From Bradyrhizobium icense (GTDB taxonomy: Bacteria; Pseudomonadota; Alphaproteobacteria; Rhizobiales; Xanthobacteraceae): DNA of 64,000 bases. Shown in pieces: positions 1-64,000 of this stretch (position 1 is the stretch's first letter; the number at the start of each line of letters is the position of its first letter). The notes beneath the pieces were generated by a model. The model was not told the DNA's origin. It saw nothing but the letters and a program-made list of their open reading frames with translations, and did no database searches. The position numbers and the translations under genes are program-made. The DNA lies in contig NZ_CP016428.1 in the NCBI RefSeq assembly GCF_001693385.1, positions 6,758,001-6,822,000 on the forward strand. Direction: 5' to 3'.

Positions 1-3000
1 GGGCGCGGGCGGAGCGTTGACGGTCGGAGGACGCGGCGCCGCCGCCTTCTTCGCCGGAGGACGCCGCGGGGCGCCCTTCTGCGCCGCCGGCGCTGGCGGC
101 GTCGCCTCCGGAATCGGCAATTGTCCATCCGCGGGCAGCACGATCGGCGGCGGCGCCGCCGGCGGCGACTCGCCACGCTCGATAGCATCGAGCCTTTTCG
201 TTTCGTGATCGATCGCGCGGACCGCCAGCCACGAAGACAGAGGGGCAACGTCGACGCTGCGGCTCAGCGCGTCGGGCGTGCCCACGGCAAGCAGTTGAAT
301 TTCCGGACGCCCGGTCGTCATCGTGAGCGAAAGCGCGGTGCGGATATCGGCCTGATCGGCGGCAATATCATAGCCGCCTGAGACGGTGGCCCGCACGCCA
401 TTGCCATCGAGCGTCGTTGCGCCCACGCGAAGCCGGCCGTCCCTGATGGTGAACGGGATTTGTGCCGAAGGCACCGCAAGCACGCCGGCCGGAAGAGCGG
501 ATTCGACGATCTGCTTCAACCGGACGTCGTCCTTGGCCTGTCCGCTGTCATTGGCGCGGACCGCGACTTCGAAGGCGCGCGGATCGAGGCCTGAGATTCT
601 CGCCGCTTCCAGCGTCAGCGTTCCGCTGCCGGACAGCGCGCCCGCCAGCGCCGAGGCGCTGCGGCCCTGGCCCGTCAGCGACATCTGCATCGAAGCGCGG
701 CCGGCAGGCATCGCGAGATTGCGATAACGCAGCGCCGGGCCGTCAACACCAGAGAGCTGGACGCTCGCATTCACCGCAATTCCGTTCGCGCCCGGCTTCG
801 CGTCCACGCTTGCGGTAACATCGCCGCCGCCGATCTTGCCTTTGATGTCCTCGAAGGTCAGCGACTGGCCGTCGCTCTTGACCACCCCACTCACCGGCTG
901 CAATTCGCTTCCGCCCGGAAGCAGGCCGCGGAGCGCCTGAAACGCGATCCTGCCGCGCCAGCCTTTCGCGAGCCCGGCGCCGAGCGGCTCGGCGGCGTCG
1001 TGTCCGGCCGCGCCGACCGCCAGGGCAAAGGCTGGCGCCACCGCGACCTGCTCGGCGCCGATTTCACCCTCGATCTCCTTCTCCTCGCCAAGCGTCACCG
1101 CCACGCGGCCGCGCAGGCGCGAACCGCCGATGCTGCTGTCGAGATCGTCGAAGGTCAGCCGGTTGCCGGCGAGCTGCACGCGCGAGGAAAGGCCGATGTT
1201 CTGCGCCAGTGTATCCCCCGGTTTGAGATCGAGCAGCGGTCCGAAATCGGCGCTGCGAACTTTCAGGCCGAGAACTGCCGTCGGCTCCTGCGCCCATGGT
1301 TCGGCGGAGCCTTCCGCTTCGGCCTCGAGTCCCCCCATTCCCGAGATCTTTGCCTTGAGCCGCAACGGCGCACCCCACGCGCCCGTCGCGGTGCCCTCGA
1401 ATTGCACGGGACCATCCTCCGCCGTGACCACGCGATCGAGGCCGAGCAAGACAAGCAAGGCGCGGCCTTGCTTGGACGATAATTTCGAATCGACCCAGAC
1501 CTCGCTGCGCTGGAGCGCGGCGAGATCGATGCCCTGGATCGCCGCGGCGGCAGGTCTGGCGGTGATCGTGCTGGTGCCCTTGAGCAGCGGCGAGTCGAGG
1601 TCGGCCGTGGCGCGCGCCAGGACGCGATCGGACGGCCCGGCATTTTTGGTAAGGTCGAGCGCCAGTTTCAGCCGCGCCGGACCCGGGCTCGTCCCCATCG
1701 CATTGAGCCGCGCGGCCAACGGCGGTGAAAAGGGAACGATCAGGCTGGTCAGCCGGCCGAGCGAGGCGGCGCTCGAATTGAGCGCGAACCATCCGGTCGC
1801 GTTGACGCGGTCGAAATTGCCCGCGCCGTCCAGCGTCACGTTTTCAAGCTCGCCGATCTTCAACTGCTCGAGCGATATCTTCGCCGGCGAGTAAGCCAGC
1901 CTGGCGAGCAGCGGAGACAACTCCTGGCCGGCGAAGGTGGCGCGGCCGATATCGAGCGAAAGTTTTCCCTCGTCCGGCCACTCGCCTTGCGGGCCCGCAA
2001 GCGACCGCACAAAGGCCGTGGCGGCATCGAGATCGAGACGCGCCGCCTTCAGCTCCGCATCGATCCGGGAGCCGTGATCGGCCTGCCGGTGCGACACCGC
2101 CACCCGCCCCTCCACCGTGCCGCCATCGATATCGGCCTTCATGGTGTCGATGGCAAAGCCTTGGGGCGCCACGGTGATGTCGCCGCGCAGGCGAAGCGGC
2201 TTCTGGCTGCGATAGGTGCCGTCGCCGCGGCCCTGCAGCCAGGTCAAGAGCGCGTCCGGATCGGAGGAATCGACGCTGAGCGCGGCCTTGAATCGGTCCG
2301 GCACAGCGCTCTTCGCTGCAGCCTCGCTGAGCGAAACCCTGGTCGCGCCGGGCGCGCGGAACTCCAGCCTGTGGACGCGCCAGGACTTGGCATCGCCCTC
2401 AAGTTCGGCAGCGATGTCCTGCAAGGGGCGTCCGCCGAGTATGACCTGCTCGGAAGCGAGTTCGATCTGCGCGGGGATCGGCAGATGCGGAACGACCGAT
2501 GTGAGCGCCCGCAGCGCCGGTAAGGCGCGCACCGGTTCAGAGGCATTGTCCTTGGTAACGAACCTGTCGGCATCGAGCTGACGCGCCGACAACGCCGCGC
2601 GCAACTGCGGCGTCGCACCGAAACGAATGTCGCCGCTGCCGGCAAGCTTCAGCCCGCGCTCCTCGGCGCCATAGGTCACCTCGACCTGTTCAAGCCGCGC
2701 CGCCGAATAGTCGGACTTGACCCTCGCCGCGATACGCCACGGTGGATCGTTGCCCTTGCCCTTCTGGCCGGGAGGAGCGACGAGCGTTATCGCACCTTCA
2801 AACCGCGGCGCGCGGGAATCGAAGTTCAGCGTGCCATCGAGATCGATGGCGAGCGAACGCTGGCCCGGATCGATATTGAGATGAACGCGGGTGCCGTTGC
2901 CGTCGGGGCCCTGCCCCGACGAGACGCGAAACGGATAGCGCGTGCCCGACAGCATGAAATTGCCGTCGCCGCGGATCGAACCGGCCAGCGAACGCACGTC

Positions 3001-3495
3001 GCCGCTGAACGCGATGTCGTTCAGTTCGAGCGTAGAGCGGCTGGCCGCGTCATGCAGGGCGATGCGGCCGGTGAGATTGAGCCGATCGATCGCCAGTGAA
3101 CCCAGATTGAACGTCCCGGTCGATGCCGGCCAGTCGATCCGTCCTCTGGAATCGAGACCGAGATCGAGCGACATGCGGTTGATCGTCAGTTCGGTGGCGC
3201 GCACCTCGCCGCGCATCAGCGAGCCGAGGCTGAATTCCACGTCGAGCTTGTCGGCGCGAACCTTGCCGAGATCGTTGACGCCGCCGACCACGACCGAGTG
3301 CAGTTGCAGCGACGGCGCCGGCAGCAGGCGCGCGTCGAGCTTGCCGCCGACGCGGACCGGCGCGCCGATGATCCGGCTCGCCTCAGCCTCAAATTGCGGC
3401 CGGAACTGGTTCCAGTCGATGAAATACGGCCCGACCAGCGCGGCAACCAGCGCTAAGATGAAGGCGATTGCCAGGCCGAGCAGCGTCGTCTGCAC
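1..3495 (-). CDS. AsmA family protein, C-terminus beyond the left edge
   Basis: The frame is open from a GTG at 3495 to the window edge (1165 codons). The GTG is preceded by an AAGGGGA ribosome-binding site. The protein starts with one hydrophobic segment (about residues 6-25, LLGLAIAFILALVAALVG) and then the AsmA signature region (YFIDWNQFRPQFEAEASR, about 27-44). After that comes a very long repetitive beta-rich region with phrases such as LDLGLDSRGRIDWP, typical of AsmA/YhdP/TamB-like bridge proteins that span the periplasm and help lipid or outer-membrane biogenesis. The visible end is a proline/alanine/lysine-rich tail, so little is probably missing. The reading frame is clear on the minus strand; many plus-strand ORFs here are GC-driven shadows. 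Family assignment is firm; the exact role is inferred. Confidence 0.85.
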   Translation of the reverse strand, partial: MQTTLLGLAIAFILALVAALVGPYFIDWNQFRPQFEAEASRIIGAPVRVGGKLDARLLPAPSLQLHSVVVGGVNDLGKVRADKLDVEFSLGSLMRGEVRATELTINRMSLDLGLDSRGRIDWPASTGTFNLGSLAIDRLNLTGRIALHDAASRSTLELNDIAFSGDVRSLAGSIRGDGNFMLSGTRYPFRVSSGQGPDGNGTRVHLNIDPGQRSLAIDLDGTLNFDSRAPRFEGAITLVAPPGQKGKGNDPPWRIAARVKSDYSAARLEQVEVTYGAEERGLKLAGSGDIRFGATPQLRAALSARQLDADRFVTKDNASEPVRALPALRALTSVVPHLPIPAQIELASEQVILGGRPLQDIAAELEGDAKSWRVHRLEFRAPGATRVSLSEAAAKSAVPDRFKAALSVDSSDPDALLTWLQGRGDGTYRSQKPLRLRGDITVAPQGFAIDTMKADIDGGTVEGRVAVSHRQADHGSRIDAELKAARLDLDAATAFVRSLAGPQGEWPDEGKLSLDIGRATFAGQELSPLLARLAYSPAKISLEQLKIGELENVTLDGAGNFDRVNATGWFALNSSAASLGRLTSLIVPFSPPLAARLNAMGTSPGPARLKLALDLTKNAGPSDRVLARATADLDSPLLKGTSTITARPAAAAIQGIDLAALQRSEVWVDSKLSSKQGRALLVLLGLDRVVTAEDGPVQFEGTATGAWGAPLRLKAKISGMGGLEAEAEGSAEPWAQEPTAVLGLKVRSADFGPLLDLKPGDTLAQNIGLSSRVQLAGNRLTFDDLDSSIGGSRLRGRVAVTLGEEKEIEGEIGAEQVAVAPAFALAVGAAGHDAAEPLGAGLAKGWRGRIAFQALRGLLPGGSELQPVSGVVKSDGQSLTFEDIKGKIGGGDVTASVDAKPGANGIAVNASVQLSGVDGPALRYRNLAMPAGRASMQMSLTGQGRSASALAGALSGSGTLTLEAARISGLDPRAFEVAVRANDSGQAKDDVRLKQIVESALPAGVLAVPSAQIPFTIRDGRLRVGATTLDGNGVRATVSGGYDIAADQADIRTALSLTMTTGRPEIQLLAVGTPDALSRSVDVAPLSSWLAVRAIDHETKRLDAIERGESPPAAPPPIVLPADGQLPIPEATPPAPAAQKGAPRRPPAKKAAAPRPPTVNAPPAP

Positions 3496-3604
3496 GGTGC
3501 TTCCCCTTGAACCGCTCCGGCGCTGGCCGCGCGCCATGCCGGACCCGGACCCGGAGCTGCCCGGAATATAGAGAGAAGTGTGGCGAAGTCACAGCGGCAT
3601 CCTG

Positions 3605-3631
3605 ACAGGAGCCATTGCCCGGGCTCTGTCC
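3605..3631 (-). terminator. possible hairpin terminator after the P450 gene
   Basis: An inverted repeat (GACAGGAGCC against GGCTCTGTC with one bulged base) lies between the end of the P450 gene and the start of the asmA-like gene. There is no T-run, so this is a weak call. Confidence 0.25.
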
Positions 3632-3654
3632 ACCAATCTGGGCCGCCGCAGGCG

Positions 3655-4887
3655 CTACCAGCTTGCCGGCAGGCGCTTCAGCCCACGCAGCACGAAGGTC
3701 GGCCGCCATTCCGCATTGACGGCGTCATCGAGCCGCAGGTCCGGGATCCGCCGAAGCAGGGTCGAGATCGCGATCTCGGCCTCGATCCGCGCCAGTTGGG
3801 CCCCGAGGCAGAAATGGATGCCGCCGCCGAACGATAGCGGCTTCACGTTGGGCCGGGTGATATCCAGCCGCTCCGGGTTATCAGGATAGACCGCCGGGTC
3901 GTGATTGGCCGAGCCGAGCAGGCACAGCACGCTCTCGCCCTTCGGAATGCGCTTTCCGCCGAGATCGTCGATGTCTTCCAGCGCCACCCGGCCGGTCAAC
4001 TGCACCGAGGAATCGTAGCGCAGGAATTCCTCGATGGCGTTGGTGATGAGCTCGGGTCTCGCCTTGAGCAGCGCGAGCTGATCGGGATTGCGGTGCAGTG
4101 ACAGGAGGCCGTTGCCGATCAGGTTGACGGTGGTCTCATGACCGGCGCCGAACAGCAGGATGATATTGGCGGTCAGCTCCTCGTTGGTGAGCTTGCTGCC
4201 GTCCTCCTCGGCCTGCACCAGTTGGGTGATCAGGTCGTTGCCTGGGCTCTTTCGCCTGAGATCGAACAATTGCTGGAAATACATCGCTGCCAGCGCGTTG
4301 CTGGCGTTACCCTGCTTGATCTCCTCCGGCGACAGCGGCACCGGATCGAGCAGGCGTCCGCCGTCGCGGGAGCCGGTATAGAACGCCTCGCGGTGGTCTT
4401 CGGGGATCCCGAGCATATCGCAGATGATAGTGACCGGCAGGCGGAACGCGAAATCCTCGATCAGGTCCATCTTGCCCTGCGGGATGATGCGGTCGAGCGT
4501 GTCGTCGACCACCTGCTGGATGCGCGGGCGCATGTCCTCGACCCGGCGCGCGGTAAAAGCCTTCACCACCAGCCCGCGCAGACGGGTGTGGTCCGGCGGG
4601 TCCTGCTGCAGCATCCAGTGGCTCATGCTGCGGAACACCGGCTCGTCCATGATCTTCGGGCCGTAGCGACGGATGGTGCGCTCGACATAGTCCTTGCCGA
4701 ACCGCTTGTCGCGCATGACGAGGCTGACCTCGGCGTGGCGGCTTGCGACATACATGCCGAGCGGCGTCAGATGCACGGGATCGGTGGTGCGCATCCGCTC
4801 GTAGTGCGGGTAGGGGTTGCGAATGAATTCCGGGGCCAGCGGATTGAACAATGGCGCGCTGCTGGCAGGCTGAACATGCTCGTTCAT
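3655..4887 (-). CDS. cytochrome P450
   Basis: Class I bacterial P450 (about 410 residues). The heme-thiolate loop FGGGIHFCLGAQLAR lies near the C-terminus with the axial Cys. The oxygen-binding I-helix motif is GAGHETTV, and the K-helix ExxR appears as EEFLR. It should be a soluble monooxygenase that needs a ferredoxin and reductase, neither of which is adjacent. I chose the ATG at 4887, which has a GAGGT ribosome-binding site; an in-frame ATG at 4914 would add nine residues and has no such site. It is transcribed divergently from the TetR gene at 4997, and the palindrome between them suggests local repression. The substrate cannot be read from sequence. Confidence 0.93.
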   Translation of the reverse strand: MNEHVQPASSAPLFNPLAPEFIRNPYPHYERMRTTDPVHLTPLGMYVASRHAEVSLVMRDKRFGKDYVERTIRRYGPKIMDEPVFRSMSHWMLQQDPPDHTRLRGLVVKAFTARRVEDMRPRIQQVVDDTLDRIIPQGKMDLIEDFAFRLPVTIICDMLGIPEDHREAFYTGSRDGGRLLDPVPLSPEEIKQGNASNALAAMYFQQLFDLRRKSPGNDLITQLVQAEEDGSKLTNEELTANIILLFGAGHETTVNLIGNGLLSLHRNPDQLALLKARPELITNAIEEFLRYDSSVQLTGRVALEDIDDLGGKRIPKGESVLCLLGSANHDPAVYPDNPERLDITRPNVKPLSFGGGIHFCLGAQLARIEAEIAISTLLRRIPDLRLDDAVNAEWRPTFVLRGLKRLPASW

Positions 4888-4948
4888 GGTGACCTCATGC
4901 TGGCTATGCGCCATTCAGCGCGTTTTCCCCCGGGGCCGATTGAGACAA

Positions 4949-4972
4949 ACTCGATACATTATTGTATTGAGT
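4949..4972. promoter_or_regulatory. putative TetR operator between P450 and regulator genes
   Basis: Two 10-bp arms, ACTCGATACA and TGTATTGAGT, match as an inverted repeat at 9 of 10 positions around a TTAT spacer. The site is centred in the 109-bp divergent gap, 25 bp before the regulator ATG. This is the usual place and size for an autoregulatory TetR-family operator. Confidence 0.6.
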
Positions 4973-4996
4973 TGCATTCTCGCCTAAACTGGGCAG

Positions 4997-5608
4997 ATGT
5001 CAAGAGTGCGAACCAGACCCACAAGGGACGATACCCGCGAAAAGCTGTTCGAGGCGGCGGCGCGCGTGTTCGAGGAACAGGGGATTGGCGGCGCCAGCAT
5101 CGAGGCGATTGCGGCGGCGGCCGGCTTCACGCGGGGGGCATTTTATTCGAACTTCAAGAGCAAGGACGAGCTGATCATCGCCATGCTCGAGGATCACGTC
5201 GAGCAATCCATGAGGCGCATCCGCGATCTGCTCGAGCGGCATAAAAGCCTTGCCGATTTCATCGACGCGCTGAAGACCATGGACCGAAGCCAGCAGGATC
5301 CGCTCGGCCGCTCTCCCCTGCTGCACATGGAAATGATTCTGTTCGTGGCGCGCGCCGAAAAGCGCCGGCCTGAACTCGCCAAGCGGCTGCGCGCACGAAA
5401 AAAGCTGGTCACCGATATCATCGAGACCACGGCCAGGAACAGCGGCAGGACGACCATTCTCAATCCGACATGGGCCGGTGCGCTGGTGCTGGCGCTGGAG
5501 GATGGTTTTCGCCTGCACCGCCTGATCGATCCAGAGACCACGCCGCCCGACAGCTTTTTTCGCGCCATCGGCGACCTGCAGCGGGCGATGGGAATTTCAT
5601 CGGCGTGA
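4997..5608 (+). CDS. TetR/AcrR family transcriptional regulator
   Basis: The protein has 203 residues. The N-terminal helix-turn-helix is typical of the family (about residues 14-60: ARVFEEQGIGGASIEAIAAA, then AGFTRGAFYSNFKSKDELI). The C-terminal ligand domain is divergent, as usual. It is divergent from the P450 gene with a palindromic operator in the shared promoter, so it probably represses the P450 gene and itself and is released by a P450 substrate-like ligand. The ATG at 4997 is the only sensible start; the frame just upstream is not coding-like. Confidence 0.92.
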   Translation: MSRVRTRPTRDDTREKLFEAAARVFEEQGIGGASIEAIAAAAGFTRGAFYSNFKSKDELIIAMLEDHVEQSMRRIRDLLERHKSLADFIDALKTMDRSQQDPLGRSPLLHMEMILFVARAEKRRPELAKRLRARKKLVTDIIETTARNSGRTTILNPTWAGALVLALEDGFRLHRLIDPETTPPDSFFRAIGDLQRAMGISSA

Positions 5609-5658
5609 GGCGGAATGTCTTTCTCGCCGGAACGCGTCGCAAATGCTACCCTGCGCGA

Positions 5659-6735
5659 ATGATCGCGACGCCAACACCGGACATTCGACACATTCTGCGT
5701 GCTAAACCGATGCGTCGCTTCGCTGCATCCGGATGGTCGCACCTGAATTACCTGATCCTGATTTCGCTGTGTTTTGCTACCGCGATCGGCGCCAAGGCCG
5801 AGGAAGTCATTTCGCTCGCGCTGCCTGTCAAATGTCAGCCGGGCCTGACCTGCTTCCTTCAAAACTACGTCGATCACGACGTGTCGGACAAGGCCCGCGA
5901 CTATCGCTGCGGCGGGCGCAGCTATGACGGTCATGACGGCACCGACATCAGGATTCCGAACCTGGAAATGCAAAGACAGGGAATAGCGGTGCTTGCCGCG
6001 GCGCCGGGACGCGTCATCGGAACGCGAAACGATATGGAAGATGTCTCGGTTAGGACCGCGGGCAAGGCCGCGATCGCCGGGAAGGAATGCGGCAACGGCG
6101 CAGTCATCGAACACGAGGGTGGCTGGCGCACGCAATATTGCCACATGGCCAAGGGCAGCGTTCGGATCAACGCCGGCGATCAAGTCACGACGGGGCAGCC
6201 GATCGGCCTGGTCGGACTATCCGGCGACACCGAATTCTTCCATCTTCATTTCACGGTGCGGCATCGCGGAAAGATCGTGGATCCCTTTGCCTATGGTGCG
6301 GCCGAGAATTCCTGCGGCGGCGGCCGATCGATCTGGGCCGCTTCGCTCGGCGAACAGATGCAATACCGGCCCCGCGAAATCATCGATTACGGCTTTGCCG
6401 GCATCGCCCCGACGATGGAGCTGGTCGAGTCCGGAGAAATCGGCAAATATTCCGTCTCCTCCGCTTCGGACGCACTCGTCGCTTATGTGAGAGCCATAGG
6501 TTTACAGGCCGGCGACCAGCTATCCCTCGCGGTGCAAGGCCCGGGCGGCGTTTCTCTCTCGGCCACCGGCCTTCCCGCCCTCGACCGCGACAAGGCACAA
6601 TTCCTTGTCATCGCCGGAAAGAAGCGCACGGAGGCAACGTGGCCCGCCGGCCGCTACACCGCGACGTATCGCGTGACCAGGGACGGTGCGGAAGTGTTGC
6701 GCAAAACGTTCGACGTTGAGCCGCGCCTGCGATGA
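5659..6735 (+). CDS. exported M23-family (LytM-like) metallopeptidase domain protein
   Basis: About 358 residues. The Zn-site pattern of M23/duplicated-hybrid-motif proteins is present: GHDGTD (H, D), then YCHM and FFHLHFTV (HxH). A hydrophobic signal segment (LNYLILISLCFATAIGAKA) directs it to the periplasm, where such proteins hydrolyse peptidoglycan cross-links or activate amidases. The C-terminal ~110 residues look like a separate beta-rich domain without a recognised name. ATG 5659 is used here. ATG 5710 gives a shorter, equally good signal peptide, and neither has a strong ribosome-binding site. A longer frame open from 5470 overlaps the TetR gene and is rejected. Confidence 0.82.
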   Translation: MIATPTPDIRHILRAKPMRRFAASGWSHLNYLILISLCFATAIGAKAEEVISLALPVKCQPGLTCFLQNYVDHDVSDKARDYRCGGRSYDGHDGTDIRIPNLEMQRQGIAVLAAAPGRVIGTRNDMEDVSVRTAGKAAIAGKECGNGAVIEHEGGWRTQYCHMAKGSVRINAGDQVTTGQPIGLVGLSGDTEFFHLHFTVRHRGKIVDPFAYGAAENSCGGGRSIWAASLGEQMQYRPREIIDYGFAGIAPTMELVESGEIGKYSVSSASDALVAYVRAIGLQAGDQLSLAVQGPGGVSLSATGLPALDRDKAQFLVIAGKKRTEATWPAGRYTATYRVTRDGAEVLRKTFDVEPRLR

Positions 6736-6754
6736 GCCGTACCTCCAGTTGCGG

Positions 6755-8056
6755 CTACGCCTGGTCGTGCTTGAATGGCGCCTTGTGCATTTGTCCCGCG
6801 ACCGCCCTCACCTTGCGCGGCGATGCCTGCCAGATCGCCACGGCCGACAGGATGCTGACGGCAATGCCGATCGCAAAGGCGAGCGTATAGCTGCCTGAAA
6901 GGTCGTACAGCAGCCCGGTCGCCCATGGGCCAGCCGCGCCGCCGGCCAGCGCCGCCAGCATAATGGTGCCGAAGATGCTGCCGTATTGCTTGCCCTGAAA
7001 GATTTCCAACACCACCGCGCCCATGATCGACGTCAGGCCATAGCCAAGCGCGCCTTGCGTGAAGATCATGAGATAGACCAGCGGTAATGCCGGTGCGAAC
7101 TTCAAGGCGATCAGCGCCGCAAAGCAGATTGCAAAGCCAGCGCAACTGATCGCCCAGATCCATTCGCGCCCGATCCGATCGGAGAGATGCCCGAGCCAGA
7201 CCTGGCCGGGGATGCCGAGCAGGCTGACGACGCCGAGCGCCCACACCGCGACGTTGGCGCTGAAGCCGATGTCGAGCAGGTACTTGGTCTGATGCACCTG
7301 CACCGCGTACCAGATGTAGAGGCCACAGAAATAGCCGAGTGCGATCCACCAGAATCGCGCGGTACGCAACGCGCGGCGCAGCGTCCAGTCGGTGGCGGCC
7401 CAGATGGGATCGACGACGTTCGAGCGAGGCGCGGCCGATGTCGCCGACGGCGCGGCGTCGCCATCTGGCAACAGCCCGATATCCTCCGGTCGCTTTCGCA
7501 GCAGGAGATTGATCGGCGCGAGCACGGCGAAGACCAAAATGCCCATCGCGGTACAGGCGGTGCGCCAGCCGGTCTGCTCGATCATGTGCTGCACCCACGG
7601 CAGCAAGGTCACCGAGCCGATGCCGACGCCGGCAAAGGCGAGCCCCATGGCGAGCCCGCGGCGGCGAATGAACCAGTTCGGCAGAAACAGCGATTGGCCG
7701 GAATAGCCGAGGCACACGCTGCCCGCGCCGACCAGCACGCCAATGGTGAGATAGAGATGCCAGGGCTGCGTCGTCAGCGGCGCGAGCAACAGCCCACCGC
7801 CCATCAGCGCGACGCCGAGCTCCATCACCGCGCGCGGCCCGAGGCGATCCATCATGCGCCCGATCAGCGGGCTGACGCCGCCGGAAACCACGAAGCCGAA
7901 CGAAAACGCGCCCGCGGTGACGCCGCGATCCCATCCGAACTCGGAAATGATCGGCGGAAAGAACAGCGAGAACGCCGTCCGCGCATTGACCCCGATCGCC
8001 ATGGTCACGAAGGTCACCACGACGATCAGCCAGCCGTAGAAGAAGGGAAGATGCAT
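6755..8056 (-). CDS. MFS transporter (monocarboxylate/oxalate-formate type)
   Basis: About 433 residues with 12 predicted membrane segments. The first segment begins directly after the start (HLPFFYGWLIVVVTFV), as in the oxalate:formate antiporter/MCT branch of the major facilitator superfamily. A central hydrophilic loop (about residues 195-225) separates the two six-helix halves. ATG 8056 is chosen because the frame upstream has only a TTG. It is convergent with the M23 gene. The substrate is unknown; the family suggests a small carboxylate. Confidence 0.87.
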   Translation of the reverse strand: MHLPFFYGWLIVVVTFVTMAIGVNARTAFSLFFPPIISEFGWDRGVTAGAFSFGFVVSGGVSPLIGRMMDRLGPRAVMELGVALMGGGLLLAPLTTQPWHLYLTIGVLVGAGSVCLGYSGQSLFLPNWFIRRRGLAMGLAFAGVGIGSVTLLPWVQHMIEQTGWRTACTAMGILVFAVLAPINLLLRKRPEDIGLLPDGDAAPSATSAAPRSNVVDPIWAATDWTLRRALRTARFWWIALGYFCGLYIWYAVQVHQTKYLLDIGFSANVAVWALGVVSLLGIPGQVWLGHLSDRIGREWIWAISCAGFAICFAALIALKFAPALPLVYLMIFTQGALGYGLTSIMGAVVLEIFQGKQYGSIFGTIMLAALAGGAAGPWATGLLYDLSGSYTLAFAIGIAVSILSAVAIWQASPRKVRAVAGQMHKAPFKHDQA

Positions 8057-8175
8057 GGGGTTACAATCAGGTTGGTCGCTCTGACCGGGCGCAATCAACG
8101 CTTACGCCGTCATCGGAAGAACGTTGGTGACCCGGCTAGCTGCCTAGCGCGATCATGATTCGACGCGAAGAGCGA

Positions 8176-9441
8176 TCACAATCTTATATTCGAACGAGCC
8201 CATTGTTTAAGTGTGTCCAGGACCTCGATTTCCGGCAAATCAAATATTTCCTGACGGGACGAAATTCCGATCGGATCTATTTCCTGGGTCTCCTTGAAAA
8301 GGAAGGCAGCCAAAAAATCCAGACCCAATTTGCGGAGACAAACGCCTGCCATGTATCGGCCGACTGAGCTCGCCGGCGGACCCAACATCGCTGCAACGAT
8401 ATATTCTTCGGCGGCCCGCTGCCAATTTTCCTGAAGATAATGTACCTGACCAAGCTCGACCCAGGCTTTTGAATCGAACGGATCTACGCGCGTTAGTTCG
8501 ACCGCCCTCAATGCTGCCAGATCAAGATCATTCAGCCAAAGCGCCTCCTTCGTTCGACTTTCCAAAACGGCGTGCAGGTTTTCTCGATAAAGGATCTCAT
8601 CCGCCGCGGTCGTCGGCGCGAGGTCCCGCGCACGGCGTTCCGCCATGTCCATCGTCCTGATCATCAATTCCCTGTCGCCGGCAGCTTGAGGAAGGAAGCC
8701 CATTCCGCGATGAAATCTGCTTTCAAACAATTGTGCAGTAAATGCATTCTCGTCGTCCTTCACGGCGGCAAAGGCAATTTCCAGCCGCTTGCTCCAATCG
8801 TCGAGCTCAGCGAGGGACGCGCGGGCCTTGGCTTTCTGAACGAAGACCATTGCTGTTGCATTGAATCTTACCGGCCCGTCGCTTCGATCATCGACAGCGA
8901 TGTTCTCAAAAGCTGCCATGATTTCAGATTCATAACCCGATCTTCGCCTTGGCAATTCGTGCATGAACTTCGCCGACGCGCGGCAGAATACGAGTTGTGC
9001 AATAGAAGGATCGGAATCGCCTCCGCCGGGCCAATCCTGAGGGATGAGCTTGAGCAACAGCTCGTAGAAGCACATCGAATGAAGCAGTACCGCCAGCCGG
9101 TATTTGCGCGCAGACGAAAGTTTTGGCCAAAGCTCAAGATCGTGGCAAAGCTTGCGCCACCGATCGGTCCGCAGATCCTCGGCGAGGTCGCGGGGATCGC
9201 TGACTGCATAAGGCGCGCCGGCCTGCTCCGCGAGCTGCACGCGGAAGCCGGGAGATAATGCACGCTGCGGAAGGAAGATAGGGCCGTCCGGATCGGCATA
9301 GGCCTGCCAACCGGCCTCGATAGACTTGGCATGGGTGGGCCCGGCTTGGCACGGGCCCAGGTCAAGATACGGACGAAGCAGCCAGGTCGAAAAACGAGAG
9401 TCGAGACTGTCGCCGAGAGCCGGGTTAGCCAAATCGTGCAT
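8176..9441 (-). CDS. uncharacterised protein with TPR-like C-terminus
   Basis: About 421 residues with no family that I recognise with confidence. The C-terminal third contains a tetratricopeptide-like stretch (VDPFDSKAWVELGQVHYL, then QENWQRAAEEYIVAAMLGP). The N-terminal part is rich in Trp, Arg and Leu, with no signal peptide or membrane helix. ATG 9441 overlaps the end of the preceding gene (stop at 9425) by 17 bases, suggesting translational coupling; GTG 9465 is an alternative start. It lies in a visibly AT-richer block with the next two genes, which may have been acquired together. Confidence 0.6.
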   Translation of the reverse strand: MHDLANPALGDSLDSRFSTWLLRPYLDLGPCQAGPTHAKSIEAGWQAYADPDGPIFLPQRALSPGFRVQLAEQAGAPYAVSDPRDLAEDLRTDRWRKLCHDLELWPKLSSARKYRLAVLLHSMCFYELLLKLIPQDWPGGGDSDPSIAQLVFCRASAKFMHELPRRRSGYESEIMAAFENIAVDDRSDGPVRFNATAMVFVQKAKARASLAELDDWSKRLEIAFAAVKDDENAFTAQLFESRFHRGMGFLPQAAGDRELMIRTMDMAERRARDLAPTTAADEILYRENLHAVLESRTKEALWLNDLDLAALRAVELTRVDPFDSKAWVELGQVHYLQENWQRAAEEYIVAAMLGPPASSVGRYMAGVCLRKLGLDFLAAFLFKETQEIDPIGISSRQEIFDLPEIEVLDTLKQWARSNIRL

Positions 9442-9835
9442 GCAAGAGACCGCCGCAGGCGGCACTCACATAGTCGCCGCTCTTCTTTTTCTTCTTTAGC
9501 CAGGCATGGTAGTCGGCATTCAGCTTCTCAAACTCAGCGGCAAACTCCGGGACTTCCTTCCTGAAATGCTTAATCGCCGGTTCGAGCGCCTTATACATGT
9601 GACATATCGGGGTGGCTTCGTAGATCTTGTCCTTGGTTCTGACACCGCGTATCAGAACCGCGATCGACTCCCATGTGACGATGAGGAGTTGAGCTGCCGC
9701 TCGCCCCTCGCTGGTCGATTCCGGACCGACTAGACCTTCGGCGCCGCCAAGATCGCGGCGCATCACCTCCGCCGCATAGTAGTTGGAGTCGCTTCGCATT
9801 CTTTCGATACCAAGCAGAAGCTCATTCTGATCCAT
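9425..9835 (-). CDS. uncharacterised small protein, possibly DUF4760-like
   Basis: 136 residues, all soluble-looking, with a pattern of charged helices (YKALEPAIKHFRKEVPEFAA, then EFEKLNADYHAWLKKKKKSG). The spacing of an N-terminal 'leaf' helix, a KDKIYEATP turn and the final lysine-rich helix recalls DUF4760-type proteins, but this is a guess. It starts 72 bp after the large cyclase/ATPase gene on the same strand, and its end overlaps the next gene, so the three probably form one transcript. Confidence 0.55.
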   Translation of the reverse strand: MDQNELLLGIERMRSDSNYYAAEVMRRDLGGAEGLVGPESTSEGRAAAQLLIVTWESIAVLIRGVRTKDKIYEATPICHMYKALEPAIKHFRKEVPEFAAEFEKLNADYHAWLKKKKKSGDYVSAACGGLLHARFG

Positions 9836-9907
9836 GGGTGCCCCCGTTGCTTTGTACGAATGCCAAGCGCAAACGAAATCTATCCCGACATCTACAGCTT
9901 CACAAGC

Positions 9908-12900
9908 TCACCCCCAGAAACGCATCTCCATCGCGTCTGCCAGTGAATTGGAGATGCTGCGGTGGTGCTCTGCATTCGACTTCTGATGGCTAAGATCGAA
10001 CACGTTGGCCAGCCCCTTATGGCAGTTCGCTTGTAGCGGCCGCATGCCTAATTCCTCAGCAAGCGTTAGGCCTTGAGTAAGCCAACTCTTCGCATCATCT
10101 AGGTTTCCCCGATACAGATCCACCTCGCCCAGCATCCGCAGCGAATAAGCCTCGTTTGCCCGCTCCTCATGTTTGCGGGCCAGTTCGAGCCCACGCGTGG
10201 CCGCCTTTAGCGCCTCGCCCTCCCGACCGAGTGAAAGGTAAGCCTCGCTGACGTAAGCCAAACGCAGCGAGTGACGGGCGACGAACCCCTTTGACTCCGC
10301 GACCTCGATACTCTGCTCCAGAATTGGAATCCCCTCGTTCGCCCGGCCGGCTAGAGCAAGGGCGTAACCAAAATGCAATGCAACGTAGGCAAAGCCGACG
10401 GGACTATCTGCAAACGCGCCGGCTGCCAGCGCGCGTTCGAACGAGCGTAGGGCGCGTCGCAAATTCCCCTGTCGCAAGGCGACGACACCGAGACCGAGAT
10501 GCGCATAACCGCAACTGAAGGGATGACGGGCATTTTCGGCGATGCGAAGGGCATCTTCGCCGATATTGAAGGCTTCGGAAAATTGTCCGGTATCGGCCAA
10601 GCCCCATGCGATAAAGCTACGCGAGAACGCGGCGGGCAGGACAAACATCCCGAAGCGCTGGCTCGCCAGGCTGCCTTCCAACTGGGCAGCATTCCAACCG
10701 AAATGTTCGCGAGCCTTCTTGTAGTCTCCGCGGGTGTGGTGCGCCAATCCGAGCGGCAAATTGGTCACGACCTGGAGAGGCAAATCCGACTCCGCGGCGG
10801 CAAGAGCCCGCTCTCCAGCCTCGATCGACTCCCTGTATCGACCCAGCATCCAGAATTGTTCGGTCAAATAGGACTGCACCCATCCGTTGCGCTGCCTGTC
10901 TCCGATCCGATCCGCCAGTTGTTCAGCTTCGCGCAGACGAGAAGCGATTCGGTTGCGATCTCCGAGCGGTTGCAGCACATTGCGAATGTCGAATCGGATA
11001 TCGATCGACTTCTGGATGGTCTCCCTGCTTTGCGGCAATCCAGCCAGCGCGTCGAGCGCTTGCTCGAAGAGTATTACAGCTTCAGGATAAGCTTCTCGAT
11101 CCGCAGCCTTCGTTCCCGCTTGGCGCAGATACGTTACTGCCTTCTCCTGAAGCCCGCCACGTAGCGCATGATCTGCCAGGCGCTCAACATGCTCGCCTAT
11201 GCGGCCAGCATAAATCCTTTCTATCGCAAGAACGACGCGCTGATGAATGTCGCGGCGCCTCTCGCTGCGCAGGCCTCCGTAGGCGACATCGTGGGTGAGA
11301 GCGTGCTTGAAGGAAAATTGAAGATCAGGAAACAACTGGGTGGGAAACACAAATTCGGCCGTCTGCAAATTGTTGAGGACTCCCCGGAGTTCGCTGTCGG
11401 GAAGACTACTTATTTCTTTCAGCAGCGAGAACGGAACGTCGTGTCCAATGACCGCCGCTTCCTGCAGCAACCTCTTCTCGGCTTTTGCCAGCGCATCGAT
11501 ACGCGCGGCTAGAACGGCCTGTACGGTAGGTGGTATTTCGTTTCCCGAAATAGCCTTAACCATCCTGTAGTTCTGTCGCGATCCCTCTAGAAGCTTTCGA
11601 TCTACCAGCGTTCGAACGAGTTCTTCTACGAAGAATGGATTCCCGCCAGCACGATCAAGGACAAAGCTTTTTACGCTTTCGAGTGCCGGATCAGATCCCA
11701 GAAGCGAGTGCAGAAGCGTGGTGAGGCTTGTGCTCTGAAGAGGTTCAAGACGCAGGTTGCGGTAATTCGGCCGTCCCTTCCACCCGTCATCGAATTCCGG
11801 ACGGTAGGTTACCAATAGCAACAAGCGCGCATCGCTTGCATTGACGACGATTTCGTTCAAAAGGCCCAAGGTAAGAGAGTCGTTCCAGTGCAGATCCTCG
11901 AAAACTGCCACGACGGGCTGCACGTTGTTTTCACGTAACAGCAATCTGGTAATTGCCTGGTAAGTGTGCTGTCGGTGCTGGAGCGGATCCAGCGCTTGGA
12001 ATGGATGACCTGCATCCAATGCGTCCAACAAATCCAGCAACGGCGGGATAACGTCCTGCAGCGAGGGATCGAGTGCCAGAATCTTTTCTGTCACCTTCTC
12101 GCGGATCGACTTGGCGTTGTCGCGCTGACTGATCTTGAAATAATAGTGCCGGAGCAATTCGATCACCGGCAGATACGATGCCGCATGGCCGTATGAAGCC
12201 GAATTTGTTTCGAGAACCAGGCAGTCTTCGGTCCGGGATGAATGAACAAATTCATGAACCAGGCGAGATTTGCCCATTCCCGGCTCTCCGACGACTGCCA
12301 CGACTTGGCCATGACCGCCACGGGCGTGATCCAGCGCCTGGGTGAGTCGCTGAATTTCCAGTTCGCGACCGACAAAGGGCGTCAACCCGCGCGAGGCGGC
12401 GGCCTGCAATTTTGTCCGCTCGAAGCCGCCTTCGGTGATCTCGAAGACTTCAACCGATTGCGCAAGCCCTTTTATCGTCATTTCGCCGAGCGACTTGGCT
12501 TCGACGTATCCCTCAACGAGCCGAATGGTATCGGCCGCGGCGAGCACAGAGCCCGGCATCGCCATTTGTTCCATGCGGGATGCCAGATGGGCCGTCTGTC
12601 CGACGACCGTGTAGTCCATGTAGAGATCGTTGTTGATTGAGGAGACGACAATCTCTCCGGAGTTGATACCGACGCGGATCGTGATTGGTGCTCCGTGAAC
12701 GCGGCGGATCTCTTCCGCATAGCGGGCAATCGTCTGCTGCATTCTGAGGGCTGCATAACATGCGCGCACCGCATGATCTTCATGCGCGAGCGGGGCTCCG
12801 AACAGCGCCATGATGCCGTCCCCCATGACCCTGTTCACCATACCTTCATAATGATGGACGGCTTCGAGCATGTGATCGAGAACGGGATCGAGGAGCTTCT

Positions 12901-13237
12901 GTGCTTCCTCAGGGTCGCGATCTGCTATTATTCTGAGAGATCCGACGATGTCGGCAAACAGCACGGTGACTTGTTTGCGTTCCCCCTCAAGATCGCGTTT
13001 CGTCGTCATTATCCTGACGGCGAGATGTTTTGGAGTATAGTTGTCAGGTGACAAGAAGCGGTTTACCGCTCGATGTTCTTCGCCAAGTCCGATTGGATGG
13101 GCGCATTGGGAACAGAATTTGGCTCCCGATGACACGAAGCTACCACAATGAGGACAGCCGCGCTCGAAAGGAGCGGCACACTGCTCGCAGAACTTCGCTT
13201 CAGGCCGATTGTCGTGTTCGCACCTGGGACACTTCAT
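9908..13237 (-). CDS. zinc-ribbon / class III nucleotide cyclase / AAA ATPase / TPR protein
   Basis: 1109 residues. Order of parts: two CxxC zinc-ribbon pairs (residues 3-46); a class III cyclase domain (about 85-265) with both metal aspartates, D96 in LFADIVG and D140 in GDGIMALFG; an AAA/STAND-type ATPase with Walker A GEPGMGKS (about 315-322) and a Walker B-like VAVFEDLHWND; then about 400 residues of TPR-like helices. This domain set is common as paralogues in bradyrhizobia and is thought to couple protein sensing to cAMP. The transition-state Asn of the cyclase (usual VNxAxR) is replaced by His217 (AHLASR), while R221 is kept, so cyclase activity is uncertain. Confidence 0.85.
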   Translation of the reverse strand: MKCPRCEHDNRPEAKFCEQCAAPFERGCPHCGSFVSSGAKFCSQCAHPIGLGEEHRAVNRFLSPDNYTPKHLAVRIMTTKRDLEGERKQVTVLFADIVGSLRIIADRDPEEAQKLLDPVLDHMLEAVHHYEGMVNRVMGDGIMALFGAPLAHEDHAVRACYAALRMQQTIARYAEEIRRVHGAPITIRVGINSGEIVVSSINNDLYMDYTVVGQTAHLASRMEQMAMPGSVLAAADTIRLVEGYVEAKSLGEMTIKGLAQSVEVFEITEGGFERTKLQAAASRGLTPFVGRELEIQRLTQALDHARGGHGQVVAVVGEPGMGKSRLVHEFVHSSRTEDCLVLETNSASYGHAASYLPVIELLRHYYFKISQRDNAKSIREKVTEKILALDPSLQDVIPPLLDLLDALDAGHPFQALDPLQHRQHTYQAITRLLLRENNVQPVVAVFEDLHWNDSLTLGLLNEIVVNASDARLLLLVTYRPEFDDGWKGRPNYRNLRLEPLQSTSLTTLLHSLLGSDPALESVKSFVLDRAGGNPFFVEELVRTLVDRKLLEGSRQNYRMVKAISGNEIPPTVQAVLAARIDALAKAEKRLLQEAAVIGHDVPFSLLKEISSLPDSELRGVLNNLQTAEFVFPTQLFPDLQFSFKHALTHDVAYGGLRSERRRDIHQRVVLAIERIYAGRIGEHVERLADHALRGGLQEKAVTYLRQAGTKAADREAYPEAVILFEQALDALAGLPQSRETIQKSIDIRFDIRNVLQPLGDRNRIASRLREAEQLADRIGDRQRNGWVQSYLTEQFWMLGRYRESIEAGERALAAAESDLPLQVVTNLPLGLAHHTRGDYKKAREHFGWNAAQLEGSLASQRFGMFVLPAAFSRSFIAWGLADTGQFSEAFNIGEDALRIAENARHPFSCGYAHLGLGVVALRQGNLRRALRSFERALAAGAFADSPVGFAYVALHFGYALALAGRANEGIPILEQSIEVAESKGFVARHSLRLAYVSEAYLSLGREGEALKAATRGLELARKHEERANEAYSLRMLGEVDLYRGNLDDAKSWLTQGLTLAEELGMRPLQANCHKGLANVFDLSHQKSNAEHHRSISNSLADAMEMRFWG

Positions 13238-13425
13238 CTGAACCGTCAGTTAAGCGGTTAGTATGCGACGTGATATCCTACTTCGCCAAACCGCATACAA
13301 CAACCGGGAAGCGAGATCGCATGCGCTTGCTGACTGTATTGCGACTGGTAGGTCCTCTCCCAGCTTACAGGCCGCTCCTGCCGACCCGTGCACGTTGAGT
13401 GATAACACGAATGCTATCTTAACGG

Positions 13426-14406
13426 TTAAGAACTCCGCCGCTTCCAGCGCTGGGCATTGACCGCGCCGACCGGCACGTCGCCCGCAACAATGGCTTCGAC
13501 CTGCCGCACCGTCTCCAGAGACTGGCTCTCGATCGCCGGCGGGGTCAGGCCGCCGATATGCGGGGTGGCGATGACGTTCGGCAAGCTTGCGAGCTCCGGC
13601 GATGGCATCTGGTCCAGTGCGCGGCCGACATCCATTGCGGCGCCGGCGATGCGGTTCTCGCGGAGCGCCGCTGCCAAAGCTGCCTCGTCGACGAGGTTGC
13701 CGCGCGACAGGTTGATGAAGAAGGCGTGCGGCTGCATGCGGGCCAGCGCCGCCTGCCCGATCAGATTTTCGGTCTGCTCGTTGGCGACCGCCAGGCAGAC
13801 GACATAGTCGGAACGATCAAGCAGTTCGTCGAGCGGCACATGCCGGATCGCGGCGTCGCTCACCGTCGCAAAGGGATCGGCGACCATGATCTCCATGCCG
13901 AGCACCTTGGCGATATCAGCCAGGTAACGGCCGATGCTGCCATAGCCGATGATGCCGAGGCGGCTGCCGGCCAGTTGCCGGCCCATGATGATCTCAGGCT
14001 TGCGCCCGGCATGGTAGTCGGCGGTCGCGCGTGACACGCCGCGCGACAGATCGACCATGAAGCCGAGCGCGAGTTCGGCAACCGATTGAACGAAGCCGGG
14101 TCCCGCCCGCGTGACCAGAACGCCGGAGGCCGAAGCAGCGTCAACGTCGATGTTGCGGATGTCGACGGCGCAGCGAACGAAGGCGCGCAATCGTGGCAGC
14201 GCCGGAAATATCTCGCCCGGGCCCGCGGTGAGCCGGTCGGCCACGATGATGTCGACATCGCGGGCCGCCGCGATCAGGCCGGCGGCGTCGAGCGCATCGC
14301 CAGCTTCATGCAGCTTCACCTGCGCGATGGCTTGCAGCCCGTTGAGGCTGCGCGCGCCGTAATACTGGGCGCGGGACTGCGGCGTATGGGTCAGGAGGAC
14401 TTTCAA
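13426..14406 (-). CDS. D-isomer-specific 2-hydroxyacid dehydrogenase family protein
   Basis: 326 residues with the NAD-binding motif GYGSIGRYLADIAKVLGM and the following acidic residue (VADP). The catalytic Arg is in NLSRGNLVDE and the catalytic His in ATPHIGGLTP. The usual DVFE segment that carries the catalytic Glu reads DVGRALDQMPSP here, so the triad looks incomplete or rearranged. The start is TTG 14406 (MKVLLTHTP), with AGGAAG about 10 bases upstream; no ATG gives a full first beta strand. It may act on a 2-keto/2-hydroxy acid or be a serine-pathway paralogue; the substrate is not predictable. Confidence 0.85.
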   Translation of the reverse strand: MKVLLTHTPQSRAQYYGARSLNGLQAIAQVKLHEAGDALDAAGLIAAARDVDIIVADRLTAGPGEIFPALPRLRAFVRCAVDIRNIDVDAASASGVLVTRAGPGFVQSVAELALGFMVDLSRGVSRATADYHAGRKPEIIMGRQLAGSRLGIIGYGSIGRYLADIAKVLGMEIMVADPFATVSDAAIRHVPLDELLDRSDYVVCLAVANEQTENLIGQAALARMQPHAFFINLSRGNLVDEAALAAALRENRIAGAAMDVGRALDQMPSPELASLPNVIATPHIGGLTPPAIESQSLETVRQVEAIVAGDVPVGAVNAQRWKRRSS

Positions 14407-14508
14407 CGCGGAACGGCTTCCTATCGATCGCCGGCCAATGCAGCGCCCAAGGCCGGCCCATCTATCGCCAAATCGCCCTCGCGGGCAAGGCGGCGGGACC
14501 GCGTTGGA

Positions 14509-16551
14509 CTACTTGGACCGGGCGATCGTCGTTCCGTCCCAATCTTCGCCGGCCGGGTTTTCGAGCTGCTGCCTGCAGCGTTCGATCATCGTCGTCGACG
14601 CTGCATCGTGCTCGCGGATTTCCAGCACCTTCTCGAACGCGCCGATCGCAGCCCGGAAGTCCCGCGCACGCCAGGCGGCCAGGCCGGCCTCGTATGAAGC
14701 CACCCAGGCGGGTGCGCCGACATCGTCGGCCATATCGAGCAATTCATAAATCTGCAATCCACCCGCACGGCCATAGACCGCCAGCCGGTCGAGTTCGCGA
14801 ACCACGACGCGGTCGCCGGCGAGCCTTCGCGTTTCGGGGCCGATGATGATCGTGGAGCCGTAGGTCTTGTTGGTGCTCTCCAGCCGGCTCGCAATATTCA
14901 CGGCATCGCCGATCACCGTGTAGTTCAGCCGCACCTCGGATCCGATGTTGCCGACCAGCATGTCGCCGGAGTTGATGCCAATGCGGATCCTGACCGGCTG
15001 GCCGTGGTCGTCGATGAGACCCGCCTCTTCCACCGCGCGCCGGCACGCCAAGGCCGCCCGGCAGCAATCGACGGCATGATCGGGATTGGGCACCGGCGCA
15101 CCCCAGAACGCCATCACGGCATCGCCGATGAATTTGTCGATGGTGCCGTTCTGGTTTTGAATCTGCAGCGAGACGCAATCGAAATAGCGCGACAGCAGCG
15201 GGATGATGCGGTCGCCAAGCCGCTCCGACATGCCGGTGAAGCCGGCGAGATCGATGAACATCACGCTCATCGGCCGCACCGCGCCGCCAAGCCGCGCGCC
15301 GTTGCCGTCGCTGATCAGCCGCTTCACGAGGTCGGCGGGGATGTATTTGCGGAACGCGGCAAGCCCCTGCGCCATGTCGCCGATGGCACCCGAAAGATTC
15401 CCGATCTCGGTCAGCCGCGACGGATGCCGCCGCACCTTGTCGAGGTCAAAACGCTCGACATGCCTGATCTCGTTGACCACCTTGATCAGGGGAGCGGCGA
15501 TCAGGCGCTGGGCAAGCCATGCCGACAGCACGCCAGCGAGAACGATCAAGACCGCAAGCCCGATCAGCAAATTCCGGATCGTCATCTGCACCGGTCCGAG
15601 AAATTCCGATTCCGGCACCACCGTCACCAGCGACCAGCCCGGAAACGAAATCGGCGTGATCACCGCCTGATAGGCCTTGCCGTCCCGCGTCACCGTCGTA
15701 TTGAACGGCTGCCCCTCGCCGGGTTCGTAGGCGCTGCCGGCGTTTCGGATCGCATCGACCGCGACCGGAAACAGCGGATGATCGGTCTTCAGCGCCACCA
15801 GTTCGCTGGCATCGGGATCGGGCGAGGCCACCACCTTGCCGTCCCGCTCGAGAATGAAAGCGCCCGCCGACTTGCCGACCGTGAGCTGCGACAGGAAATT
15901 CGAGACGCGAGTCAGCTCGATGATGATCGCAACGACGCCGGCCGGTTTGCGATCGATTTCGATCGGGGCCGAAAAGGCCGCCGCCAGCCGCTCCCCGCGC
16001 GGATGCGTCGTCAGCGTCGACCAGTGTTCGTCGTTGGTCTCTTTGGCGACCCGAAACCATTCCTGCTCCGTCACGGAATAGTCGGTGTCTTCGAACCAGC
16101 TCCCCTTGAGCCGAAGATCGTTGCCGACGAGTTCGTAGCGATTGATGCGCAAATTGCGGTCGGGCGTGATCTCGAGCATTTCGATGACGTCGTTGCCGAG
16201 CTTGTGTCCGGCAAAGAACGAGCCGTCCGGCCATCCAAACGCCACCCAGGAAATCGTCGGTTGCGACAGCAACTGCGAGCGGAAAACGATCTCGCGTTTT
16301 CGGGCGTCGTGCGGATCGAACACTTTCTCCGCCAGCAGCGTTCGCACCGCCGTCATCGACGACCGCGCCTCCGTCGTGACCGACTGCAGTTCGTCGCTGA
16401 CCGCCGATACGATCTGGTCGTTGATGGTGCTGGCGAGCGTCTGGCTGACCTGATGGGCGGTGCGCCACCACAAAAGATGCACGCCGACGGCGCTGACGAC
16501 GATCGACGTCAGCACGAGGGCGGAAATGGCGCTGCGGATGCCAAGGCGCAT
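14509..16551 (-). CDS. membrane sensor adenylate/guanylate cyclase (dCache-HAMP-cyclase)
   Basis: 680 residues. A first membrane helix (about 8-30) is followed by a ~290-residue periplasmic dCache-like sensor, a second helix (about 327-350), a HAMP region (about 351-405) and a C-terminal class III cyclase (about 430-600). The catalytic set is complete: metal aspartates in MFIDLAGF and GDAVMAFWG, and the Asn/Arg pair in GDAVNIASR. After the cyclase there is a short TPR-like tail. It should turn an extracytoplasmic signal into cAMP (or cGMP). It is divergent from ccdA with about 198 bp between them. Confidence 0.9.
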   Translation of the reverse strand: MRLGIRSAISALVLTSIVVSAVGVHLLWWRTAHQVSQTLASTINDQIVSAVSDELQSVTTEARSSMTAVRTLLAEKVFDPHDARKREIVFRSQLLSQPTISWVAFGWPDGSFFAGHKLGNDVIEMLEITPDRNLRINRYELVGNDLRLKGSWFEDTDYSVTEQEWFRVAKETNDEHWSTLTTHPRGERLAAAFSAPIEIDRKPAGVVAIIIELTRVSNFLSQLTVGKSAGAFILERDGKVVASPDPDASELVALKTDHPLFPVAVDAIRNAGSAYEPGEGQPFNTTVTRDGKAYQAVITPISFPGWSLVTVVPESEFLGPVQMTIRNLLIGLAVLIVLAGVLSAWLAQRLIAAPLIKVVNEIRHVERFDLDKVRRHPSRLTEIGNLSGAIGDMAQGLAAFRKYIPADLVKRLISDGNGARLGGAVRPMSVMFIDLAGFTGMSERLGDRIIPLLSRYFDCVSLQIQNQNGTIDKFIGDAVMAFWGAPVPNPDHAVDCCRAALACRRAVEEAGLIDDHGQPVRIRIGINSGDMLVGNIGSEVRLNYTVIGDAVNIASRLESTNKTYGSTIIIGPETRRLAGDRVVVRELDRLAVYGRAGGLQIYELLDMADDVGAPAWVASYEAGLAAWRARDFRAAIGAFEKVLEIREHDAASTTMIERCRQQLENPAGEDWDGTTIARSK

Positions 16552-16749
16552 ACAGGGGTCCCGATGACGGTCTGATTACCGCCATACGGGACCATACCAG
16601 CGTCTGTTTCGCCGGCGAGGCAATTTCGGCGCCCCGGACACGGCTCTGTGACCGAAGGTGAGCCGTAATGACGACGAAACTTATCGATTGCCTGTTCCGT
16701 ACAACCGAAGACGGCGCTATGCCTTGCGGCAGTTCTCGAAGGTCATGCA

Positions 16750-17547
16750 ATGCACGATGTTTCCATCCCGGCGGCCCTGATTGCCGGTCTCGTCAGTTTC
16801 CTTTCGCCCTGCGTGCTGCCGCTGGTGCCGCCCTATCTGGTCTATCTCACCGGCGCGACCATCGAGCATGTCGCTAGCAAGGAGACGATGCAAACCTCCA
16901 AGCGCGCAGTGATGGCTGCGGCGCTGATGTTCGTGCTGGGCTTCTCCACTATCTTTGTCACTCTAGGCGCTACCGCGAGCTTTATTGGTCGGGGGTTACG
17001 CGATCTACGTGTCGCGTACCTCCATAAGGTTACAGAGATTCAGACTGCGTTGGGCTTCAATCTTCCATTCCCGGACGATCCGTTCGCGTTCTTAGCCGGC
17101 ATCGTGATCATCATCATGGGCCTGCACTTCCTCGGCCTGACCCGGATCGGACTGTTGATGCGCGAAGGCCGGATGCCGATGCCGAAACCGGTCGGCCTCT
17201 GGGGCGCCTATGCCATGGGGCTGGCCTTCGCCTTCGGCTGGACCCCCTGCATCGGGCCCATTCTGGCGGCGATCCTGTCGATTGCGGCCGCCGAGGCCAC
17301 CGTGACCAAGGGCGCCGGCCTGCTTGCGGTCTATTCCGCCGGGCTGGGAATCCCGTTCCTGCTGGCAGCCTTCATGATCGAGCAGTTCTCCTCGCTGTTT
17401 GCGCGGATGAAGCGGCATCTCGCCAAGGTCGAGCATGCCATGGGAATCCTGATGGTGATCACCGGCATCGGCTTCCTGACCGGCGCTGTTACCAGTGTCA
17501 GCATTTGGCTCTTGGAGACTTTCCCCGCACTGCAAAATTTCGGTTAG
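16750..17547 (+). CDS. ccdA: cytochrome c biogenesis protein CcdA (DsbD-type thiol reductant carrier)
   Basis: 265 residues, multi-spanning. The two redox Cys motifs of the family are present: SFLSPCVLPLVPP near the N-terminus and FGWTPCIGPILAAIL in the fourth segment. CcdA passes electrons from cytoplasmic thioredoxin to periplasmic thiol proteins. An unusual segment lies between the third segment and AGIVIIIMGLHFLG (about residues 78-112, GLRDLRVAYLHKVTEIQTAL onward). It is longer than I expect for this loop, and its codons are visibly AT-richer than the rest of the gene. The next genes are doxX and an exported thioredoxin-like protein, which fits a periplasmic thiol-redox role. Confidence 0.9.
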   Translation: MHDVSIPAALIAGLVSFLSPCVLPLVPPYLVYLTGATIEHVASKETMQTSKRAVMAAALMFVLGFSTIFVTLGATASFIGRGLRDLRVAYLHKVTEIQTALGFNLPFPDDPFAFLAGIVIIIMGLHFLGLTRIGLLMREGRMPMPKPVGLWGAYAMGLAFAFGWTPCIGPILAAILSIAAAEATVTKGAGLLAVYSAGLGIPFLLAAFMIEQFSSLFARMKRHLAKVEHAMGILMVITGIGFLTGAVTSVSIWLLETFPALQNFG

Positions 17548-17681
17548 CCCCGTAACAAGCGGACCGGCATCAACGAAACTCCTCTCAGGACCAGACTGCC
17601 GCCACCGCGGCCGCGACGTTTTCCGCGCGAAGAGGCCGCAGGTCGCGGTTTCACGTCGCCAAAGTACTTGAAGGGGGCCGC

Positions 17682-18146
17682 ATGTATTCCACCGTCAATC
17701 TCCTCATCCTGTTGCCGGCGCAGATCGCCTCGCATTTTTCCTGGGCTGGCCCCCTCATCATGCGGCTCATCGTCGGTTACACCTTCATGCTGGCGGGTTG
17801 GGGCAAGCTCACCCACCTGGAGCAGGTGACCGAAAACTTTGCCGGCTGGGGCATCCCTTTCCCGGCAATCCTCACCCCCTTCGTCTCCGGCGTCGAATTC
17901 TGCGGCGGCGCCATGCTGATCCTCGGCCTGTTCACGCGAATTCCGGCCGCGATGCTGGCGGTGGTCATGGTCGTCGCCATCAAGTCGGCGAAATGGGGCG
18001 ACGTCGATTCGCTGGAGACGCTGCTCGGCTTCGAGGAAGCGACCTACTTCGCCGGCTTCATGTGGCTTGCGATTGCCGGCCCCGGCGCAGTGTCACTCGA
18101 CCGGTTGCTGGTGAATGCCAGCGGTCAGCCCAAAGCTTCAACCTGA
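17682..18146 (+). CDS. DoxX family membrane protein
   Basis: 154 residues, four membrane segments, with the DoxX family hallmark MRLIVGYTFMLAGWGKL and the following GIPFPAILTPFVSGVEFCGG, LILGLFTR. AAGGGGG precedes the ATG. DoxX-like proteins often travel with DUF692/DUF2063 bufferin genes (as in the gold-induced gig operons) and with thiol-redox genes. Here it lies between ccdA and a thioredoxin-like gene and about 2.3 kb before the bufferin precursors. A role in membrane redox or copper stress is an inference from this context. Confidence 0.85.
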   Translation: MYSTVNLLILLPAQIASHFSWAGPLIMRLIVGYTFMLAGWGKLTHLEQVTENFAGWGIPFPAILTPFVSGVEFCGGAMLILGLFTRIPAAMLAVVMVVAIKSAKWGDVDSLETLLGFEEATYFAGFMWLAIAGPGAVSLDRLLVNASGQPKAST

Positions 18147-18236
18147 CCCTCACAATCACGTGACATCGGCTAATGCTTGAGCCGTGATCGCGCCGCCTGC
18201 GTAGCTGGAGAGAACGCCACGCTTCCGGGAGCTACC

Positions 18237-20024
18237 ATGAGACTCGTCCGCATTGCCGCCTTCGCCCTCGCCGCGCTTGCGGCATCGCCCTCGTTTGCTT
18301 CGGACGGGCCCAAATGGAGCGATTGGAGCGACGATCTGTTCGCCCGCGCGCAGGCTGAACAGCGCTTCGTCATCCTCGATCTCGAGGCGGTGTGGTGCCA
18401 CTGGTGCCATGTCATGGAGAAGACGACCTACGCCAATCCCGAGGTCAGGGAATTGCTCGCCGCGAAATATCTGCCAGTGCGGGTCGATCAGGACGCCAAC
18501 CCCGAACTGTCGAGCCGCTATGGCGACTGGGGCTGGCCGGCGACCATCGTGTTCGGCCCCGACGGCAGCGAGATCGCCAAGATCAGGGGATATATCGAGC
18601 CGGAACGGATGCAGGCGCTGCTCAAGGCGATCATCGACGACCCTTCGCCTGGACCGTCGGTCGCCGAAGCCTTTGAGGTGAAGCCATCGACCTTCGCTGT
18701 CCTCGACAAGGAACAGCGCGCCGCGCTGATGAAGAATGTCGACGAATCCTTTGAGGAAAAACTCGGCGGCTGGGGCGAGAACCAGAAATACATCGACGCC
18801 GACAGCATGGACCTCGCGATCACCCGCGCCGAGTCCGGCGACGCCATGGCGGCCAAGCGCGCCCGGCAGACGCTGGATGCCGCCATCGCGCTGATCGATC
18901 CGGTGTGGGGCGGCGTCTACCAATGTTCCGAAGCGGGCTCCTGGACGCATCCGCATTTCGAAAAGATCATGTCGTTTCAGGCACAATATCTCCGGCAGTA
19001 CAGCCAGGCCTACGCGCTGTGGAAGGATCCGAAATACCTTGCTGCCGCACGTGACATCGAACGCTATCTCGCGGAATTTCTCAGGAGCCCTGAGGGCGCG
19101 TTCTATGTCAGCCAGGATGCCGACCTCGACCACGACACCGATGGACACAAATACTACGCACTGTCGGACGGCGAGCGCCGCAAGCTTGGCATGCCGCGCA
19201 TCGACAAGAACCTTTATGCCCGCGAAAACGGCTGGGCGATCTCGGGGCTTTCGGCCTACTACAACGTCACCAATGATCCGAAGGTGCTGGCGATTGCCGA
19301 ACGCGCGGCGAAATGGGTGATCGACAACCGCGCGCTGCCGCACGGCGGCTTCCGCCATGGCTCGAAAGATCGCGGCGGGCCATTCATCGGCGACACGCTG
19401 GCGATGGGCCAGGCCTTCCTCGATCTCTATGCTGCCACGGGAAACCGCGACTGGCTCACCAGAGCCGCCAAGGCCGGCGATTTCGTCGCGACCTTCCACG
19501 ATGAGGCCGGCGGCTTCGTGACCTCGAAGACGGAGGAAGGCAAAACCGGCGTGCTCGCAAAACCTGCCAAACCGATCGACGATCAGGTTCAGGTCGCCCG
19601 CTTCATGAACTTGCTCAACCGTTACTTCGGCAACGAGTCCTATCGCGACGAGGCCGCGCACGCGATGCGCTATATCGCCAGCGCCTCGGCCGGGATGATG
19701 CGTCCGCTGCCCGGTGTTCTGCTCGCCGACGAAGAGCTCGCGGTGGAGCCTACCCACATGACGATCGTCGGACACAAGGACGACGCCCGCGCGAAAGACC
19801 TGCATGCCCTCGCCCGCGAGCTGCCGGCCCGCTACAAGCGCCTGGAGTGGCTTGATTTGCGCGAGGGCAAACTGCCCAACCCCGACGTCGAATATCCCGA
19901 TCTCGGCGAACCCGCGGCGTTTGCCTGCAGCAACCGCATCTGCTCGTTTCCGTCCTTCAACGCCGAGGAGTTGCGGGCCACGGTCGCACAGATGGCGAAG
20001 CTGAAACCTGTGCGGGATAGCTGA
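18237..20024 (+). CDS. exported thioredoxin-like protein of the DUF255/YyaL type
   Basis: 595 residues. A signal peptide (RLVRIAAFALAALAASPSFA) leads into a thioredoxin-like domain with the DUF255 redox motif WCHWCHVME (about residues 49-57). It is followed by about 450 residues of the (alpha/alpha)-barrel-like region usual for this family (for example QFLSGVYQ-type segments such as WGGVYQCSEAGSW). ATG 18237 has GGGAG seven bases upstream and gives the signal peptide; an upstream TTG at 18177 is rejected. Placed after ccdA and doxX, it may receive electrons from CcdA. Its substrate is unknown; a link to the bufferin cysteines is an attractive but untested idea. Confidence 0.85.
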   Translation: MRLVRIAAFALAALAASPSFASDGPKWSDWSDDLFARAQAEQRFVILDLEAVWCHWCHVMEKTTYANPEVRELLAAKYLPVRVDQDANPELSSRYGDWGWPATIVFGPDGSEIAKIRGYIEPERMQALLKAIIDDPSPGPSVAEAFEVKPSTFAVLDKEQRAALMKNVDESFEEKLGGWGENQKYIDADSMDLAITRAESGDAMAAKRARQTLDAAIALIDPVWGGVYQCSEAGSWTHPHFEKIMSFQAQYLRQYSQAYALWKDPKYLAAARDIERYLAEFLRSPEGAFYVSQDADLDHDTDGHKYYALSDGERRKLGMPRIDKNLYARENGWAISGLSAYYNVTNDPKVLAIAERAAKWVIDNRALPHGGFRHGSKDRGGPFIGDTLAMGQAFLDLYAATGNRDWLTRAAKAGDFVATFHDEAGGFVTSKTEEGKTGVLAKPAKPIDDQVQVARFMNLLNRYFGNESYRDEAAHAMRYIASASAGMMRPLPGVLLADEELAVEPTHMTIVGHKDDARAKDLHALARELPARYKRLEWLDLREGKLPNPDVEYPDLGEPAAFACSNRICSFPSFNAEELRATVAQMAKLKPVRDS

Positions 20025-20400
20025 ATCGAATTTCCTTATGCAACGCAAACACCGCCGACACTCGGGCTAATCCGTTGAAGCGCCGCGCTTTCTGCGCGGC
20101 GCGCGCTTACGGAGATCACTGCTGCACGCAACGAAATACTCTCAAGCCGCCGGGGTTAGACATGGACGGGATGTCCAACCGCAAAAAAGAAAATTTTCTT
20201 TGAAACGCTGTAACCGCCCGATGCCCCGTAGCTGGTTTCGGATGAGCACTCAAATCACGGAGACCTGACCTCTTCCGGCACGCCACCGCGATCTGATTGC
20301 CATCCGTCCCTCCCCTGCGTCAGCGGGGTCTGTGATCGAACGATCAATAGGCCTCACGGCGTCACTTTTTTGTCTTCACACAACCATCGAGGAGATCGTC
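20025..20400 (+). promoter_or_regulatory. gene-free leader before the bufferin operon
   Basis: 376 bp without a credible gene. It holds a perfect 9-bp GC hairpin (20080-20088 with 20094-20102, loop TTTCT), which may end the upstream transcript, and an A-rich stretch around 20182-20202. A TGTAACC (20209-20215) resembles the -35 element of ECF sigma factors of the SigF kind, but I cannot place a matching -10 at the usual spacing. GAGGAG sits just before the first precursor ATG. Confidence 0.45.
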
Positions 20401-20664
20401 ATGAAGTTGAATTCCAAATCCGGTGCGACGCTCGCCGCTGCCGCCGCCACGCTGTTCCTCGCCGGCTCGGTGGTATCGACGGTGTCGACGCCTGCGAACG
20501 CCGCCCAGGGCAAGTGCATGGCCGGCAATGCTTGCAAGGGCCAGAGCGCTTGCAAGGGCGCGGCCAACGCCTGCAAGGGCCAGAACGCCTGCAAGGGTCA
20601 AGGCTTCTCGGCGACCTCCGAGAAGGCTTGCGCCGCCATGGGCGCCAAGTTCGTCAAGGGTTGA
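20401..20664 (+). CDS. bufA2: bufferin-type metallophore precursor (BufA2-like), copy 1
   Basis: 87 residues. A signal peptide (about 1-35, ending VSTPANA) precedes a small Cys-rich core with six cysteines. Four of them lie in the repeat NACKGQ / SACKG / NACKGQ / NACKGQ, and single ones sit near each end (KCMAG, KACAAM). In Caulobacter, bufferins of this type are exported copper-sequestering RiPPs whose core cysteines are converted to thiooxazole groups by a DUF692 (MNIO) enzyme. The matching enzyme genes follow here. GAGGAG six bases before the ATG argues for strong translation. The core is nearly identical to the second copy at 20863. Confidence 0.88.
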   Translation: MKLNSKSGATLAAAAATLFLAGSVVSTVSTPANAAQGKCMAGNACKGQSACKGAANACKGQNACKGQGFSATSEKACAAMGAKFVKG

Positions 20665-20688
20665 TCGATCCGATCAGGTGCCCAGACA

Positions 20689-20713
20689 GAGGGCTCGGCG
20701 CTGCCGGGCCCTC
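20689..20713 (+). terminator. hairpin between the two bufferin precursors
   Basis: Ten-base arms (GAGGGCTCGG and CCGGGCCCTC, one G-U pair) with a five-base loop, followed by GTTGTTT. It could be a weak intrinsic terminator or attenuator that sets the ratio of copy 1 to downstream genes. Confidence 0.5.
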
Positions 20714-20754
20714 GTTGTTTCGTCTCGGCGGCTGAAATAAAATCGGCTCCGCGT

Positions 20755-20780
20755 GTAACTAAATCCAGACCCGCCACGTA
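20755..20780 (+). promoter_or_regulatory. possible ECF-type promoter before precursor copy 2
   Basis: GTAACT, 16 bases, then CGTA. This resembles the GTAAC-N16-CGNA shape known for SigF-like ECF factors that control bufferin genes in Caulobacter. It lies 83 bp before the second precursor. It is a single match found by eye. Confidence 0.3.
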
Positions 20781-20862
20781 GCTATCGCTGGGTGCAGTTT
20801 GTCGGCCGGAACTGTCGCGGCTTGCGAGCGATGCACCCTCACACTTCCTTCGGAGGATACAA

Positions 20863-21120
20863 ATGAAGATGACTTCCAAGTCCGGCGCGACCCTCGCCGC
20901 CGCTGCAGCCACCCTGTTCCTGGCCGGCGCCACCGTGTCGACAGTGGCCCATGCCGCCGGCGAAGGTAAGTGCGTCGGCGCCAATGCCTGCAAGGGCCAG
21001 AGCGCTTGCAAGGGTGCCAGCAATGCCTGCAAGGGCCAGAACGCCTGCAAGGGTCAGGGCTTCTCGGCCATGACCAAGGAAAAGTGCGACGCCGCCAAGG
21101 GCAAGTACATGCCGTCTTAA
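20863..21120 (+). CDS. bufA2: bufferin-type metallophore precursor (BufA2-like), copy 2
   Basis: 85 residues with a signal peptide (cut after VAHA), then a core with six cysteines (KCVG, NACKGQ, SACKG, NACKGQ, NACKGQ, EKCDAA). The central DNA is almost the same as in copy 1, so this is a recent tandem duplication. The leader and the extreme C-terminus differ more. GGAGGATACAA precedes the ATG, an optimal ribosome-binding site. Two precursors feeding one modification enzyme would raise copper-binding capacity or give two products. Modification of the cysteines is inferred from the family. Confidence 0.88.
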   Translation: MKMTSKSGATLAAAAATLFLAGATVSTVAHAAGEGKCVGANACKGQSACKGASNACKGQNACKGQGFSAMTKEKCDAAKGKYMPS

Positions 21121-21134
21121 GTCACGGTCCGATC

Positions 21135-21158
21135 GAGGCCCGGTGTAGGCCGGGCCTC
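21135..21158 (+). terminator. hairpin between precursor copy 2 and bufB
   Basis: A perfect 9-bp stem, GAGGCCCGG with CCGGGCCTC, and a six-base loop, with no T-run. It is placed where an attenuator would keep precursor mRNA more abundant than the enzyme genes. Confidence 0.45.
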
Positions 21159-21208
21159 GCATCCATGCTAGGTTGACGGTGCAGTTTGGGACGCCGAGCG
21201 GAGACGAG

Positions 21209-22114
21209 ATGAACGTCGCAAGCAGATTGCCAGATACCTCGGCGGCCGCGCTTGCAGACCGCGCGGCGACATCGGCCAAGCCGCCCTTCCTCGGCTTCGG
21301 CCTCGGCTTGCGCCATCAACACTACGACGAAATCCTGAGCGGCAATCCGCCGATCGACTGGTTCGAGGTGATCAGCGAAAACTACATGCTGCCCGGCGGC
21401 CAGCCGCTGCGCACGCTCGACCGAATTTGCGAACGCTACCCCGTGGTGATGCATGGCGTGTCGATGTCGATCGCCTCCACCGCTCCGCCGAATTTCGAGT
21501 ACCTGCAGGCTCTGAAGGATCTCGCTGGGCGTGTCGAGCCGAAATGGGTGTCGGACCATCTGTGCTGGACCGGCGTGCACGGCAAGAACCTGCATGATCT
21601 GCTGCCGATCCCCTACACCAGGGAAGCGCTCGATCACATCGTCGGCCGGGTCCAACTGGTGCAGGATTTTCTCGGCCGCGCCATCGTGCTCGAGAACGTC
21701 TCGACCTACGTCCAATTCAGCAATTCCGAAATGACGGAGTGGGAATTTCTGTCCGAGCTGTCGCGCCGCTCCGGATGCTGGCTTCTGTTCGACGTCAACA
21801 ACGTCTACGTCAGCGCCTTCAACCACGGCTACGATCCCTTGACCTTCCTCAACGGAATTCCGGCGGATCGCGTGGTGCAGTTTCACATGGCCGGCCACAG
21901 CCATATGGGTACCCATATCATCGACACCCACGACCACCCGGTATGCGAGGACGTCTGGGAGCTCTATGCCGCGGCGTTGAAACGTTTCGGCCGGGTCTCG
22001 ACCATGATCGAGCGCGACGACAACATCCCGCCGCTCGACGAATTGTTGCTTGAGGTTGCCAGGACCCGCGAGATGGCCGAGAAAATCTTGCCGAGGTGCA
22101 CGCAGGCGGAATGA
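21209..22114 (+). CDS. bufB: DUF692 / MNIO-family bufferin modification enzyme BufB
   Basis: 301 residues, a TIM-barrel multinuclear non-heme iron oxidase. The conserved metal-ligand blocks of the family are all visible: HGVSMSIAS, VSDHLCWTG, LENVSTYVQ, FDVNNVYVSAFNHGYD, FHMAGHSHMG, DTHDHPV and IERDDNIP. Relatives oxidise precursor cysteines to oxazolone/thioamide or thiooxazole groups, with help from a DUF2063 partner. ATG 21209 has GGAGACGAG upstream; an upstream TTG at 21173 is rejected. The stop overlaps the start of bufC (ATGA). With two precursors just upstream, its substrate is very likely their NACKGQ cysteines. Confidence 0.93.
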   Translation: MNVASRLPDTSAAALADRAATSAKPPFLGFGLGLRHQHYDEILSGNPPIDWFEVISENYMLPGGQPLRTLDRICERYPVVMHGVSMSIASTAPPNFEYLQALKDLAGRVEPKWVSDHLCWTGVHGKNLHDLLPIPYTREALDHIVGRVQLVQDFLGRAIVLENVSTYVQFSNSEMTEWEFLSELSRRSGCWLLFDVNNVYVSAFNHGYDPLTFLNGIPADRVVQFHMAGHSHMGTHIIDTHDHPVCEDVWELYAAALKRFGRVSTMIERDDNIPPLDELLLEVARTREMAEKILPRCTQAE

Positions 22115-22896
22115 GCGATTTTGCGCGACAGCAAGCCGAGTTTCAGCGCGGCATCCTCGATGGCGACGATACGGTGCTGGCTGAAATCCTCGACAGCCCG
22201 CGCGAGAAGCGCGAGACGCTGTTCGGCGTCTATCGCTATGCCTACGGCTCGCGGCTGGTCGAGGCAATGCGCAACGACCATGAACTCCTGCATCTTTACC
22301 TCGGCGACGAAATGTTCGACGAGATGGGGCACGCTTACGTCAAGGCGCGCCCGTCCGCGCATCCGAACCTGCGCTGGTTCTCGCAAGGCCTGCCGGAGTT
22401 TTTGAAATCGGCGAGGCCCTACTCGGACCATCCCGTACTTTCCGATCTGGCCGCGCTGGAAAAAGCGCTCAACGACGCCTTCGACGCCGCGGAAAGCAAG
22501 GTCGTCGAACTGACCGACATGGCACGCTTTGCGCCGGAGGCATGGTCCGGCCTCAGCTTTCAGCCGCATCCCAGTGCATCCAGGCTCGAGCTGGCGACCA
22601 ACGCGGCCGCGATCTGGCTCGCGCTCAAAAACGACGAAACGCCGTCGGACGCGACCCGACTGGAGCAGCCGGCGCATCTTCTGATCTGGCGTCAGGACGT
22701 CACGCCGATGTTCCGCGAGCTTTCGGCGGAAGAGGCGATGATGTGGGATGAGGCCGCGAACGGTACTCCCTTCGGCGTGCTCTGCGAGATGCTCGCGACC
22801 TATGACGACCCCGACGGCGCGGCAGGCCGCGGCGCCGGCTTTCTGCACGGCTGGATCACGGCGGGACTTTTGACGGATGTTTCCGTCGGCTCATGA
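22111..22896 (+). CDS. bufC: DUF2063 bufferin partner protein BufC
   Basis: 261 residues. The N-terminal DUF2063 domain (about 8-100) has the typical FGVYRYAYGSRLVEAMRNDH and YVKARPSAHPNLRWFSQGLP stretches. The C-terminal half corresponds to the RiPP-recognition-like part of the family. BufC proteins bind the precursor and present it to the DUF692 enzyme. ATG 22111 overlaps the bufB stop by four bases (ATGA), and its own stop overlaps the next ATG the same way, so synthesis of BufB, BufC and the creatininase-like protein is probably coupled. GTG 22096 is an unlikely alternative start. Confidence 0.9.
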   Translation: MSDFARQQAEFQRGILDGDDTVLAEILDSPREKRETLFGVYRYAYGSRLVEAMRNDHELLHLYLGDEMFDEMGHAYVKARPSAHPNLRWFSQGLPEFLKSARPYSDHPVLSDLAALEKALNDAFDAAESKVVELTDMARFAPEAWSGLSFQPHPSASRLELATNAAAIWLALKNDETPSDATRLEQPAHLLIWRQDVTPMFRELSAEEAMMWDEAANGTPFGVLCEMLATYDDPDGAAGRGAGFLHGWITAGLLTDVSVGS

Positions 22897-23702
22897 AGGG
22901 GAGCGCTCGGCGAATGGGAATAGACACCGATCGCCACTTCATCGAGCGCATGCACTGGGACGAAGTCGCGCGGCGCATCGGTGATGGCGCGGCGGCGATA
23001 TTGCCGATCGGCGCCGCCGCCAAGCAGCACGGCTTCCACCTGCCCCTCAACACCGACCGCATCCAGGCCGAATGGCTCGCAGCCAGGATGGCGAAAAAGA
23101 TCGACGCGCTGATCTGGCCGACGCTCACCTACGGTCATTACCCGGCCTTCGTCGATTATGCCGGCAGCAGCAGCCTGTCGATTTCGACCTTCGAGGCGCT
23201 GGTGCGCGAGATCGCCGGGCAGATTCTCGCCGGCGGCTGCCCAAAGCTGCTGGTGCTCAATACCGGGATCAGCACGTTGGCCCCGGTCGATCGCGCACTG
23301 GCGCGCCTCGACAACGCGCGGATCAGGCATTTATGGATCCATGAAGGCCCGCGCTATCCGCGCGTGGCCAGGCAATTGGCCGAGCAGAGCCATGGCAGCC
23401 ATGCGGATGAGCTGGAAACGTCGTTGATGCTGGCGCTGGCGCCGCATCTGGTCGACATGACCCGCGCCGAAGCCAGCCCCGTGATGAACCATGAGACACC
23501 GGGTGCATTGACGCCCTCGGATCCGAATTCGCCGAATTACAGCCGCTCCGGCAGCTATGGCGATCCGACACGGGCGACGTCGGCCAAGGGCGAAGCCTTG
23601 CTCGCCGCCATGCTCGACGATCTCCACGAGCAGGCCGCCTCGTTCATCGCGCAGGACCCCGCCGAGGACCGGTCGGCCGCGGTGCAAGCCGTGCTGAGAT
23701 GA
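22893..23702 (+). CDS. creatininase-family amidohydrolase-like protein
   Basis: 269 residues with the creatininase fold signature LPIGAAAKQHGFHLPLNTD (about 38-56) and the later HADELETS block. Classical members use the Glu of EQHG as a metal ligand; here the motif is KQHG. The NGHGGN block reads NTGIST, so the metal site is altered (KEHG-type relatives exist, but I cannot judge their activity). Another creatininase homologue, MftE, is the peptidase of the mycofactocin RiPP pathway. The gene is coupled to bufC and to the next gene by ATGA overlaps, so a role in bufferin maturation is a reasonable hypothesis. ATG 22914 is an alternative start. Confidence 0.8.
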   Translation: MKGSARRMGIDTDRHFIERMHWDEVARRIGDGAAAILPIGAAAKQHGFHLPLNTDRIQAEWLAARMAKKIDALIWPTLTYGHYPAFVDYAGSSSLSISTFEALVREIAGQILAGGCPKLLVLNTGISTLAPVDRALARLDNARIRHLWIHEGPRYPRVARQLAEQSHGSHADELETSLMLALAPHLVDMTRAEASPVMNHETPGALTPSDPNSPNYSRSGSYGDPTRATSAKGEALLAAMLDDLHEQAASFIAQDPAEDRSAAVQAVLR

Positions 23703-24688
23703 AGGTCGCCAGCGCCTTCCGCTGGACCGTTGCAGCCGCTGTCATCGCCGCGATGCTGCCAAGCGCCATTTCGTTCCGCGCCGACGCGCAATCGGAGTAT
23801 ATGCGCGGCGCCCGTATGCCGTACGATGCGTTCGACCGGCTGCCCAAGACTGACCTCGAAGTGCCCGGCGGCACCATCCATGTCGCGTTCGCGCCGGGCG
23901 ACTTCATGCTATCAAGGGAAAAGCTGCTCGACTGGATCAGGATGTCGGCTCGGGCCGTGACGACCTATTACGGGCGATTTCCCGTCAACTCGCTCCGGCT
24001 GCTCCTGGTGCCGGTCGATGGCGGGCGCATTCGCGGCGGCACGACGTGGGGCTATCGCGGCGCCGCCATTCGCATTCCGCTCGGCCGCGATTCAAGCGAG
24101 GATGTGCTGCGCCGCGACTGGGTGATGGTGCACGAGATGGTGCATACCGCCCTGCCCGACATGCCCGACCGCTACGCGTGGCTCTCGGAGGGGTTGGCCG
24201 TTTATATCGAGCCGGTCGCGCGGGTGCAGGCCGGCGACCTCACGGCGCGGGAAATCTGGCAGGCGATGATGCGCGACATGCCGAAGGGGCTGCCGCAAGC
24301 CGGCGATCAGGGCCTCGACAACACCGGCACTTGGGGGCGGAAATATTGGGGCGGCGCGATGTTCTGCCTGCTCGCCGATATCGAAATCCGCAAAGCTACC
24401 GATAATCGCCTCGGCCTGCAGGACGCGATGCGCGGCGTGCTCGCCGCCGGCGGCAATCACGAGCAGGACTGGCCGATCGAGCGCATCCTTGCAACCGCCG
24501 ACAAAGCCGTCGGCGTCGATGTGCTGACCCGGCTTCACAACGAGATGGGGCCGAAGCCGGTGACGCCCGATCTCGCGTCGCTGTGGCGCGACCTCGGCTT
24601 GAAGCGGACTGGCGAAGATATCGAGTTCGACGACACCGCGCCGCTGGCTGCAATCCGCAAGGCGATCACCGCGCCGCACGCACGATAA
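23699..24688 (+). CDS. exported gluzincin-like (HExxH) putative metallopeptidase
   Basis: 329 residues. A signal peptide (AAAVIAAMLPSAISFRADA) is followed by a zinc-peptidase site WVMVHEMVHTALPDMPD (HExxH, about residues 144-148). A downstream acidic ligand candidate sits in WLSEGLAVYIEP (about 161-172). This spacing matches clan MA(E) gluzincins of the M1/M61 style; I cannot name a finer family. It is the last gene of the bufferin run, joined by an ATGA overlap to the creatininase-like gene. It ends 66 bp before a convergent outer-membrane gene. A periplasmic peptidase encoded with exported RiPPs could trim or degrade them; this is inference. Confidence 0.78.
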   Translation: MKVASAFRWTVAAAVIAAMLPSAISFRADAQSEYMRGARMPYDAFDRLPKTDLEVPGGTIHVAFAPGDFMLSREKLLDWIRMSARAVTTYYGRFPVNSLRLLLVPVDGGRIRGGTTWGYRGAAIRIPLGRDSSEDVLRRDWVMVHEMVHTALPDMPDRYAWLSEGLAVYIEPVARVQAGDLTAREIWQAMMRDMPKGLPQAGDQGLDNTGTWGRKYWGGAMFCLLADIEIRKATDNRLGLQDAMRGVLAAGGNHEQDWPIERILATADKAVGVDVLTRLHNEMGPKPVTPDLASLWRDLGLKRTGEDIEFDDTAPLAAIRKAITAPHAR

Positions 24689-24754
24689 GACCGATGGGGA
24701 AGCGCGACATGATGATCCGGCAGCCAGCGCCGCCGGACCACCACAAGCGAAGTA

Positions 24755-25453
24755 TCAGAACCGATAACTGGCGCCCACGCGCACGAAGTGCATCTCGTTG
24801 CGGAATTCAGCCCGCGTGCGGTCCCGGCTGGACAGCGTGACGCTGCCATAGTCGGCGTAGAGATACTCAGCGCGCCCGACGAAATGCTTGGTGAAAGCAT
24901 ACTCGATGCCGGCGCCCGCGATCAGCCCGGCCTTGACCTGTTCGTCCCAGATAGCCTGCTCCAAGGTGTCGCAACCCCTTTGCACCGTATAGCGGTAGCC
25001 ATTATCGATACTGGCCACGCCGACACCGACCGCACCAAATGCGAGCAGGCGGTCGAACGCGTAGCCGGCGCGCAGGCGAGCCGAGCCGAACGCGCCGAAC
25101 CGCGACAGCAGCGCGCTGTCGGCAAAGACGAGTTCGTCCCGCGACGAAGTGGACTTGCCCCAATCGAATTCGGCGCCAATTACCAAGCGGTTGGCGAACT
25201 GATAGTTGTAGCCGCCATAGACGCCGACGGCGAAGCCGCCCGCCTGCCCCTCCGCATGACGACAAGCACCATTTCGGCAGTAATCGGCCGCCCACGCCGC
25301 ATACGCACCGCCGCCGTAAACGCCTGCATAGAATCCGGTCCAGTTGTAGTGAGGCGAAGGCAGGTCCGGAATACGGATTTCGGCAGCCTTCGCCGCCGGA
25401 CCTGCCAGCAAAAAGCCGCAAGCGGCAACAATCCCCCAGGAAAGAAAACGCAT
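24755..25453 (-). CDS. outer-membrane beta-barrel protein (Omp25/RopB-like)
   Basis: 232 residues. A signal peptide (FLSWGIVAACGFLLAGPAAKA) and an eight-strand barrel pattern typical of rhizobial porin-like proteins are visible: YNWTGFYAGVYGGGAYAAW near the start, repeated aromatic/Gly strands, and a C-terminal strand ending in HFVRVGASYRF with terminal Phe. It carries three to four Cys in extracellular-loop positions (CRNGAC, RGCDTL), which is unusual for this family. GAGGT precedes the ATG. It is convergent with the bufferin-run peptidase. Confidence 0.87.
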   Translation of the reverse strand: MRFLSWGIVAACGFLLAGPAAKAAEIRIPDLPSPHYNWTGFYAGVYGGGAYAAWAADYCRNGACRHAEGQAGGFAVGVYGGYNYQFANRLVIGAEFDWGKSTSSRDELVFADSALLSRFGAFGSARLRAGYAFDRLLAFGAVGVGVASIDNGYRYTVQRGCDTLEQAIWDEQVKAGLIAGAGIEYAFTKHFVGRAEYLYADYGSVTLSSRDRTRAEFRNEMHFVRVGASYRF

Positions 25454-25638
25454 TAACGCACCTCATCACGCACGACACTCGCAACACATGTTGCGGATCC
25501 AAGCTGAAGAGGGAACTTCGGGCGCGACGATGTTTAAGTCGGGCGGCGCTGTGTTGAAACGAGGCTATGTTTGGAACGAAATTGGGATCGCCGCCACAAT
25601 GTACAACCTATGAGCGAAGAGCGTTGTTGCTGGCGCTT

Positions 25639-25675
25639 GCCCGCCACCTGCGGTTACAGTGCCAAGGTGGCGGGC
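25639..25675 (-). terminator. hairpin after the FAD-linked dehydrogenase
   Basis: A perfect 11-bp stem (GCCCGCCACCT with AGGTGGCGGGC) just past the stop codon of the minus-strand dehydrogenase. There is no clear T-run. Confidence 0.5.
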
Positions 25676-25687
25676 CCGCGGGCTTAC

Positions 25688-27106
25688 CTAGTTCGCCGGC
25701 ACGATCTTGCCGGGATTGAAGATGTTCTGCGGATCGAGCGCGTGCTTCAGCGCGCGCATGGCGTCGATCGCCTCGGGGCCGAGCTCGGCCTTGAGGTATT
25801 TCTGCTTGCCCTGCCCGATGCCGTGCTCGCCGGTGCAGGTGCCGCCCATCGACTGCGCGCGTTCGACCAGGCGGTGCATGAATTCCTCGCCGCGCGCCAT
25901 TTCTTCCTTGTTGTCGACGTCGCAGACCAGCGAGCAGTGGAAATTTCCGTCGCCGACATGGCCGACGATCGGCGACAGCAGGTTGAGCTGTTTTAAGTCT
26001 TCCTCGGTCTCGGTGACGCAATCGGCTAGCCTCGATATCGGCACGCAGACATCGGTCGCCACCACGCCGGCGCCGGGGCGCAGCGCCTTGACGGACCAAT
26101 AGGCGTCATGCCGCGCCTGCCAGAGTTTTGTGCGGTCCTCAGGCTTGGTCGTCCAGGTGAAATCCCCACCGCCGCATTCCCTGGCGATCTCGCCAAAGTT
26201 CTTCGACTGCTCGGCCACCTCGACCTCGCTGCCGTGGAATTCCAACAGCAATAGCGGCGTCTCCGGCAGGGTCAGCTTGGAATAGGCGTTGCAGGCGCGC
26301 ACCTGCTCGGCGTTGAGCAGTTCGATCCGCGCGAGGGGAATGCCGGTCTGGATCGCAAGGATGGTCGCCTGGCAAGCACCGCGCACCGTCTCGAACGAGC
26401 AGGCGGCGGCCGCGATCGTCTCGGGAATGCCGCGCAGCTTGATGGTGAGTTCGGAGATGATGCCGAGGGTACCCTCGGCGCCGACGAACAGATGTGTCAG
26501 GTCGTAGCCGGCCGCGGATTTTTTCGCTCGCGTGCCCGTCGTGATGATCTCGCCGTCGCCGCGCACCACTTTCAGCGCCAGCACGTTCTCGCGCATGGTC
26601 CCGTAACGCACCGCATTGGTGCCGGACGCCCGCGTCGCGGTCATGCCGCCGAGCGAAGCGTCGGCGCCGGGATCGATCGGGAAGAACAATCCCTGGTCGC
26701 GCAGATGCTCGTTCAGCGCCTTGCGGGTGACGCCGGGCTGGATCACGCAATCCAGGTCCTCGGCGTGAACTTCGAGAATCCGGTTCATGTCGCGCAAGTC
26801 GATGCAGACGCCGCCGGCCGGCGCATTGACCTGGCCCTCCAGCGAGGTGCCGGTTCCGAAGGCGATCACGGGCACGCCGTGTTTGGCGCAGATCCGCACC
26901 ACGTCCTGGATGTCGGCAGTTTCCTGCGCCATCACCACCGCATCCGGCGGCTGGGTCGGCAGCCAGGTGGTGGTATGGGCATGCTGTTCGCGCACCGACT
27001 GCGAGGTGATCAGCCGGTTGCCAAACCGCGCCGCCAGCGCCTCCACGGCGCCTGCCAAAGCCTGCGGTTCCGGCCGCTTCACACTACCTGATATCGTCGT
27101 CGCCAC
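25688..27106 (-). CDS. FAD-linked oxidase, D-lactate dehydrogenase (cytochrome)-like
   Basis: 472 residues. The N-terminal PCMH-type FAD domain shows FGTGTSLEGQVNAPAGG and FPIDPGADASLGGMTATRAS. The C-terminal cap ends with the diagnostic CTGEHGIGQGKQKYL and LDPQNIFNPGKIV. The family oxidises D-lactate, glycolate or D-2-hydroxyacids and passes electrons to cytochrome c or quinone. The start is GTG 27106 with a near-perfect GGGAGGAA ribosome-binding site; an upstream TTG at 27142 is rejected. It is divergent from the thioesterase gene. Substrate choice between D-lactate and 2-hydroxyglutarate is not visible. Confidence 0.92.
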   Translation of the reverse strand: MATTISGSVKRPEPQALAGAVEALAARFGNRLITSQSVREQHAHTTTWLPTQPPDAVVMAQETADIQDVVRICAKHGVPVIAFGTGTSLEGQVNAPAGGVCIDLRDMNRILEVHAEDLDCVIQPGVTRKALNEHLRDQGLFFPIDPGADASLGGMTATRASGTNAVRYGTMRENVLALKVVRGDGEIITTGTRAKKSAAGYDLTHLFVGAEGTLGIISELTIKLRGIPETIAAAACSFETVRGACQATILAIQTGIPLARIELLNAEQVRACNAYSKLTLPETPLLLLEFHGSEVEVAEQSKNFGEIARECGGGDFTWTTKPEDRTKLWQARHDAYWSVKALRPGAGVVATDVCVPISRLADCVTETEEDLKQLNLLSPIVGHVGDGNFHCSLVCDVDNKEEMARGEEFMHRLVERAQSMGGTCTGEHGIGQGKQKYLKAELGPEAIDAMRALKHALDPQNIFNPGKIVPAN

Positions 27107-27185
27107 GTCAAATTCCTCCCGAATTTGAGCGGACCGTGGCAAAGGATATAAATGGGGTCAAGATAGCGAAACGACAAAGGGATGG

Positions 27186-27713
27186 ATGATGACGACCGCT
27201 GCCGCCGCCGGGGAAAAACTGAAAGATATACCGCTGCCGCCGGTCCCGTTTCTGTCCTCGGTGATGCGGATCGAGCCGCAATGGATCGACTATAACGGCC
27301 ACCTCAACATGGCCTATTACAACGTGATGATGGATCGCGCCATCGACGAAATGTGGCTGCAGCTCGGGATCGGGCCGGCCTACATGAAGGAGCGCCACTG
27401 CTCGACTTTCACCGCGGAAGCCCATGTGCGCTACGTCAGAGAAATTCATCTCGGCGACCCCGTTCAGATTTCAGTTTATCTGTTGGGTGCCGACGAGAAG
27501 CGGCTGCACACGTTCGAGGAACTGCGCCACGCGACGGAAGGCTGGATCTCCGCGACTTCGGAAAACATGACGCTGCATATGGACATGAAGGCGAGGAAAG
27601 TTGCCCCCTTCCCGCCCGATATCCGCGCGCGCATCCAGGCGGTGATGGATTCGCACGCAACCGTGCCGCGGCCCGACGGGATCGGCCGCAAGGTTGCGAT
27701 GCCCTCGAAATAA
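27186..27713 (+). CDS. hotdog-fold acyl-CoA thioesterase
   Basis: 175 residues with the 4-hydroxybenzoyl-CoA thioesterase-like hotdog core. The conserved DYNGHLNMAYYNVMMDRA (about 36-53), with the catalytic Asp/Asn-Gly-His region, is clear. The closest style is the betainyl-CoA thioesterase domain linked with carnitine dehydrogenase, but no carnitine genes are adjacent. Two ATGs stand side by side (27186 and 27189). It is convergent with the AraC-type regulator, nine bases apart. Confidence 0.85.
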   Translation: MMTTAAAAGEKLKDIPLPPVPFLSSVMRIEPQWIDYNGHLNMAYYNVMMDRAIDEMWLQLGIGPAYMKERHCSTFTAEAHVRYVREIHLGDPVQISVYLLGADEKRLHTFEELRHATEGWISATSENMTLHMDMKARKVAPFPPDIRARIQAVMDSHATVPRPDGIGRKVAMPSK

Positions 27714-27722
27714 CCTCTGAGC

Positions 27723-29258
27723 CTATGCCGGCAGACCTGCCTCGTGCAGGGTTCCGACCACCAGATCACGGTAATCTTGCGGCAGCGGCGGCATACCCCG
27801 CTGCACCTCCGACACCGTGAGATCAGGATAGTGGTGCCGCAGCGCCCCGAGACTGCGTCGGGCCTGTGGCCCTTGCCCGGCGAGCACGTGCGCCGGGCAT
27901 AGCGTTCGATGCACCCAGCTTGCGGAAGGGTGCTCGGCCAACGCCCGCTCCTGCCAGTACGCCGCCTTGGCATATTGGCCGGCCTTGAAATGAGCACAGC
28001 CGATCCCGACCATGCTGTTGAAGGCAAGCGGATCGTGCGGCGCCAGATCGAGCGCGATCTTCAAACGCTCGATCGCGGATTCCGGTTCGCCCTTGTAGAC
28101 GTCGATCCATCCGCTGCGGCTCCACGCCCAGACCGATCCACCGTCGACGGCGAGCGCCTTGCGAATGACCAGGTCCGCAGTATCGAGCTCCCCAAGCAAC
28201 GTCAGCGCATTGCCGAGCACGGCAAGCACGGTAGCGTCGCCGCAAAGGGACTGAGCCCGACGCGCCAATTCGAGACTTCGGGACTTCTCTTCCACTGGCG
28301 CGGACGTGAAATGATAGACCGCGCGCTGAACGTACGCCCAGGCCGCCAGCGCAGTGGCGAGCGGATGGGTCGGGTCCTGGTCCATCGCGCGCTCCAGTAA
28401 TTCAAGCGCGCGGGCATTGCCGTCGGCATCGAGAGCGACAACGCCCGGCATCGCACGCAACGCGAGATCGTGCGCGCTGAGCCCAGCGGCCGGCTTGTGC
28501 TGCGCGCGATCGATCTCGGCAAGGCGCAAACCTGACTGAAGCATCGCAGCGATCCTGATCGCGAGATGTTCGCTGGTTGCGGTTTCGTCGCGCAAGATAT
28601 TGTCGGTACGATGCGCCCAAATCTGACAACCGGTTTCGCTGTCGATCAGACGGAAGATCAGGCGTGTCTGTGCGCCCGATCCCCGGATCGTGCCGGTCAG
28701 ATGGTAGCGTGCGGTCCTCGACTGGCTTGCCACCGAAATCCCTGCGCGGCTCAGAGCAACGAGAAGGTCATCGGCGATATCGGCTGCGATCTCCTTACAC
28801 TCCGCAGCCGTTTCGATCGGCCCAAACGCCAGCATGGGCCGGTCGCGCCGCGACACGAATAGCGAAGGCATCGCACCGAGCGTCGCCGTGAACGCCGCCT
28901 GCCGCTTCAGCGTCTGCGACGGCGTCTCGCCGTAGCGGCGGCGATACTCGGTCGAAAACCGCCCGAAATGGGGAAAGCCGCAGCGCAGCGCGACATCCAT
29001 GATTTTGGCGTCTGGCGCACCCTGCAACAGTTCGCGGCGGGCGCATTCGAAACCGATTTCGCGAAGCACGGTGCGGGGCGTCTTGTCGAGAAACCGGAGG
29101 AATTGCCGTTGCAATGCCCTGGTGGATAGTCCGGCGACGGCGGCGAGTTCCGCCAGGTGCCAATTGTGGCCGACATTGGCACGCATCGCGTCCAGCGCAC
29201 GCCTGACACCGCGGGGCAGTGGCGATGTCGCCGATGAAACCTTCTGGTCAGCAATCAT
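27723..29258 (-). CDS. AraC-type regulator fused to TolB-like and TPR region
   Basis: 511 residues. N-terminal AraC-type double helix-turn-helix (about 15-115: LAAVAGLSTRALQRQFLRFL and VALRCGFPHFGRFSTEYRRR). Then comes a region like the TolB_N/FlgO module that usually follows cyclase or OmpR domains in rhizobia (about 140-250: YHLTGTIRGSGAQTRLIFRL, IDSETGCQIWAHRTD). TPR-like helices continue to the end. An AraC head on this chassis is an unusual combination. ATG 29258 has GGAG seven bases upstream; GTG 29312 is possible but weaker. It is divergent from the methyltransferase gene, which it may control. Confidence 0.85.
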   Translation of the reverse strand: MIADQKVSSATSPLPRGVRRALDAMRANVGHNWHLAELAAVAGLSTRALQRQFLRFLDKTPRTVLREIGFECARRELLQGAPDAKIMDVALRCGFPHFGRFSTEYRRRYGETPSQTLKRQAAFTATLGAMPSLFVSRRDRPMLAFGPIETAAECKEIAADIADDLLVALSRAGISVASQSRTARYHLTGTIRGSGAQTRLIFRLIDSETGCQIWAHRTDNILRDETATSEHLAIRIAAMLQSGLRLAEIDRAQHKPAAGLSAHDLALRAMPGVVALDADGNARALELLERAMDQDPTHPLATALAAWAYVQRAVYHFTSAPVEEKSRSLELARRAQSLCGDATVLAVLGNALTLLGELDTADLVIRKALAVDGGSVWAWSRSGWIDVYKGEPESAIERLKIALDLAPHDPLAFNSMVGIGCAHFKAGQYAKAAYWQERALAEHPSASWVHRTLCPAHVLAGQGPQARRSLGALRHHYPDLTVSEVQRGMPPLPQDYRDLVVGTLHEAGLPA

Positions 29259-29416
29259 CCGATACTCCGAGGACGCCTGGTGGTGAGTCCTGGGAACGGC
29301 AGAAAGGTTCACGTTCGGGATAGCCGTGTCGCGAACTGGATAGGCCTCTGGCGGCCTCGGTACTAAGCCGGCAGCACGCTGAAATCGGCAAGTTCACCCG
29401 CTCAAAGGATTAGAAC

Positions 29417-30259
29417 ATGGCTACATCCGCTGCCGCTCAAACCCTGCAACCCGGCCAGATCGATCTTTCCGCCCTGAAAACCAAGCAACACGGCGCCTGG
29501 TCCTCCGGCGATTACGCCGTCGTCGGCACCACGCTGCAGATCGTCGGCGAAGAACTGTGCGAAGCGCTAGATCTCAGAGGCGGCCAGAAGGTGCTCGATG
29601 TCGCCGCCGGCAACGGCAATGTCACTCTTGCTGCGGCGCGCCGCTGGTGCGAGGTAATGTCCACGGACTACGTGCCAAGCCTGCTTGAGCGCGGCCGCAC
29701 CCGCGCCGCCGCGGAAGGCCTGTCGGTCCAGTTCAAGGAAGCGGATGCGGAAGCGCTCAACTTCGATGACGCCACGTTCGACGTCGTCGTTTCGACTTTC
29801 GGCGTGATGTTCACGCCGGACCAGGACCGCGCTGCTTCCGAATTGCTCCGGGTATGCAGGAGCGGCGGCAAGATCGGTCTCGCCAACTGGACGCCGGAAG
29901 GTTTTATCGGGCAGTTGTTCAAGACGCTCGGCAAATACCTGCCGCCGCCGGCGGGCGCGAAATCGCCCGCGCTGTGGGGCACGCAGGCGCGCATCACGGA
30001 GATGTTCGGAACGTCGGCCGCATCGATCAAGGCCGAGAAGCGGCACTTCATGTTCCGCTACCGCTCGCCGCTGCATTTTCTCGACGTGTTCAGGAATTAC
30101 TACGGCCCGACGCTGAAAGCCTTTGCCGCGCTTGACGAAACCAACCAGCGTCGCCTTGCCGACGACATCCTGACGCTGATCGCGTCGATGAACCGCGCCG
30201 AGGACGGCACCATGGTGCTGCCGAGCGAATATCTCGAAATCGTCATCGTCAAACGTTGA
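29417..30259 (+). CDS. class I SAM-dependent methyltransferase
   Basis: 280 residues with the Rossmann motifs I (KVLDVAAGNGNVTLAAARR), II (acidic D in STDYV) and post-I (EADAEALNFDDATFDVVVST) typical of UbiE/methyltransferase-11 type enzymes. AAAGGA precedes the ATG. It is followed after 73 bp, across a strong hairpin, by an alpha/beta hydrolase on the same strand and faces the AraC/TPR regulator. The methyl acceptor is unknown. Confidence 0.88.
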   Translation: MATSAAAQTLQPGQIDLSALKTKQHGAWSSGDYAVVGTTLQIVGEELCEALDLRGGQKVLDVAAGNGNVTLAAARRWCEVMSTDYVPSLLERGRTRAAAEGLSVQFKEADAEALNFDDATFDVVVSTFGVMFTPDQDRAASELLRVCRSGGKIGLANWTPEGFIGQLFKTLGKYLPPPAGAKSPALWGTQARITEMFGTSAASIKAEKRHFMFRYRSPLHFLDVFRNYYGPTLKAFAALDETNQRRLADDILTLIASMNRAEDGTMVLPSEYLEIVIVKR

Positions 30260-30275
30260 CGAAATCCAGCCGTAA

Positions 30276-30302
30276 GGCGGCGGCCCTGGGCTGGCCGCCG
30301 CC
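30276..30302 (+). terminator. GC hairpin between methyltransferase and hydrolase genes
   Basis: A perfect 10-bp stem (GGCGGCGGCC with GGCCGCCGCC) and a seven-base loop 17 bases after the stop codon. It lacks a T-run and may only attenuate. Confidence 0.4.
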
Positions 30303-30332
30303 CGTCGGTATACTCACGAAGGAGCTTCCGAG

Positions 30333-31157
30333 ATGATTTACCAGACGCCCGGGCTCATCGATTACCAGGAGGCCGGCAAGGGTCCGACCGTTGTGCTCGT
30401 ACCGGGTTCATGCAGCACCGGTGCGGCCTGGCGCGCGGTCATGGCTCATTGGCAGGGCCGGTTCCGCTGCGTGACCACCAGCCTGCTCGGATATGGCGGC
30501 ACCGCCGAGCGCCGCACCTCGGCTGATACGGATATCGCATATGAGCGCGAGGTACTCGAGGCGGTGATCCGTCGTGCAGGCGGTCCGGTGCATCTCGTCG
30601 GTCACTCGTTCGGCGGCTTGACCGCGCTTGCGGTCGCATTGCGAGGACGCGTTCCGCTGCTCAGCCTGACGATCGCCGAAGCACCGGCCGTGGACATCCT
30701 GAAAGAAACCGGAGAGCACCAGCACTATGATACTTTCCGGAACATGTCCCGCGCCTATTCAGATGCTTTCAGACGCGGTGAAGCCGATGCGATTGCGCGA
30801 ATGATCGATTTCTACGGCGGCGTCGGCACGTTCGCCGCATGGCCGCAGCGCGTGCGCGACTACGCCATCGAAACCACACCGGCCAATTTGCTGGATTGGG
30901 AATCGGCGTATGGCTTTCGTCTTACGCCCGCGTCGCTGGCGACCGTGAAAATTCCCACGATGGTCTTGTGGGGTGAGACCAGTCATCCGGCCGCACGCCG
31001 GGCGAACGAGCTACTGAGCCGGTACATTCCACGTGCCGAGCGCGCCGCGATTGCCGGCGCGTCTCATTTCATGATCGCCACCCACCCGAAGCAATTCGCG
31101 GACCTGATCGTCCGCAATATCGAGCGGTCCTGTCTGGCGCTGGCTGCCGCGCAGTAG
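30333..31157 (+). CDS. alpha/beta-fold hydrolase
   Basis: 274 residues. It has the oxyanion/HG-equivalent region near LVPGSCSTGAAW, the nucleophile elbow GHSFGG (Ser about residue 91), an acid candidate in MVLWGETSHPA and the catalytic His in GASHFMIATHP. GAAGGAG precedes the ATG. It is probably co-regulated with the methyltransferase upstream. The reaction (ester, lactone, epoxide or C-C hydrolysis) is not predictable. Confidence 0.88.
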   Translation: MIYQTPGLIDYQEAGKGPTVVLVPGSCSTGAAWRAVMAHWQGRFRCVTTSLLGYGGTAERRTSADTDIAYEREVLEAVIRRAGGPVHLVGHSFGGLTALAVALRGRVPLLSLTIAEAPAVDILKETGEHQHYDTFRNMSRAYSDAFRRGEADAIARMIDFYGGVGTFAAWPQRVRDYAIETTPANLLDWESAYGFRLTPASLATVKIPTMVLWGETSHPAARRANELLSRYIPRAERAAIAGASHFMIATHPKQFADLIVRNIERSCLALAAAQ

Positions 31158-31188
31158 CGCGGCGCCACGCTTTTGTCGGTGCCGCGCT
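31156..31188. terminator. bidirectional terminator-like hairpin
   Basis: Eight-base arms AGCGCGGC and GCCGCGCT overlap the stop codons of the convergent hydrolase (+) and DUF1328 (-) genes; the loop contains CTTTTG. Confidence 0.45.
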
Positions 31189-31360
31189 AGATGTTGCTTC
31201 GTCCACGCACCAGTCCGACAACGGCCGAGACCAGGAACAGGATTACGGCGATAAAGAAGATCGCCTTGGCGATTTCGACTGACGCGCCGGCGATTCCGCC
31301 GAAGCCAAGAACACCCGCGATCAGCGCGATGATCAGAAACGTAACGACCCAACTCAGCAT
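31187..31360 (-). CDS. DUF1328 (UPF0391) small membrane protein
   Basis: 57 residues, two membrane helices: [20 protein letters not shown], then [20 protein letters not shown], ending in a short basic tail (RGRSNI). It is a near-textbook UPF0391 peptide, often induced in stationary phase or envelope stress; function unknown. ATG 31360 has GAGGT upstream. A longer frame open to 31507 is rejected because the extra residues are not family-like. Confidence 0.9.
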
Positions 31361-31651
31361 GTCACGACCTCGATTGCCTGTTGCTCCTTCGATGGCGGCG
31401 ACTGAGGCGTCGCACATCGCCTGCGGGACCAATCCGGGCCGGGAATGATGGTTCCGGGCGGCAAAAGCGCGAAATTTGACGTTTCGAGCGGAACAAAATC
31501 GCCGCACAGCCGCGAAATCAGGCCCGCAACCGCTACCGCATAAAACCTGTCAAAACGGCCGGACAGGCCCTATATGGCCCTTGATCCCTGCTATGAAGGC
31601 TCCCCTTTACCGCCTCACGGTGCCATCGTGGGGGCCGAGACGATTCGAGAA

Positions 31652-34264
31652 ATGACCGAGCCGAGCAAACTGCCCCATCACGGCGTCCCCGAGCACCAGC
31701 CTGCGGCCGGCGGCATCGCCGCGCGTGCGCGGGCCGCCGCCGGCCCGCAATATCTGAGCGGGCTCAATCCGGAGCAGCGCGAGGCGGTCGAGACGCTGGA
31801 CGGGCCGGTTCTGGTGCTGGCCGGCGCCGGCACCGGCAAGACCCGCGTGCTGACCACGCGCATTGCGCACATCTTGAGCCAGGGCCGCGCGCGGCCGCAC
31901 GAAATTCTCTCGGTGACCTTCACCAACAAGGCCGCGCGCGAGATGAAGCTCCGCCTCGGCCAGATGCTCGGCCAGGCCGTCGAAGGCATGCCGTGGCTCG
32001 GCACCTTCCACTCGATCGGTGGGCGCATCCTGCGCATCCACGCCGAGCTGGTGCAGCTCAAATCCAATTTCACCGTGCTCGACGTCGACGATCAGGTCCG
32101 CCTGCTCAAGCAGTTGTTGCAGGCCGAGAACATCGATGACAAGCGCTGGCCCGCGCGGATGCTGGCCGGTCTGATCGACGGCTGGAAGAACCGTGGGCTG
32201 GCCCCCGGCCAGGTGCCGTCGGGCGAAGCCGCGATGTTCGGCAACGGCAAGGGCGGCAAGCTCTACGCCAGCTATCAGGAGCGGCTGAAAATCCTCAACG
32301 CCGCCGATTTCGGCGATCTGCTGCTCGAGAACATCCGGCTGTTTCGCGAGAACCCTGATGTGCTCAGGCAATACCAGAACCGCTTCAAGTTCATTCTGGT
32401 CGACGAATATCAGGATACCAACGTCGCGCAATATCTGTGGCTGCGGCTGCTGTCGCAGGCGCCGTCGAGGCCGGGCGTGCCGCTGTCGGCGATCATTCCC
32501 GGTGCTCCCGTCATTCCGGGGCGCGTCGGAGACGCGAACTCTGATGTGCAATCGCACATCAGAGAATCTGGAGATCAAGAGGACTCAGCTCGAGATTCCG
32601 GGTTCGCACCTGTCGGTGCGCCCCGGAATGACGCGGGAAATGCCGTCGCTCAGCCCTCTCCTCCCAAAAACATCTGCTGCGTCGGCGACGACGACCAGTC
32701 GATCTATGGCTGGCGCGGCGCGGAGGTCGACAACATCCTGCGCTTCGAGCACGATTTTCCCGGCGCAAAAGTTATCCGCCTTGAACGCAATTACCGCTCC
32801 ACCGGCCACATCCTCGCCGCCGCCTCGCATCTGATCGCGCACAACGAAGGCCGGCTCGGCAAGACGCTGCGCACCGAGGATGTCGACGGCGAGAAGGTCA
32901 CCGTCACCGGCTCCTGGGATTCGGAGGAGGAAGCCCGCGCCATCGGCGAGGAGATCGAGCAATTGCAGCGCGCGGGCGAGAACCTCAACGAGGTCGCGAT
33001 CCTGGTGCGGGCCTCGTTCCAGATGCGCGAGTTCGAAGATCGTTTTGTGACCCTCGGCCTGCCCTACCGCGTGATCGGCGGTCCGCGGTTCTACGAACGC
33101 GCCGAAATCCGCGATGCGCTGGCTTATCTGCGCGTGATCAATTCGCCCGCCGACGACCTCGCCTTCGAGCGCATCGTCAATGTCCCGAAGCGCGGGCTCG
33201 GCGACGCCACCGTGCAGATGCTGCACGACCATGCTCGCAAGCGGCGCATGCCGCTGTTCGAGGCGGCACGGGCGGTGGTCGAAACCGACGAATTGAAACC
33301 GAAGGCGCGCGGCGCGCTGCGCGACCTCATTTTGCAGTTCGACCGCTGGCGCGCGCAGCGCGAGGTCGCCGCGCATACGGAGCTGGCCGAAATCGTGCTC
33401 GACGAGAGCGGCTATACCGAGATGTGGCAGAAGGACCGCTCCGCCGACGCCGCGGGCCGGCTGGACAATTTGAAGGAGCTGGTGCGCTCGATGGAGGAGT
33501 TCGAGAACCTGCAAGGATTCCTCGAACATATCTCGCTGGTGATGGACCGCGACGGCGGCGCCGAGGAAGAGGCAGTGTCGCTGATGACGCTGCATTCGGC
33601 CAAGGGGCTCGAATTCGACAATGTATTCCTGCCGGGCTGGGAGGAAGGCCTGTTTCCGAGCCAGCGCACGCTCGACGAACAGGGCCGCGCCGGCCTCGAA
33701 GAGGAGCGGCGCCTGGCCCATGTCGGCCTGACCCGCGCGCGCCGCCGCGCCAAACTCTATTTCGCCACCAACCGCCGCATTCACGGCACGTGGTCGACCA
33801 CGATCCCCTCGCGTTTCCTCGACGAACTGCCGTCGGCCAATGTCGAGATCACCGAGTCCAAGGGCGGCTCCGGCTGGGGCGGCACCGGCGGCTACGGTCC
33901 GTCCCGTTTCGACAACGTCGAATCCTTCGGCTCCAGCTATTCGACACCGGGCTGGCAGCGCGCGCAGGCCAATCGCAACCGCGGCCAGGGCGGCCGCAGC
34001 GGTCAGGCCCGTGGCGGTTTCGAAGAAAGCCAATCGTCATTTTCAGGCGGCTTCTCCCGCAACAAGCGCGGCCCGCTGGTGATCGAAGGCGAGCTGGTCG
34101 CGAAATCCACCGGCACGGTTTCGGAATTCTCACTCGACGATCGCGTCTTCCATCAGAAATTCGGCTACGGCCATGTGGTGAAGATCGACGGCAACAAGCT
34201 GACGATCGCGTTTGAAAAGGCCGGCGAGAAGAAGGTGGTCGATAGCTTCGTGGAGCGGGTGTAA
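31652..34264 (+). CDS. uvrD: UvrD/PcrA-type SF1 DNA helicase with an in-frame repeat insertion
   Basis: About 870 residues with all SF1A motifs: Walker A AGAGTGKTR (about 57-65), SVTFTNKAAREM, Walker B VDEYQDTN, GDDDQSIYGWRGAE, RLERNYRST, TLHSAKGLEFDNVFLPGWEE and LAHVGLTRARRRAKLYFA. It unwinds DNA in repair and replication. Between DEYQDTN...LRLLSQ and PKNICCVGDDDQ, where PcrA proteins have only a few residues, there are about 65 extra ones. The core of that insert (nt 32509-32633) is a palindromic repeat element read through in frame. The C-terminus has a Gly/Arg/Ser-rich linker and a Tudor-like end (FHQKFGYGHVVKIDGNKL). ATG 31652 is preferred; ATG 31574 adds 26 atypical residues. Confidence 0.92.
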   Translation: MTEPSKLPHHGVPEHQPAAGGIAARARAAAGPQYLSGLNPEQREAVETLDGPVLVLAGAGTGKTRVLTTRIAHILSQGRARPHEILSVTFTNKAAREMKLRLGQMLGQAVEGMPWLGTFHSIGGRILRIHAELVQLKSNFTVLDVDDQVRLLKQLLQAENIDDKRWPARMLAGLIDGWKNRGLAPGQVPSGEAAMFGNGKGGKLYASYQERLKILNAADFGDLLLENIRLFRENPDVLRQYQNRFKFILVDEYQDTNVAQYLWLRLLSQAPSRPGVPLSAIIPGAPVIPGRVGDANSDVQSHIRESGDQEDSARDSGFAPVGAPRNDAGNAVAQPSPPKNICCVGDDDQSIYGWRGAEVDNILRFEHDFPGAKVIRLERNYRSTGHILAAASHLIAHNEGRLGKTLRTEDVDGEKVTVTGSWDSEEEARAIGEEIEQLQRAGENLNEVAILVRASFQMREFEDRFVTLGLPYRVIGGPRFYERAEIRDALAYLRVINSPADDLAFERIVNVPKRGLGDATVQMLHDHARKRRMPLFEAARAVVETDELKPKARGALRDLILQFDRWRAQREVAAHTELAEIVLDESGYTEMWQKDRSADAAGRLDNLKELVRSMEEFENLQGFLEHISLVMDRDGGAEEEAVSLMTLHSAKGLEFDNVFLPGWEEGLFPSQRTLDEQGRAGLEEERRLAHVGLTRARRRAKLYFATNRRIHGTWSTTIPSRFLDELPSANVEITESKGGSGWGGTGGYGPSRFDNVESFGSSYSTPGWQRAQANRNRGQGGRSGQARGGFEESQSSFSGGFSRNKRGPLVIEGELVAKSTGTVSEFSLDDRVFHQKFGYGHVVKIDGNKLTIAFEKAGEKKVVDSFVERV
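32509..32633. repeat. palindromic repeat element inside uvrD
   Basis: The outer 16-base arms CGTCATTCCGGGGCGC (32509-32524) and GCGCCCCGGAATGACG (32618-32633) are perfect inverted repeats. Inside are a 10-bp hairpin (32540-32563, TCTGATGTGC with GCACATCAGA) and a 6-bp hairpin (32605-32620). The same end sequence and modules recur between genes at 41286, 47894 and 61196. Here all of it is translated without a stop. Confidence 0.85.
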
Positions 34265-34317
34265 TGGCTGTGCGCAGGACCCTTGCGATCTAAGCCCCAT
34301 TGGGGTATCATCGTGAG

Positions 34318-34779
34318 ATGGCTAAGCGCCCCGTTTCGGTGATCGAATTCGCAGGATATCGCCGCCGCGCTAGCGAACTTTTAACTGACAGACAGCGCGA
34401 CGCCGTCATTGACATGGTTGCTTACGAGCCGACATGCGGCGACATCATGGAAAGAAAAATGACGAGCAAGAGAAGCCGGCTTGCCGACGACATTCGCGCG
34501 AGTCTACGCGACGCGCACAATCATGCTTCGGGAAAGACGACAAAGGCAATTGTGCATCGTGTCACTCCAAAGGAAACCGACGCGCGCGAAGCGCGGCTAA
34601 TGCTTGGTCTGTCACAGGACGAGTTCGCCGCCCTGATTGGAACGGGAGTCGGAACTGTACGGAAGTGGGAGCTTGGTACGCGCCGCCCTTCCGGCGCAGC
34701 CCGCACGCTTATTAGCGTCATCAAGAAGGAACCCAAAGCTGTTCGTCGCGCTCTCGCGAAGGCAAACGAGGTGGCGTAA
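34318..34779 (+). CDS. collapsed toxin-antitoxin: truncated HigB/RelE-like head fused to HTH antitoxin
   Basis: 153 residues in one frame. Residues 1-47 (KRPVSVIEFAGYRRRASELL, then TDRQRDAVIDMVAYEPTCGDI) look like the first half of a HigB/RelE-type toxin, which normally continues for about 60 more residues after the GD(I/V). Instead the frame runs straight into a full NADS/HigA-like antitoxin beginning at the internal ATG 34459 (MTSKRSRLADDIRASL), with the Cro-type helix-turn-helix LGLSQDEFAALIGTGVGTVR. GGAAAG before 34459 could still drive antitoxin alone. The toxin half lacks the catalytic C-terminal strands, so it should be inactive. An upstream TTG at 34300 is rejected. Confidence 0.7.
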   Translation: MAKRPVSVIEFAGYRRRASELLTDRQRDAVIDMVAYEPTCGDIMERKMTSKRSRLADDIRASLRDAHNHASGKTTKAIVHRVTPKETDAREARLMLGLSQDEFAALIGTGVGTVRKWELGTRRPSGAARTLISVIKKEPKAVRRALAKANEVA

Positions 34780-35212
34780 ACAACGCTCTGATTTGACCGC
34801 TGCCTAGATCAGGATGAGATTAGGTTGGGCCGTGACGGCGGACCATCTCGTGCCCCGGACGCAAGCGGCGTGAGTGCCGCGAGCCGGGGCCCATTTTACT
34901 TTGCATGGGGTTGTTTTCGCGTTTTTGTGTCTAGGCCCTGCGGTGTACGCCGAAGAGTATCTGCACTGCGTCCGGGACACGAGATCGTTAGCTTCGCGCT
35001 AATGGCAAATCGCCTCGACTCCAACCCATTTCGCTCTAGCGTTGCGCAGGTCTGAACGGCCTGGCCGCTCGCGCCGCGGAGTAGGCGCTTTTCTCAGTTC
35101 TCCGCATTGCGGAGGACCTTCCGCGTTCCTATCTCCCGGTTCCCACCCCTTCCCAGCCTCGACCCGGCCGAAGCGCCGCTGTGTCGTTCGCCCATTTCCA
35201 TTTCAGACTGCC
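34780..35212. repeat. gene-free region with repeat fragments
   Basis: 433 bp. At 34848-34888 an inverted element (CCCCGGACGC ... GAGCCGGGG with an inner GCGGC/GCCGC stem) resembles the one at 51116-51159. At 34894-34933 is a segment shared, in the other orientation, with 46456-46493 (core GCATGGGGTTGTTTTCGCG). A third partial copy (TGCGTCCGGGACACGAGATC) lies near 34968. No gene is credible here; the ABC ATPase promoter should lie in the last 150 bp. Confidence 0.6.
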
Positions 35213-36145
35213 ATGCTCGCGATGCCCTCCATCATATCCGTCTCAAATCTCTCAAAAACCTACGGCTCCGGCTTCAAGGCGCTGAACGGCATCAATCTGG
35301 ACATCAAGCGCGGCGAAATCTTCGCGCTGCTCGGGCCGAACGGCGCGGGCAAGACCACGGTGATCAGCATCATCTGCGGCATCGCCAATCTAAGCGAGGG
35401 CCGCGTCACGGTCGGCGGGCACGACATCAACCGCGACTATCGCGCCGCGCGCTCGCTGATCGGGCTGGTGCCGCAGGAACTGCACACTGATTCGTTTGAA
35501 ACCGTATGGGCAACCGTCAGCTTCAGCCGCGGCCTGTTCGGCAAGCCGAAGAATCCGGCTCACATCGAGAAGGTGCTGAAGGACCTGTCGCTGTGGGACA
35601 AGAAGGACTCCAAGATCATCACGCTCTCCGGCGGCATGAAGCGCCGCGTGATGATTGCAAAGGCATTGTCGCACGAGCCGCAAATCCTGTTCCTGGACGA
35701 GCCGACCGCGGGCGTCGACGTCGAATTGCGCAAGGGCATGTGGGACGTGGTGCGCGGCCTGCAGGCCTCCGGCGTCACCATCATCCTGACCACGCATTAC
35801 ATCCAGGAAGCCGAGGAGATGGCCGACCGCATCGGCGTGATCAACAAGGGCGAGATCATCCTGGTCGAGGACAAGGCCGGGCTGATGCAGAAGCTTGGCA
35901 AGAAGCAATTGACGCTGCACCTGCAGCAGAAAATCGACGCCATTCCGTCCGCCCTCGCGCCTTACAAGCTTCAATTGTCCGGCGATGGCCGGCTGCTGAC
36001 CTATGATTACGATACCAAGGGCGAGCGCACCGGGATCACCAGCCTGCTGACCGACCTCCGCAACGCCGGCATCCACATCTCCGACCTCGATACCACCCAG
36101 TCTTCGCTGGAAGACATCTTCGTCAGCCTGGTGAGGGCGCCATGA
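35213..36145 (+). CDS. ABC transporter ATP-binding protein (ABC-2 type exporter)
   Basis: 310 residues. Walker A is GPNGAGKTT (about 44-52), the signature is TLSGGMKRR, and Walker B is [12 protein letters not shown]; the switch His is in [15 protein letters not shown]. This is the NodI/DrrA-like subclass that pairs with ABC-2 permeases to export lipids, polysaccharides or drugs. The start is ATG 35213 or ATG 35222; the longer frame from 35042 is non-coding in style. Its stop overlaps the permease ATG (ATGA). Confidence 0.92.
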
Positions 36146-36903
36146 ACTACCGTGCGATCCGCGCTATCTATCTGTTCGAAATGGCCCGTACCTGGCGCAC
36201 GCTGCTGCAGAGCATCGTCTCGCCGGTGGTTTCTACCTCGCTCTATTTCGTGGTGTTCGGCGCCGCGATCGGTTCGCGCATCACCGAGGTCGAGGGCGTC
36301 AGCTACGGCACGTTCATCGTGCCGGGTCTCGTCATGCTGTCGGTGCTGACCCAGAGCATCGCCAACGCCTCGTTCGGAATCTATTTTCCGAAATTCGTCG
36401 GCACTATCTACGAGATACTGTCGGCGCCGGTTTCCTATATCGAAATCGTGATAGGCTATGTCGGCGCGGCCGCAACCAAATCCATTATCCTCGGCGTGAT
36501 CATCATGGCGACCGCCGCGCTGTTCGTGCCGCTGCACATCCTTCATCCCTTCTGGATGCTGACCTTCCTGGTGCTGACGGCGGTGACGTTCAGCCTGTTC
36601 GGCTTCATCATCGGCATCTGGGCCGACGGGTTCGAGAAGCTGCAGATGATCCCGATGCTGGTGGTGACGCCGCTGACCTTTCTCGGCGGCAGTTTTTACT
36701 CGGTCAACATGCTGCCCTCTGGCTGGCGCACCGTCACCCTGCTCAATCCGGTCGTGTACCTGATCTCGGGCTTCCGCTGGAGCTTTTACGAGATCGCCGA
36801 CGTCAGCGTGGGCTTGAGCCTCGGCATGACGCTCGGCTTCCTCGCCATCTGCATGGTGCTGGTGTGGTGGATCTTCAGGACCGGGTACCGGCTCAAGAAT
36901 TGA
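36142..36903 (+). CDS. ABC-2 type transporter permease
   Basis: 253 residues with six predicted helices and the ABC-2 family signature near the C-terminus ([34 protein letters not shown]). It overlaps the ATPase gene by four bases, so the two are translationally coupled and make one exporter (two ATPases plus two permeases). The substrate is unknown. Confidence 0.92.
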
Positions 36904-37100
36904 CGCGGGATCTGTAGCTCGCTCGCGAAAATGTCAGCACTTTGCCGCCGATTGCGCCGTCCCGCCGCCTTGTTTGCGCCGCGGGACGCGTTAACGATTG
37001 CGGACGCAGGCCACTGGAACCAGTGCCGGTTTCCGGGCATATTGGATGCCGGGGACGGAGAGCCGGCGCTTCATACAGGGGCCTGGAGGCCAAAGGTAAA

Positions 37101-37877
37101 ATGCGTTCCTTCCTCATTGCCGTCACCGCCCTGACGCTGTTCGCCTCCGGCACAGCCCAAGCCAAAGTCGCCATAACTGTCGATAAGGACAACCAGCAGA
37201 TGACCGTCGCCGTCGACGGCGTCGAGCGTTACCGCTGGCCGGTGTCTTCGGGCCTTCCCTCCTATGAGACTCCGAACGGCAGCTTCCGCGCCTTCCGGAT
37301 GGAAGAGGACCACTATTCCAAGGAATTCGACGACGCGCCGATGCCGCATTCGATCTTTTTCACCAAGATCGGCCATGCCATCCACGGCACCGATTCCGTG
37401 AGCCGTCTCGGCAGCCCGGCCTCGCATGGCTGCGTACGGCTGTCGCGCGAGAATGCGGCGAAGCTCTGGGATCTGGTGAAGCAGGTAGGCGTGCTCAACA
37501 CGACGGTGACGTTGACCGGCTCCTCCCAGGTCGCCCTGGCGCGCAATCCGCGGCGCGCCAATACGGCCGTGGCACGTCGCGCCCCGCAACCGCAATATGA
37601 GCAGCAATACGACGCCGCCGGCGATCCCGTCGTGATCACCCCGCCGCAGCAACGCACGGCACCGGTGGCGCGGGCCGACGACGGCTATATCTATCCCGCC
37701 GATGGCTCGTCGAACGAAGCGCGCTATCCCGCGCCCGGCCGCCGCGTCTACGACACCCAAGCCTATCAGCAGCAGCAGCAGTATTACGCCAACCGCGGCT
37801 ATGCGCCGGCGCCGCAGGGCTACTATCAGCCACGGCCTTATTATCAGCAGCGCGGCCTGTTCAGCTATCAGGATTAG
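37101..37877 (+). CDS. L,D-transpeptidase (YkuD family)
   Basis: 258 residues. A signal peptide (FLIAVTALTLFASGTAQA) is followed by the YkuD catalytic domain with HAIHGTDSVSRLGSPASHGC and the nucleophile Cys in SHGCVRL (about residue 113). These enzymes form 3-3 peptidoglycan cross-links or attach proteins to peptidoglycan in the periplasm. The C-terminal 100 residues are Gln/Tyr/Pro-rich and low in complexity (QQQQQYYANRGYAPAPQGYY). ATG 37101 has AAAGGT upstream. The frame open upstream to 36942 is rejected. Confidence 0.92.
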   Translation: MRSFLIAVTALTLFASGTAQAKVAITVDKDNQQMTVAVDGVERYRWPVSSGLPSYETPNGSFRAFRMEEDHYSKEFDDAPMPHSIFFTKIGHAIHGTDSVSRLGSPASHGCVRLSRENAAKLWDLVKQVGVLNTTVTLTGSSQVALARNPRRANTAVARRAPQPQYEQQYDAAGDPVVITPPQQRTAPVARADDGYIYPADGSSNEARYPAPGRRVYDTQAYQQQQQYYANRGYAPAPQGYYQPRPYYQQRGLFSYQD

Positions 37878-37920
37878 CCCGTGAGTTCATTGTGGTCGCA
37901 GCATCATCTGCGACCACGTC

Positions 37921-38379
37921 TCAGCCGTCCGTCGCGCTCGCCAACGGCCGGTCGCGTTGCGCGGTCGGCCGCGACTGTTGCCTAGCGTCGTTAGCAATCA
38001 TCCCTGCCGCCATGGCGGCGACGAAGACGATGACCCCGGGCGACAGCGTCGCCAGGCTCTCCAGCGCCGGCCCAGGGCACAAACCGACTAATCCCCATCC
38101 GATTCCAAACAGCCCGGCGCCTGCGACCAGCGGCAAATCGATTCCCGATTTGCCCGGCCGAAAATATTGCCCGGCAAACCAAGGCCGTGCACCGCGGTCA
38201 GCCAGTCTGAAGCCGGGTATCGAAACAGCCAGCGCCGCAGCCATCACCACCGCGAGACTCGGATCCCACGCGCCGAAGATATCGAGGAAGCCGAGGACTT
38301 TGGTCGGCTGTACCATGCCTGATATCAGGAGGCCCGCGCCGAAGATCAGGCCGCAAATCAGGGGAGCAATGATCCACAT
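37921..38379 (-). CDS. YeeE/YedE family protein, second half (DUF6691-like)
   Basis: 152 residues, four to five helices, with the family motif GIGWGLVGLCPGPAL (conserved Cys) and the start WIIAPLICGLIFGAGLLISG. It begins eight bases after the other half on the same strand, so the two form a split YeeE/YedE (TsuA-like, PmpA/PmpB-like) pore for sulfur compounds such as thiosulfate or related thiols. GAGGTAGG precedes the ATG. Confidence 0.88.
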   Translation of the reverse strand: MWIIAPLICGLIFGAGLLISGMVQPTKVLGFLDIFGAWDPSLAVVMAAALAVSIPGFRLADRGARPWFAGQYFRPGKSGIDLPLVAGAGLFGIGWGLVGLCPGPALESLATLSPGVIVFVAAMAAGMIANDARQQSRPTAQRDRPLASATDG

Positions 38380-38387
38380 GGCCTACC

Positions 38388-38807
38388 TCACAGTACGTGA
38401 CGGGTGATCGCGACGGTGATAACCGCCGTCACCATGAAGACGATCGTGGCGGCTATGGAGCGTGGGGAAAGCCGCCCTATGCCGCAGATGCCATGACCGG
38501 AGGTGCAGCCGCCGCCGAGCCGCGTGCCGAAGCCGACCAGCAGGCCCGCCACGACAATGACGGCCCAACTCATCGGCAGCTTGGGTTGCGCCATTCCGTA
38601 ACCGATCAGGCCGGCAAGAATAGGCGCCAGAATGAGCCCTGCGACGAAGGCAATGCGCCAGCCCTTGTCCTCGCCGCGCAAGTTCAACAGGCCGCTAAAG
38701 ATGCCGCTGATCCCGGCGATCCGGCCGGTCGATAGCATCAGCAGCACGGCGGAAAGCCCGATCAGGACGCCGCCGATCGCGGCCGATACGGGAGTGAAAT
38801 TGGCCAT
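38388..38807 (-). CDS. YeeE/YedE family protein, first half
   Basis: 139 residues, four helices, with the conserved Cys-containing loop RLGGGCTSGHGICGIGRLSPRS, split here as RLGGGCTSGHG and ICGIGRLSPRS. This Cys loop is thought to contact the sulfur substrate. GGAGCG precedes the ATG. It forms a two-gene operon with the DUF6691-like half. No ArsR/BigR-type repressor or sulfurtransferase lies next to it. Confidence 0.9.
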   Translation of the reverse strand: MANFTPVSAAIGGVLIGLSAVLLMLSTGRIAGISGIFSGLLNLRGEDKGWRIAFVAGLILAPILAGLIGYGMAQPKLPMSWAVIVVAGLLVGFGTRLGGGCTSGHGICGIGRLSPRSIAATIVFMVTAVITVAITRHVL

Positions 38808-38870
38808 CGTCGCTCCATCGGTTCAGGGCTGACCACGATCATAGCCGCACCCTGCCCGGCTGCAACTCGC

Positions 38871-41132
38871 CTATTCCTCGCCTTTTCTAAGCCGCCGCCA
38901 TACCGCGCCCAGCACGTTGGAATAATCGTCGGTCCAGACCCGCTGGTTTTTCCTGGCTTCCGTCAGCGCCCATTGCTCCGACGATGCCAGCTTGCCGACA
39001 TCGGTCTCTTCCCTCGCCGAGACCACGACCGAGGTCGAGAAGATGTATTCGCTGTCGCGCCCGGAATCCTCGCTGTAGACCCAGCTCTTCAAGTCGTTGG
39101 CGTCGGCGATGCCGACGACCACGCTCGACAGTTCGAGATGCCGGTTGGAGACGTGCATCACCACAGCGCCCTGCGGCGCCAGCTTGGACTTGTAGATTTC
39201 CATCGCCTCTTCGGTCGCCAGGTGAACCGGGATCGCATCCGACGAATACGCATCGACGATGATCAGGTCATAGACGCCGTCGGGCTCGCGCGCGAAGGTG
39301 AGCCGCGCATCGCCGATCACGGGCTGCAGGTTCGGTTCGCAGACCTGGATGTAGGTAAAGTATTTCGGGTCACGCGCGGTATCGACCATGGTCTGGTCGA
39401 TCTCGAAGAATTTCCAGTCCTCGCCGGGCTCCGAGGCGCAGGTCAGCGTGCCGGAGCCGAGCCCGATCACGGCCACACGCAGCGGCGCGCCCTTGCGTTC
39501 TCGGATCGCGGTGATCGCCTGACCGATGCCGCCGCTCTTGTGATAATAGGTGATCGGTTCCGGCTGTCCGGTGACCGGCGTGCCGTCGTCGTTCTTGAAT
39601 TTCTCGGCGCCGTGGATCGTGGTGCCATGCATCAGCACGTGATACTGGCCGTTCGGCGTCACCACGATCTTGTGGACGCCGAAGAAGCTGCGCACCGTCT
39701 CCACCCGGCCGTCATCGGAAGGATAAGCGCGCAGCAGTACCAGCGCCACCGCGACGGTCGCAAAGATCTTCCAGCGGCCGGCGTTGAGCGCGAGCGCCAG
39801 CAGTGCCGCCAGCACCCCGACCGCGCCGATCACCCAGACGCGGTGATCTTCGAACCAGTTGAACACTTTTCCGGTCGACCAGGACGGCGCGATCAGCGCC
39901 ACCGCCAGCACCGCAAGGAACGGCCAGTACCACGCGTTCCAGCGCGGCAAACGTTCGCCGCCGGCCGGGCGGCACAGCGCCGCGAGCGCCAGCAGGATCG
40001 GATATTCGGCGACCCATGAGAAGGTGAACGGCGCGATCAGGCCGGCGAACAAGCCGCCGACCATGCCGCCGAACGACAGCGCGACATAGAAGCCGGTGAG
40101 GTATTTCGCCGCCGGACGCGTGCGCGCCAGCTCGCCATGGCAGGCCATAGCAATGACGAAGAAGCAGAACTGGTGCCCGCCGAGCGTCAGCAGCAGATTC
40201 TGTTCACCGCCGAACGCGAGCAGCACCACGATGCCGGCGATTGCCAGCGGCTGTGCCAGCAGCATCCATTTGTGCGGCAATAGCGGGCGCGACTGGAAGA
40301 CGAGCACCCAAGTCAAGAGATAAAGCGACAACGGCAGCACCCACAGCAAGGGCGCTGCGGCGACGTCGGTGGAAATATGGGCTGTCACTGCGATCAGCAG
40401 CCCCGACGGCACGGCGGCGAGGAATATCCAGCGGGCGCGCAAAATCCATGACGGCGCCGGCACGTCGCTATCGTCTGGCGCCAAGTTCAGTTCCCCCGCC
40501 CTCACTGGCGAGCGCAGCAGCAACACCCCGCAGGTAGCAATCAGCACGATCAGGAGGCCATAGCCGCCGGTCCAGATCAGGTTCTGCATGCGCAGCGTGA
40601 ACATCGGTTCCAGCAGCACCGGATAGGACAACAGCGCCAGGAAGCTGCCGACATTCGAGGAAGCGTAGAGGAAGTACGGATCGGGACCGTTGGGGTGCCC
40701 GGTGCGGACGAACCAGGCCTGCAGCAGCGGGTTGTTGGCCGCGAGCGCGAAGAACGGCAGGCCGATCGACACGGCAAAGAGGCCGAGCAGCCAGAGCGCA
40801 TAGCCTGAATTCGGCGGATCGCCCCACCCGCTCGCGATCGACAGCGGCATCGTCAGCATCGCAACTGCAAGCAGCAATAGATGGACCGCTACCGGAATCG
40901 TGCGATTACGGATCTGCATCAGAAAATGCGCATAGGCGTAGCCGCCGAGCAGCAGCGACTGGAAGAACACCATCGCCACCGACCAGACCGCCGGCGAGCC
41001 GCCGAGCCGCGGCAGCACCATTTTGGTGAACAGGGGTTGCACCGAAAACAGTAACAGCGCACTGACGAAGATCGCAGCAGTATAAACGACCAGCACCAGC
41101 CGGTTTCGCGAGGCAGACGGCTCAGAAATCAT
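38871..41132 (-). CDS. membrane protein with C-terminal spermidine-synthase-like domain
   Basis: About 753 residues. Roughly twelve to fourteen hydrophobic segments fill the first 480 residues (first one VLVVYTAAIFVSALLLFSVQ, with the following PLFTKMVLPRLGGSPAVW). A soluble Rossmann domain of the spermidine-synthase kind follows (VAVIGLGSGTLTCASEPGED, then FFEIDQ, YDLIIVDAYSSDAIPVHL). Such fused proteins are widespread but of unknown function; the aminopropyl-transfer residues of true SpeE are not evident, so I would not call it speE. ATG 41132 has GGAGC upstream; an earlier in-frame start at 41210 is less likely. Confidence 0.88.
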   Translation of the reverse strand: MISEPSASRNRLVLVVYTAAIFVSALLLFSVQPLFTKMVLPRLGGSPAVWSVAMVFFQSLLLGGYAYAHFLMQIRNRTIPVAVHLLLLAVAMLTMPLSIASGWGDPPNSGYALWLLGLFAVSIGLPFFALAANNPLLQAWFVRTGHPNGPDPYFLYASSNVGSFLALLSYPVLLEPMFTLRMQNLIWTGGYGLLIVLIATCGVLLLRSPVRAGELNLAPDDSDVPAPSWILRARWIFLAAVPSGLLIAVTAHISTDVAAAPLLWVLPLSLYLLTWVLVFQSRPLLPHKWMLLAQPLAIAGIVVLLAFGGEQNLLLTLGGHQFCFFVIAMACHGELARTRPAAKYLTGFYVALSFGGMVGGLFAGLIAPFTFSWVAEYPILLALAALCRPAGGERLPRWNAWYWPFLAVLAVALIAPSWSTGKVFNWFEDHRVWVIGAVGVLAALLALALNAGRWKIFATVAVALVLLRAYPSDDGRVETVRSFFGVHKIVVTPNGQYHVLMHGTTIHGAEKFKNDDGTPVTGQPEPITYYHKSGGIGQAITAIRERKGAPLRVAVIGLGSGTLTCASEPGEDWKFFEIDQTMVDTARDPKYFTYIQVCEPNLQPVIGDARLTFAREPDGVYDLIIVDAYSSDAIPVHLATEEAMEIYKSKLAPQGAVVMHVSNRHLELSSVVVGIADANDLKSWVYSEDSGRDSEYIFSTSVVVSAREETDVGKLASSEQWALTEARKNQRVWTDDYSNVLGAVWRRLRKGEE

Positions 41133-41285
41133 GAAAGCTCCGGCTTGAACCCGGCGGGAGCCGGCGGCGAGCATTCCGGCAGGTTGTGCCGGAAGCGCAG
41201 ATAGGAGCATATGGCAACATGGCTAGCAAGAAACCGCAGGCTTGACGGAACGCTGATTGAGCGCGACAGCACGTGTGTTTGAGAT

Positions 41286-41392
41286 GTCATTCTGGGGCGA
41301 TGCGAGACATCGAACCAGGGTATGCCATTGCATATCCGAGAATCTCGAGATTTCCGGGTGTGGTCTGGTCCTTCGGACCATCCCGGAATGAC
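41286..41392. repeat. intergenic palindromic repeat, same family as the uvrD element
   Basis: The ends GTCATTCTGGGG and TCCCGGAATGAC are imperfect inverted repeats. Modules inside: GATG..CATC, TATGCCATTGCATA, the palindrome AATCTCGAGATT, and the hairpin TGGTCCTTCGGACCA. The element lies between two divergent genes (spermidine-synthase-like and phytoene-dehydrogenase-like). Confidence 0.8.
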
Positions 41393-41426
41393 GAGCCCAT
41401 GCTAATCAAACCTTCTTGAAGCGGAC

Positions 41427-43028
41427 ATGAGCGAAACCGAAATCGTCATCATCGGTGCGGGGCATAACGGCCTCACCTGCGCGGCCTATCTGGCGATGGC
41501 CGGCCTGCGCGTGAAAGTGGTCGAGCGCCGCAAGACGGTCGGCGGCGCCGCAGTGACCGAGGAATTCCATCCCGGTTTCCGCAATTCGGTGGCCGCCTAT
41601 ACCGTCAGCCTGCTCAACCCGCAGATATCAGCCGACCTGAAGCTTGCCGAACACGGCCTGCGCATCGTCGAGCGCCGAGCACAGAATTTTCTGCCCGCCC
41701 CCGGCGGCAGCTTTCTCCTGACCGGCGAGGGCCGCACCCGGCAATCGGTGGCAAAACTCAGCGAGCGCGATGCCGTCACGATTGAGGCCTTCTCGCGCGA
41801 ACTGGAAGCCATCGCCGATGTGCTCCGGCAATTCGTGCTGCGTGCGCCGCCGAACCTCGTCGAGGGTTTTGGGATCGGCGCGATCCGCGAGGCCTTCAAC
41901 GCAGTCGGCACGGCCGGCATCCTACGCAAGCTCTCGCTCGAACAGCAGCGCAGTCTGCTCGACCTGTTCACGCGTTCGGCCGGCGAAATGCTGGACGAGC
42001 GTTTCGAGAACGACCTGGTGAAAGCGCTGTTCGGCTTCGACGCCATCGTCGGCAATTACGCCAGTCCCTACGCCGCCGGCTCCGCCTACGTGATGCTGCA
42101 CCACGCATTCGGCGAGGTGAACGGCAAGAAGGGAGTATGGGGCCACGCCATCGGCGGCATGGGCGCGATCACGCAAGCGATGGCGCGTGCCGCGCGGGCG
42201 CATGGCGCCGAGATCGAAACGGAAGCCGGCGTGCGCGAGGTGATCGTCGAGGGTGGGCGCGCGATTGGCGTCATCCTCGACAATGGCGAGACCGTCCGCG
42301 CGAAGTACGTCGTCTCCGGCGTCAATCCGAAATTGCTGTATACGCGGCTCGTGCCGTCGGGCGCGCTGACGCCGGAATTCCTCGAACGCATCGCGCGCTG
42401 GCGCAACGCCTCCGGCACGTTCCGGATGAATGTCGCGCTGAACGCGCTGCCTTCCTTCACTGCCCTTCCCGGCGCCGGCGATCATCTCACCGCCGGCATC
42501 ATTCTCGCGCCCAGCCTCGGTTACATGGATCGCGCCTGGCAGGACGCGCGAGAGCATGGCTGGAGCCGCGAGCCGGTGGTGGAAATGTTGATCCCCTCGA
42601 CGCTCGACGATTCCCTCGCGCCGGACGGCCAGCATGTCGCGAGCCTGTTCTGCCAGCACGTCGCGCCAGAATTGCCGGAAGGAAGGTCATGGGACGATCA
42701 CCGCGAGGAAGTCGCCGACCTCATGGTCGCGACGGTGGATAGATATGCACCGGGCTTTGGGACAAGCGTGATCGGCCGCCAGGTGCTGTCGCCGCTCGAC
42801 CTCGAGCGGCAGTTCGGCCTGCTCGGCGGCGACATCTTTCACGGCGCACTGACGCTAAACCAATTGTTCTCGGCGCGGCCGATGCTGGGCTATGCCGATT
42901 ATCGCGGGCCGCTGAAGGGCCTCTACCATTGCGGTTCGGGCGCGCATCCCGGCGGCGGCGTCACCGGCGCCCCCGGCCACAACGCCGCGAAGGTGATCCT
43001 GGGCGATCACCGCGCCCTGTTCAGGTAG
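41427..43028 (+). CDS. phytoene-dehydrogenase-like FAD oxidoreductase (PYROXD2 type)
   Basis: 533 residues. The N-terminal FAD Rossmann motif is EIVIIGAGHNGLTCAAYLA, with the Glu at the end of beta-2 (VVERR). The C-terminal flavin-contact region is YHCGSGAHPGGGVTGAPGHNA. This subclass (PYROXD2/CrtI-like) is widespread and not necessarily carotenoid-related; no other crt genes are present. The ATG is preceded by GAAGCGG. Confidence 0.88.
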   Translation: MSETEIVIIGAGHNGLTCAAYLAMAGLRVKVVERRKTVGGAAVTEEFHPGFRNSVAAYTVSLLNPQISADLKLAEHGLRIVERRAQNFLPAPGGSFLLTGEGRTRQSVAKLSERDAVTIEAFSRELEAIADVLRQFVLRAPPNLVEGFGIGAIREAFNAVGTAGILRKLSLEQQRSLLDLFTRSAGEMLDERFENDLVKALFGFDAIVGNYASPYAAGSAYVMLHHAFGEVNGKKGVWGHAIGGMGAITQAMARAARAHGAEIETEAGVREVIVEGGRAIGVILDNGETVRAKYVVSGVNPKLLYTRLVPSGALTPEFLERIARWRNASGTFRMNVALNALPSFTALPGAGDHLTAGIILAPSLGYMDRAWQDAREHGWSREPVVEMLIPSTLDDSLAPDGQHVASLFCQHVAPELPEGRSWDDHREEVADLMVATVDRYAPGFGTSVIGRQVLSPLDLERQFGLLGGDIFHGALTLNQLFSARPMLGYADYRGPLKGLYHCGSGAHPGGGVTGAPGHNAAKVILGDHRALFR

Positions 43029-43082
43029 CCAGAACGCAGTGGACAATGTGGGTAAAGCCGGTGGGCAACGACGGAAGAAGCC

Positions 43083-43182
43083 TGTGGATTGCCTGTTGAT
43101 AACCCGTGGTAACTGCTGTGGAAGATCTCGGTATGCGTCCGTCGATAGCCGGTTGGTAATTTCCCAGTTCGGCTGTGGATAG
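43083..43182 (+). promoter_or_regulatory. cluster of DnaA-box-like 9-mers
   Basis: Four sites in one orientation within 100 bp: TGTGGATTG (43083-43091), TGTTGATAA (43094-43102), TGTGGAAGA (43117-43125) and TGTGGATAG (43174-43182). They match TGTGGATAA at seven or eight of nine positions. They lie in the 263-bp gap before prmA. A replication origin is unlikely without the usual genes; DnaA binding is only a possibility. Confidence 0.35.
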
Positions 43183-43291
43183 GCGGTGGAACCATGCACC
43201 TTTTCCGAGTAGTCCGACATGAAACTTGCTCAAATTTGAACGAAACGCCCATACCCGATCGTATCCTTTCCCGCTTTCGCCAGGTCCTTCA

Positions 43292-44182
43292 ATGACTTCC
43301 CTCGCCCCTACACATCGCGTCCATTTCGCTGTCGGCGACGAGCACACGGCTAAAGGCGTCGTCGACGTCCTGACCGAAGTTTTTTTTGAGGGCCAGGCCG
43401 CGATCGCCGCATTCGAACGGCCGGATGGCCGATGGGACGTTACGGTGCATTTTGCCGCGCCGCCCGATCAGACGCTGGTCCGCGAACTGGTGGCCAATGC
43501 GGCCGGCGCGGAAATCGCAGCCGGCATCGCCTTCGACACGGTCGAAGCCAAGGATTGGGTCAAGGCCAGCCTCGAAGACCTCGTACCGGTGGCTGCCGGA
43601 CGCTTCGTGGTCCACGGCCAGCATGACCGCGACAGGATCGCCCCCAACAAGGTCGGCATCGAGATCGAGGCGGCGCTGGCCTTCGGCACCGGCCACCACG
43701 GCACCACGCGCGGCTGCCTGCTGCTGCTCGATCATGTCCTGAAAGCCTGGCGCCCGCGCCGCGTGCTCGATCTCGGCACCGGCAGCGGCGTGCTGGCGAT
43801 TGCGGCGGCGAAGGCGCTGCACGAAAGGATACTGGCAAGCGATATCGATCCGCCCTCGGTGCGGGTCGCGCGCGACAATGCGCGGCTGAACGTATCGGGG
43901 CATCTGGTGCGGGCGGTCCGCGCCACCGGATTCTCGGCGCCGCAATTTGCAGAAGCCGCGCCGTTCGATCTGGTGCTGGCGAATATTCTGGCCAATCCAT
44001 TGCGGCAACTGGCAGGGCCGATGGCACGGCATCTGGCGCCGTCGGCGCTGGTCATTCTCTCAGGGCTCCTGACGCATCAGGCGCCCGCCGTCATCGCCGC
44101 CTATCGCGCCCGCGGGCTGGTGCCGGTACGGCACCTGCGCATCGAAGGCTGGAGCAGCCTCCTGCTGCGCAAGGTGAACTAG
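43292..44182 (+). CDS. prmA: ribosomal protein L11 methyltransferase
   Basis: 296 residues. The motifs are those of PrmA: ALAFGTGHHGTTRGCLLLLD, the SAM motif RVLDLGTGSGVLAIAAAKAL, the acidic SDIDPPSVRVARDNA, and the substrate loop NILANPLRQLAGPMARHL. It trimethylates amino groups of ribosomal protein L11 in the cytoplasm. ATG 43292 has CAGGT upstream; a longer frame from 43226 is not family-like. It is convergent with the small protein gene, three bases apart. Confidence 0.93.
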   Translation: MTSLAPTHRVHFAVGDEHTAKGVVDVLTEVFFEGQAAIAAFERPDGRWDVTVHFAAPPDQTLVRELVANAAGAEIAAGIAFDTVEAKDWVKASLEDLVPVAAGRFVVHGQHDRDRIAPNKVGIEIEAALAFGTGHHGTTRGCLLLLDHVLKAWRPRRVLDLGTGSGVLAIAAAKALHERILASDIDPPSVRVARDNARLNVSGHLVRAVRATGFSAPQFAEAAPFDLVLANILANPLRQLAGPMARHLAPSALVILSGLLTHQAPAVIAAYRARGLVPVRHLRIEGWSSLLLRKVN

Positions 44183-44185
44183 AAT

Positions 44186-44374
44186 CTAATCGGCTGGCTT
44201 GTGCCGGTTGCGGGCGATGACGCCCTTCTCTTGCTTCAACGACCGCTTGACGCGCGCTTCCGCGAACCGGTCGAGTATCTGAACGATGACGCCGCGCTGC
44301 TTCTTGTTGGCGACGGGCGGGACCGGGCCGCGGCGGTCCGGCGGCGAAATCTTCTCAAACGTGAAAGCAGGCAT
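44186..44374 (-). CDS. small conserved basic protein of unknown function
   Basis: 62 residues, strongly basic, no membrane helix: PAFTFEKISPPDRRG at the start, then NKKQRGVIVQILDRFAEARV and a Lys/Arg-rich end. It looks like a small protein I associate with bradyrhizobia, but I know no function. ATG 44374 has AGGGGA seven bases upstream, which supports translation. The longer frame to 44542 is rejected. Confidence 0.7.
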   Translation of the reverse strand: MPAFTFEKISPPDRRGPVPPVANKKQRGVIVQILDRFAEARVKRSLKQEKGVIARNRHKPAD

Positions 44375-44564
44375 GGTGTATCCCCTCTTCGTTGAGTTGG
44401 AACACTCCTGGAGCTCTCTCCCGGTATCTTTGAGCTGAACGGCTACACCGCAACCGCTCCGTCCGACTAGCGCGGACGGACATATTGGAGCACAGATTAT
44501 GCCAAATTGTGGCCGGTACCGCCAGATTGCGGACTGCTCCACCCAACCCTAAAGTGACCAGGCG

Positions 44565-46400
44565 ATGTTCGAAGCCCATTTCCAGACATTCGAAGAACCC
44601 GAAGGCGGCGTGGCGCTGACCGCGCGGCTGGCCCGCTTCCGCGAGGAGCTGGCACGGCGGAAGCTGACGGGATTCGTGGTTCCGCGCGCCGATCAGCAGC
44701 AAAACGAATACGTCCCGGCCTCCGAAGAGCGCCTGGCCTGGCTGACCGGCTTCACTGGTTCGGCCGGCACGGCGATCGTCCTGACGCGCGAGGCCGCCGT
44801 TTTCGTCGATGGCCGTTACACGCTGCAGGCCGCCAAGCAGGTCGACCGCAAGGCCTGGCAGATCGAGCCGCTGGCCGATCCGCCACCGGAGCACTGGCTG
44901 ACCAAGCACCTTGCGGCCGGCGACCGCCTCGGTTTCGACCCGTGGCTGCACACTTCGGCGGCAGCCGAGCGTCTGGCCGCTGCCTGCACCAAGGCGGGCG
45001 CGGAGCTGATTGCGGTCGAGAGCAACCCGCTGGATTCGATCTGGACCGAGCGCCCGGCCCCGCCGCTCGGCCGCGTCGCCACGCACGGCGTGCAGTTTTC
45101 CGGCGAGATCGAGGCCGAAAAACTCAAGCGCATCCGGCTGGAGATCAACAAGCTCGGCGTCGATGCGCTGGTGCTGTCGGACAGCCACGCGGTGGCCTGG
45201 ACCTTCAACATTCGCGGCGCCGACGTCTCGCATACGCCGCTGCCTTTGTCCTACGCGCTGGTGCCGAAGGACGGCCGCCCTACCATCTTCATCGACCATC
45301 GCAAGCTTTCCAACCTGACGCGCGACCATCTCGAACAATCCGCCGACGTCCGGGAGCCCGACGGGTTGGTGCCTGAACTGACCGAGCTTGCGCGCAGCGG
45401 CGCCGCGATCGCCCTCGACAACGCCACCGCGGCGGACGCGCTGAGCCGGCTGATCGCGAGCGCCGGGGGAAAACCGGTCCGCGGCAACGATCCGGTGAGC
45501 CTGTTGAAGGCGGTGAAGAACATCACCGAGATCGAGGGCACGCGGACCGCGCACCAGCGCGACGCGGTGGCGCTGGCGCGCTTCCTCGCCTGGATCGACC
45601 GCGAGGCGCCATCGGGTGCGTTGACGGAGATCGACACCGTCGAGGCGCTGGAGACGTTCCGCCGTCAGACCTGCGCGCTGAAGGACGTTTCGTTTCCGAC
45701 CATCGCCGGCACCGGGCCGAACGGCGCCATTGTGCATTACCGCGTCACCCGCAAGAGCAACCGGCGGATTTCGCCGGGCGATCTGCTGCTGATCGATTCT
45801 GGCGCGCAGTACGAGGACGGCACTACCGACGTCACCCGTACGATTGCGATCGGCAATCCCACCGACGAAATGCGCGATCGCTTCACCCGCGTGTTGCGCG
45901 GACACATCGCGATCGCCCGCGCAATTTTTCCCGACGGCACCACCGGCGCGCAGCTCGATTCCTTTGCGCGGCAATTCCTCTGGCAGGCCGGCCTCGATTT
46001 CGAGCACGGCACCGGACACGGCGTCGGCAGCTATCTTTCGGTGCATGAAGGCCCGGCGCGCATCTCGAAGCTCGGCACCACGCCCTTGAAGCGCGGCATG
46101 ATCCTCTCCAACGAGCCCGGCTACTACAAGACCGATGCCTACGGCATCCGGATCGAGAACCTCGAACTCGTCATCGGCACCGATGTACCCGGCGCCGAGA
46201 AGCCGGTGAACGCGTTCGAGACGCTGACGCTGGCGCCGATCGACCGCCGCCTGATCGACGTGAACATGCTGAGCGCGACGGAGCTGAAATGGCTCAACGA
46301 CTACCACGAACGCGTCAACCGCGCGGTGCGCCCGCACCTCGACGACAACGCCACGAAGCTGTGGCTGGATGAGGCGACGGCGGCGATGCTGCCGCTTTGA
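44565..46400 (+). CDS. pepP: Xaa-Pro aminopeptidase (M24B)
   Basis: 611 residues, the three-domain long form of aminopeptidase P. Two creatinase-like N-terminal domains (about 1-310) precede the pita-bread catalytic domain. The five metal ligands are visible: D in LLIDSGAQYEDG, D in TTDVTRT, H in HGTGHGVGSYLSVHEGP, E in ILSNEPGYY and E in RIENLELV. It removes N-terminal residues before proline, in the cytoplasm. It is convergent to nothing; the next gene on the same strand is 210 bp away across a repeat segment. Confidence 0.92.
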   Translation: MFEAHFQTFEEPEGGVALTARLARFREELARRKLTGFVVPRADQQQNEYVPASEERLAWLTGFTGSAGTAIVLTREAAVFVDGRYTLQAAKQVDRKAWQIEPLADPPPEHWLTKHLAAGDRLGFDPWLHTSAAAERLAAACTKAGAELIAVESNPLDSIWTERPAPPLGRVATHGVQFSGEIEAEKLKRIRLEINKLGVDALVLSDSHAVAWTFNIRGADVSHTPLPLSYALVPKDGRPTIFIDHRKLSNLTRDHLEQSADVREPDGLVPELTELARSGAAIALDNATAADALSRLIASAGGKPVRGNDPVSLLKAVKNITEIEGTRTAHQRDAVALARFLAWIDREAPSGALTEIDTVEALETFRRQTCALKDVSFPTIAGTGPNGAIVHYRVTRKSNRRISPGDLLLIDSGAQYEDGTTDVTRTIAIGNPTDEMRDRFTRVLRGHIAIARAIFPDGTTGAQLDSFARQFLWQAGLDFEHGTGHGVGSYLSVHEGPARISKLGTTPLKRGMILSNEPGYYKTDAYGIRIENLELVIGTDVPGAEKPVNAFETLTLAPIDRRLIDVNMLSATELKWLNDYHERVNRAVRPHLDDNATKLWLDEATAAMLPL

Positions 46401-46455
46401 TCGTTGACTAAAGCCGTGGCCCCGCGCCTCCTACAGCGATACGGCGCGGGCGCCG

Positions 46456-46493
46456 GACACAAAATCGCGAAAACAACCCCATGCACAGTAGAA
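46456..46493 (-). repeat. copy of the GCATGGGGTTGTTTTCGCG repeat segment
   Basis: On the minus strand this reads TACTGTGCATGGGGTTGTTT followed by TCGCGATTTTGTGTC. It matches the plus-strand segment at 34894-34933 with only a few differences. It lies in the gap between pepP and the MFS gene, next to GC-rich inverted sequence (46411-46455). Confidence 0.65.
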
Positions 46494-46610
46494 TCCAGCG
46501 GCCCGGCCTCGTACCCGCCTCCCCAATTCAGCATGGCCGCATGCCGAAACGTCCCTGTTCGCGCCGAACCACCACGCTACAGTCGATTCAACCAATAGGA
46601 TCGGAACTGA

Positions 46611-47888
46611 ATGCACGGCGTCGCGGGCAAGCCGCCCGACGCGGCGGCGAATGCCGTCGCGACCTCGAAGATCATGCTGCTGATGCTGGTCGCCATGACC
46701 GGCGTCGCGCCGATCTCGCTCTACATGCTGGTGCCGGCGCTGCCCGTGCTGGCAACGACGTTCGGCGGCGATATCTCCATCGCACAGATGACGGTGTCGC
46801 TTTACATGGTCGGCATCGCCTGCTCGCAGCTCATCATGGGGCCGCTGTCGGACAAGTTCGGACGCCGCCCGGTGCTGCTCGCGGGCCTTGCCCTGATGGT
46901 GGCGGCGAGCGTCGGCTGCTCGCTGGCGCAGACGCTGCCGCAACTGATTGCCGCACGTTTCCTGCAGGCGCTCGGCGGCGCGACCGGCATGGTGGTGAGC
47001 CGCGCCATCATTCGCGACCTCTACGGCCGCGACCGCATCAGCTCCATGATCAGCCTCGTGATCGCCGTCATGATGATGGCGCAGATGCTCAGCGCGCTGG
47101 TCGGCGGCCTGCTTGAGACCGCGTTCGGCTGGCGCGCCATCTTCTATTTCATCACGGCGGCGTCGCTCAGCGTCGCGGTGCTGATCGCGCTGGCGCTGCC
47201 GGAGACGCGCGGCGAACGCAGCGAGAGCAGCAGCTTCCGCGGCGACGTCGGCAAGCTGATCCGCAACCGCGCCTTCATCGGCTATGTGCTGTGCCAGGTG
47301 CTGGCTTCCCAGATCATTTTCATGTTCGCCGGCGGCGGACCTTACATCGTGGTGACGCAGATGGGCCGAACCACGGCCGAATACGGCGCGTGGTTCGCGA
47401 CGACGGGATTTGCGTATCTGATCGGCAATTTGTTCTGCGTTCGCTTCGCGCCGCGGCATTCACTGGAGAAGCTGATCTGGTTCGGGCTCGCCGTGCAATT
47501 CGCCGGCAGCCTGCTGAACCTCGTCTGGAGCATTGCCGGGATCAACCAGGCGCCGCTCTGGCTGTTCGGCACCCAGATGATCGTGATGGTCGCCAACGCT
47601 TTCGTGATGAACAATGCCGCGGCCGGCGCCATCAGCGCCCGTCCCGAGGCCGCCGGCACCGCCTCGGGCGCGATGGGTTTTCTGCAGCAGGGCCTCGGCG
47701 CGCTGGTCTCGCAATTCGGCGCCTATCTCGGCGGCCACTCCACCACCACGCTGCCGCTGACGGCGGCGATCTTCGCACTCTCGATCGCGTGTGCCTCGGC
47801 GATGTTCTTCCTCGTGCCGCGGCGAAACGTCGTGGTGAGCGAGGAGCTGGTGAAGAAGGCGGAGGAGGAAGACTCGCGGATGTTGTGA
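46611..47888 (+). CDS. Bcr/CflA-type multidrug efflux MFS transporter
   Basis: 425 residues with 12 membrane segments and the DHA1 motifs: LYMLVPALPVLA in helix 1, the loop 2-3 motif GPLSDKFGRRPVLLAGL, and motif C-like GALVGGLLE-type sequence (SALVGGLLETAFGWRAIFY). The best family match is the Bcr/CflA drug-proton antiporters. The soluble C-terminal tail is acidic and lysine-rich. No linked regulator is visible. Confidence 0.9.
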   Translation: MHGVAGKPPDAAANAVATSKIMLLMLVAMTGVAPISLYMLVPALPVLATTFGGDISIAQMTVSLYMVGIACSQLIMGPLSDKFGRRPVLLAGLALMVAASVGCSLAQTLPQLIAARFLQALGGATGMVVSRAIIRDLYGRDRISSMISLVIAVMMMAQMLSALVGGLLETAFGWRAIFYFITAASLSVAVLIALALPETRGERSESSSFRGDVGKLIRNRAFIGYVLCQVLASQIIFMFAGGGPYIVVTQMGRTTAEYGAWFATTGFAYLIGNLFCVRFAPRHSLEKLIWFGLAVQFAGSLLNLVWSIAGINQAPLWLFGTQMIVMVANAFVMNNAAAGAISARPEAAGTASGAMGFLQQGLGALVSQFGAYLGGHSTTTLPLTAAIFALSIACASAMFFLVPRRNVVVSEELVKKAEEEDSRML

Positions 47889-47893
47889 GCCCC

Positions 47894-48018
47894 CGTCACT
47901 CCGGGGCGGCTCGAAGAGCCGAACTATGGTGCGCAATTGCGCCCCTGAGAATCTCGAGATTCCCCGGTGCGCAATTGCGCACCTGAGGTCTGGTCCTTCG
48001 GACCATCCCGGAACGACG
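47894..48018. repeat. intergenic palindromic repeat, same family as the uvrD element
   Basis: The ends CGTCACTCCGGG and CCCGGAACGACG are imperfect inverted repeats. Modules inside: a GCTCGAAGAGC hairpin, AATCTCGAGATT, a perfect 18-base palindrome GGTGCGCAATTGCGCACC, and TGGTCCTTCGGACCA. It starts six bases after the MFS stop codon. Confidence 0.8.
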
Positions 48019-48046
48019 GCGCCAGAACGGTCATATAATGCTTCGC

Positions 48047-48118
48047 CCGTCATTGCGAGCGATAACAGGCTCCGCGAAGCACGCCCTACTTTCTTACGCC
48101 GCAATGGATTGCTTGGCT
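48047..48118. repeat. degraded GTCATTGCGAGC-type repeat
   Basis: The segment CCCGTCATTGCGAGCGATAA, then CTCCGCGAAGCACG and CAATGGATTGCTTGGC, resembles a decayed copy of the rhizobial REP that reads GTCATTGCGAGCG ... GCGAAGCAATCC. The WG-repeat gene starts right after it. Confidence 0.45.
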
Positions 48119-48124
48119 GGCATC

Positions 48125-48715
48125 ATGCCTGATTTTCTCAAAATTGTTGCGCTCGGCGCGCTGCTTGCGCTCTCGTCCAAGCCGCTTCTCGCAAGCGATC
48201 AGGGCGCGGCCGCGCCGGCGGCCTTCGATTGCTGGGAGCCGGAGCGCATTTTCAAGCAGTGTGCGGCGATGGGCCCCGACGGGCGGCCGCGCCTGAAGCG
48301 ATCCTATCTGGCTCGACTTCGATATGACCGTGATGGGCTGGCCTCCGTCTTGCTAATGGGTGGGCCTGACACACGCGAAAGCCAATGGTTCTACGTTCGA
48401 CGTGGCGTCATCCCGGTTCCGGTTGAATCAATGGACAACGGCCCCGACTATTTCGAGGATGGTCTTGCGCGGTCGCGGGTCGGAGGCAAGATTGGCTACA
48501 TCGATCGCAAACTCAATCTCGTGATCCCAGCGGAGTATGACGGAGCCTATCCATTCAAGGATGGAGTTGCTGTCGTCTGCACGGCCTGCACGATTGCCGG
48601 CGAAGGTGAGCATAGCTGGTACGAGGGCGGGCAATGGGGACGCATCGACCGCAAGGGACGCGTGGTTTCGCCCTTCCGGCCGTGGGAGAAAGGTAAGCGC
48701 CTCGAATTCGACTGA
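48125..48715 (+). CDS. exported WG-repeat protein
   Basis: 196 residues. A signal peptide (FLKIVALGALLALSSKPLLA) is followed by a Cys-containing segment (FDCWEPERIFKQCAAMG) and at least two WG-repeat units (GKIGYIDRKLNLVIPAEYDG and GQWGRIDRKGRVVSPF). WG repeats form small beta units with unknown partners; such exported proteins are common and uncharacterised. ATG 48125 is chosen because it gives the signal peptide. The frame also opens at 48038, but those residues come from a repeat element. Confidence 0.75.
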   Translation: MPDFLKIVALGALLALSSKPLLASDQGAAAPAAFDCWEPERIFKQCAAMGPDGRPRLKRSYLARLRYDRDGLASVLLMGGPDTRESQWFYVRRGVIPVPVESMDNGPDYFEDGLARSRVGGKIGYIDRKLNLVIPAEYDGAYPFKDGVAVVCTACTIAGEGEHSWYEGGQWGRIDRKGRVVSPFRPWEKGKRLEFD

Positions 48716-48786
48716 GGGCTGGACGTCTGCGAAGAATTGATCGAGCAGGCGAAGTAATGCGCGACGTCAGCGCTCCACACTCTGGT

Positions 48787-48886
48787 GTCATCGCACGCGA
48801 AGGCGGGCGATCCAGTACACCGCGGCTTCTCCATCTATAACCAATGTGTCTGGAATACTGGTTCACCCGCTTTCGCGGGTGACGAC
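48787..48886. repeat. REP-like inverted repeat between WG gene and ligA
   Basis: The arms GTCATCGCACGCGAAGGCGG and CCGCTTTCGCGGGTGACGAC (read inward, ending GATCCAGTA / TACTGGTTC) form a long imperfect hairpin in the gap between two converging genes. Confidence 0.7.
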
Positions 48887-48909
48887 AGCGGAGTGTGTCG
48901 CGCGCTTCC

Positions 48910-52843
<3,934 letters not shown>

Positions 52844-52856
52844 GCGAAGTAAATTC

Positions 52857-53126
52857 CTAGTGGTCCGGTTCTAACATTCGCTCCCCGTCCTGGGAGCCAC
52901 TTTTGCGAATGTTAGAATCAAAAGGACCACTAGCAAATATCAAGCTGGTAGTGGAGCTTTATGGATTTGACATTCGCTTCACGAAGTCGCGGCAAGTATC
53001 GAGCGAATGTCAAATCCGCCCCCCTAGAGCATGCTTCAACTGAGTTGAATCATGTTCGTCGGTCATCTTCTTGTTTGAGCATGATCTTTTCGGAAAACCG
53101 GCGCCCACTTTTCCGGATCATGCTCT
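52857..53126. repeat. three adjacent palindromic repeats between recN and bamD
   Basis: Unit 1 (52857-52933) has perfect CTAGTGGTCC/GGACCACTAG ends and an inner 13-bp stem TTCTAACATTCGC/GCGAATGTTAGAA. Unit 2 (about 52944-53027) has 15-bp arms GGATTTGACATTCGC/GCGAATGTCAAATCC. Unit 3 (53026-53126) has AGAGCATG/CATGCTCT ends and the widespread rhizobial segment around GGAAAACCGGCGCCCACTTT. Unit 3 ends inside the bamD stop codon. Confidence 0.85.
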
Positions 53127-54033
53127 ACCCGAGACCCAACTTCTTGAAGGCCCTGGAAATGTAGGAACCCTTGTTCTCGCTCGGCTCGAGACCGCCCGAC
53201 TTTACAAGATTATAGGCGTCCTTGTACCAGCGGCTGTCAGGAAAATTGTGCCCAAGTACGGCCGCCGCCGTCTGCGCCTCGCCGACGATTCCGATCGCCA
53301 TATAGGCTTCGGTGAGCCGCGCCAGCGCTTCCTCGACATGCCGCGTGGTCTGGTAGCGGGTGACCACGGTCTTGAAGCGGTTGATGGCGGCGGTGTAGTC
53401 GCGCCGTTCCATGTAGTAGCGGCCGACGTCCATTTCCTTGCCGGCGAGCTGGTCGCGCGCGCCTTCGAGCTTGGCCTTGGCGGAGTTGGCGTATTCCGAG
53501 GTCGGATATTTGCGAATCACCTCTTCGAGCGCCGCGATCGCCTTTTCGGTGCGGCCCTGGTCGCGGGAGATGTCCGGGATCTGGTCGTAATGCGAGGCCG
53601 CGATCAGATATTGCGCGTAGGCCGCGTCGGCACTGCCGGGATGCAGCGTGACGTAACGCGTCGCGGCGCCGATGCAGCTATCGTAATCGCCGGCATTGTA
53701 GAAGGAATAGGCCGACATCAGGAGCGATTTGCGCGCCCAGTCGGAATAAGGATGCTGGCGGTCGACTTCTTCGAACTTCTTCGATGCCGCCTTCAGATCC
53801 TTGCGCTGGTTCATCAGGTACAAGCCCTCATTGTAGAGCTTGTCCGCGGGCTCCTCGTTGAAGGTGTCGTCCTTGGCGGTGAACTTGTCCCACAGTGCGC
53901 CCGTGCCGCAACCGCTCAAGGGAATCGCGAGCGCAATCAGGCCAGCCGCCAGCCGCAGCGACCGTGCGGCGCGAGCGAAGCTGGAGCGCCCGAGTGATTT
54001 GCGTGGTTCGAGCGTCATACGCTGTGCCGACAT
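53125..54033 (-). CDS. bamD: outer-membrane assembly lipoprotein BamD
   Basis: 302 residues. A lipoprotein signal ends in the lipobox IPLSGC (Cys42). Five TPR-like repeats follow (for example YNEGLYLMNQRKDLKAASKK, FEEVDRQHPYSDWARKS). BamD works with BamA in folding outer-membrane barrels and is essential in most Gram-negatives. ATG 54033 has AGGT upstream; ATG 54018 is an alternative. The stop codon TAG merges with the AGCATG start of a repeat. It lies between lpxC and recN as in relatives. Confidence 0.93.
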   Translation of the reverse strand: MSAQRMTLEPRKSLGRSSFARAARSLRLAAGLIALAIPLSGCGTGALWDKFTAKDDTFNEEPADKLYNEGLYLMNQRKDLKAASKKFEEVDRQHPYSDWARKSLLMSAYSFYNAGDYDSCIGAATRYVTLHPGSADAAYAQYLIAASHYDQIPDISRDQGRTEKAIAALEEVIRKYPTSEYANSAKAKLEGARDQLAGKEMDVGRYYMERRDYTAAINRFKTVVTRYQTTRHVEEALARLTEAYMAIGIVGEAQTAAAVLGHNFPDSRWYKDAYNLVKSGGLEPSENKGSYISRAFKKLGLG

Positions 54034-54385
54034 GGAATCTGTGACCTGACGCCTTTGATGCGGCTAATGACTGAGGCCGCCCGTCCATGAACCGCGGTCA
54101 TGGATGCCATAATTTCCCCTACCCCAAATTCCCAGAGCCCAACGCGTTTGTGCCCAAGTGTTTTTGTGCCCAAGTGTTCAAGAGCCTGTGGGGCTTTGTC
54201 ATGCAGCCGCAGGTCTCTGTAGCCGAAAAATGGTCCTCGACCAACCGAATACGCAGCCAATTCGCCCGGATTAAGGCGGCTGAACGGCGTCCTTAGCAAT
54301 TGTGGTTACTACGGAAAACGCGCGTGTACGGCCCGAAAAGGCCAGCATTTCGGAAAGCCAAAATCAGCCGATTTCGCAAGCAAAA
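54034..54385. other. 352-bp gap between lpxC and bamD with a tandem 16-mer
   Basis: No gene seen. Two perfect, directly adjacent copies of TTTGTGCCCAAGTGTT lie at 54147-54162 and 54163-54178. On the minus strand they are upstream of bamD by about 115 bp and could be a regulator site or just a slippage repeat. The last 100 bp before lpxC's end is AT-richer. Confidence 0.5.
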
Positions 54386-55345
54386 TCAGGAAACGTCGGG
54401 ACCATAGGCCGGGGCAATCATGCCGCCCACCATGCCCGCGCCGGCCTCGACATGGGCGCGGGGACGGCGTGCCGGTTCGGCCTCGACCACCCGCCAGGCG
54501 CTGCGATCGGCCAACAGGGCAGTCAGCACGGCGTGGTTCAGCTTGTGGCCGCCACGTACCGACCGGTAGGCGCCGAGCAGCGGCAAACCAGCCAGGGTAA
54601 GATCGCCAACCGCATCCAGCGCCTTGTGGCGGGCGCACTCGTCGCTGAAGCGCAGCCCTTCGGTGTTGAGCAGACGGGCTTCGTCGAACACCACCGTATT
54701 CTCAAACGAGGCGCCACGCGCAAAACCGGCGCTCCAAAGCCGCGCGACGTTATTCATGAAGCCAAAGGTCCGGGCGCGGGAAATCTCGCGGCGGAAGCTT
54801 TCGGGGTTGAGATCGATGGAATATTTCTGGCAGCCGATCATGGCGTTATCGAAATCGATCTCGACCTCGACGCGGAACCCGTTCGCATGTGGGCGCAACT
54901 CGCCAAAACTGTCGCCGATTGCGATCTGCACCGGCTTCAGCACCTGAATGAAGCGGCGGGAAGCTGACTGGGTGACGATGCCGGCCTGATCGATGGCGGC
55001 GACGAATGCCGCCGCGCTGCCGTCCATGATCGGAACTTCGGGACCGTCGACTTCGATGATGGCGTTGTCGACACCCATGCCGCGCAGGGCAGCAAGGACA
55101 TGTTCGGCAGTGGAGACCAGCGGACCTTCGCGGTCGCCAAGAACGGTCGCAAGGTCGGTCGCGGTGACGGATTCCGCGACCGCGGGAACCTCGCGGTCGG
55201 CCTCTTCAAGGCCGGTACGGACGAAAATAAAACCCGCATCCACGGGAGCCGGTCCAAGCGTCAGGCTGACAGGTAAACCGGAATGAACGCCAACGCCCGT
55301 TACGGTGGCTTGCGACCGAAGCGTGGTTTGGCGGCTGAATTTCAT
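54386..55345 (-). CDS. lpxC: UDP-3-O-acyl-N-acetylglucosamine deacetylase
   Basis: 319 residues. The zinc ligands are visible: H82 in STAEHVLAAL, H240 and D244 in DECARHKALDAVGDL. The general acid His (about 267) lies in RGGHKLNHAVL. LpxC carries out the committed step of lipid A synthesis in the cytoplasm. ATG 55345 (KFSRQTTL) fits the family; a longer frame to 55429 does not. It sits between ftsZ and bamD. Confidence 0.95.
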   Translation of the reverse strand: MKFSRQTTLRSQATVTGVGVHSGLPVSLTLGPAPVDAGFIFVRTGLEEADREVPAVAESVTATDLATVLGDREGPLVSTAEHVLAALRGMGVDNAIIEVDGPEVPIMDGSAAAFVAAIDQAGIVTQSASRRFIQVLKPVQIAIGDSFGELRPHANGFRVEVEIDFDNAMIGCQKYSIDLNPESFRREISRARTFGFMNNVARLWSAGFARGASFENTVVFDEARLLNTEGLRFSDECARHKALDAVGDLTLAGLPLLGAYRSVRGGHKLNHAVLTALLADRSAWRVVEAEPARRPRAHVEAGAGMVGGMIAPAYGPDVS

Positions 55346-55695
55346 CGATAATTGCCCACTACCCGACTTAACCCAAAGACGGGAACCGCGCGCTAGCGCC
55401 GATTCGCGTTCTAGGCATCCCCAAGTCACGGCAGACCATAGTCATTGCCCTAAAGCGCACAACTCACGCTTCTTTACGGATTGTTACCCTATCTCTGCCG
55501 CATTCGCGCCAAGGGTTAACCAAATTCCGGCACGGCCGGACGCCGTTCGAGCTGCGATATCCGACCACGAAATGAATAATTAATGATTTAAAATCAGTTG
55601 GTTAGCCTGTCTGCCGAATCTGGGCACGGGGCCAAAGAGAAGGGCCTCGGCTGTTCCTGCCGAGGCCCTTTGGATCACTTCGATTGTAACAAATC
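55346..55695. other. 350-bp gap between ftsZ and lpxC
   Basis: Holds the lpxC promoter region and the ftsZ terminator, otherwise no gene. AT-rich tracts lie at about 55570-55605, and GTTAACCAAA at 55516-55525 resembles a CtrA half-site (TTAACCAT), not a full site. Confidence 0.45.
55640..55670 (-). terminator. terminator after ftsZ
   Basis: A perfect 11-bp stem (AAGGGCCTCGG with CCGAGGCCCTT) and a nine-base loop 26 bases past the ftsZ stop. In the minus direction the stem is followed by CTCTTTGG. It is the best-formed terminator in the window. Confidence 0.75.
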
Positions 55696-57483
55696 TCAGT
55701 TGGCCTGACGTCGCAGGAAGGCCGGGATATCAAGATGGTCGTCTCCCTGTGGCGTCGGAGCAACAGGTGCCGGACGGCCATGGGCGTCCAGACCCTGCGG
55801 CGCCGGACGCTTTGCATACTCCGACACCGGCTCTTGATTCGCCATTTGCTGGGCGACGGTGCGCTGCGGCTTGCGTTCGGGCAACGGCGCCATCGACGGG
55901 CCGGAGGAACGTGCCGCGATCGGCGGCTCGGTCTCTTCGTCGCGACGGCCGAGGCCGACATTGGCGAGCCGCTGCAATAGCGACAGCCGGGTCTTCTGCG
56001 GATGCTCCTCCTCGGGCTCGCCACGGGCGTGCCGGATTTCGGCCTGCGCCGGCATGGGAAGTTCCTCGAACTTCGGCATCCGTGGCGTACGGGCCGGCGG
56101 ACGTTCGGCCGCCTGCGGGATGAAGGTCTCGGGCGTCGCCGGCGCCTCCGGCTCGCCGCGGGCGGCCTCCTTGTCCGGGAACAGGGTCGGCTTCTGCGCG
56201 ATCGGGCGAACCGTGACGTCGCCATAGGACGCCGGCTGAATCGGAGCCTGTTGCGGCGTCTCAACCGCCGCGGCAATCGCAGCAAGCGCCGCACGCTCGA
56301 CATTGCCGCGCTGCGCCGGCGCAGCGGCAGGTGCCGGAGCAACCGCCTGCGGGGCAGCCGCCGGCTCGAGCTTCTGGGCGCGTTCGGCCAGGCGCGCATT
56401 GTCGGCGCGCAGGCGAGCGGTCAGTTCGGCCAGCCGGTTGTCCGGCGAGGACGTCGTGGCAGCGGCGGCCGGGGTGGCGGCGGCGACGGCGGGGGTGCCT
56501 GCATTGCGCGCGATCTGCGACTGGTCGATGCCGGTCGCGACCACGGAAACGCGAATGATGCCGTCGAGCGATTCGTCGAACGTGGCGCCGACGATGATGT
56601 TGGCATCCTGGTCGACTTCCTCGCGAATCCGCGTGGCGGCTTCGTCGACCTCGAACAGCGTGAGGTCCTTGCCGCCGGTGATCGAGATCAAAAGGCCGCG
56701 CGCACCCTTCATCGAGGAATCGTCGATCAGCGGGTTGGCGATCGCGGCTTCGGCCGCGGTCAGCGCGCGCTTCTCGCCGGTCGCCTCGCCGGTGCCCATC
56801 ATCGCCTTGCCCATTTCCCTCATCACCGCCCTTACGTCGGCGAAGTCGAGATTGATCAGGCCTTCCTTCACCATGAGATCGGTGATGCAGGCGACGCCCG
56901 AATAGAGCACCTGGTCGGCCATCGCGAAGGCGTCGGCGAAGGTGGTCTTTTCGTTGGCGACCCGGAACAGGTTCTGGTTCGGAATGATCAGCAGCGTGTC
57001 GACCACCTTGTGCAGCTCGGCGATGCCGGACTCGGCGGTGCGCATGCGGCGCTGGCCTTCGAAGTGGAAGGGCTTGGTGACGACGCCGACGGTGAGGATG
57101 CCCAAGTCGCGCGCAGTCTTGGCAATCACCGGCGCTGCGCCGGTGCCAGTGCCGCCGCCCATGCCGGCGGTGACGAACACCATGTTGGCGCCCGAGAGAT
57201 GGTCGCGCAGCTCGTCGATCACTTCCTGCGCCGCCGCCGCGCCGACATCAGGCTGGGACCCCGCGCCGAGGCCCTGCGTCACCTGGGTCCCCATCTGCAC
57301 GATGCGCTGGGCCTTCGACATGGTCAGCGCCTGCGCGTCGGTGTTGGCGACGACGAAATCGACCCCCTGCAACCCGGCAGTGATCATGTTGTTGACGGCA
57401 TTGCCGCCTGCTCCACCGACGCCGAAGACGGTAATCCGCGGTTTCAGCTCGCTGATGTCAGGGGGGGTCAGATTGAGTGCCAT
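55696..57483 (-). CDS. ftsZ: cell division GTPase FtsZ
   Basis: 595 residues. The tubulin signature [10 protein letters not shown] lies at 107-116, the T7/synergy region near [11 protein letters not shown], and the catalytic body ends at about residue 320. A 250-residue Ala/Pro/Gln-rich disordered linker follows, and then the conserved C-terminal peptide [12 protein letters not shown] that binds FtsA and other partners. The long linker is typical of alphaproteobacteria. GAGAGGC precedes the ATG. It follows ftsA by 88 bp and is ended by a strong terminator. Confidence 0.97.
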
Positions 57484-57571
57484 GGTTGCCTCTCTTACGA
57501 CGCGCGCGTTGGTTCGCCCCGGCCGGCGGCCGCGGGATTTGGTGAAAATCGTTTGGTTACAGGACCGGTCA

Positions 57572-58891
57572 TCAGAAGCCCTCGCGAAGCCATCGTCCGA
57601 CCTTTCCGAAATAGCCGTCTGTCCCTGTCTTGAGCTGCCGCGTATGCCGCGGTTCGACGTGTTCGAGGTGAGCGTATTGCGGATAGACCAGGAGGCCGGT
57701 GGGCACCGCGAACGAGGCGCTCTTGGCCTCGCTGGGCAGCCGGCCGAAACCGAGCGGACGGCCGATCCGGACCGGCCGGTTGAGAATGCGGGTGGCGAGT
57801 TCCACGGTGCCGGTGAGCTGGGAGGCCCCGCCGCTCAGCACGACCCGCGCCCTCGGCTCTGCCGCAAAGGGGGAATCCGCGAGCCGGTCCCGGACCATTT
57901 CAAAAATCTCCTCGGCGCGATGCCGGACGATGTTCGCGATCGTGGCGCGCGAGACAATCTGCGGAGCGTCGTGTTCCTCGCCTGCAGCCGGCACGGACAT
58001 CAGCTCGCGCGCGTCAGACCCGCCGGTCAGCACGGTGCCATATAAAGTCTTGATTCGCTCGGCATCCGCAATGCATGCGCCGACGCCGCGTGCAAGATCC
58101 ATCGTCACGTGCTGGCCGCCGAGCGCAAATCCGCTCGCGTGCACGAAACGGCCGGCGGAATAGGTCGCAATCGTGGTCGATCCGGCGCCCATTTCGACCA
58201 CGGCGGCGCCGAGATCGGCCTCGTCGTCGGTCAGCACGGACAGGCCTGCGACATAAGGACTCGCCGACATGGCCTCGACGTTGAGATGGCAGCGCTCGAC
58301 CACCAGCATCAAATTGCGGGCGACCGTGGCATCCGCCGTCACCACGTTCATGTCGACGCCGAACTGGCGCGCAACCATGCCGCGGGGGTCGCGGATGCCC
58401 TTGACGCCGTCCAGCGCATAGCCGACGGGGAGCGCGTGCAGCACCGTGCGCCCCTCGCCCGTGGCGTGGCGCATGCCGGTAGAGGTCACCCGGGTGACGT
58501 CCTCGGCGGTGACCGCGCCGCCTCTGATATCGGCGGCCGCCTCGACAAGCTGCCCCTGCAGCCGGCCGCCGGAAACCGACAGCAATATTGATTCAACGCG
58601 GACCTTGGCCATGCGCTCGGCCAGCGCCACCGCCTGCCGCACCGCCTGCTCGCATTCGGCGAGATCGACCACTGCGCCCGCCTTGACGCCGCGCGACTGG
58701 ATCTGGCTGTAGCCGATCAGTTCGACCGCATGGGTACGGCCGCGCAGCGCGTCGCTCGGCGGCGACGGCTTCAGCCGCGCGATCATGCAGGCGATCTTAC
58801 TGGTGCCGACGTCGAGCGAGGCCACCAGCGCCGTGCGCTTGTGGTCGACGGGGCGTGTCTTCGGGGTCTGGTTGCGATCGAGGCCGGTCAT
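57572..58891 (-). CDS. ftsA: cell division protein FtsA
   Basis: 439 residues, actin-like fold: phosphate-1 [15 protein letters not shown], phosphate-2 [20 protein letters not shown], adenosine [17 protein letters not shown], and a C-terminal amphipathic membrane anchor ([13 protein letters not shown]). FtsA tethers FtsZ to the inner membrane. Its ATG overlaps the ftsQ stop (ATGA), so the two are coupled. Confidence 0.96.
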
Positions 58892-59877
58892 GCTGAATCA
58901 CCGGCCTTCTTCTTGGTCTTCTTGTCCTTGAACAGTTCTTCGCGGGCCTTGGCCGCATCTTCCGACAATTGCACCGTCAGCCGGTCCGGCAGGCGCATGT
59001 CGACGGCGACGATGTCGCGCGAGAACAGCCGGTCTTCCTTGTCGAGCTTGCTCAACGTCGCCAGCGCGTTGCCGACGTCGTTCTCCGGCAGGCGAACGTC
59101 GAGGCCGTCCTTCAGCCTCAGATTCCACCGCCGCTCGCCGACCAAAATTGCAGCCTTGGTCACCGAGCGGACCTGCGGATAGCGGTCGAGCAGCGCGAGG
59201 AAATCACGGGCCCTGACATCGGCACCCTTTCCAACCACCAGCGGCAGCGTCACGAAGCGGCGCGACACATAGGGCTCCAGCACCGCGCCATCCTCGGAGA
59301 TCACGGACAGCCGGCCGTCCTGCTGCCACAGCGCGAACGCCGTGCGCTCGACGATGTCGATCTGCAACTGGCCGGGATAAAGCTTCAGGATGGTGGCGTC
59401 GGCGATCCACGGATTCGCCTTGAGCTTGTCGCGCACGGTGGCCGCGTCGAGAAACAACAGCGAGGAGCGGCCACTGACGCCGCCGATCGCAAGCACCTCG
59501 TCCTGACTCAACTGCTTGCGGCCGTTGATAACGACGGTCGTGATGCGGAACCCGGCCGAATTGGCCAGCGTGTTGCGGGTATCGCGGAGCGCAACCATGA
59601 ATTCGTCAACATGACCGCCCTTGACGATGCCGAGGCCGGCGCTGCCGAGCAGCATCAGCACGGTCAAAGCAATGCCGGTCCGATTCGGCAGATAGCGTTC
59701 GACCAGAAGGACCAGGCGATTCGGCGGCTCGCGATCGATCACAGGCTTCGCCGGGACACGGGCGCGACGGCCCAGCCGCTCGCGCAGCAGCACCACCGCT
59801 CCAATAGCGGCTGCTTTCAGGTCAGCCTGGGGCCCCACCGATCTCAGCGACCGCGTGAGGCGTCCTGCACCATCCAT
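58888..59877 (-). CDS. ftsQ: cell division protein FtsQ
   Basis: About 329 residues. A cytoplasmic basic N-terminus is followed by one membrane helix (GIALTVLMLLGSAGLGIV, about 67-84), a POTRA domain (FRITTVVINGRKQLSQDEVL) and the FtsQ/DivIB beta domain, ending in a Lys-rich tail. FtsQ links early and late divisome proteins in the periplasm. ATG 59877 has AGG ten bases upstream; the longer frame to 60009 is possible but less like the family. It overlaps ftsA by four bases. Confidence 0.93.
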   Translation of the reverse strand: MDGAGRLTRSLRSVGPQADLKAAAIGAVVLLRERLGRRARVPAKPVIDREPPNRLVLLVERYLPNRTGIALTVLMLLGSAGLGIVKGGHVDEFMVALRDTRNTLANSAGFRITTVVINGRKQLSQDEVLAIGGVSGRSSLLFLDAATVRDKLKANPWIADATILKLYPGQLQIDIVERTAFALWQQDGRLSVISEDGAVLEPYVSRRFVTLPLVVGKGADVRARDFLALLDRYPQVRSVTKAAILVGERRWNLRLKDGLDVRLPENDVGNALATLSKLDKEDRLFSRDIVAVDMRLPDRLTVQLSEDAAKAREELFKDKKTKKKAGDSA

Positions 59878-60179
59878 TGCACGAGCCTGTCCAAGTGTTG
59901 TTCCCGCAAGCTTTTTTGCGGGTCTTGGCCCAGATGACGTCTCGGCGGTGCCGGACTTAAGTGCTGACCTGAAGTCGGAACAGCGCACACCCCGGCAGCC
60001 AAGCGCCACATGCGCCGCCAGCGTTAACCTTCGGACTTAGTGGTAAACAAAGTGTAAAATCGGGGGGCTGCGGATAAGTTTTGGTGCGTCTTTTGAGTAG
60101 TTTGCCGGCCAACTGTTAGGATTTTGAAACAATTTTCATGGTCGGGCCGTGGTTCCCCGTTAACGACCGGCCGGGCCGG
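59878..60179. promoter_or_regulatory. 302-bp gap between ddl and ftsQ, probable ftsQ promoter region
   Basis: No gene seen. The middle is AT-richer than the flanks (about 60030-60140: GTAAAATCGGGG, GATTTTGAAACAATTTTC). GTTAACC (60023-60029) resembles a CtrA half-site, but no second half lies at the N7 spacing, so CtrA control is only a suggestion. Confidence 0.35.
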
Positions 60180-61172
60180 TCAGGCCCGCTCCCGGCTGCG
60201 CCGTTCGGCCAAGACGATCTGGTCACGCAGGAAATCCGGAAATTCGATCCCCTGGGCCTTGAGCGCCTTCGGGTAGAGCGAGGCCGCGGTCAGCCCCGGC
60301 AGGGTATTGGTTTCGAGGTAGACCGGCCCCTTCGCCGAGACGATGAAGTCGGTCCGGGAATAGCCGCTGCAGGAGAGCGCTTTGTGCGCTCGCAGCGCCT
60401 GATCCTGCAGTTGCACAGTGACGTCCGGAGAAAAGCGTCCCGGGCAGATCTCCTGAGTCGATTTGAGCAGGTATTTGGCGGTGTAGTCGAACGTGCCCTC
60501 GCCCGGGACGATCTCGATCGGCGGCAGCGACATCAATGCGCCATCCGATTGCTCCAGCACGCCGCAGGTTGCTTCCACGCCGGCGATGAACGGCTCGATC
60601 AGATATTCTTCGGTCCTGGCGGCGTTGCGGACCGCGACGAGGTCCTGCTTTGCATTGACGAAGATCAGGCCATAGCTCGAACCGTCCCGCGCCGGCTTCG
60701 CGATCAGCCTGCCGTATTCGGCAAACGCTCCGTCGAGGTCTTCAAGGGCAATACCTGCCGGAGCCGCGACACCTGCAATCGCCGCAAACCGTTTCGCCGC
60801 CACCTTGTCGAAGGCGAGGTTCGACGACGCCGAGCCGGACCCGGTGAAGGGAATGCTGCGCATTTCGCACATCGCCTGCAATTCGCCGTTCTCGGCCCGG
60901 CCGCCGTGCAGCCCGAGCACCAGCACGCGGTCTTCCGCCCTCGCCTTGTCGAGCGCCGCTTCCAGCGCAATGCCGCGGTTGCCGGGCTTGAATTCATCCT
61001 CGAAGGGACGCGAATGCTCGAGCAGCGCGTTCGAGCCGACCTCGTGGACGGTATCGGCGACGCACCAGAACCAGAGATCGGCTTCCGGCAAGGCGCGGTG
61101 CAACGCCTGCGCGCTCGCCACCGAAACCAGCCGCTCTTTATTGGTACCGCCGAACAGAATGGTCGTTCGCAT
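60180..61172 (-). CDS. ddl: D-alanine--D-alanine ligase-type ATP-grasp protein
   Basis: 330 residues. The N-terminal TILFGGTNKERLVSVASAQA corresponds to the Ddl start. The ATP-grasp core shows LIAKPARDGSSYG, EEYLIEPFIAGVE and the metal-binding VYLETNTLPGLT. The HG-loop that in other Ddl enzymes reads HGxxGEDG is HGGRAENGELQ here, a change near the active site. It ligates two D-alanines for peptidoglycan precursors, as its place between murB and ftsQ suggests. AAGG precedes the ATG. Confidence 0.88.
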   Translation of the reverse strand: MRTTILFGGTNKERLVSVASAQALHRALPEADLWFWCVADTVHEVGSNALLEHSRPFEDEFKPGNRGIALEAALDKARAEDRVLVLGLHGGRAENGELQAMCEMRSIPFTGSGSASSNLAFDKVAAKRFAAIAGVAAPAGIALEDLDGAFAEYGRLIAKPARDGSSYGLIFVNAKQDLVAVRNAARTEEYLIEPFIAGVEATCGVLEQSDGALMSLPPIEIVPGEGTFDYTAKYLLKSTQEICPGRFSPDVTVQLQDQALRAHKALSCSGYSRTDFIVSAKGPVYLETNTLPGLTAASLYPKALKAQGIEFPDFLRDQIVLAERRSRERA

Positions 61173-61195
61173 CAGCCTTGCTGCCTCGCTTGCTT

Positions 61196-61238
61196 CGTCA
61201 TTCCGGGGCGATGCGAAGCATCGAACCCGGAATCTCGA
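61196..61238. repeat. truncated copy of the uvrD-type palindromic repeat
   Basis: CGTCATTCCGGGGCGATGCG, then AAGCATCGAACCCGGAATCTCGA. This is the left half of the element seen at 41286 and 47894. It ends at the murB stop codon (61239-61241). Confidence 0.75.
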
Positions 61239-62159
61239 CTATGCGGGAATTCCGATCCGCTTGATTTCCCAATGTAGCTCTATGCCAGAATTCGCTTTAA
61301 CGCGCTCGCGCACGGTTTCGCCCAGCGTTTCAATATCATGCCCGGTGGCGTTGCCGGTGTTGATGAGGAAATTGCAGTGCATTTCCGAGACCTGCGCCCC
61401 GCCGACGCAAAGCCCGCGGCAACCGGCGGCATCGATCAGTTTCCACGCGCTGTTGCCGGGCGGATTCTTGAAGGTGGAGCCACCGGTCTTTTCGCGAATC
61501 GGCTGCGCCGTTTCGCGATGGTTTTGCACCTCGTTCATCCGCGCGCGAATGGTTTCGGCGTCCGCGACCTGCCCGCGAAAGCGCGCGGAGGTGAAAATGA
61601 CTGATGGATCGATGCCGCTGTTGCGGTAGACGAACTTCATGTCGGCATTGGAGAAGACATGCTTCGTACCGTCACGGCCGATGCCGGTCGCCTCGACCAG
61701 CACGTCCTTGGTCTCGCTTCCATTGGCGCCGGCATTCATCCGCAGCGCGCCGCCGATGGTGCCGGGAATGCCGAAGAAGAATTCCATGCCGCCGATGCCG
61801 GCCGCCGCCGCGGTCTCCGCCACGCGCTTGTCGAGCGCGGCCGTGCCGGCGGTGACCGTATCACCTGAAGCCGAAGTCTCGCCGAACGCCCGCGGCGACA
61901 GGCGGATCACCACGCCCGGCATACCGCCGTCGCGCACGATCAAATTGGAGCCGACGCCGACGACATAGACCGGCAACTCGTTCGGAAGCAGCTTTAAGAA
62001 GTAGGCGAGATCCTCTTCATCCGCCGGCGTGAACAGCACCTGCGCCGGCCCGCCGACACGAAACCAGGTCAATTCGGCCAGCGACTGGTTCGCCAGCAAC
62101 CGCCCGCGCAATAGCGGCATCGCGGCTTTCAGATCGGGCGTGATGTCGGGGAAGGTCAC
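61239..62159 (-). CDS. murB: UDP-N-acetylenolpyruvoylglucosamine reductase
   Basis: 306 residues. FAD-binding motifs [13 protein letters not shown] and [20 protein letters not shown]; the catalytic Ser is in [14 protein letters not shown] (family SxF[KR]NP) and the last Glu/His region is in [13 protein letters not shown]. MurB makes UDP-MurNAc in the cytoplasm. The start is GTG 62159, two bases after the murC stop, matching the family N-terminus ([10 protein letters not shown]). The longer frame to 62426 overlaps murC and is rejected. Confidence 0.95.
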
Positions 62160-62161
62160 AG

Positions 62162-63565
62162 CTAATCCAACGCCTTCAGTTCGCCGGGCAGTGCGTAGGC
62201 CCATTGCGTGATGTTGCCGGCGCCGAGGCAGACGACGAGGTCGCCGGGGCCCGCGATGCCGCGGACGACTTTTGCCAGTTCCGTCGAACTCGGCAGCGGA
62301 ATCACCTCGCGGTGGCCGTGGGCACGCAAGCCGAGCACAAAATGGTCGCGGTCGATGCCTTCGATCGGCGCCTCGCCGGCCGGATAAACCTCGGCAACAA
62401 CAACCGCGTCGGCATCGTTGAAACACGTGCAGAATTCCTCGAACAGCGATTGCAGGCGGGTGAAGCGGTGCGGCTGCACCACGGCGATGATCTTGCCCCT
62501 ATAGGAGTCACGCGCAGCCTTCAATACCGCGGCGATCTCGACGGGATGATGGCCATAATCGTCGATGACTGTGACGCCGTTCCACTCGCCGGTGCGGGTG
62601 AACCGCCGCTTGACGCCGCCGAACGCCGCGATTGCCTTGCGGATCGCTTCGTCGGAAATGCCGAGTTCGTGCGCTACCGCAATTGCCGCCGTCGCATTCG
62701 ACGCATTGTGCCGGCCCGGCATCGGCAACACGATGTCCGTTATCTCGTGCGTGGCATCGGTCTTGCGGTTGCGGATCGCGACCTTGAATTTCGATCCGCC
62801 GGCGATCGGCGTCAGGTCCATCAGCCGTGCATCGGCCTGCGGGTTCTCGCCATAGGTGATGATGCGGCGATCCTCGATCCTGCCGACGATGCTCTGCACC
62901 ACCGGATGATCGATGCACATCACCGCAAAACCGTAGAACGGCACGTTCTCGACGAAATTGCGAAACGCCTCCTGGATCGCCTCGAAGGTCTTGAAGTGAT
63001 CGAGATGCTCGGGGTCGACATTGGTGACGATGGCGATCTCGGTCGGCAGTTTCAAAAACGTGCCGTCGCTCTCGTCGGCCTCGACCACCATCCAGTCGCC
63101 CGCCCCGAGCCGCGCATTGGTGCCGTAGGCGTTGATGATGCCGCCGTTGATCACCGTCGGGTCGAGATTGCCGCCGTCCAGAAGGGCTGCGACCATCGAT
63201 GTCGTCGTGGTCTTGCCATGGGTGCCGGCGATCGCGACGCAGCTTTTCAGCCGCATCAGTTCGGCCAGCATTTCGGCCCGGCGCACCACCGGAATGCGCT
63301 GCGCGCGCGCTGCCATCAATTCGGGATTGTCGCGCTTGATCGCGGTCGAGACCACGACCACGTCGGCGCCGTCGACATTCTCCGCCTTGTGGCCGACCGA
63401 AACCTTGACGCCCTTCTCCCGCAGCCGCGCGACATTGCCGCTTTCGGAGGCGTCCGAGCCCTGCACGGTGTAACCGAGATTGACGAGCACTTCGGCAATG
63501 CCGCTCATGCCGATGCCGCCGATCCCGACGAAGTGAATGGGTCCGATCTCGCGCGGCAGTCTCAT
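62162..63565 (-). CDS. murC: UDP-N-acetylmuramate--L-alanine ligase
   Basis: 467 residues. The N-terminal [19 protein letters not shown]-loop [19 protein letters not shown], and middle-domain motifs [36 protein letters not shown] and [10 protein letters not shown] are all present. It adds L-Ala to UDP-MurNAc. ATG 63565 has AAGGTGAG upstream. The longer frame to 63613 would add residues ([14 protein letters not shown]) that are the translation of a repeat element, so it is rejected. Confidence 0.96.
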
Positions 63566-63583
63566 TGCATTCTCACCTTCGTC

Positions 63584-63671
63584 GTCATGCCCGGGCTTGT
63601 CCCGGGCATCCACGTCTTCTTCTCACTGACTTATGAAAGACGTGGATGGCCGGGACAAGGCCGGCCATGAC
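63584..63671. repeat. inverted repeat between murG and murC
   Basis: Two 35-base arms (63584-63618 and 63637-63671), starting GTCATGCCCGGGCTTGTCCC on the left and ending GGACAAGGCCGGCCATGAC on the right, form a long imperfect hairpin. The left arm lies 18 bp before the murC ATG and could be folded in the intercistronic mRNA. Confidence 0.8.
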
Positions 63672-63702
63672 CCGATAATGCTGAAAAATCATCTGGAACA
63701 GC

Positions 63703-64000
63703 CTAGATTCCGGCCGTTTTCGTCACCAGATCGGCCAGCCGTTCCGCGGCATCGAGCCGGCCGACCCGGCGGGCGGCCTCCGCCATCGCGATCAGGCGTA
63801 CAGGCTCGGCGGCAAAGGCAGAGATTTCGGCAGCCAGCCGGTCGGGCGTGAATTCTGCTTGCGGAATCCGCAAAGCACCGTCCACCTTCGCCAATACACC
63901 GGCATTGGCGAACTGGTCCTGGTCGATCGCGCCGGGCAGCGGCACCAAAATCGAGGGCCGGCCGATCGCGGCGAGTTCCGCCACGGTACCGGCGCCGGAG
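63703..64000 (-). CDS. murG: MurG glycosyltransferase, C-terminal part (cut by the right edge)
   Basis: 99 codons are visible. The donor-site sequence SGAGTVAELAAIGRPSILVP and LPGAIDQDQFANAGVLAKV is the MurG C-terminal UDP-GlcNAc-binding region (usual SRAGALTVAE... and QxxNA). The frame is open to the edge. MurG makes lipid II at the inner membrane. The gene is upstream of murC across a repeat. Confidence 0.9.
   Translation of the reverse strand, partial: SGAGTVAELAAIGRPSILVPLPGAIDQDQFANAGVLAKVDGALRIPQAEFTPDRLAAEISAFAAEPVRLIAMAEAARRVGRLDAAERLADLVTKTAGI

Follow-up and report, generated by a model that had tools for sequence, protein, structure and literature searches.

A Buf2-type bufferin cluster of Bradyrhizobium icense that also encodes exported peptidase-like, remodelled creatininase-like and thiol-redox proteins

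Judged by its gene sequences, the segment at positions 20401–24688 of the window (a 64,000-nucleotide stretch of Bradyrhizobium icense contig NZ_CP016428.1) is part of an extended Buf2-type bufferin cluster. Bufferins are small exported copper-binding peptides; besides these, the cluster codes for exported peptidase-like, remodelled creatininase-like and thiol-redox proteins, hinting at helper steps for the peptides that await study. The fate of bufferins after export has been little explored, and the block supplies concrete candidates for their trimming, thiol upkeep and turnover. Its features are the following:

16750–17547, + strand: CcdA/DsbD_TM-like membrane protein (PF02683, 48.9 bits; cut-off 27.1)
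17682–18146, + strand: DoxX-family membrane protein (PF07681, 76 bits; cut-off 23.6)
18237–20024, + strand: DUF255 protein with a thioredoxin-fold start (WCHWC) and, by eye, a signal-peptide-like N-terminus (PF03190, 75.4 bits; cut-off 27)
20401–20664, + strand: BufA2 precursor 1, 87 aa, 6 Cys (NCBIfam NF050166 Cu_RiPP_BufA2, 76.9 bits; cut-off 60)
20689–20713, + strand: terminator-like hairpin 3' of precursor 1 (11-pair stem; fold z −2.85)
20863–21120, + strand: BufA2 precursor 2, 85 aa, 6 Cys (NF050166, 85.2 bits; cut-off 60)
21134–21159, + strand: hairpin 3' of precursor 2, not listed as terminator-like (fold z −3.37; no shuffle folds as well)
21209–22114, + strand: BufB, MNIO (DUF692) maturase of the Buf2 type (NF050167, 383.8 bits; cut-off 310; PF05114)
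22111–22896, + strand: BufC, DUF2063 partner (PF09836, 62.7 bits; cut-off 27.2)
22893–23702, + strand: creatininase-fold protein with altered metal-site residues (Creatininase PF02633, 160.9 bits; cut-off 31.3; fold)
23699–24688, + strand: exported M61/M1-like gluzincin, HEMVH + E164 (invariant residues; fold)

The initial annotation had placed six genes in 20401–24688: two for Cys-rich precursors, then DUF692, DUF2063, creatininase-like and HExxH genes. All six are present and co-directional in the window sequence, and family scores or motifs identify their products as two BufA2-type precursors, BufB, BufC, a creatininase-fold protein and an exported HExxH protein. By visual inspection, on which every signal-peptide call here is based, the BufA N-termini resemble Sec signal peptides and the creatininase-like protein shows none. 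The last four genes had been described as chained by ATGA overlaps. Such overlaps are clear for BufB/BufC (22111–22114) and creatininase/HExxH (23699–23702), but the one between BufC and the creatininase gene (22893–22896) hinges on the creatininase start chosen: the database entry for this protein (P0121, 262 aa) starts seven codons later, at 22914, leaving a 17-base gap after BufC. The region as a whole holds four terminator-like sites, fewer than its shuffles (mean 6.7), and no sigma-70 promoter was found in 16500–25000.

The left edge at 20401 proved too tight, because the CcdA, DoxX and exported DUF255 thioredoxin genes (16750–20024), which the initial annotation had missed, belong to the same conserved block. 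Across 34 clade loci with full flanks, all found via their creatininase, the HExxH gene was present in 33/34, DoxX in 32/34, and DUF255 and CcdA in 31/34 each. Such a gene cluster is found in Bradyrhizobium and some relatives, with the full block in, for instance, B. retamae and B. lablabi (L088 and L094). The CcdA/DsbD_TM-like protein is likely a thiol-reductant carrier, and WCHWC occurs in 46 of the 48 DUF255 matches that score at least 300 bits. Against the HvfX family (NF050144), the DoxX protein scored 67.7, under the cut-off of 80.

We compared this block with published Buf2-type clusters, which comprise BufA2, the MNIO BufB and the DUF2063 BufC together with DoxX; tandem precursor genes have been reported, and the accessible text describes a minimal bufferin core with further conserved genes in extremely low proportions (PMC12452194). 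BufA2, BufB, BufC and DoxX are common to both, whereas the window adds CcdA, DUF255, the creatininase-fold protein and the exported gluzincin. The main text of that paper, supplements aside, contains no mention of creatinin-, peptidase, thioredoxin, DUF255, DsbD or CcdA. In its accessible part, another paper reports no protease near a bufferin cluster and raises the question of processing (PMC12538549). Our literature search found no paper describing CcdA, DUF255, creatininase-like or gluzincin additions to bufferin clusters, in agreement with the initial annotation, which had regarded the extra genes as undescribed at such loci.

The HExxH protein matched no Pfam or NCBIfam family. Against the M61 family (PF05299) the window protein gave no match, and a longer relative in locus L154 scored 18.5 against a cut-off of 22. 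A fold search was needed because no solved structure matched by sequence at E ≤ 1, and it returned the M61/M1-type catalytic-domain fold. H145, E146, H149 and E164 are invariant in 25 sequences, with 14 residues between H149 and E164; the HExxH motif, the downstream Glu and the fold are all those of a gluzincin of the M1/M61 type. We regard the protein as M61-like, though not filed as M61. It shares 12–15% identity with M61 peptidases, including MfuP of a Myxococcus fulvus lanthipeptide cluster (structure 7xyo is probably MfuP), and is shorter (about 329 aa vs. 524–605). MfuP offers a precedent, as the accessible text describes it as an M61 peptidase whose substrate is a modified RiPP core (PMC10885120). 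Three apparent creatininase–HExxH fusions (P0002, P0004 and P0105) were dropped; they look like read-on at the C-terminus, a deletion chimera and an N-terminal extension out of frame.

Within the host family, the two extra genes occur next to Buf2-type buf genes far more often than chance would give. In a sample of this family, Buf2-type BufB was found in 6/129 genomes, each time with the two extra genes immediately downstream; among the other 123 genomes, none had a HExxH match and creatininases numbered only three, all distant. In a sample of the class, Buf2-type BufB occurred in 14/15 HExxH genomes vs. 24/318 overall. It also occurred in 11 of the 17 creatininase genomes; all 11, from nine families, carry the HExxH gene as well, and in eight of them the creatininase and HExxH genes lie no more than 3 kb apart. 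The proposal in the initial annotation that the extra proteins are maturation, release or turnover factors of bufferins is partly supported, through linkage to Buf2 loci, but not as a general property of the pathway. At 15/24 Buf2-type loci in the class sample, no HExxH, creatininase or DUF255 gene was seen in the vicinity: the extra genes are accessory. They also occur apart from buf loci: 3/17 class-sample creatininase genomes lacked BufB at E ≤ 1e-40 and, in a sample of the order, the HExxH gene adjoins BufB in only 4/15 genomes. G001, G192 and G385 are genomes with the HExxH gene but no Buf2-type BufB.

From the gene content and co-occurrence observed for the extended cluster, we infer a chemistry to which we give an even chance: in the periplasm, thiols would be maintained and bufferin would be trimmed or turned over by proteolysis, and the remodelled creatininase would act at a cytoplasmic step. 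In the cytoplasm, BufBC would modify cysteines of the precursor and Sec would export the modified peptides, both as published for bufferins. CcdA and DUF255 would then hold the remaining cysteines reduced in the periplasm, where the M61-like peptidase may trim mature bufferin or degrade spent, copper-loaded bufferin. The cytoplasmic target or partner of the creatininase-like protein would be the modified precursor, and the protein would not use the two-metal mechanism of creatininase; Lys44 may replace one metal, giving a one-metal or non-catalytic site.

An unlikely alternative assigns the HExxH protein to general quality control in the periplasm, as a peptidase, and the redox genes to the envelope as a whole; both would share stress conditions with bufferins without acting on them. 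Consistent with this, the HExxH gene lies away from buf genes in 11/15 order-sample genomes. Six genomes of one family have it beside a dihydroorotase-like gene, and other relatives neighbor pntAB-like genes or a mercury-resistance set (L042). Yet 13 of these 15 genomes still carry Buf2-type BufB, vs. at least 23/199. Of the 23 Buf2 genomes, 10 have no HExxH match, which speaks against the main model. The 23 is a lower bound, since only 17 loci with longer NF050167 matches were typed, none of them Buf2-like (≤44% identity). Typing relied on sequence comparison for 22 of the 23 genomes and on match length alone for G075. As a sign of BufB type, NF050167 match length mostly worked but misjudged two third-type loci (L214 and L216).

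We then turn to the creatininase-like protein, whose PF02633 score and fold are those of the creatininase superfamily. It differs from the creatininase structures 1j2t and 3a6x, both of the Pseudomonas putida enzyme, with which it shares 24–26% identity: their Glu and His ligands are Lys44 and Gly125 here. We take the metal-ligand roles and numbering of this site as given; the PDB titles name E122. The two replacements occur in 94/94 aligned relatives, whereas Glu and His stand in 5/5 generic rows, so the Glu and His of motifs 1 and 2 that mark a two-metal creatininase-type site are absent. Likewise, the creatininase enzyme model TIGR04448 gave 94.4 bits against a cut-off of 235.

These changes, together with a gene that overlaps or abuts BufC, would also suit regulation of BufBC by a scaffold or metal sensor without catalytic activity. 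We consider this role unlikely: Lys44, Gly125, Ser127 and Thr128 are fixed in 94/94 rows, which suggests a worked site, although the count is inflated by motif selection of loci. Lys44 in 94/94 rows is partly a product of this selection, because the search patterns for part of the rows included K[QE]H or GSHADE; the other rows were found by protein similarity alone.

Quite improbable is cytoplasmic cleavage of BufA by the protein as an active MftE-like peptidase, along the lines of the analogy drawn in the initial annotation. MftE, the mycofactocin peptidase, is a creatininase homologue that, according to the accessible text, cuts a RiPP precursor (PMC10885120). The two proteins share a Pfam family, a fold and a RiPP gene cluster setting, and His46, Asp55, His170 and Glu175 are kept in ours. 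Membership was nevertheless rejected, as the MftE model (TIGR03964) gave 83.5 bits against a cut-off of 172 and the two ligand positions are changed throughout the relatives.

Very unlikely is a mobile island whose neighbors travel together without common function: most linked loci do fall in one Hyphomicrobiales clade and presence within the genus is patchy (3/6 sampled genomes), but G331, G387 and G513 show the linkage in other orders and orientations, each extra gene is found linked on its own (G174 and G053), and the co-occurrence holds for unlinked copies too.

A wider proposal, doubtful but worth stating, is that creatininases with Lys for a ligand Glu and a Gly-x-Ser-Thr loop for a ligand His are MNIO-peptide companions across several phyla and act on thiooxazole-bearing peptides in a way so far undescribed; with the periplasmic M61-like peptidase releasing or recycling copper-loaded bufferin, this would amount to a new post-export life cycle of bufferins. 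The subfamily with the rebuilt active site appears to accompany MNIO genes in distant bacteria. BufB co-occurred in 33/33 genomes chosen by the creatininase motif (21/33 over the BufB cut-off), and of the top-scoring BufB loci from 20 of these genomes, seven were Buf2-like (≥57% identity).

For the trees, we left out five duplicates of other loci (L117, L080, L073, L074 and L148) and matches covering less than 75% of the profile or, in the analysis that gave the HExxH counts, less than 70%; the 77 loci behind those counts include the duplicates. No BufB or BufC was seen nearby at 34/80 creatininase loci, and no family besides creatininase was shared by more than four of these 34. HExxH, CcdA and DoxX do occur at one of them, L104, on a contig of 3.1 kb.

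All six genes described in the initial annotation of the operon (20401-24688) were found, lying on one strand throughout, and the 8.3 Mb contig carries the window in one piece. Both small proteins passed the curated BufA2 model, and BufB (the MNIO/DUF692 maturase) and BufC (DUF2063) are typical members of their families. The fifth gene encodes a creatininase-fold protein, which groups among Bradyrhizobium sequences in the creatininase tree. The sixth encodes a protein with an HEMVH motif and a signal-peptide-like N-terminus (hereafter HExxH) that matched no family in Pfam or NCBIfam. On the same strand, 5' of the bufA genes, lie genes for CcdA/DsbD_TM, DoxX and a DUF255 protein with a WCHWC motif. 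Each bufA gene is followed by a hairpin:

20689-20713, 3' of the first bufA: strong, terminator-like hairpin of 11 pairs
21134-21159, 3' of the second bufA: strong hairpin of 11 pairs

These hairpins could raise the precursor level above that of the enzymes. Terminator-like sites were not in excess across the operon region.

We analyzed linkage in 129 genomes of the host family, 48 of which encode BufB (E≤1e-40). Six carry a window-like BufB (≥79% identity; the host G000, G171, G194, G289, G214 and G255), and the remaining 42 BufB proteins are 38-47% identical to that of the window. The proposed association of the two extra families with Buf2-type buf genes, those whose BufB resembles the window's, held in this family: creatininase (≥62% identity) and HExxH (≥60%) genes lie downstream of BufB at 6/6 loci, and none of the 123 other genomes has HExxH at E≤1e-20. 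Creatininase was found in three of those 123, at 34-36% identity. G214 has an additional, unlinked HExxH copy (51% identity).

Among 199 genomes of the order, 15 encode HExxH, and all 15 encode BufB, compared with 112/199 overall (E≤1e-3; hypergeometric 1.2e-4, which ignores kinship and overstates independence). Buf2-type BufB was present in 13 of the 15 (not in G001 or G192), compared with at least 23/199 in the sample (1.3e-12, with the same disregard of kinship and overstated independence); 10 of 23 Buf2 genomes had no HExxH match. HExxH adjoins BufB in four of the 15 (G000, G171, G194 and G174), and in G001 about 8.6 kb separates it from a Buf1-like BufB. Since distant creatininases are common (138/199 genomes at E≤1e-3), creatininase family membership by itself is uninformative. 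At ≥50% identity, creatininase was confined to four order genomes (G000, G171, G194 and G053), with BufB adjacent in every one. The two genes also occur singly: G174 has BufA-B-C-HExxH without creatininase, with DUF255 upstream and thioredoxin and CcdA downstream, and G053 has BufA-B-C-creatininase without HExxH. At the G053 locus (L053, 9650-10474), an SLT_2 transglycosylase gene (285 bits) occupies the expected HExxH place.

In the class sample of 318 genomes, HExxH (E≤1e-20) was again found in 15, all with BufB (E≤1e-40), compared with 116/318 overall. Buf2-type BufB (E≤1e-90) was present in 14 of the 15, compared with 24/318 (3e-17, ignoring kinship and thus overstating independence); the BufB of the fifteenth, G385, is 47% identical. 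Counted per genus, HExxH (11/242) and BufB (82/242) gave 4e-6, a value that likewise neglects kinship and overstates independence. Creatininase (E≤1e-30) occurred in 17 genomes, 14 with BufB (E≤1e-40) and 11 with the Buf2 type. These 11 span nine families and all encode HExxH; the extra genes lie ≤3 kb apart in eight and on separate contigs in G390, G406 and G412. BufB at E≤1e-40 was absent from three creatininase genomes (G376, G476 and G549). In G376 and G549 (loci L186 and L188), the creatininase relatives sit, by eye, in apparent transporter and flavoprotein operons, possibly reflecting a different role of this subfamily.

The block varies across the class. Nine of 24 Buf2-type loci contain at least one of the extra genes: DUF255 is present in seven, HExxH in five and creatininase in five, one of these copies being truncated where its contig stops. 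All three were absent from the fetched region in the other 15, some on short contigs. HExxH, DUF255 and creatininase adjoin a bufABC set of opposite orientation in G331, and in G387 a single gene separates bufABC from creatininase, which is followed by DUF255 and then HExxH. In G513, HExxH and creatininase adjoin both a Buf1-like and a Buf2 set, and the HExxH-creatininase pair is distant from BufB in G386, G399, G441 and G518.

We scanned named genomes with the creatininase query, using the best 80 of 140 confirmed places. BufB or BufC was seen near creatininase in 46 of these loci and not seen in 34. In the window's creatininase clade (named and sample genomes, duplicates left out), BufB or BufC was seen in 47/51 loci; the others are L112, L121 and L124, with neither gene, and L104, a short contig beginning at creatininase. 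L104 is binned as Novosphingobium and reads creatininase, HExxH, CcdA, DoxX; its proteins group with those of Bradyrhizobium L087, so the contig may be mis-binned. The 34 clade loci with full flanks, all found via creatininase, contain BufA, BufB and BufC in 34, HExxH in 33, DoxX in 32, and DUF255 and CcdA in 31 each. Relatives outside the clade are mostly unlinked. With L104 left out, an uncontrolled count placed a BufB-family protein (E≤1e-76) in 33/33 genomes with unlinked creatininase loci, 21 exceeding the curated BufB cut-off; for scale, of the >40,000 complete genomes counted in Table 3 of PMC12452194, 864 encode Buf2 precursors and 4072 encode Buf1 precursors. Around BufB in 20 of the 33, HExxH was seen twice, in a Bryobacterales and in a Myxococcota genome, and DUF255 once, in a gammaproteobacterium. 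Two loci, L214 and L216, encode a third BufB type (36-38% identity to Buf1-like and to Buf2-like references) with BufC adjacent.

H145, E146, H149 and E164 of the HExxH protein are invariant in 25 sequences, and the motif is present in 76 of the 77 best matches. The exception is an Afipia MAG (L114, 3505-5243), in which the motif is gone and creatininase is in two pieces. The predicted model (pLDDT 89.6) resembles M61 and M1 peptidases, with 7xyo, an M61 member from Myxococcus fulvus, as the top Foldseek match. Remoter relatives are longer (~410-490 aa), one having a weak M61 match below the cut-off. The protein is probably an active periplasmic peptidase, and we infer that bufferin is its substrate. 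MfuP, the M61 peptidase of a Myxococcus fulvus lanthipeptide cluster, is described as cleaving within the modified core (PMC10885120).

The Caulobacter Buf1 bufferin is reported to form thiooxazoles from Cys, chelate copper and be exported by Sec, and Buf2 bufferin is believed to be similar (PMC12452194). What the analysis establishes is gene content, conservation, co-occurrence and motif states. In the mechanism we propose, the creatininase-like protein would serve a cytoplasmic step, DUF255 and CcdA would hold bufferin thiols reduced, and the gluzincin HExxH would trim or recycle bufferin. The main text of PMC12452194 contains no creatinin-, peptidase, thioredoxin, DUF255, DsbD or CcdA. In the open-licence literature, no paper was found joining DUF692 with creatininase, and the matches listed included none for creatininase with MNIO, DUF2063 or multinuclear, or for DUF255 with DUF692, DoxX or copper.

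HExxH genes also occur in other surroundings. In G001, which has no typed Buf2 BufB, the gene adjoins a mercury-resistance set (L042, 4801-8912) in which MerA, MerF and MerP passed their cut-offs and the MerT and MerR matches fell below theirs. In six genomes of one family (L043 and L045-L049), an unlinked HExxH gene adjoins a dihydroorotase-like gene, the family model naming only that of L046.
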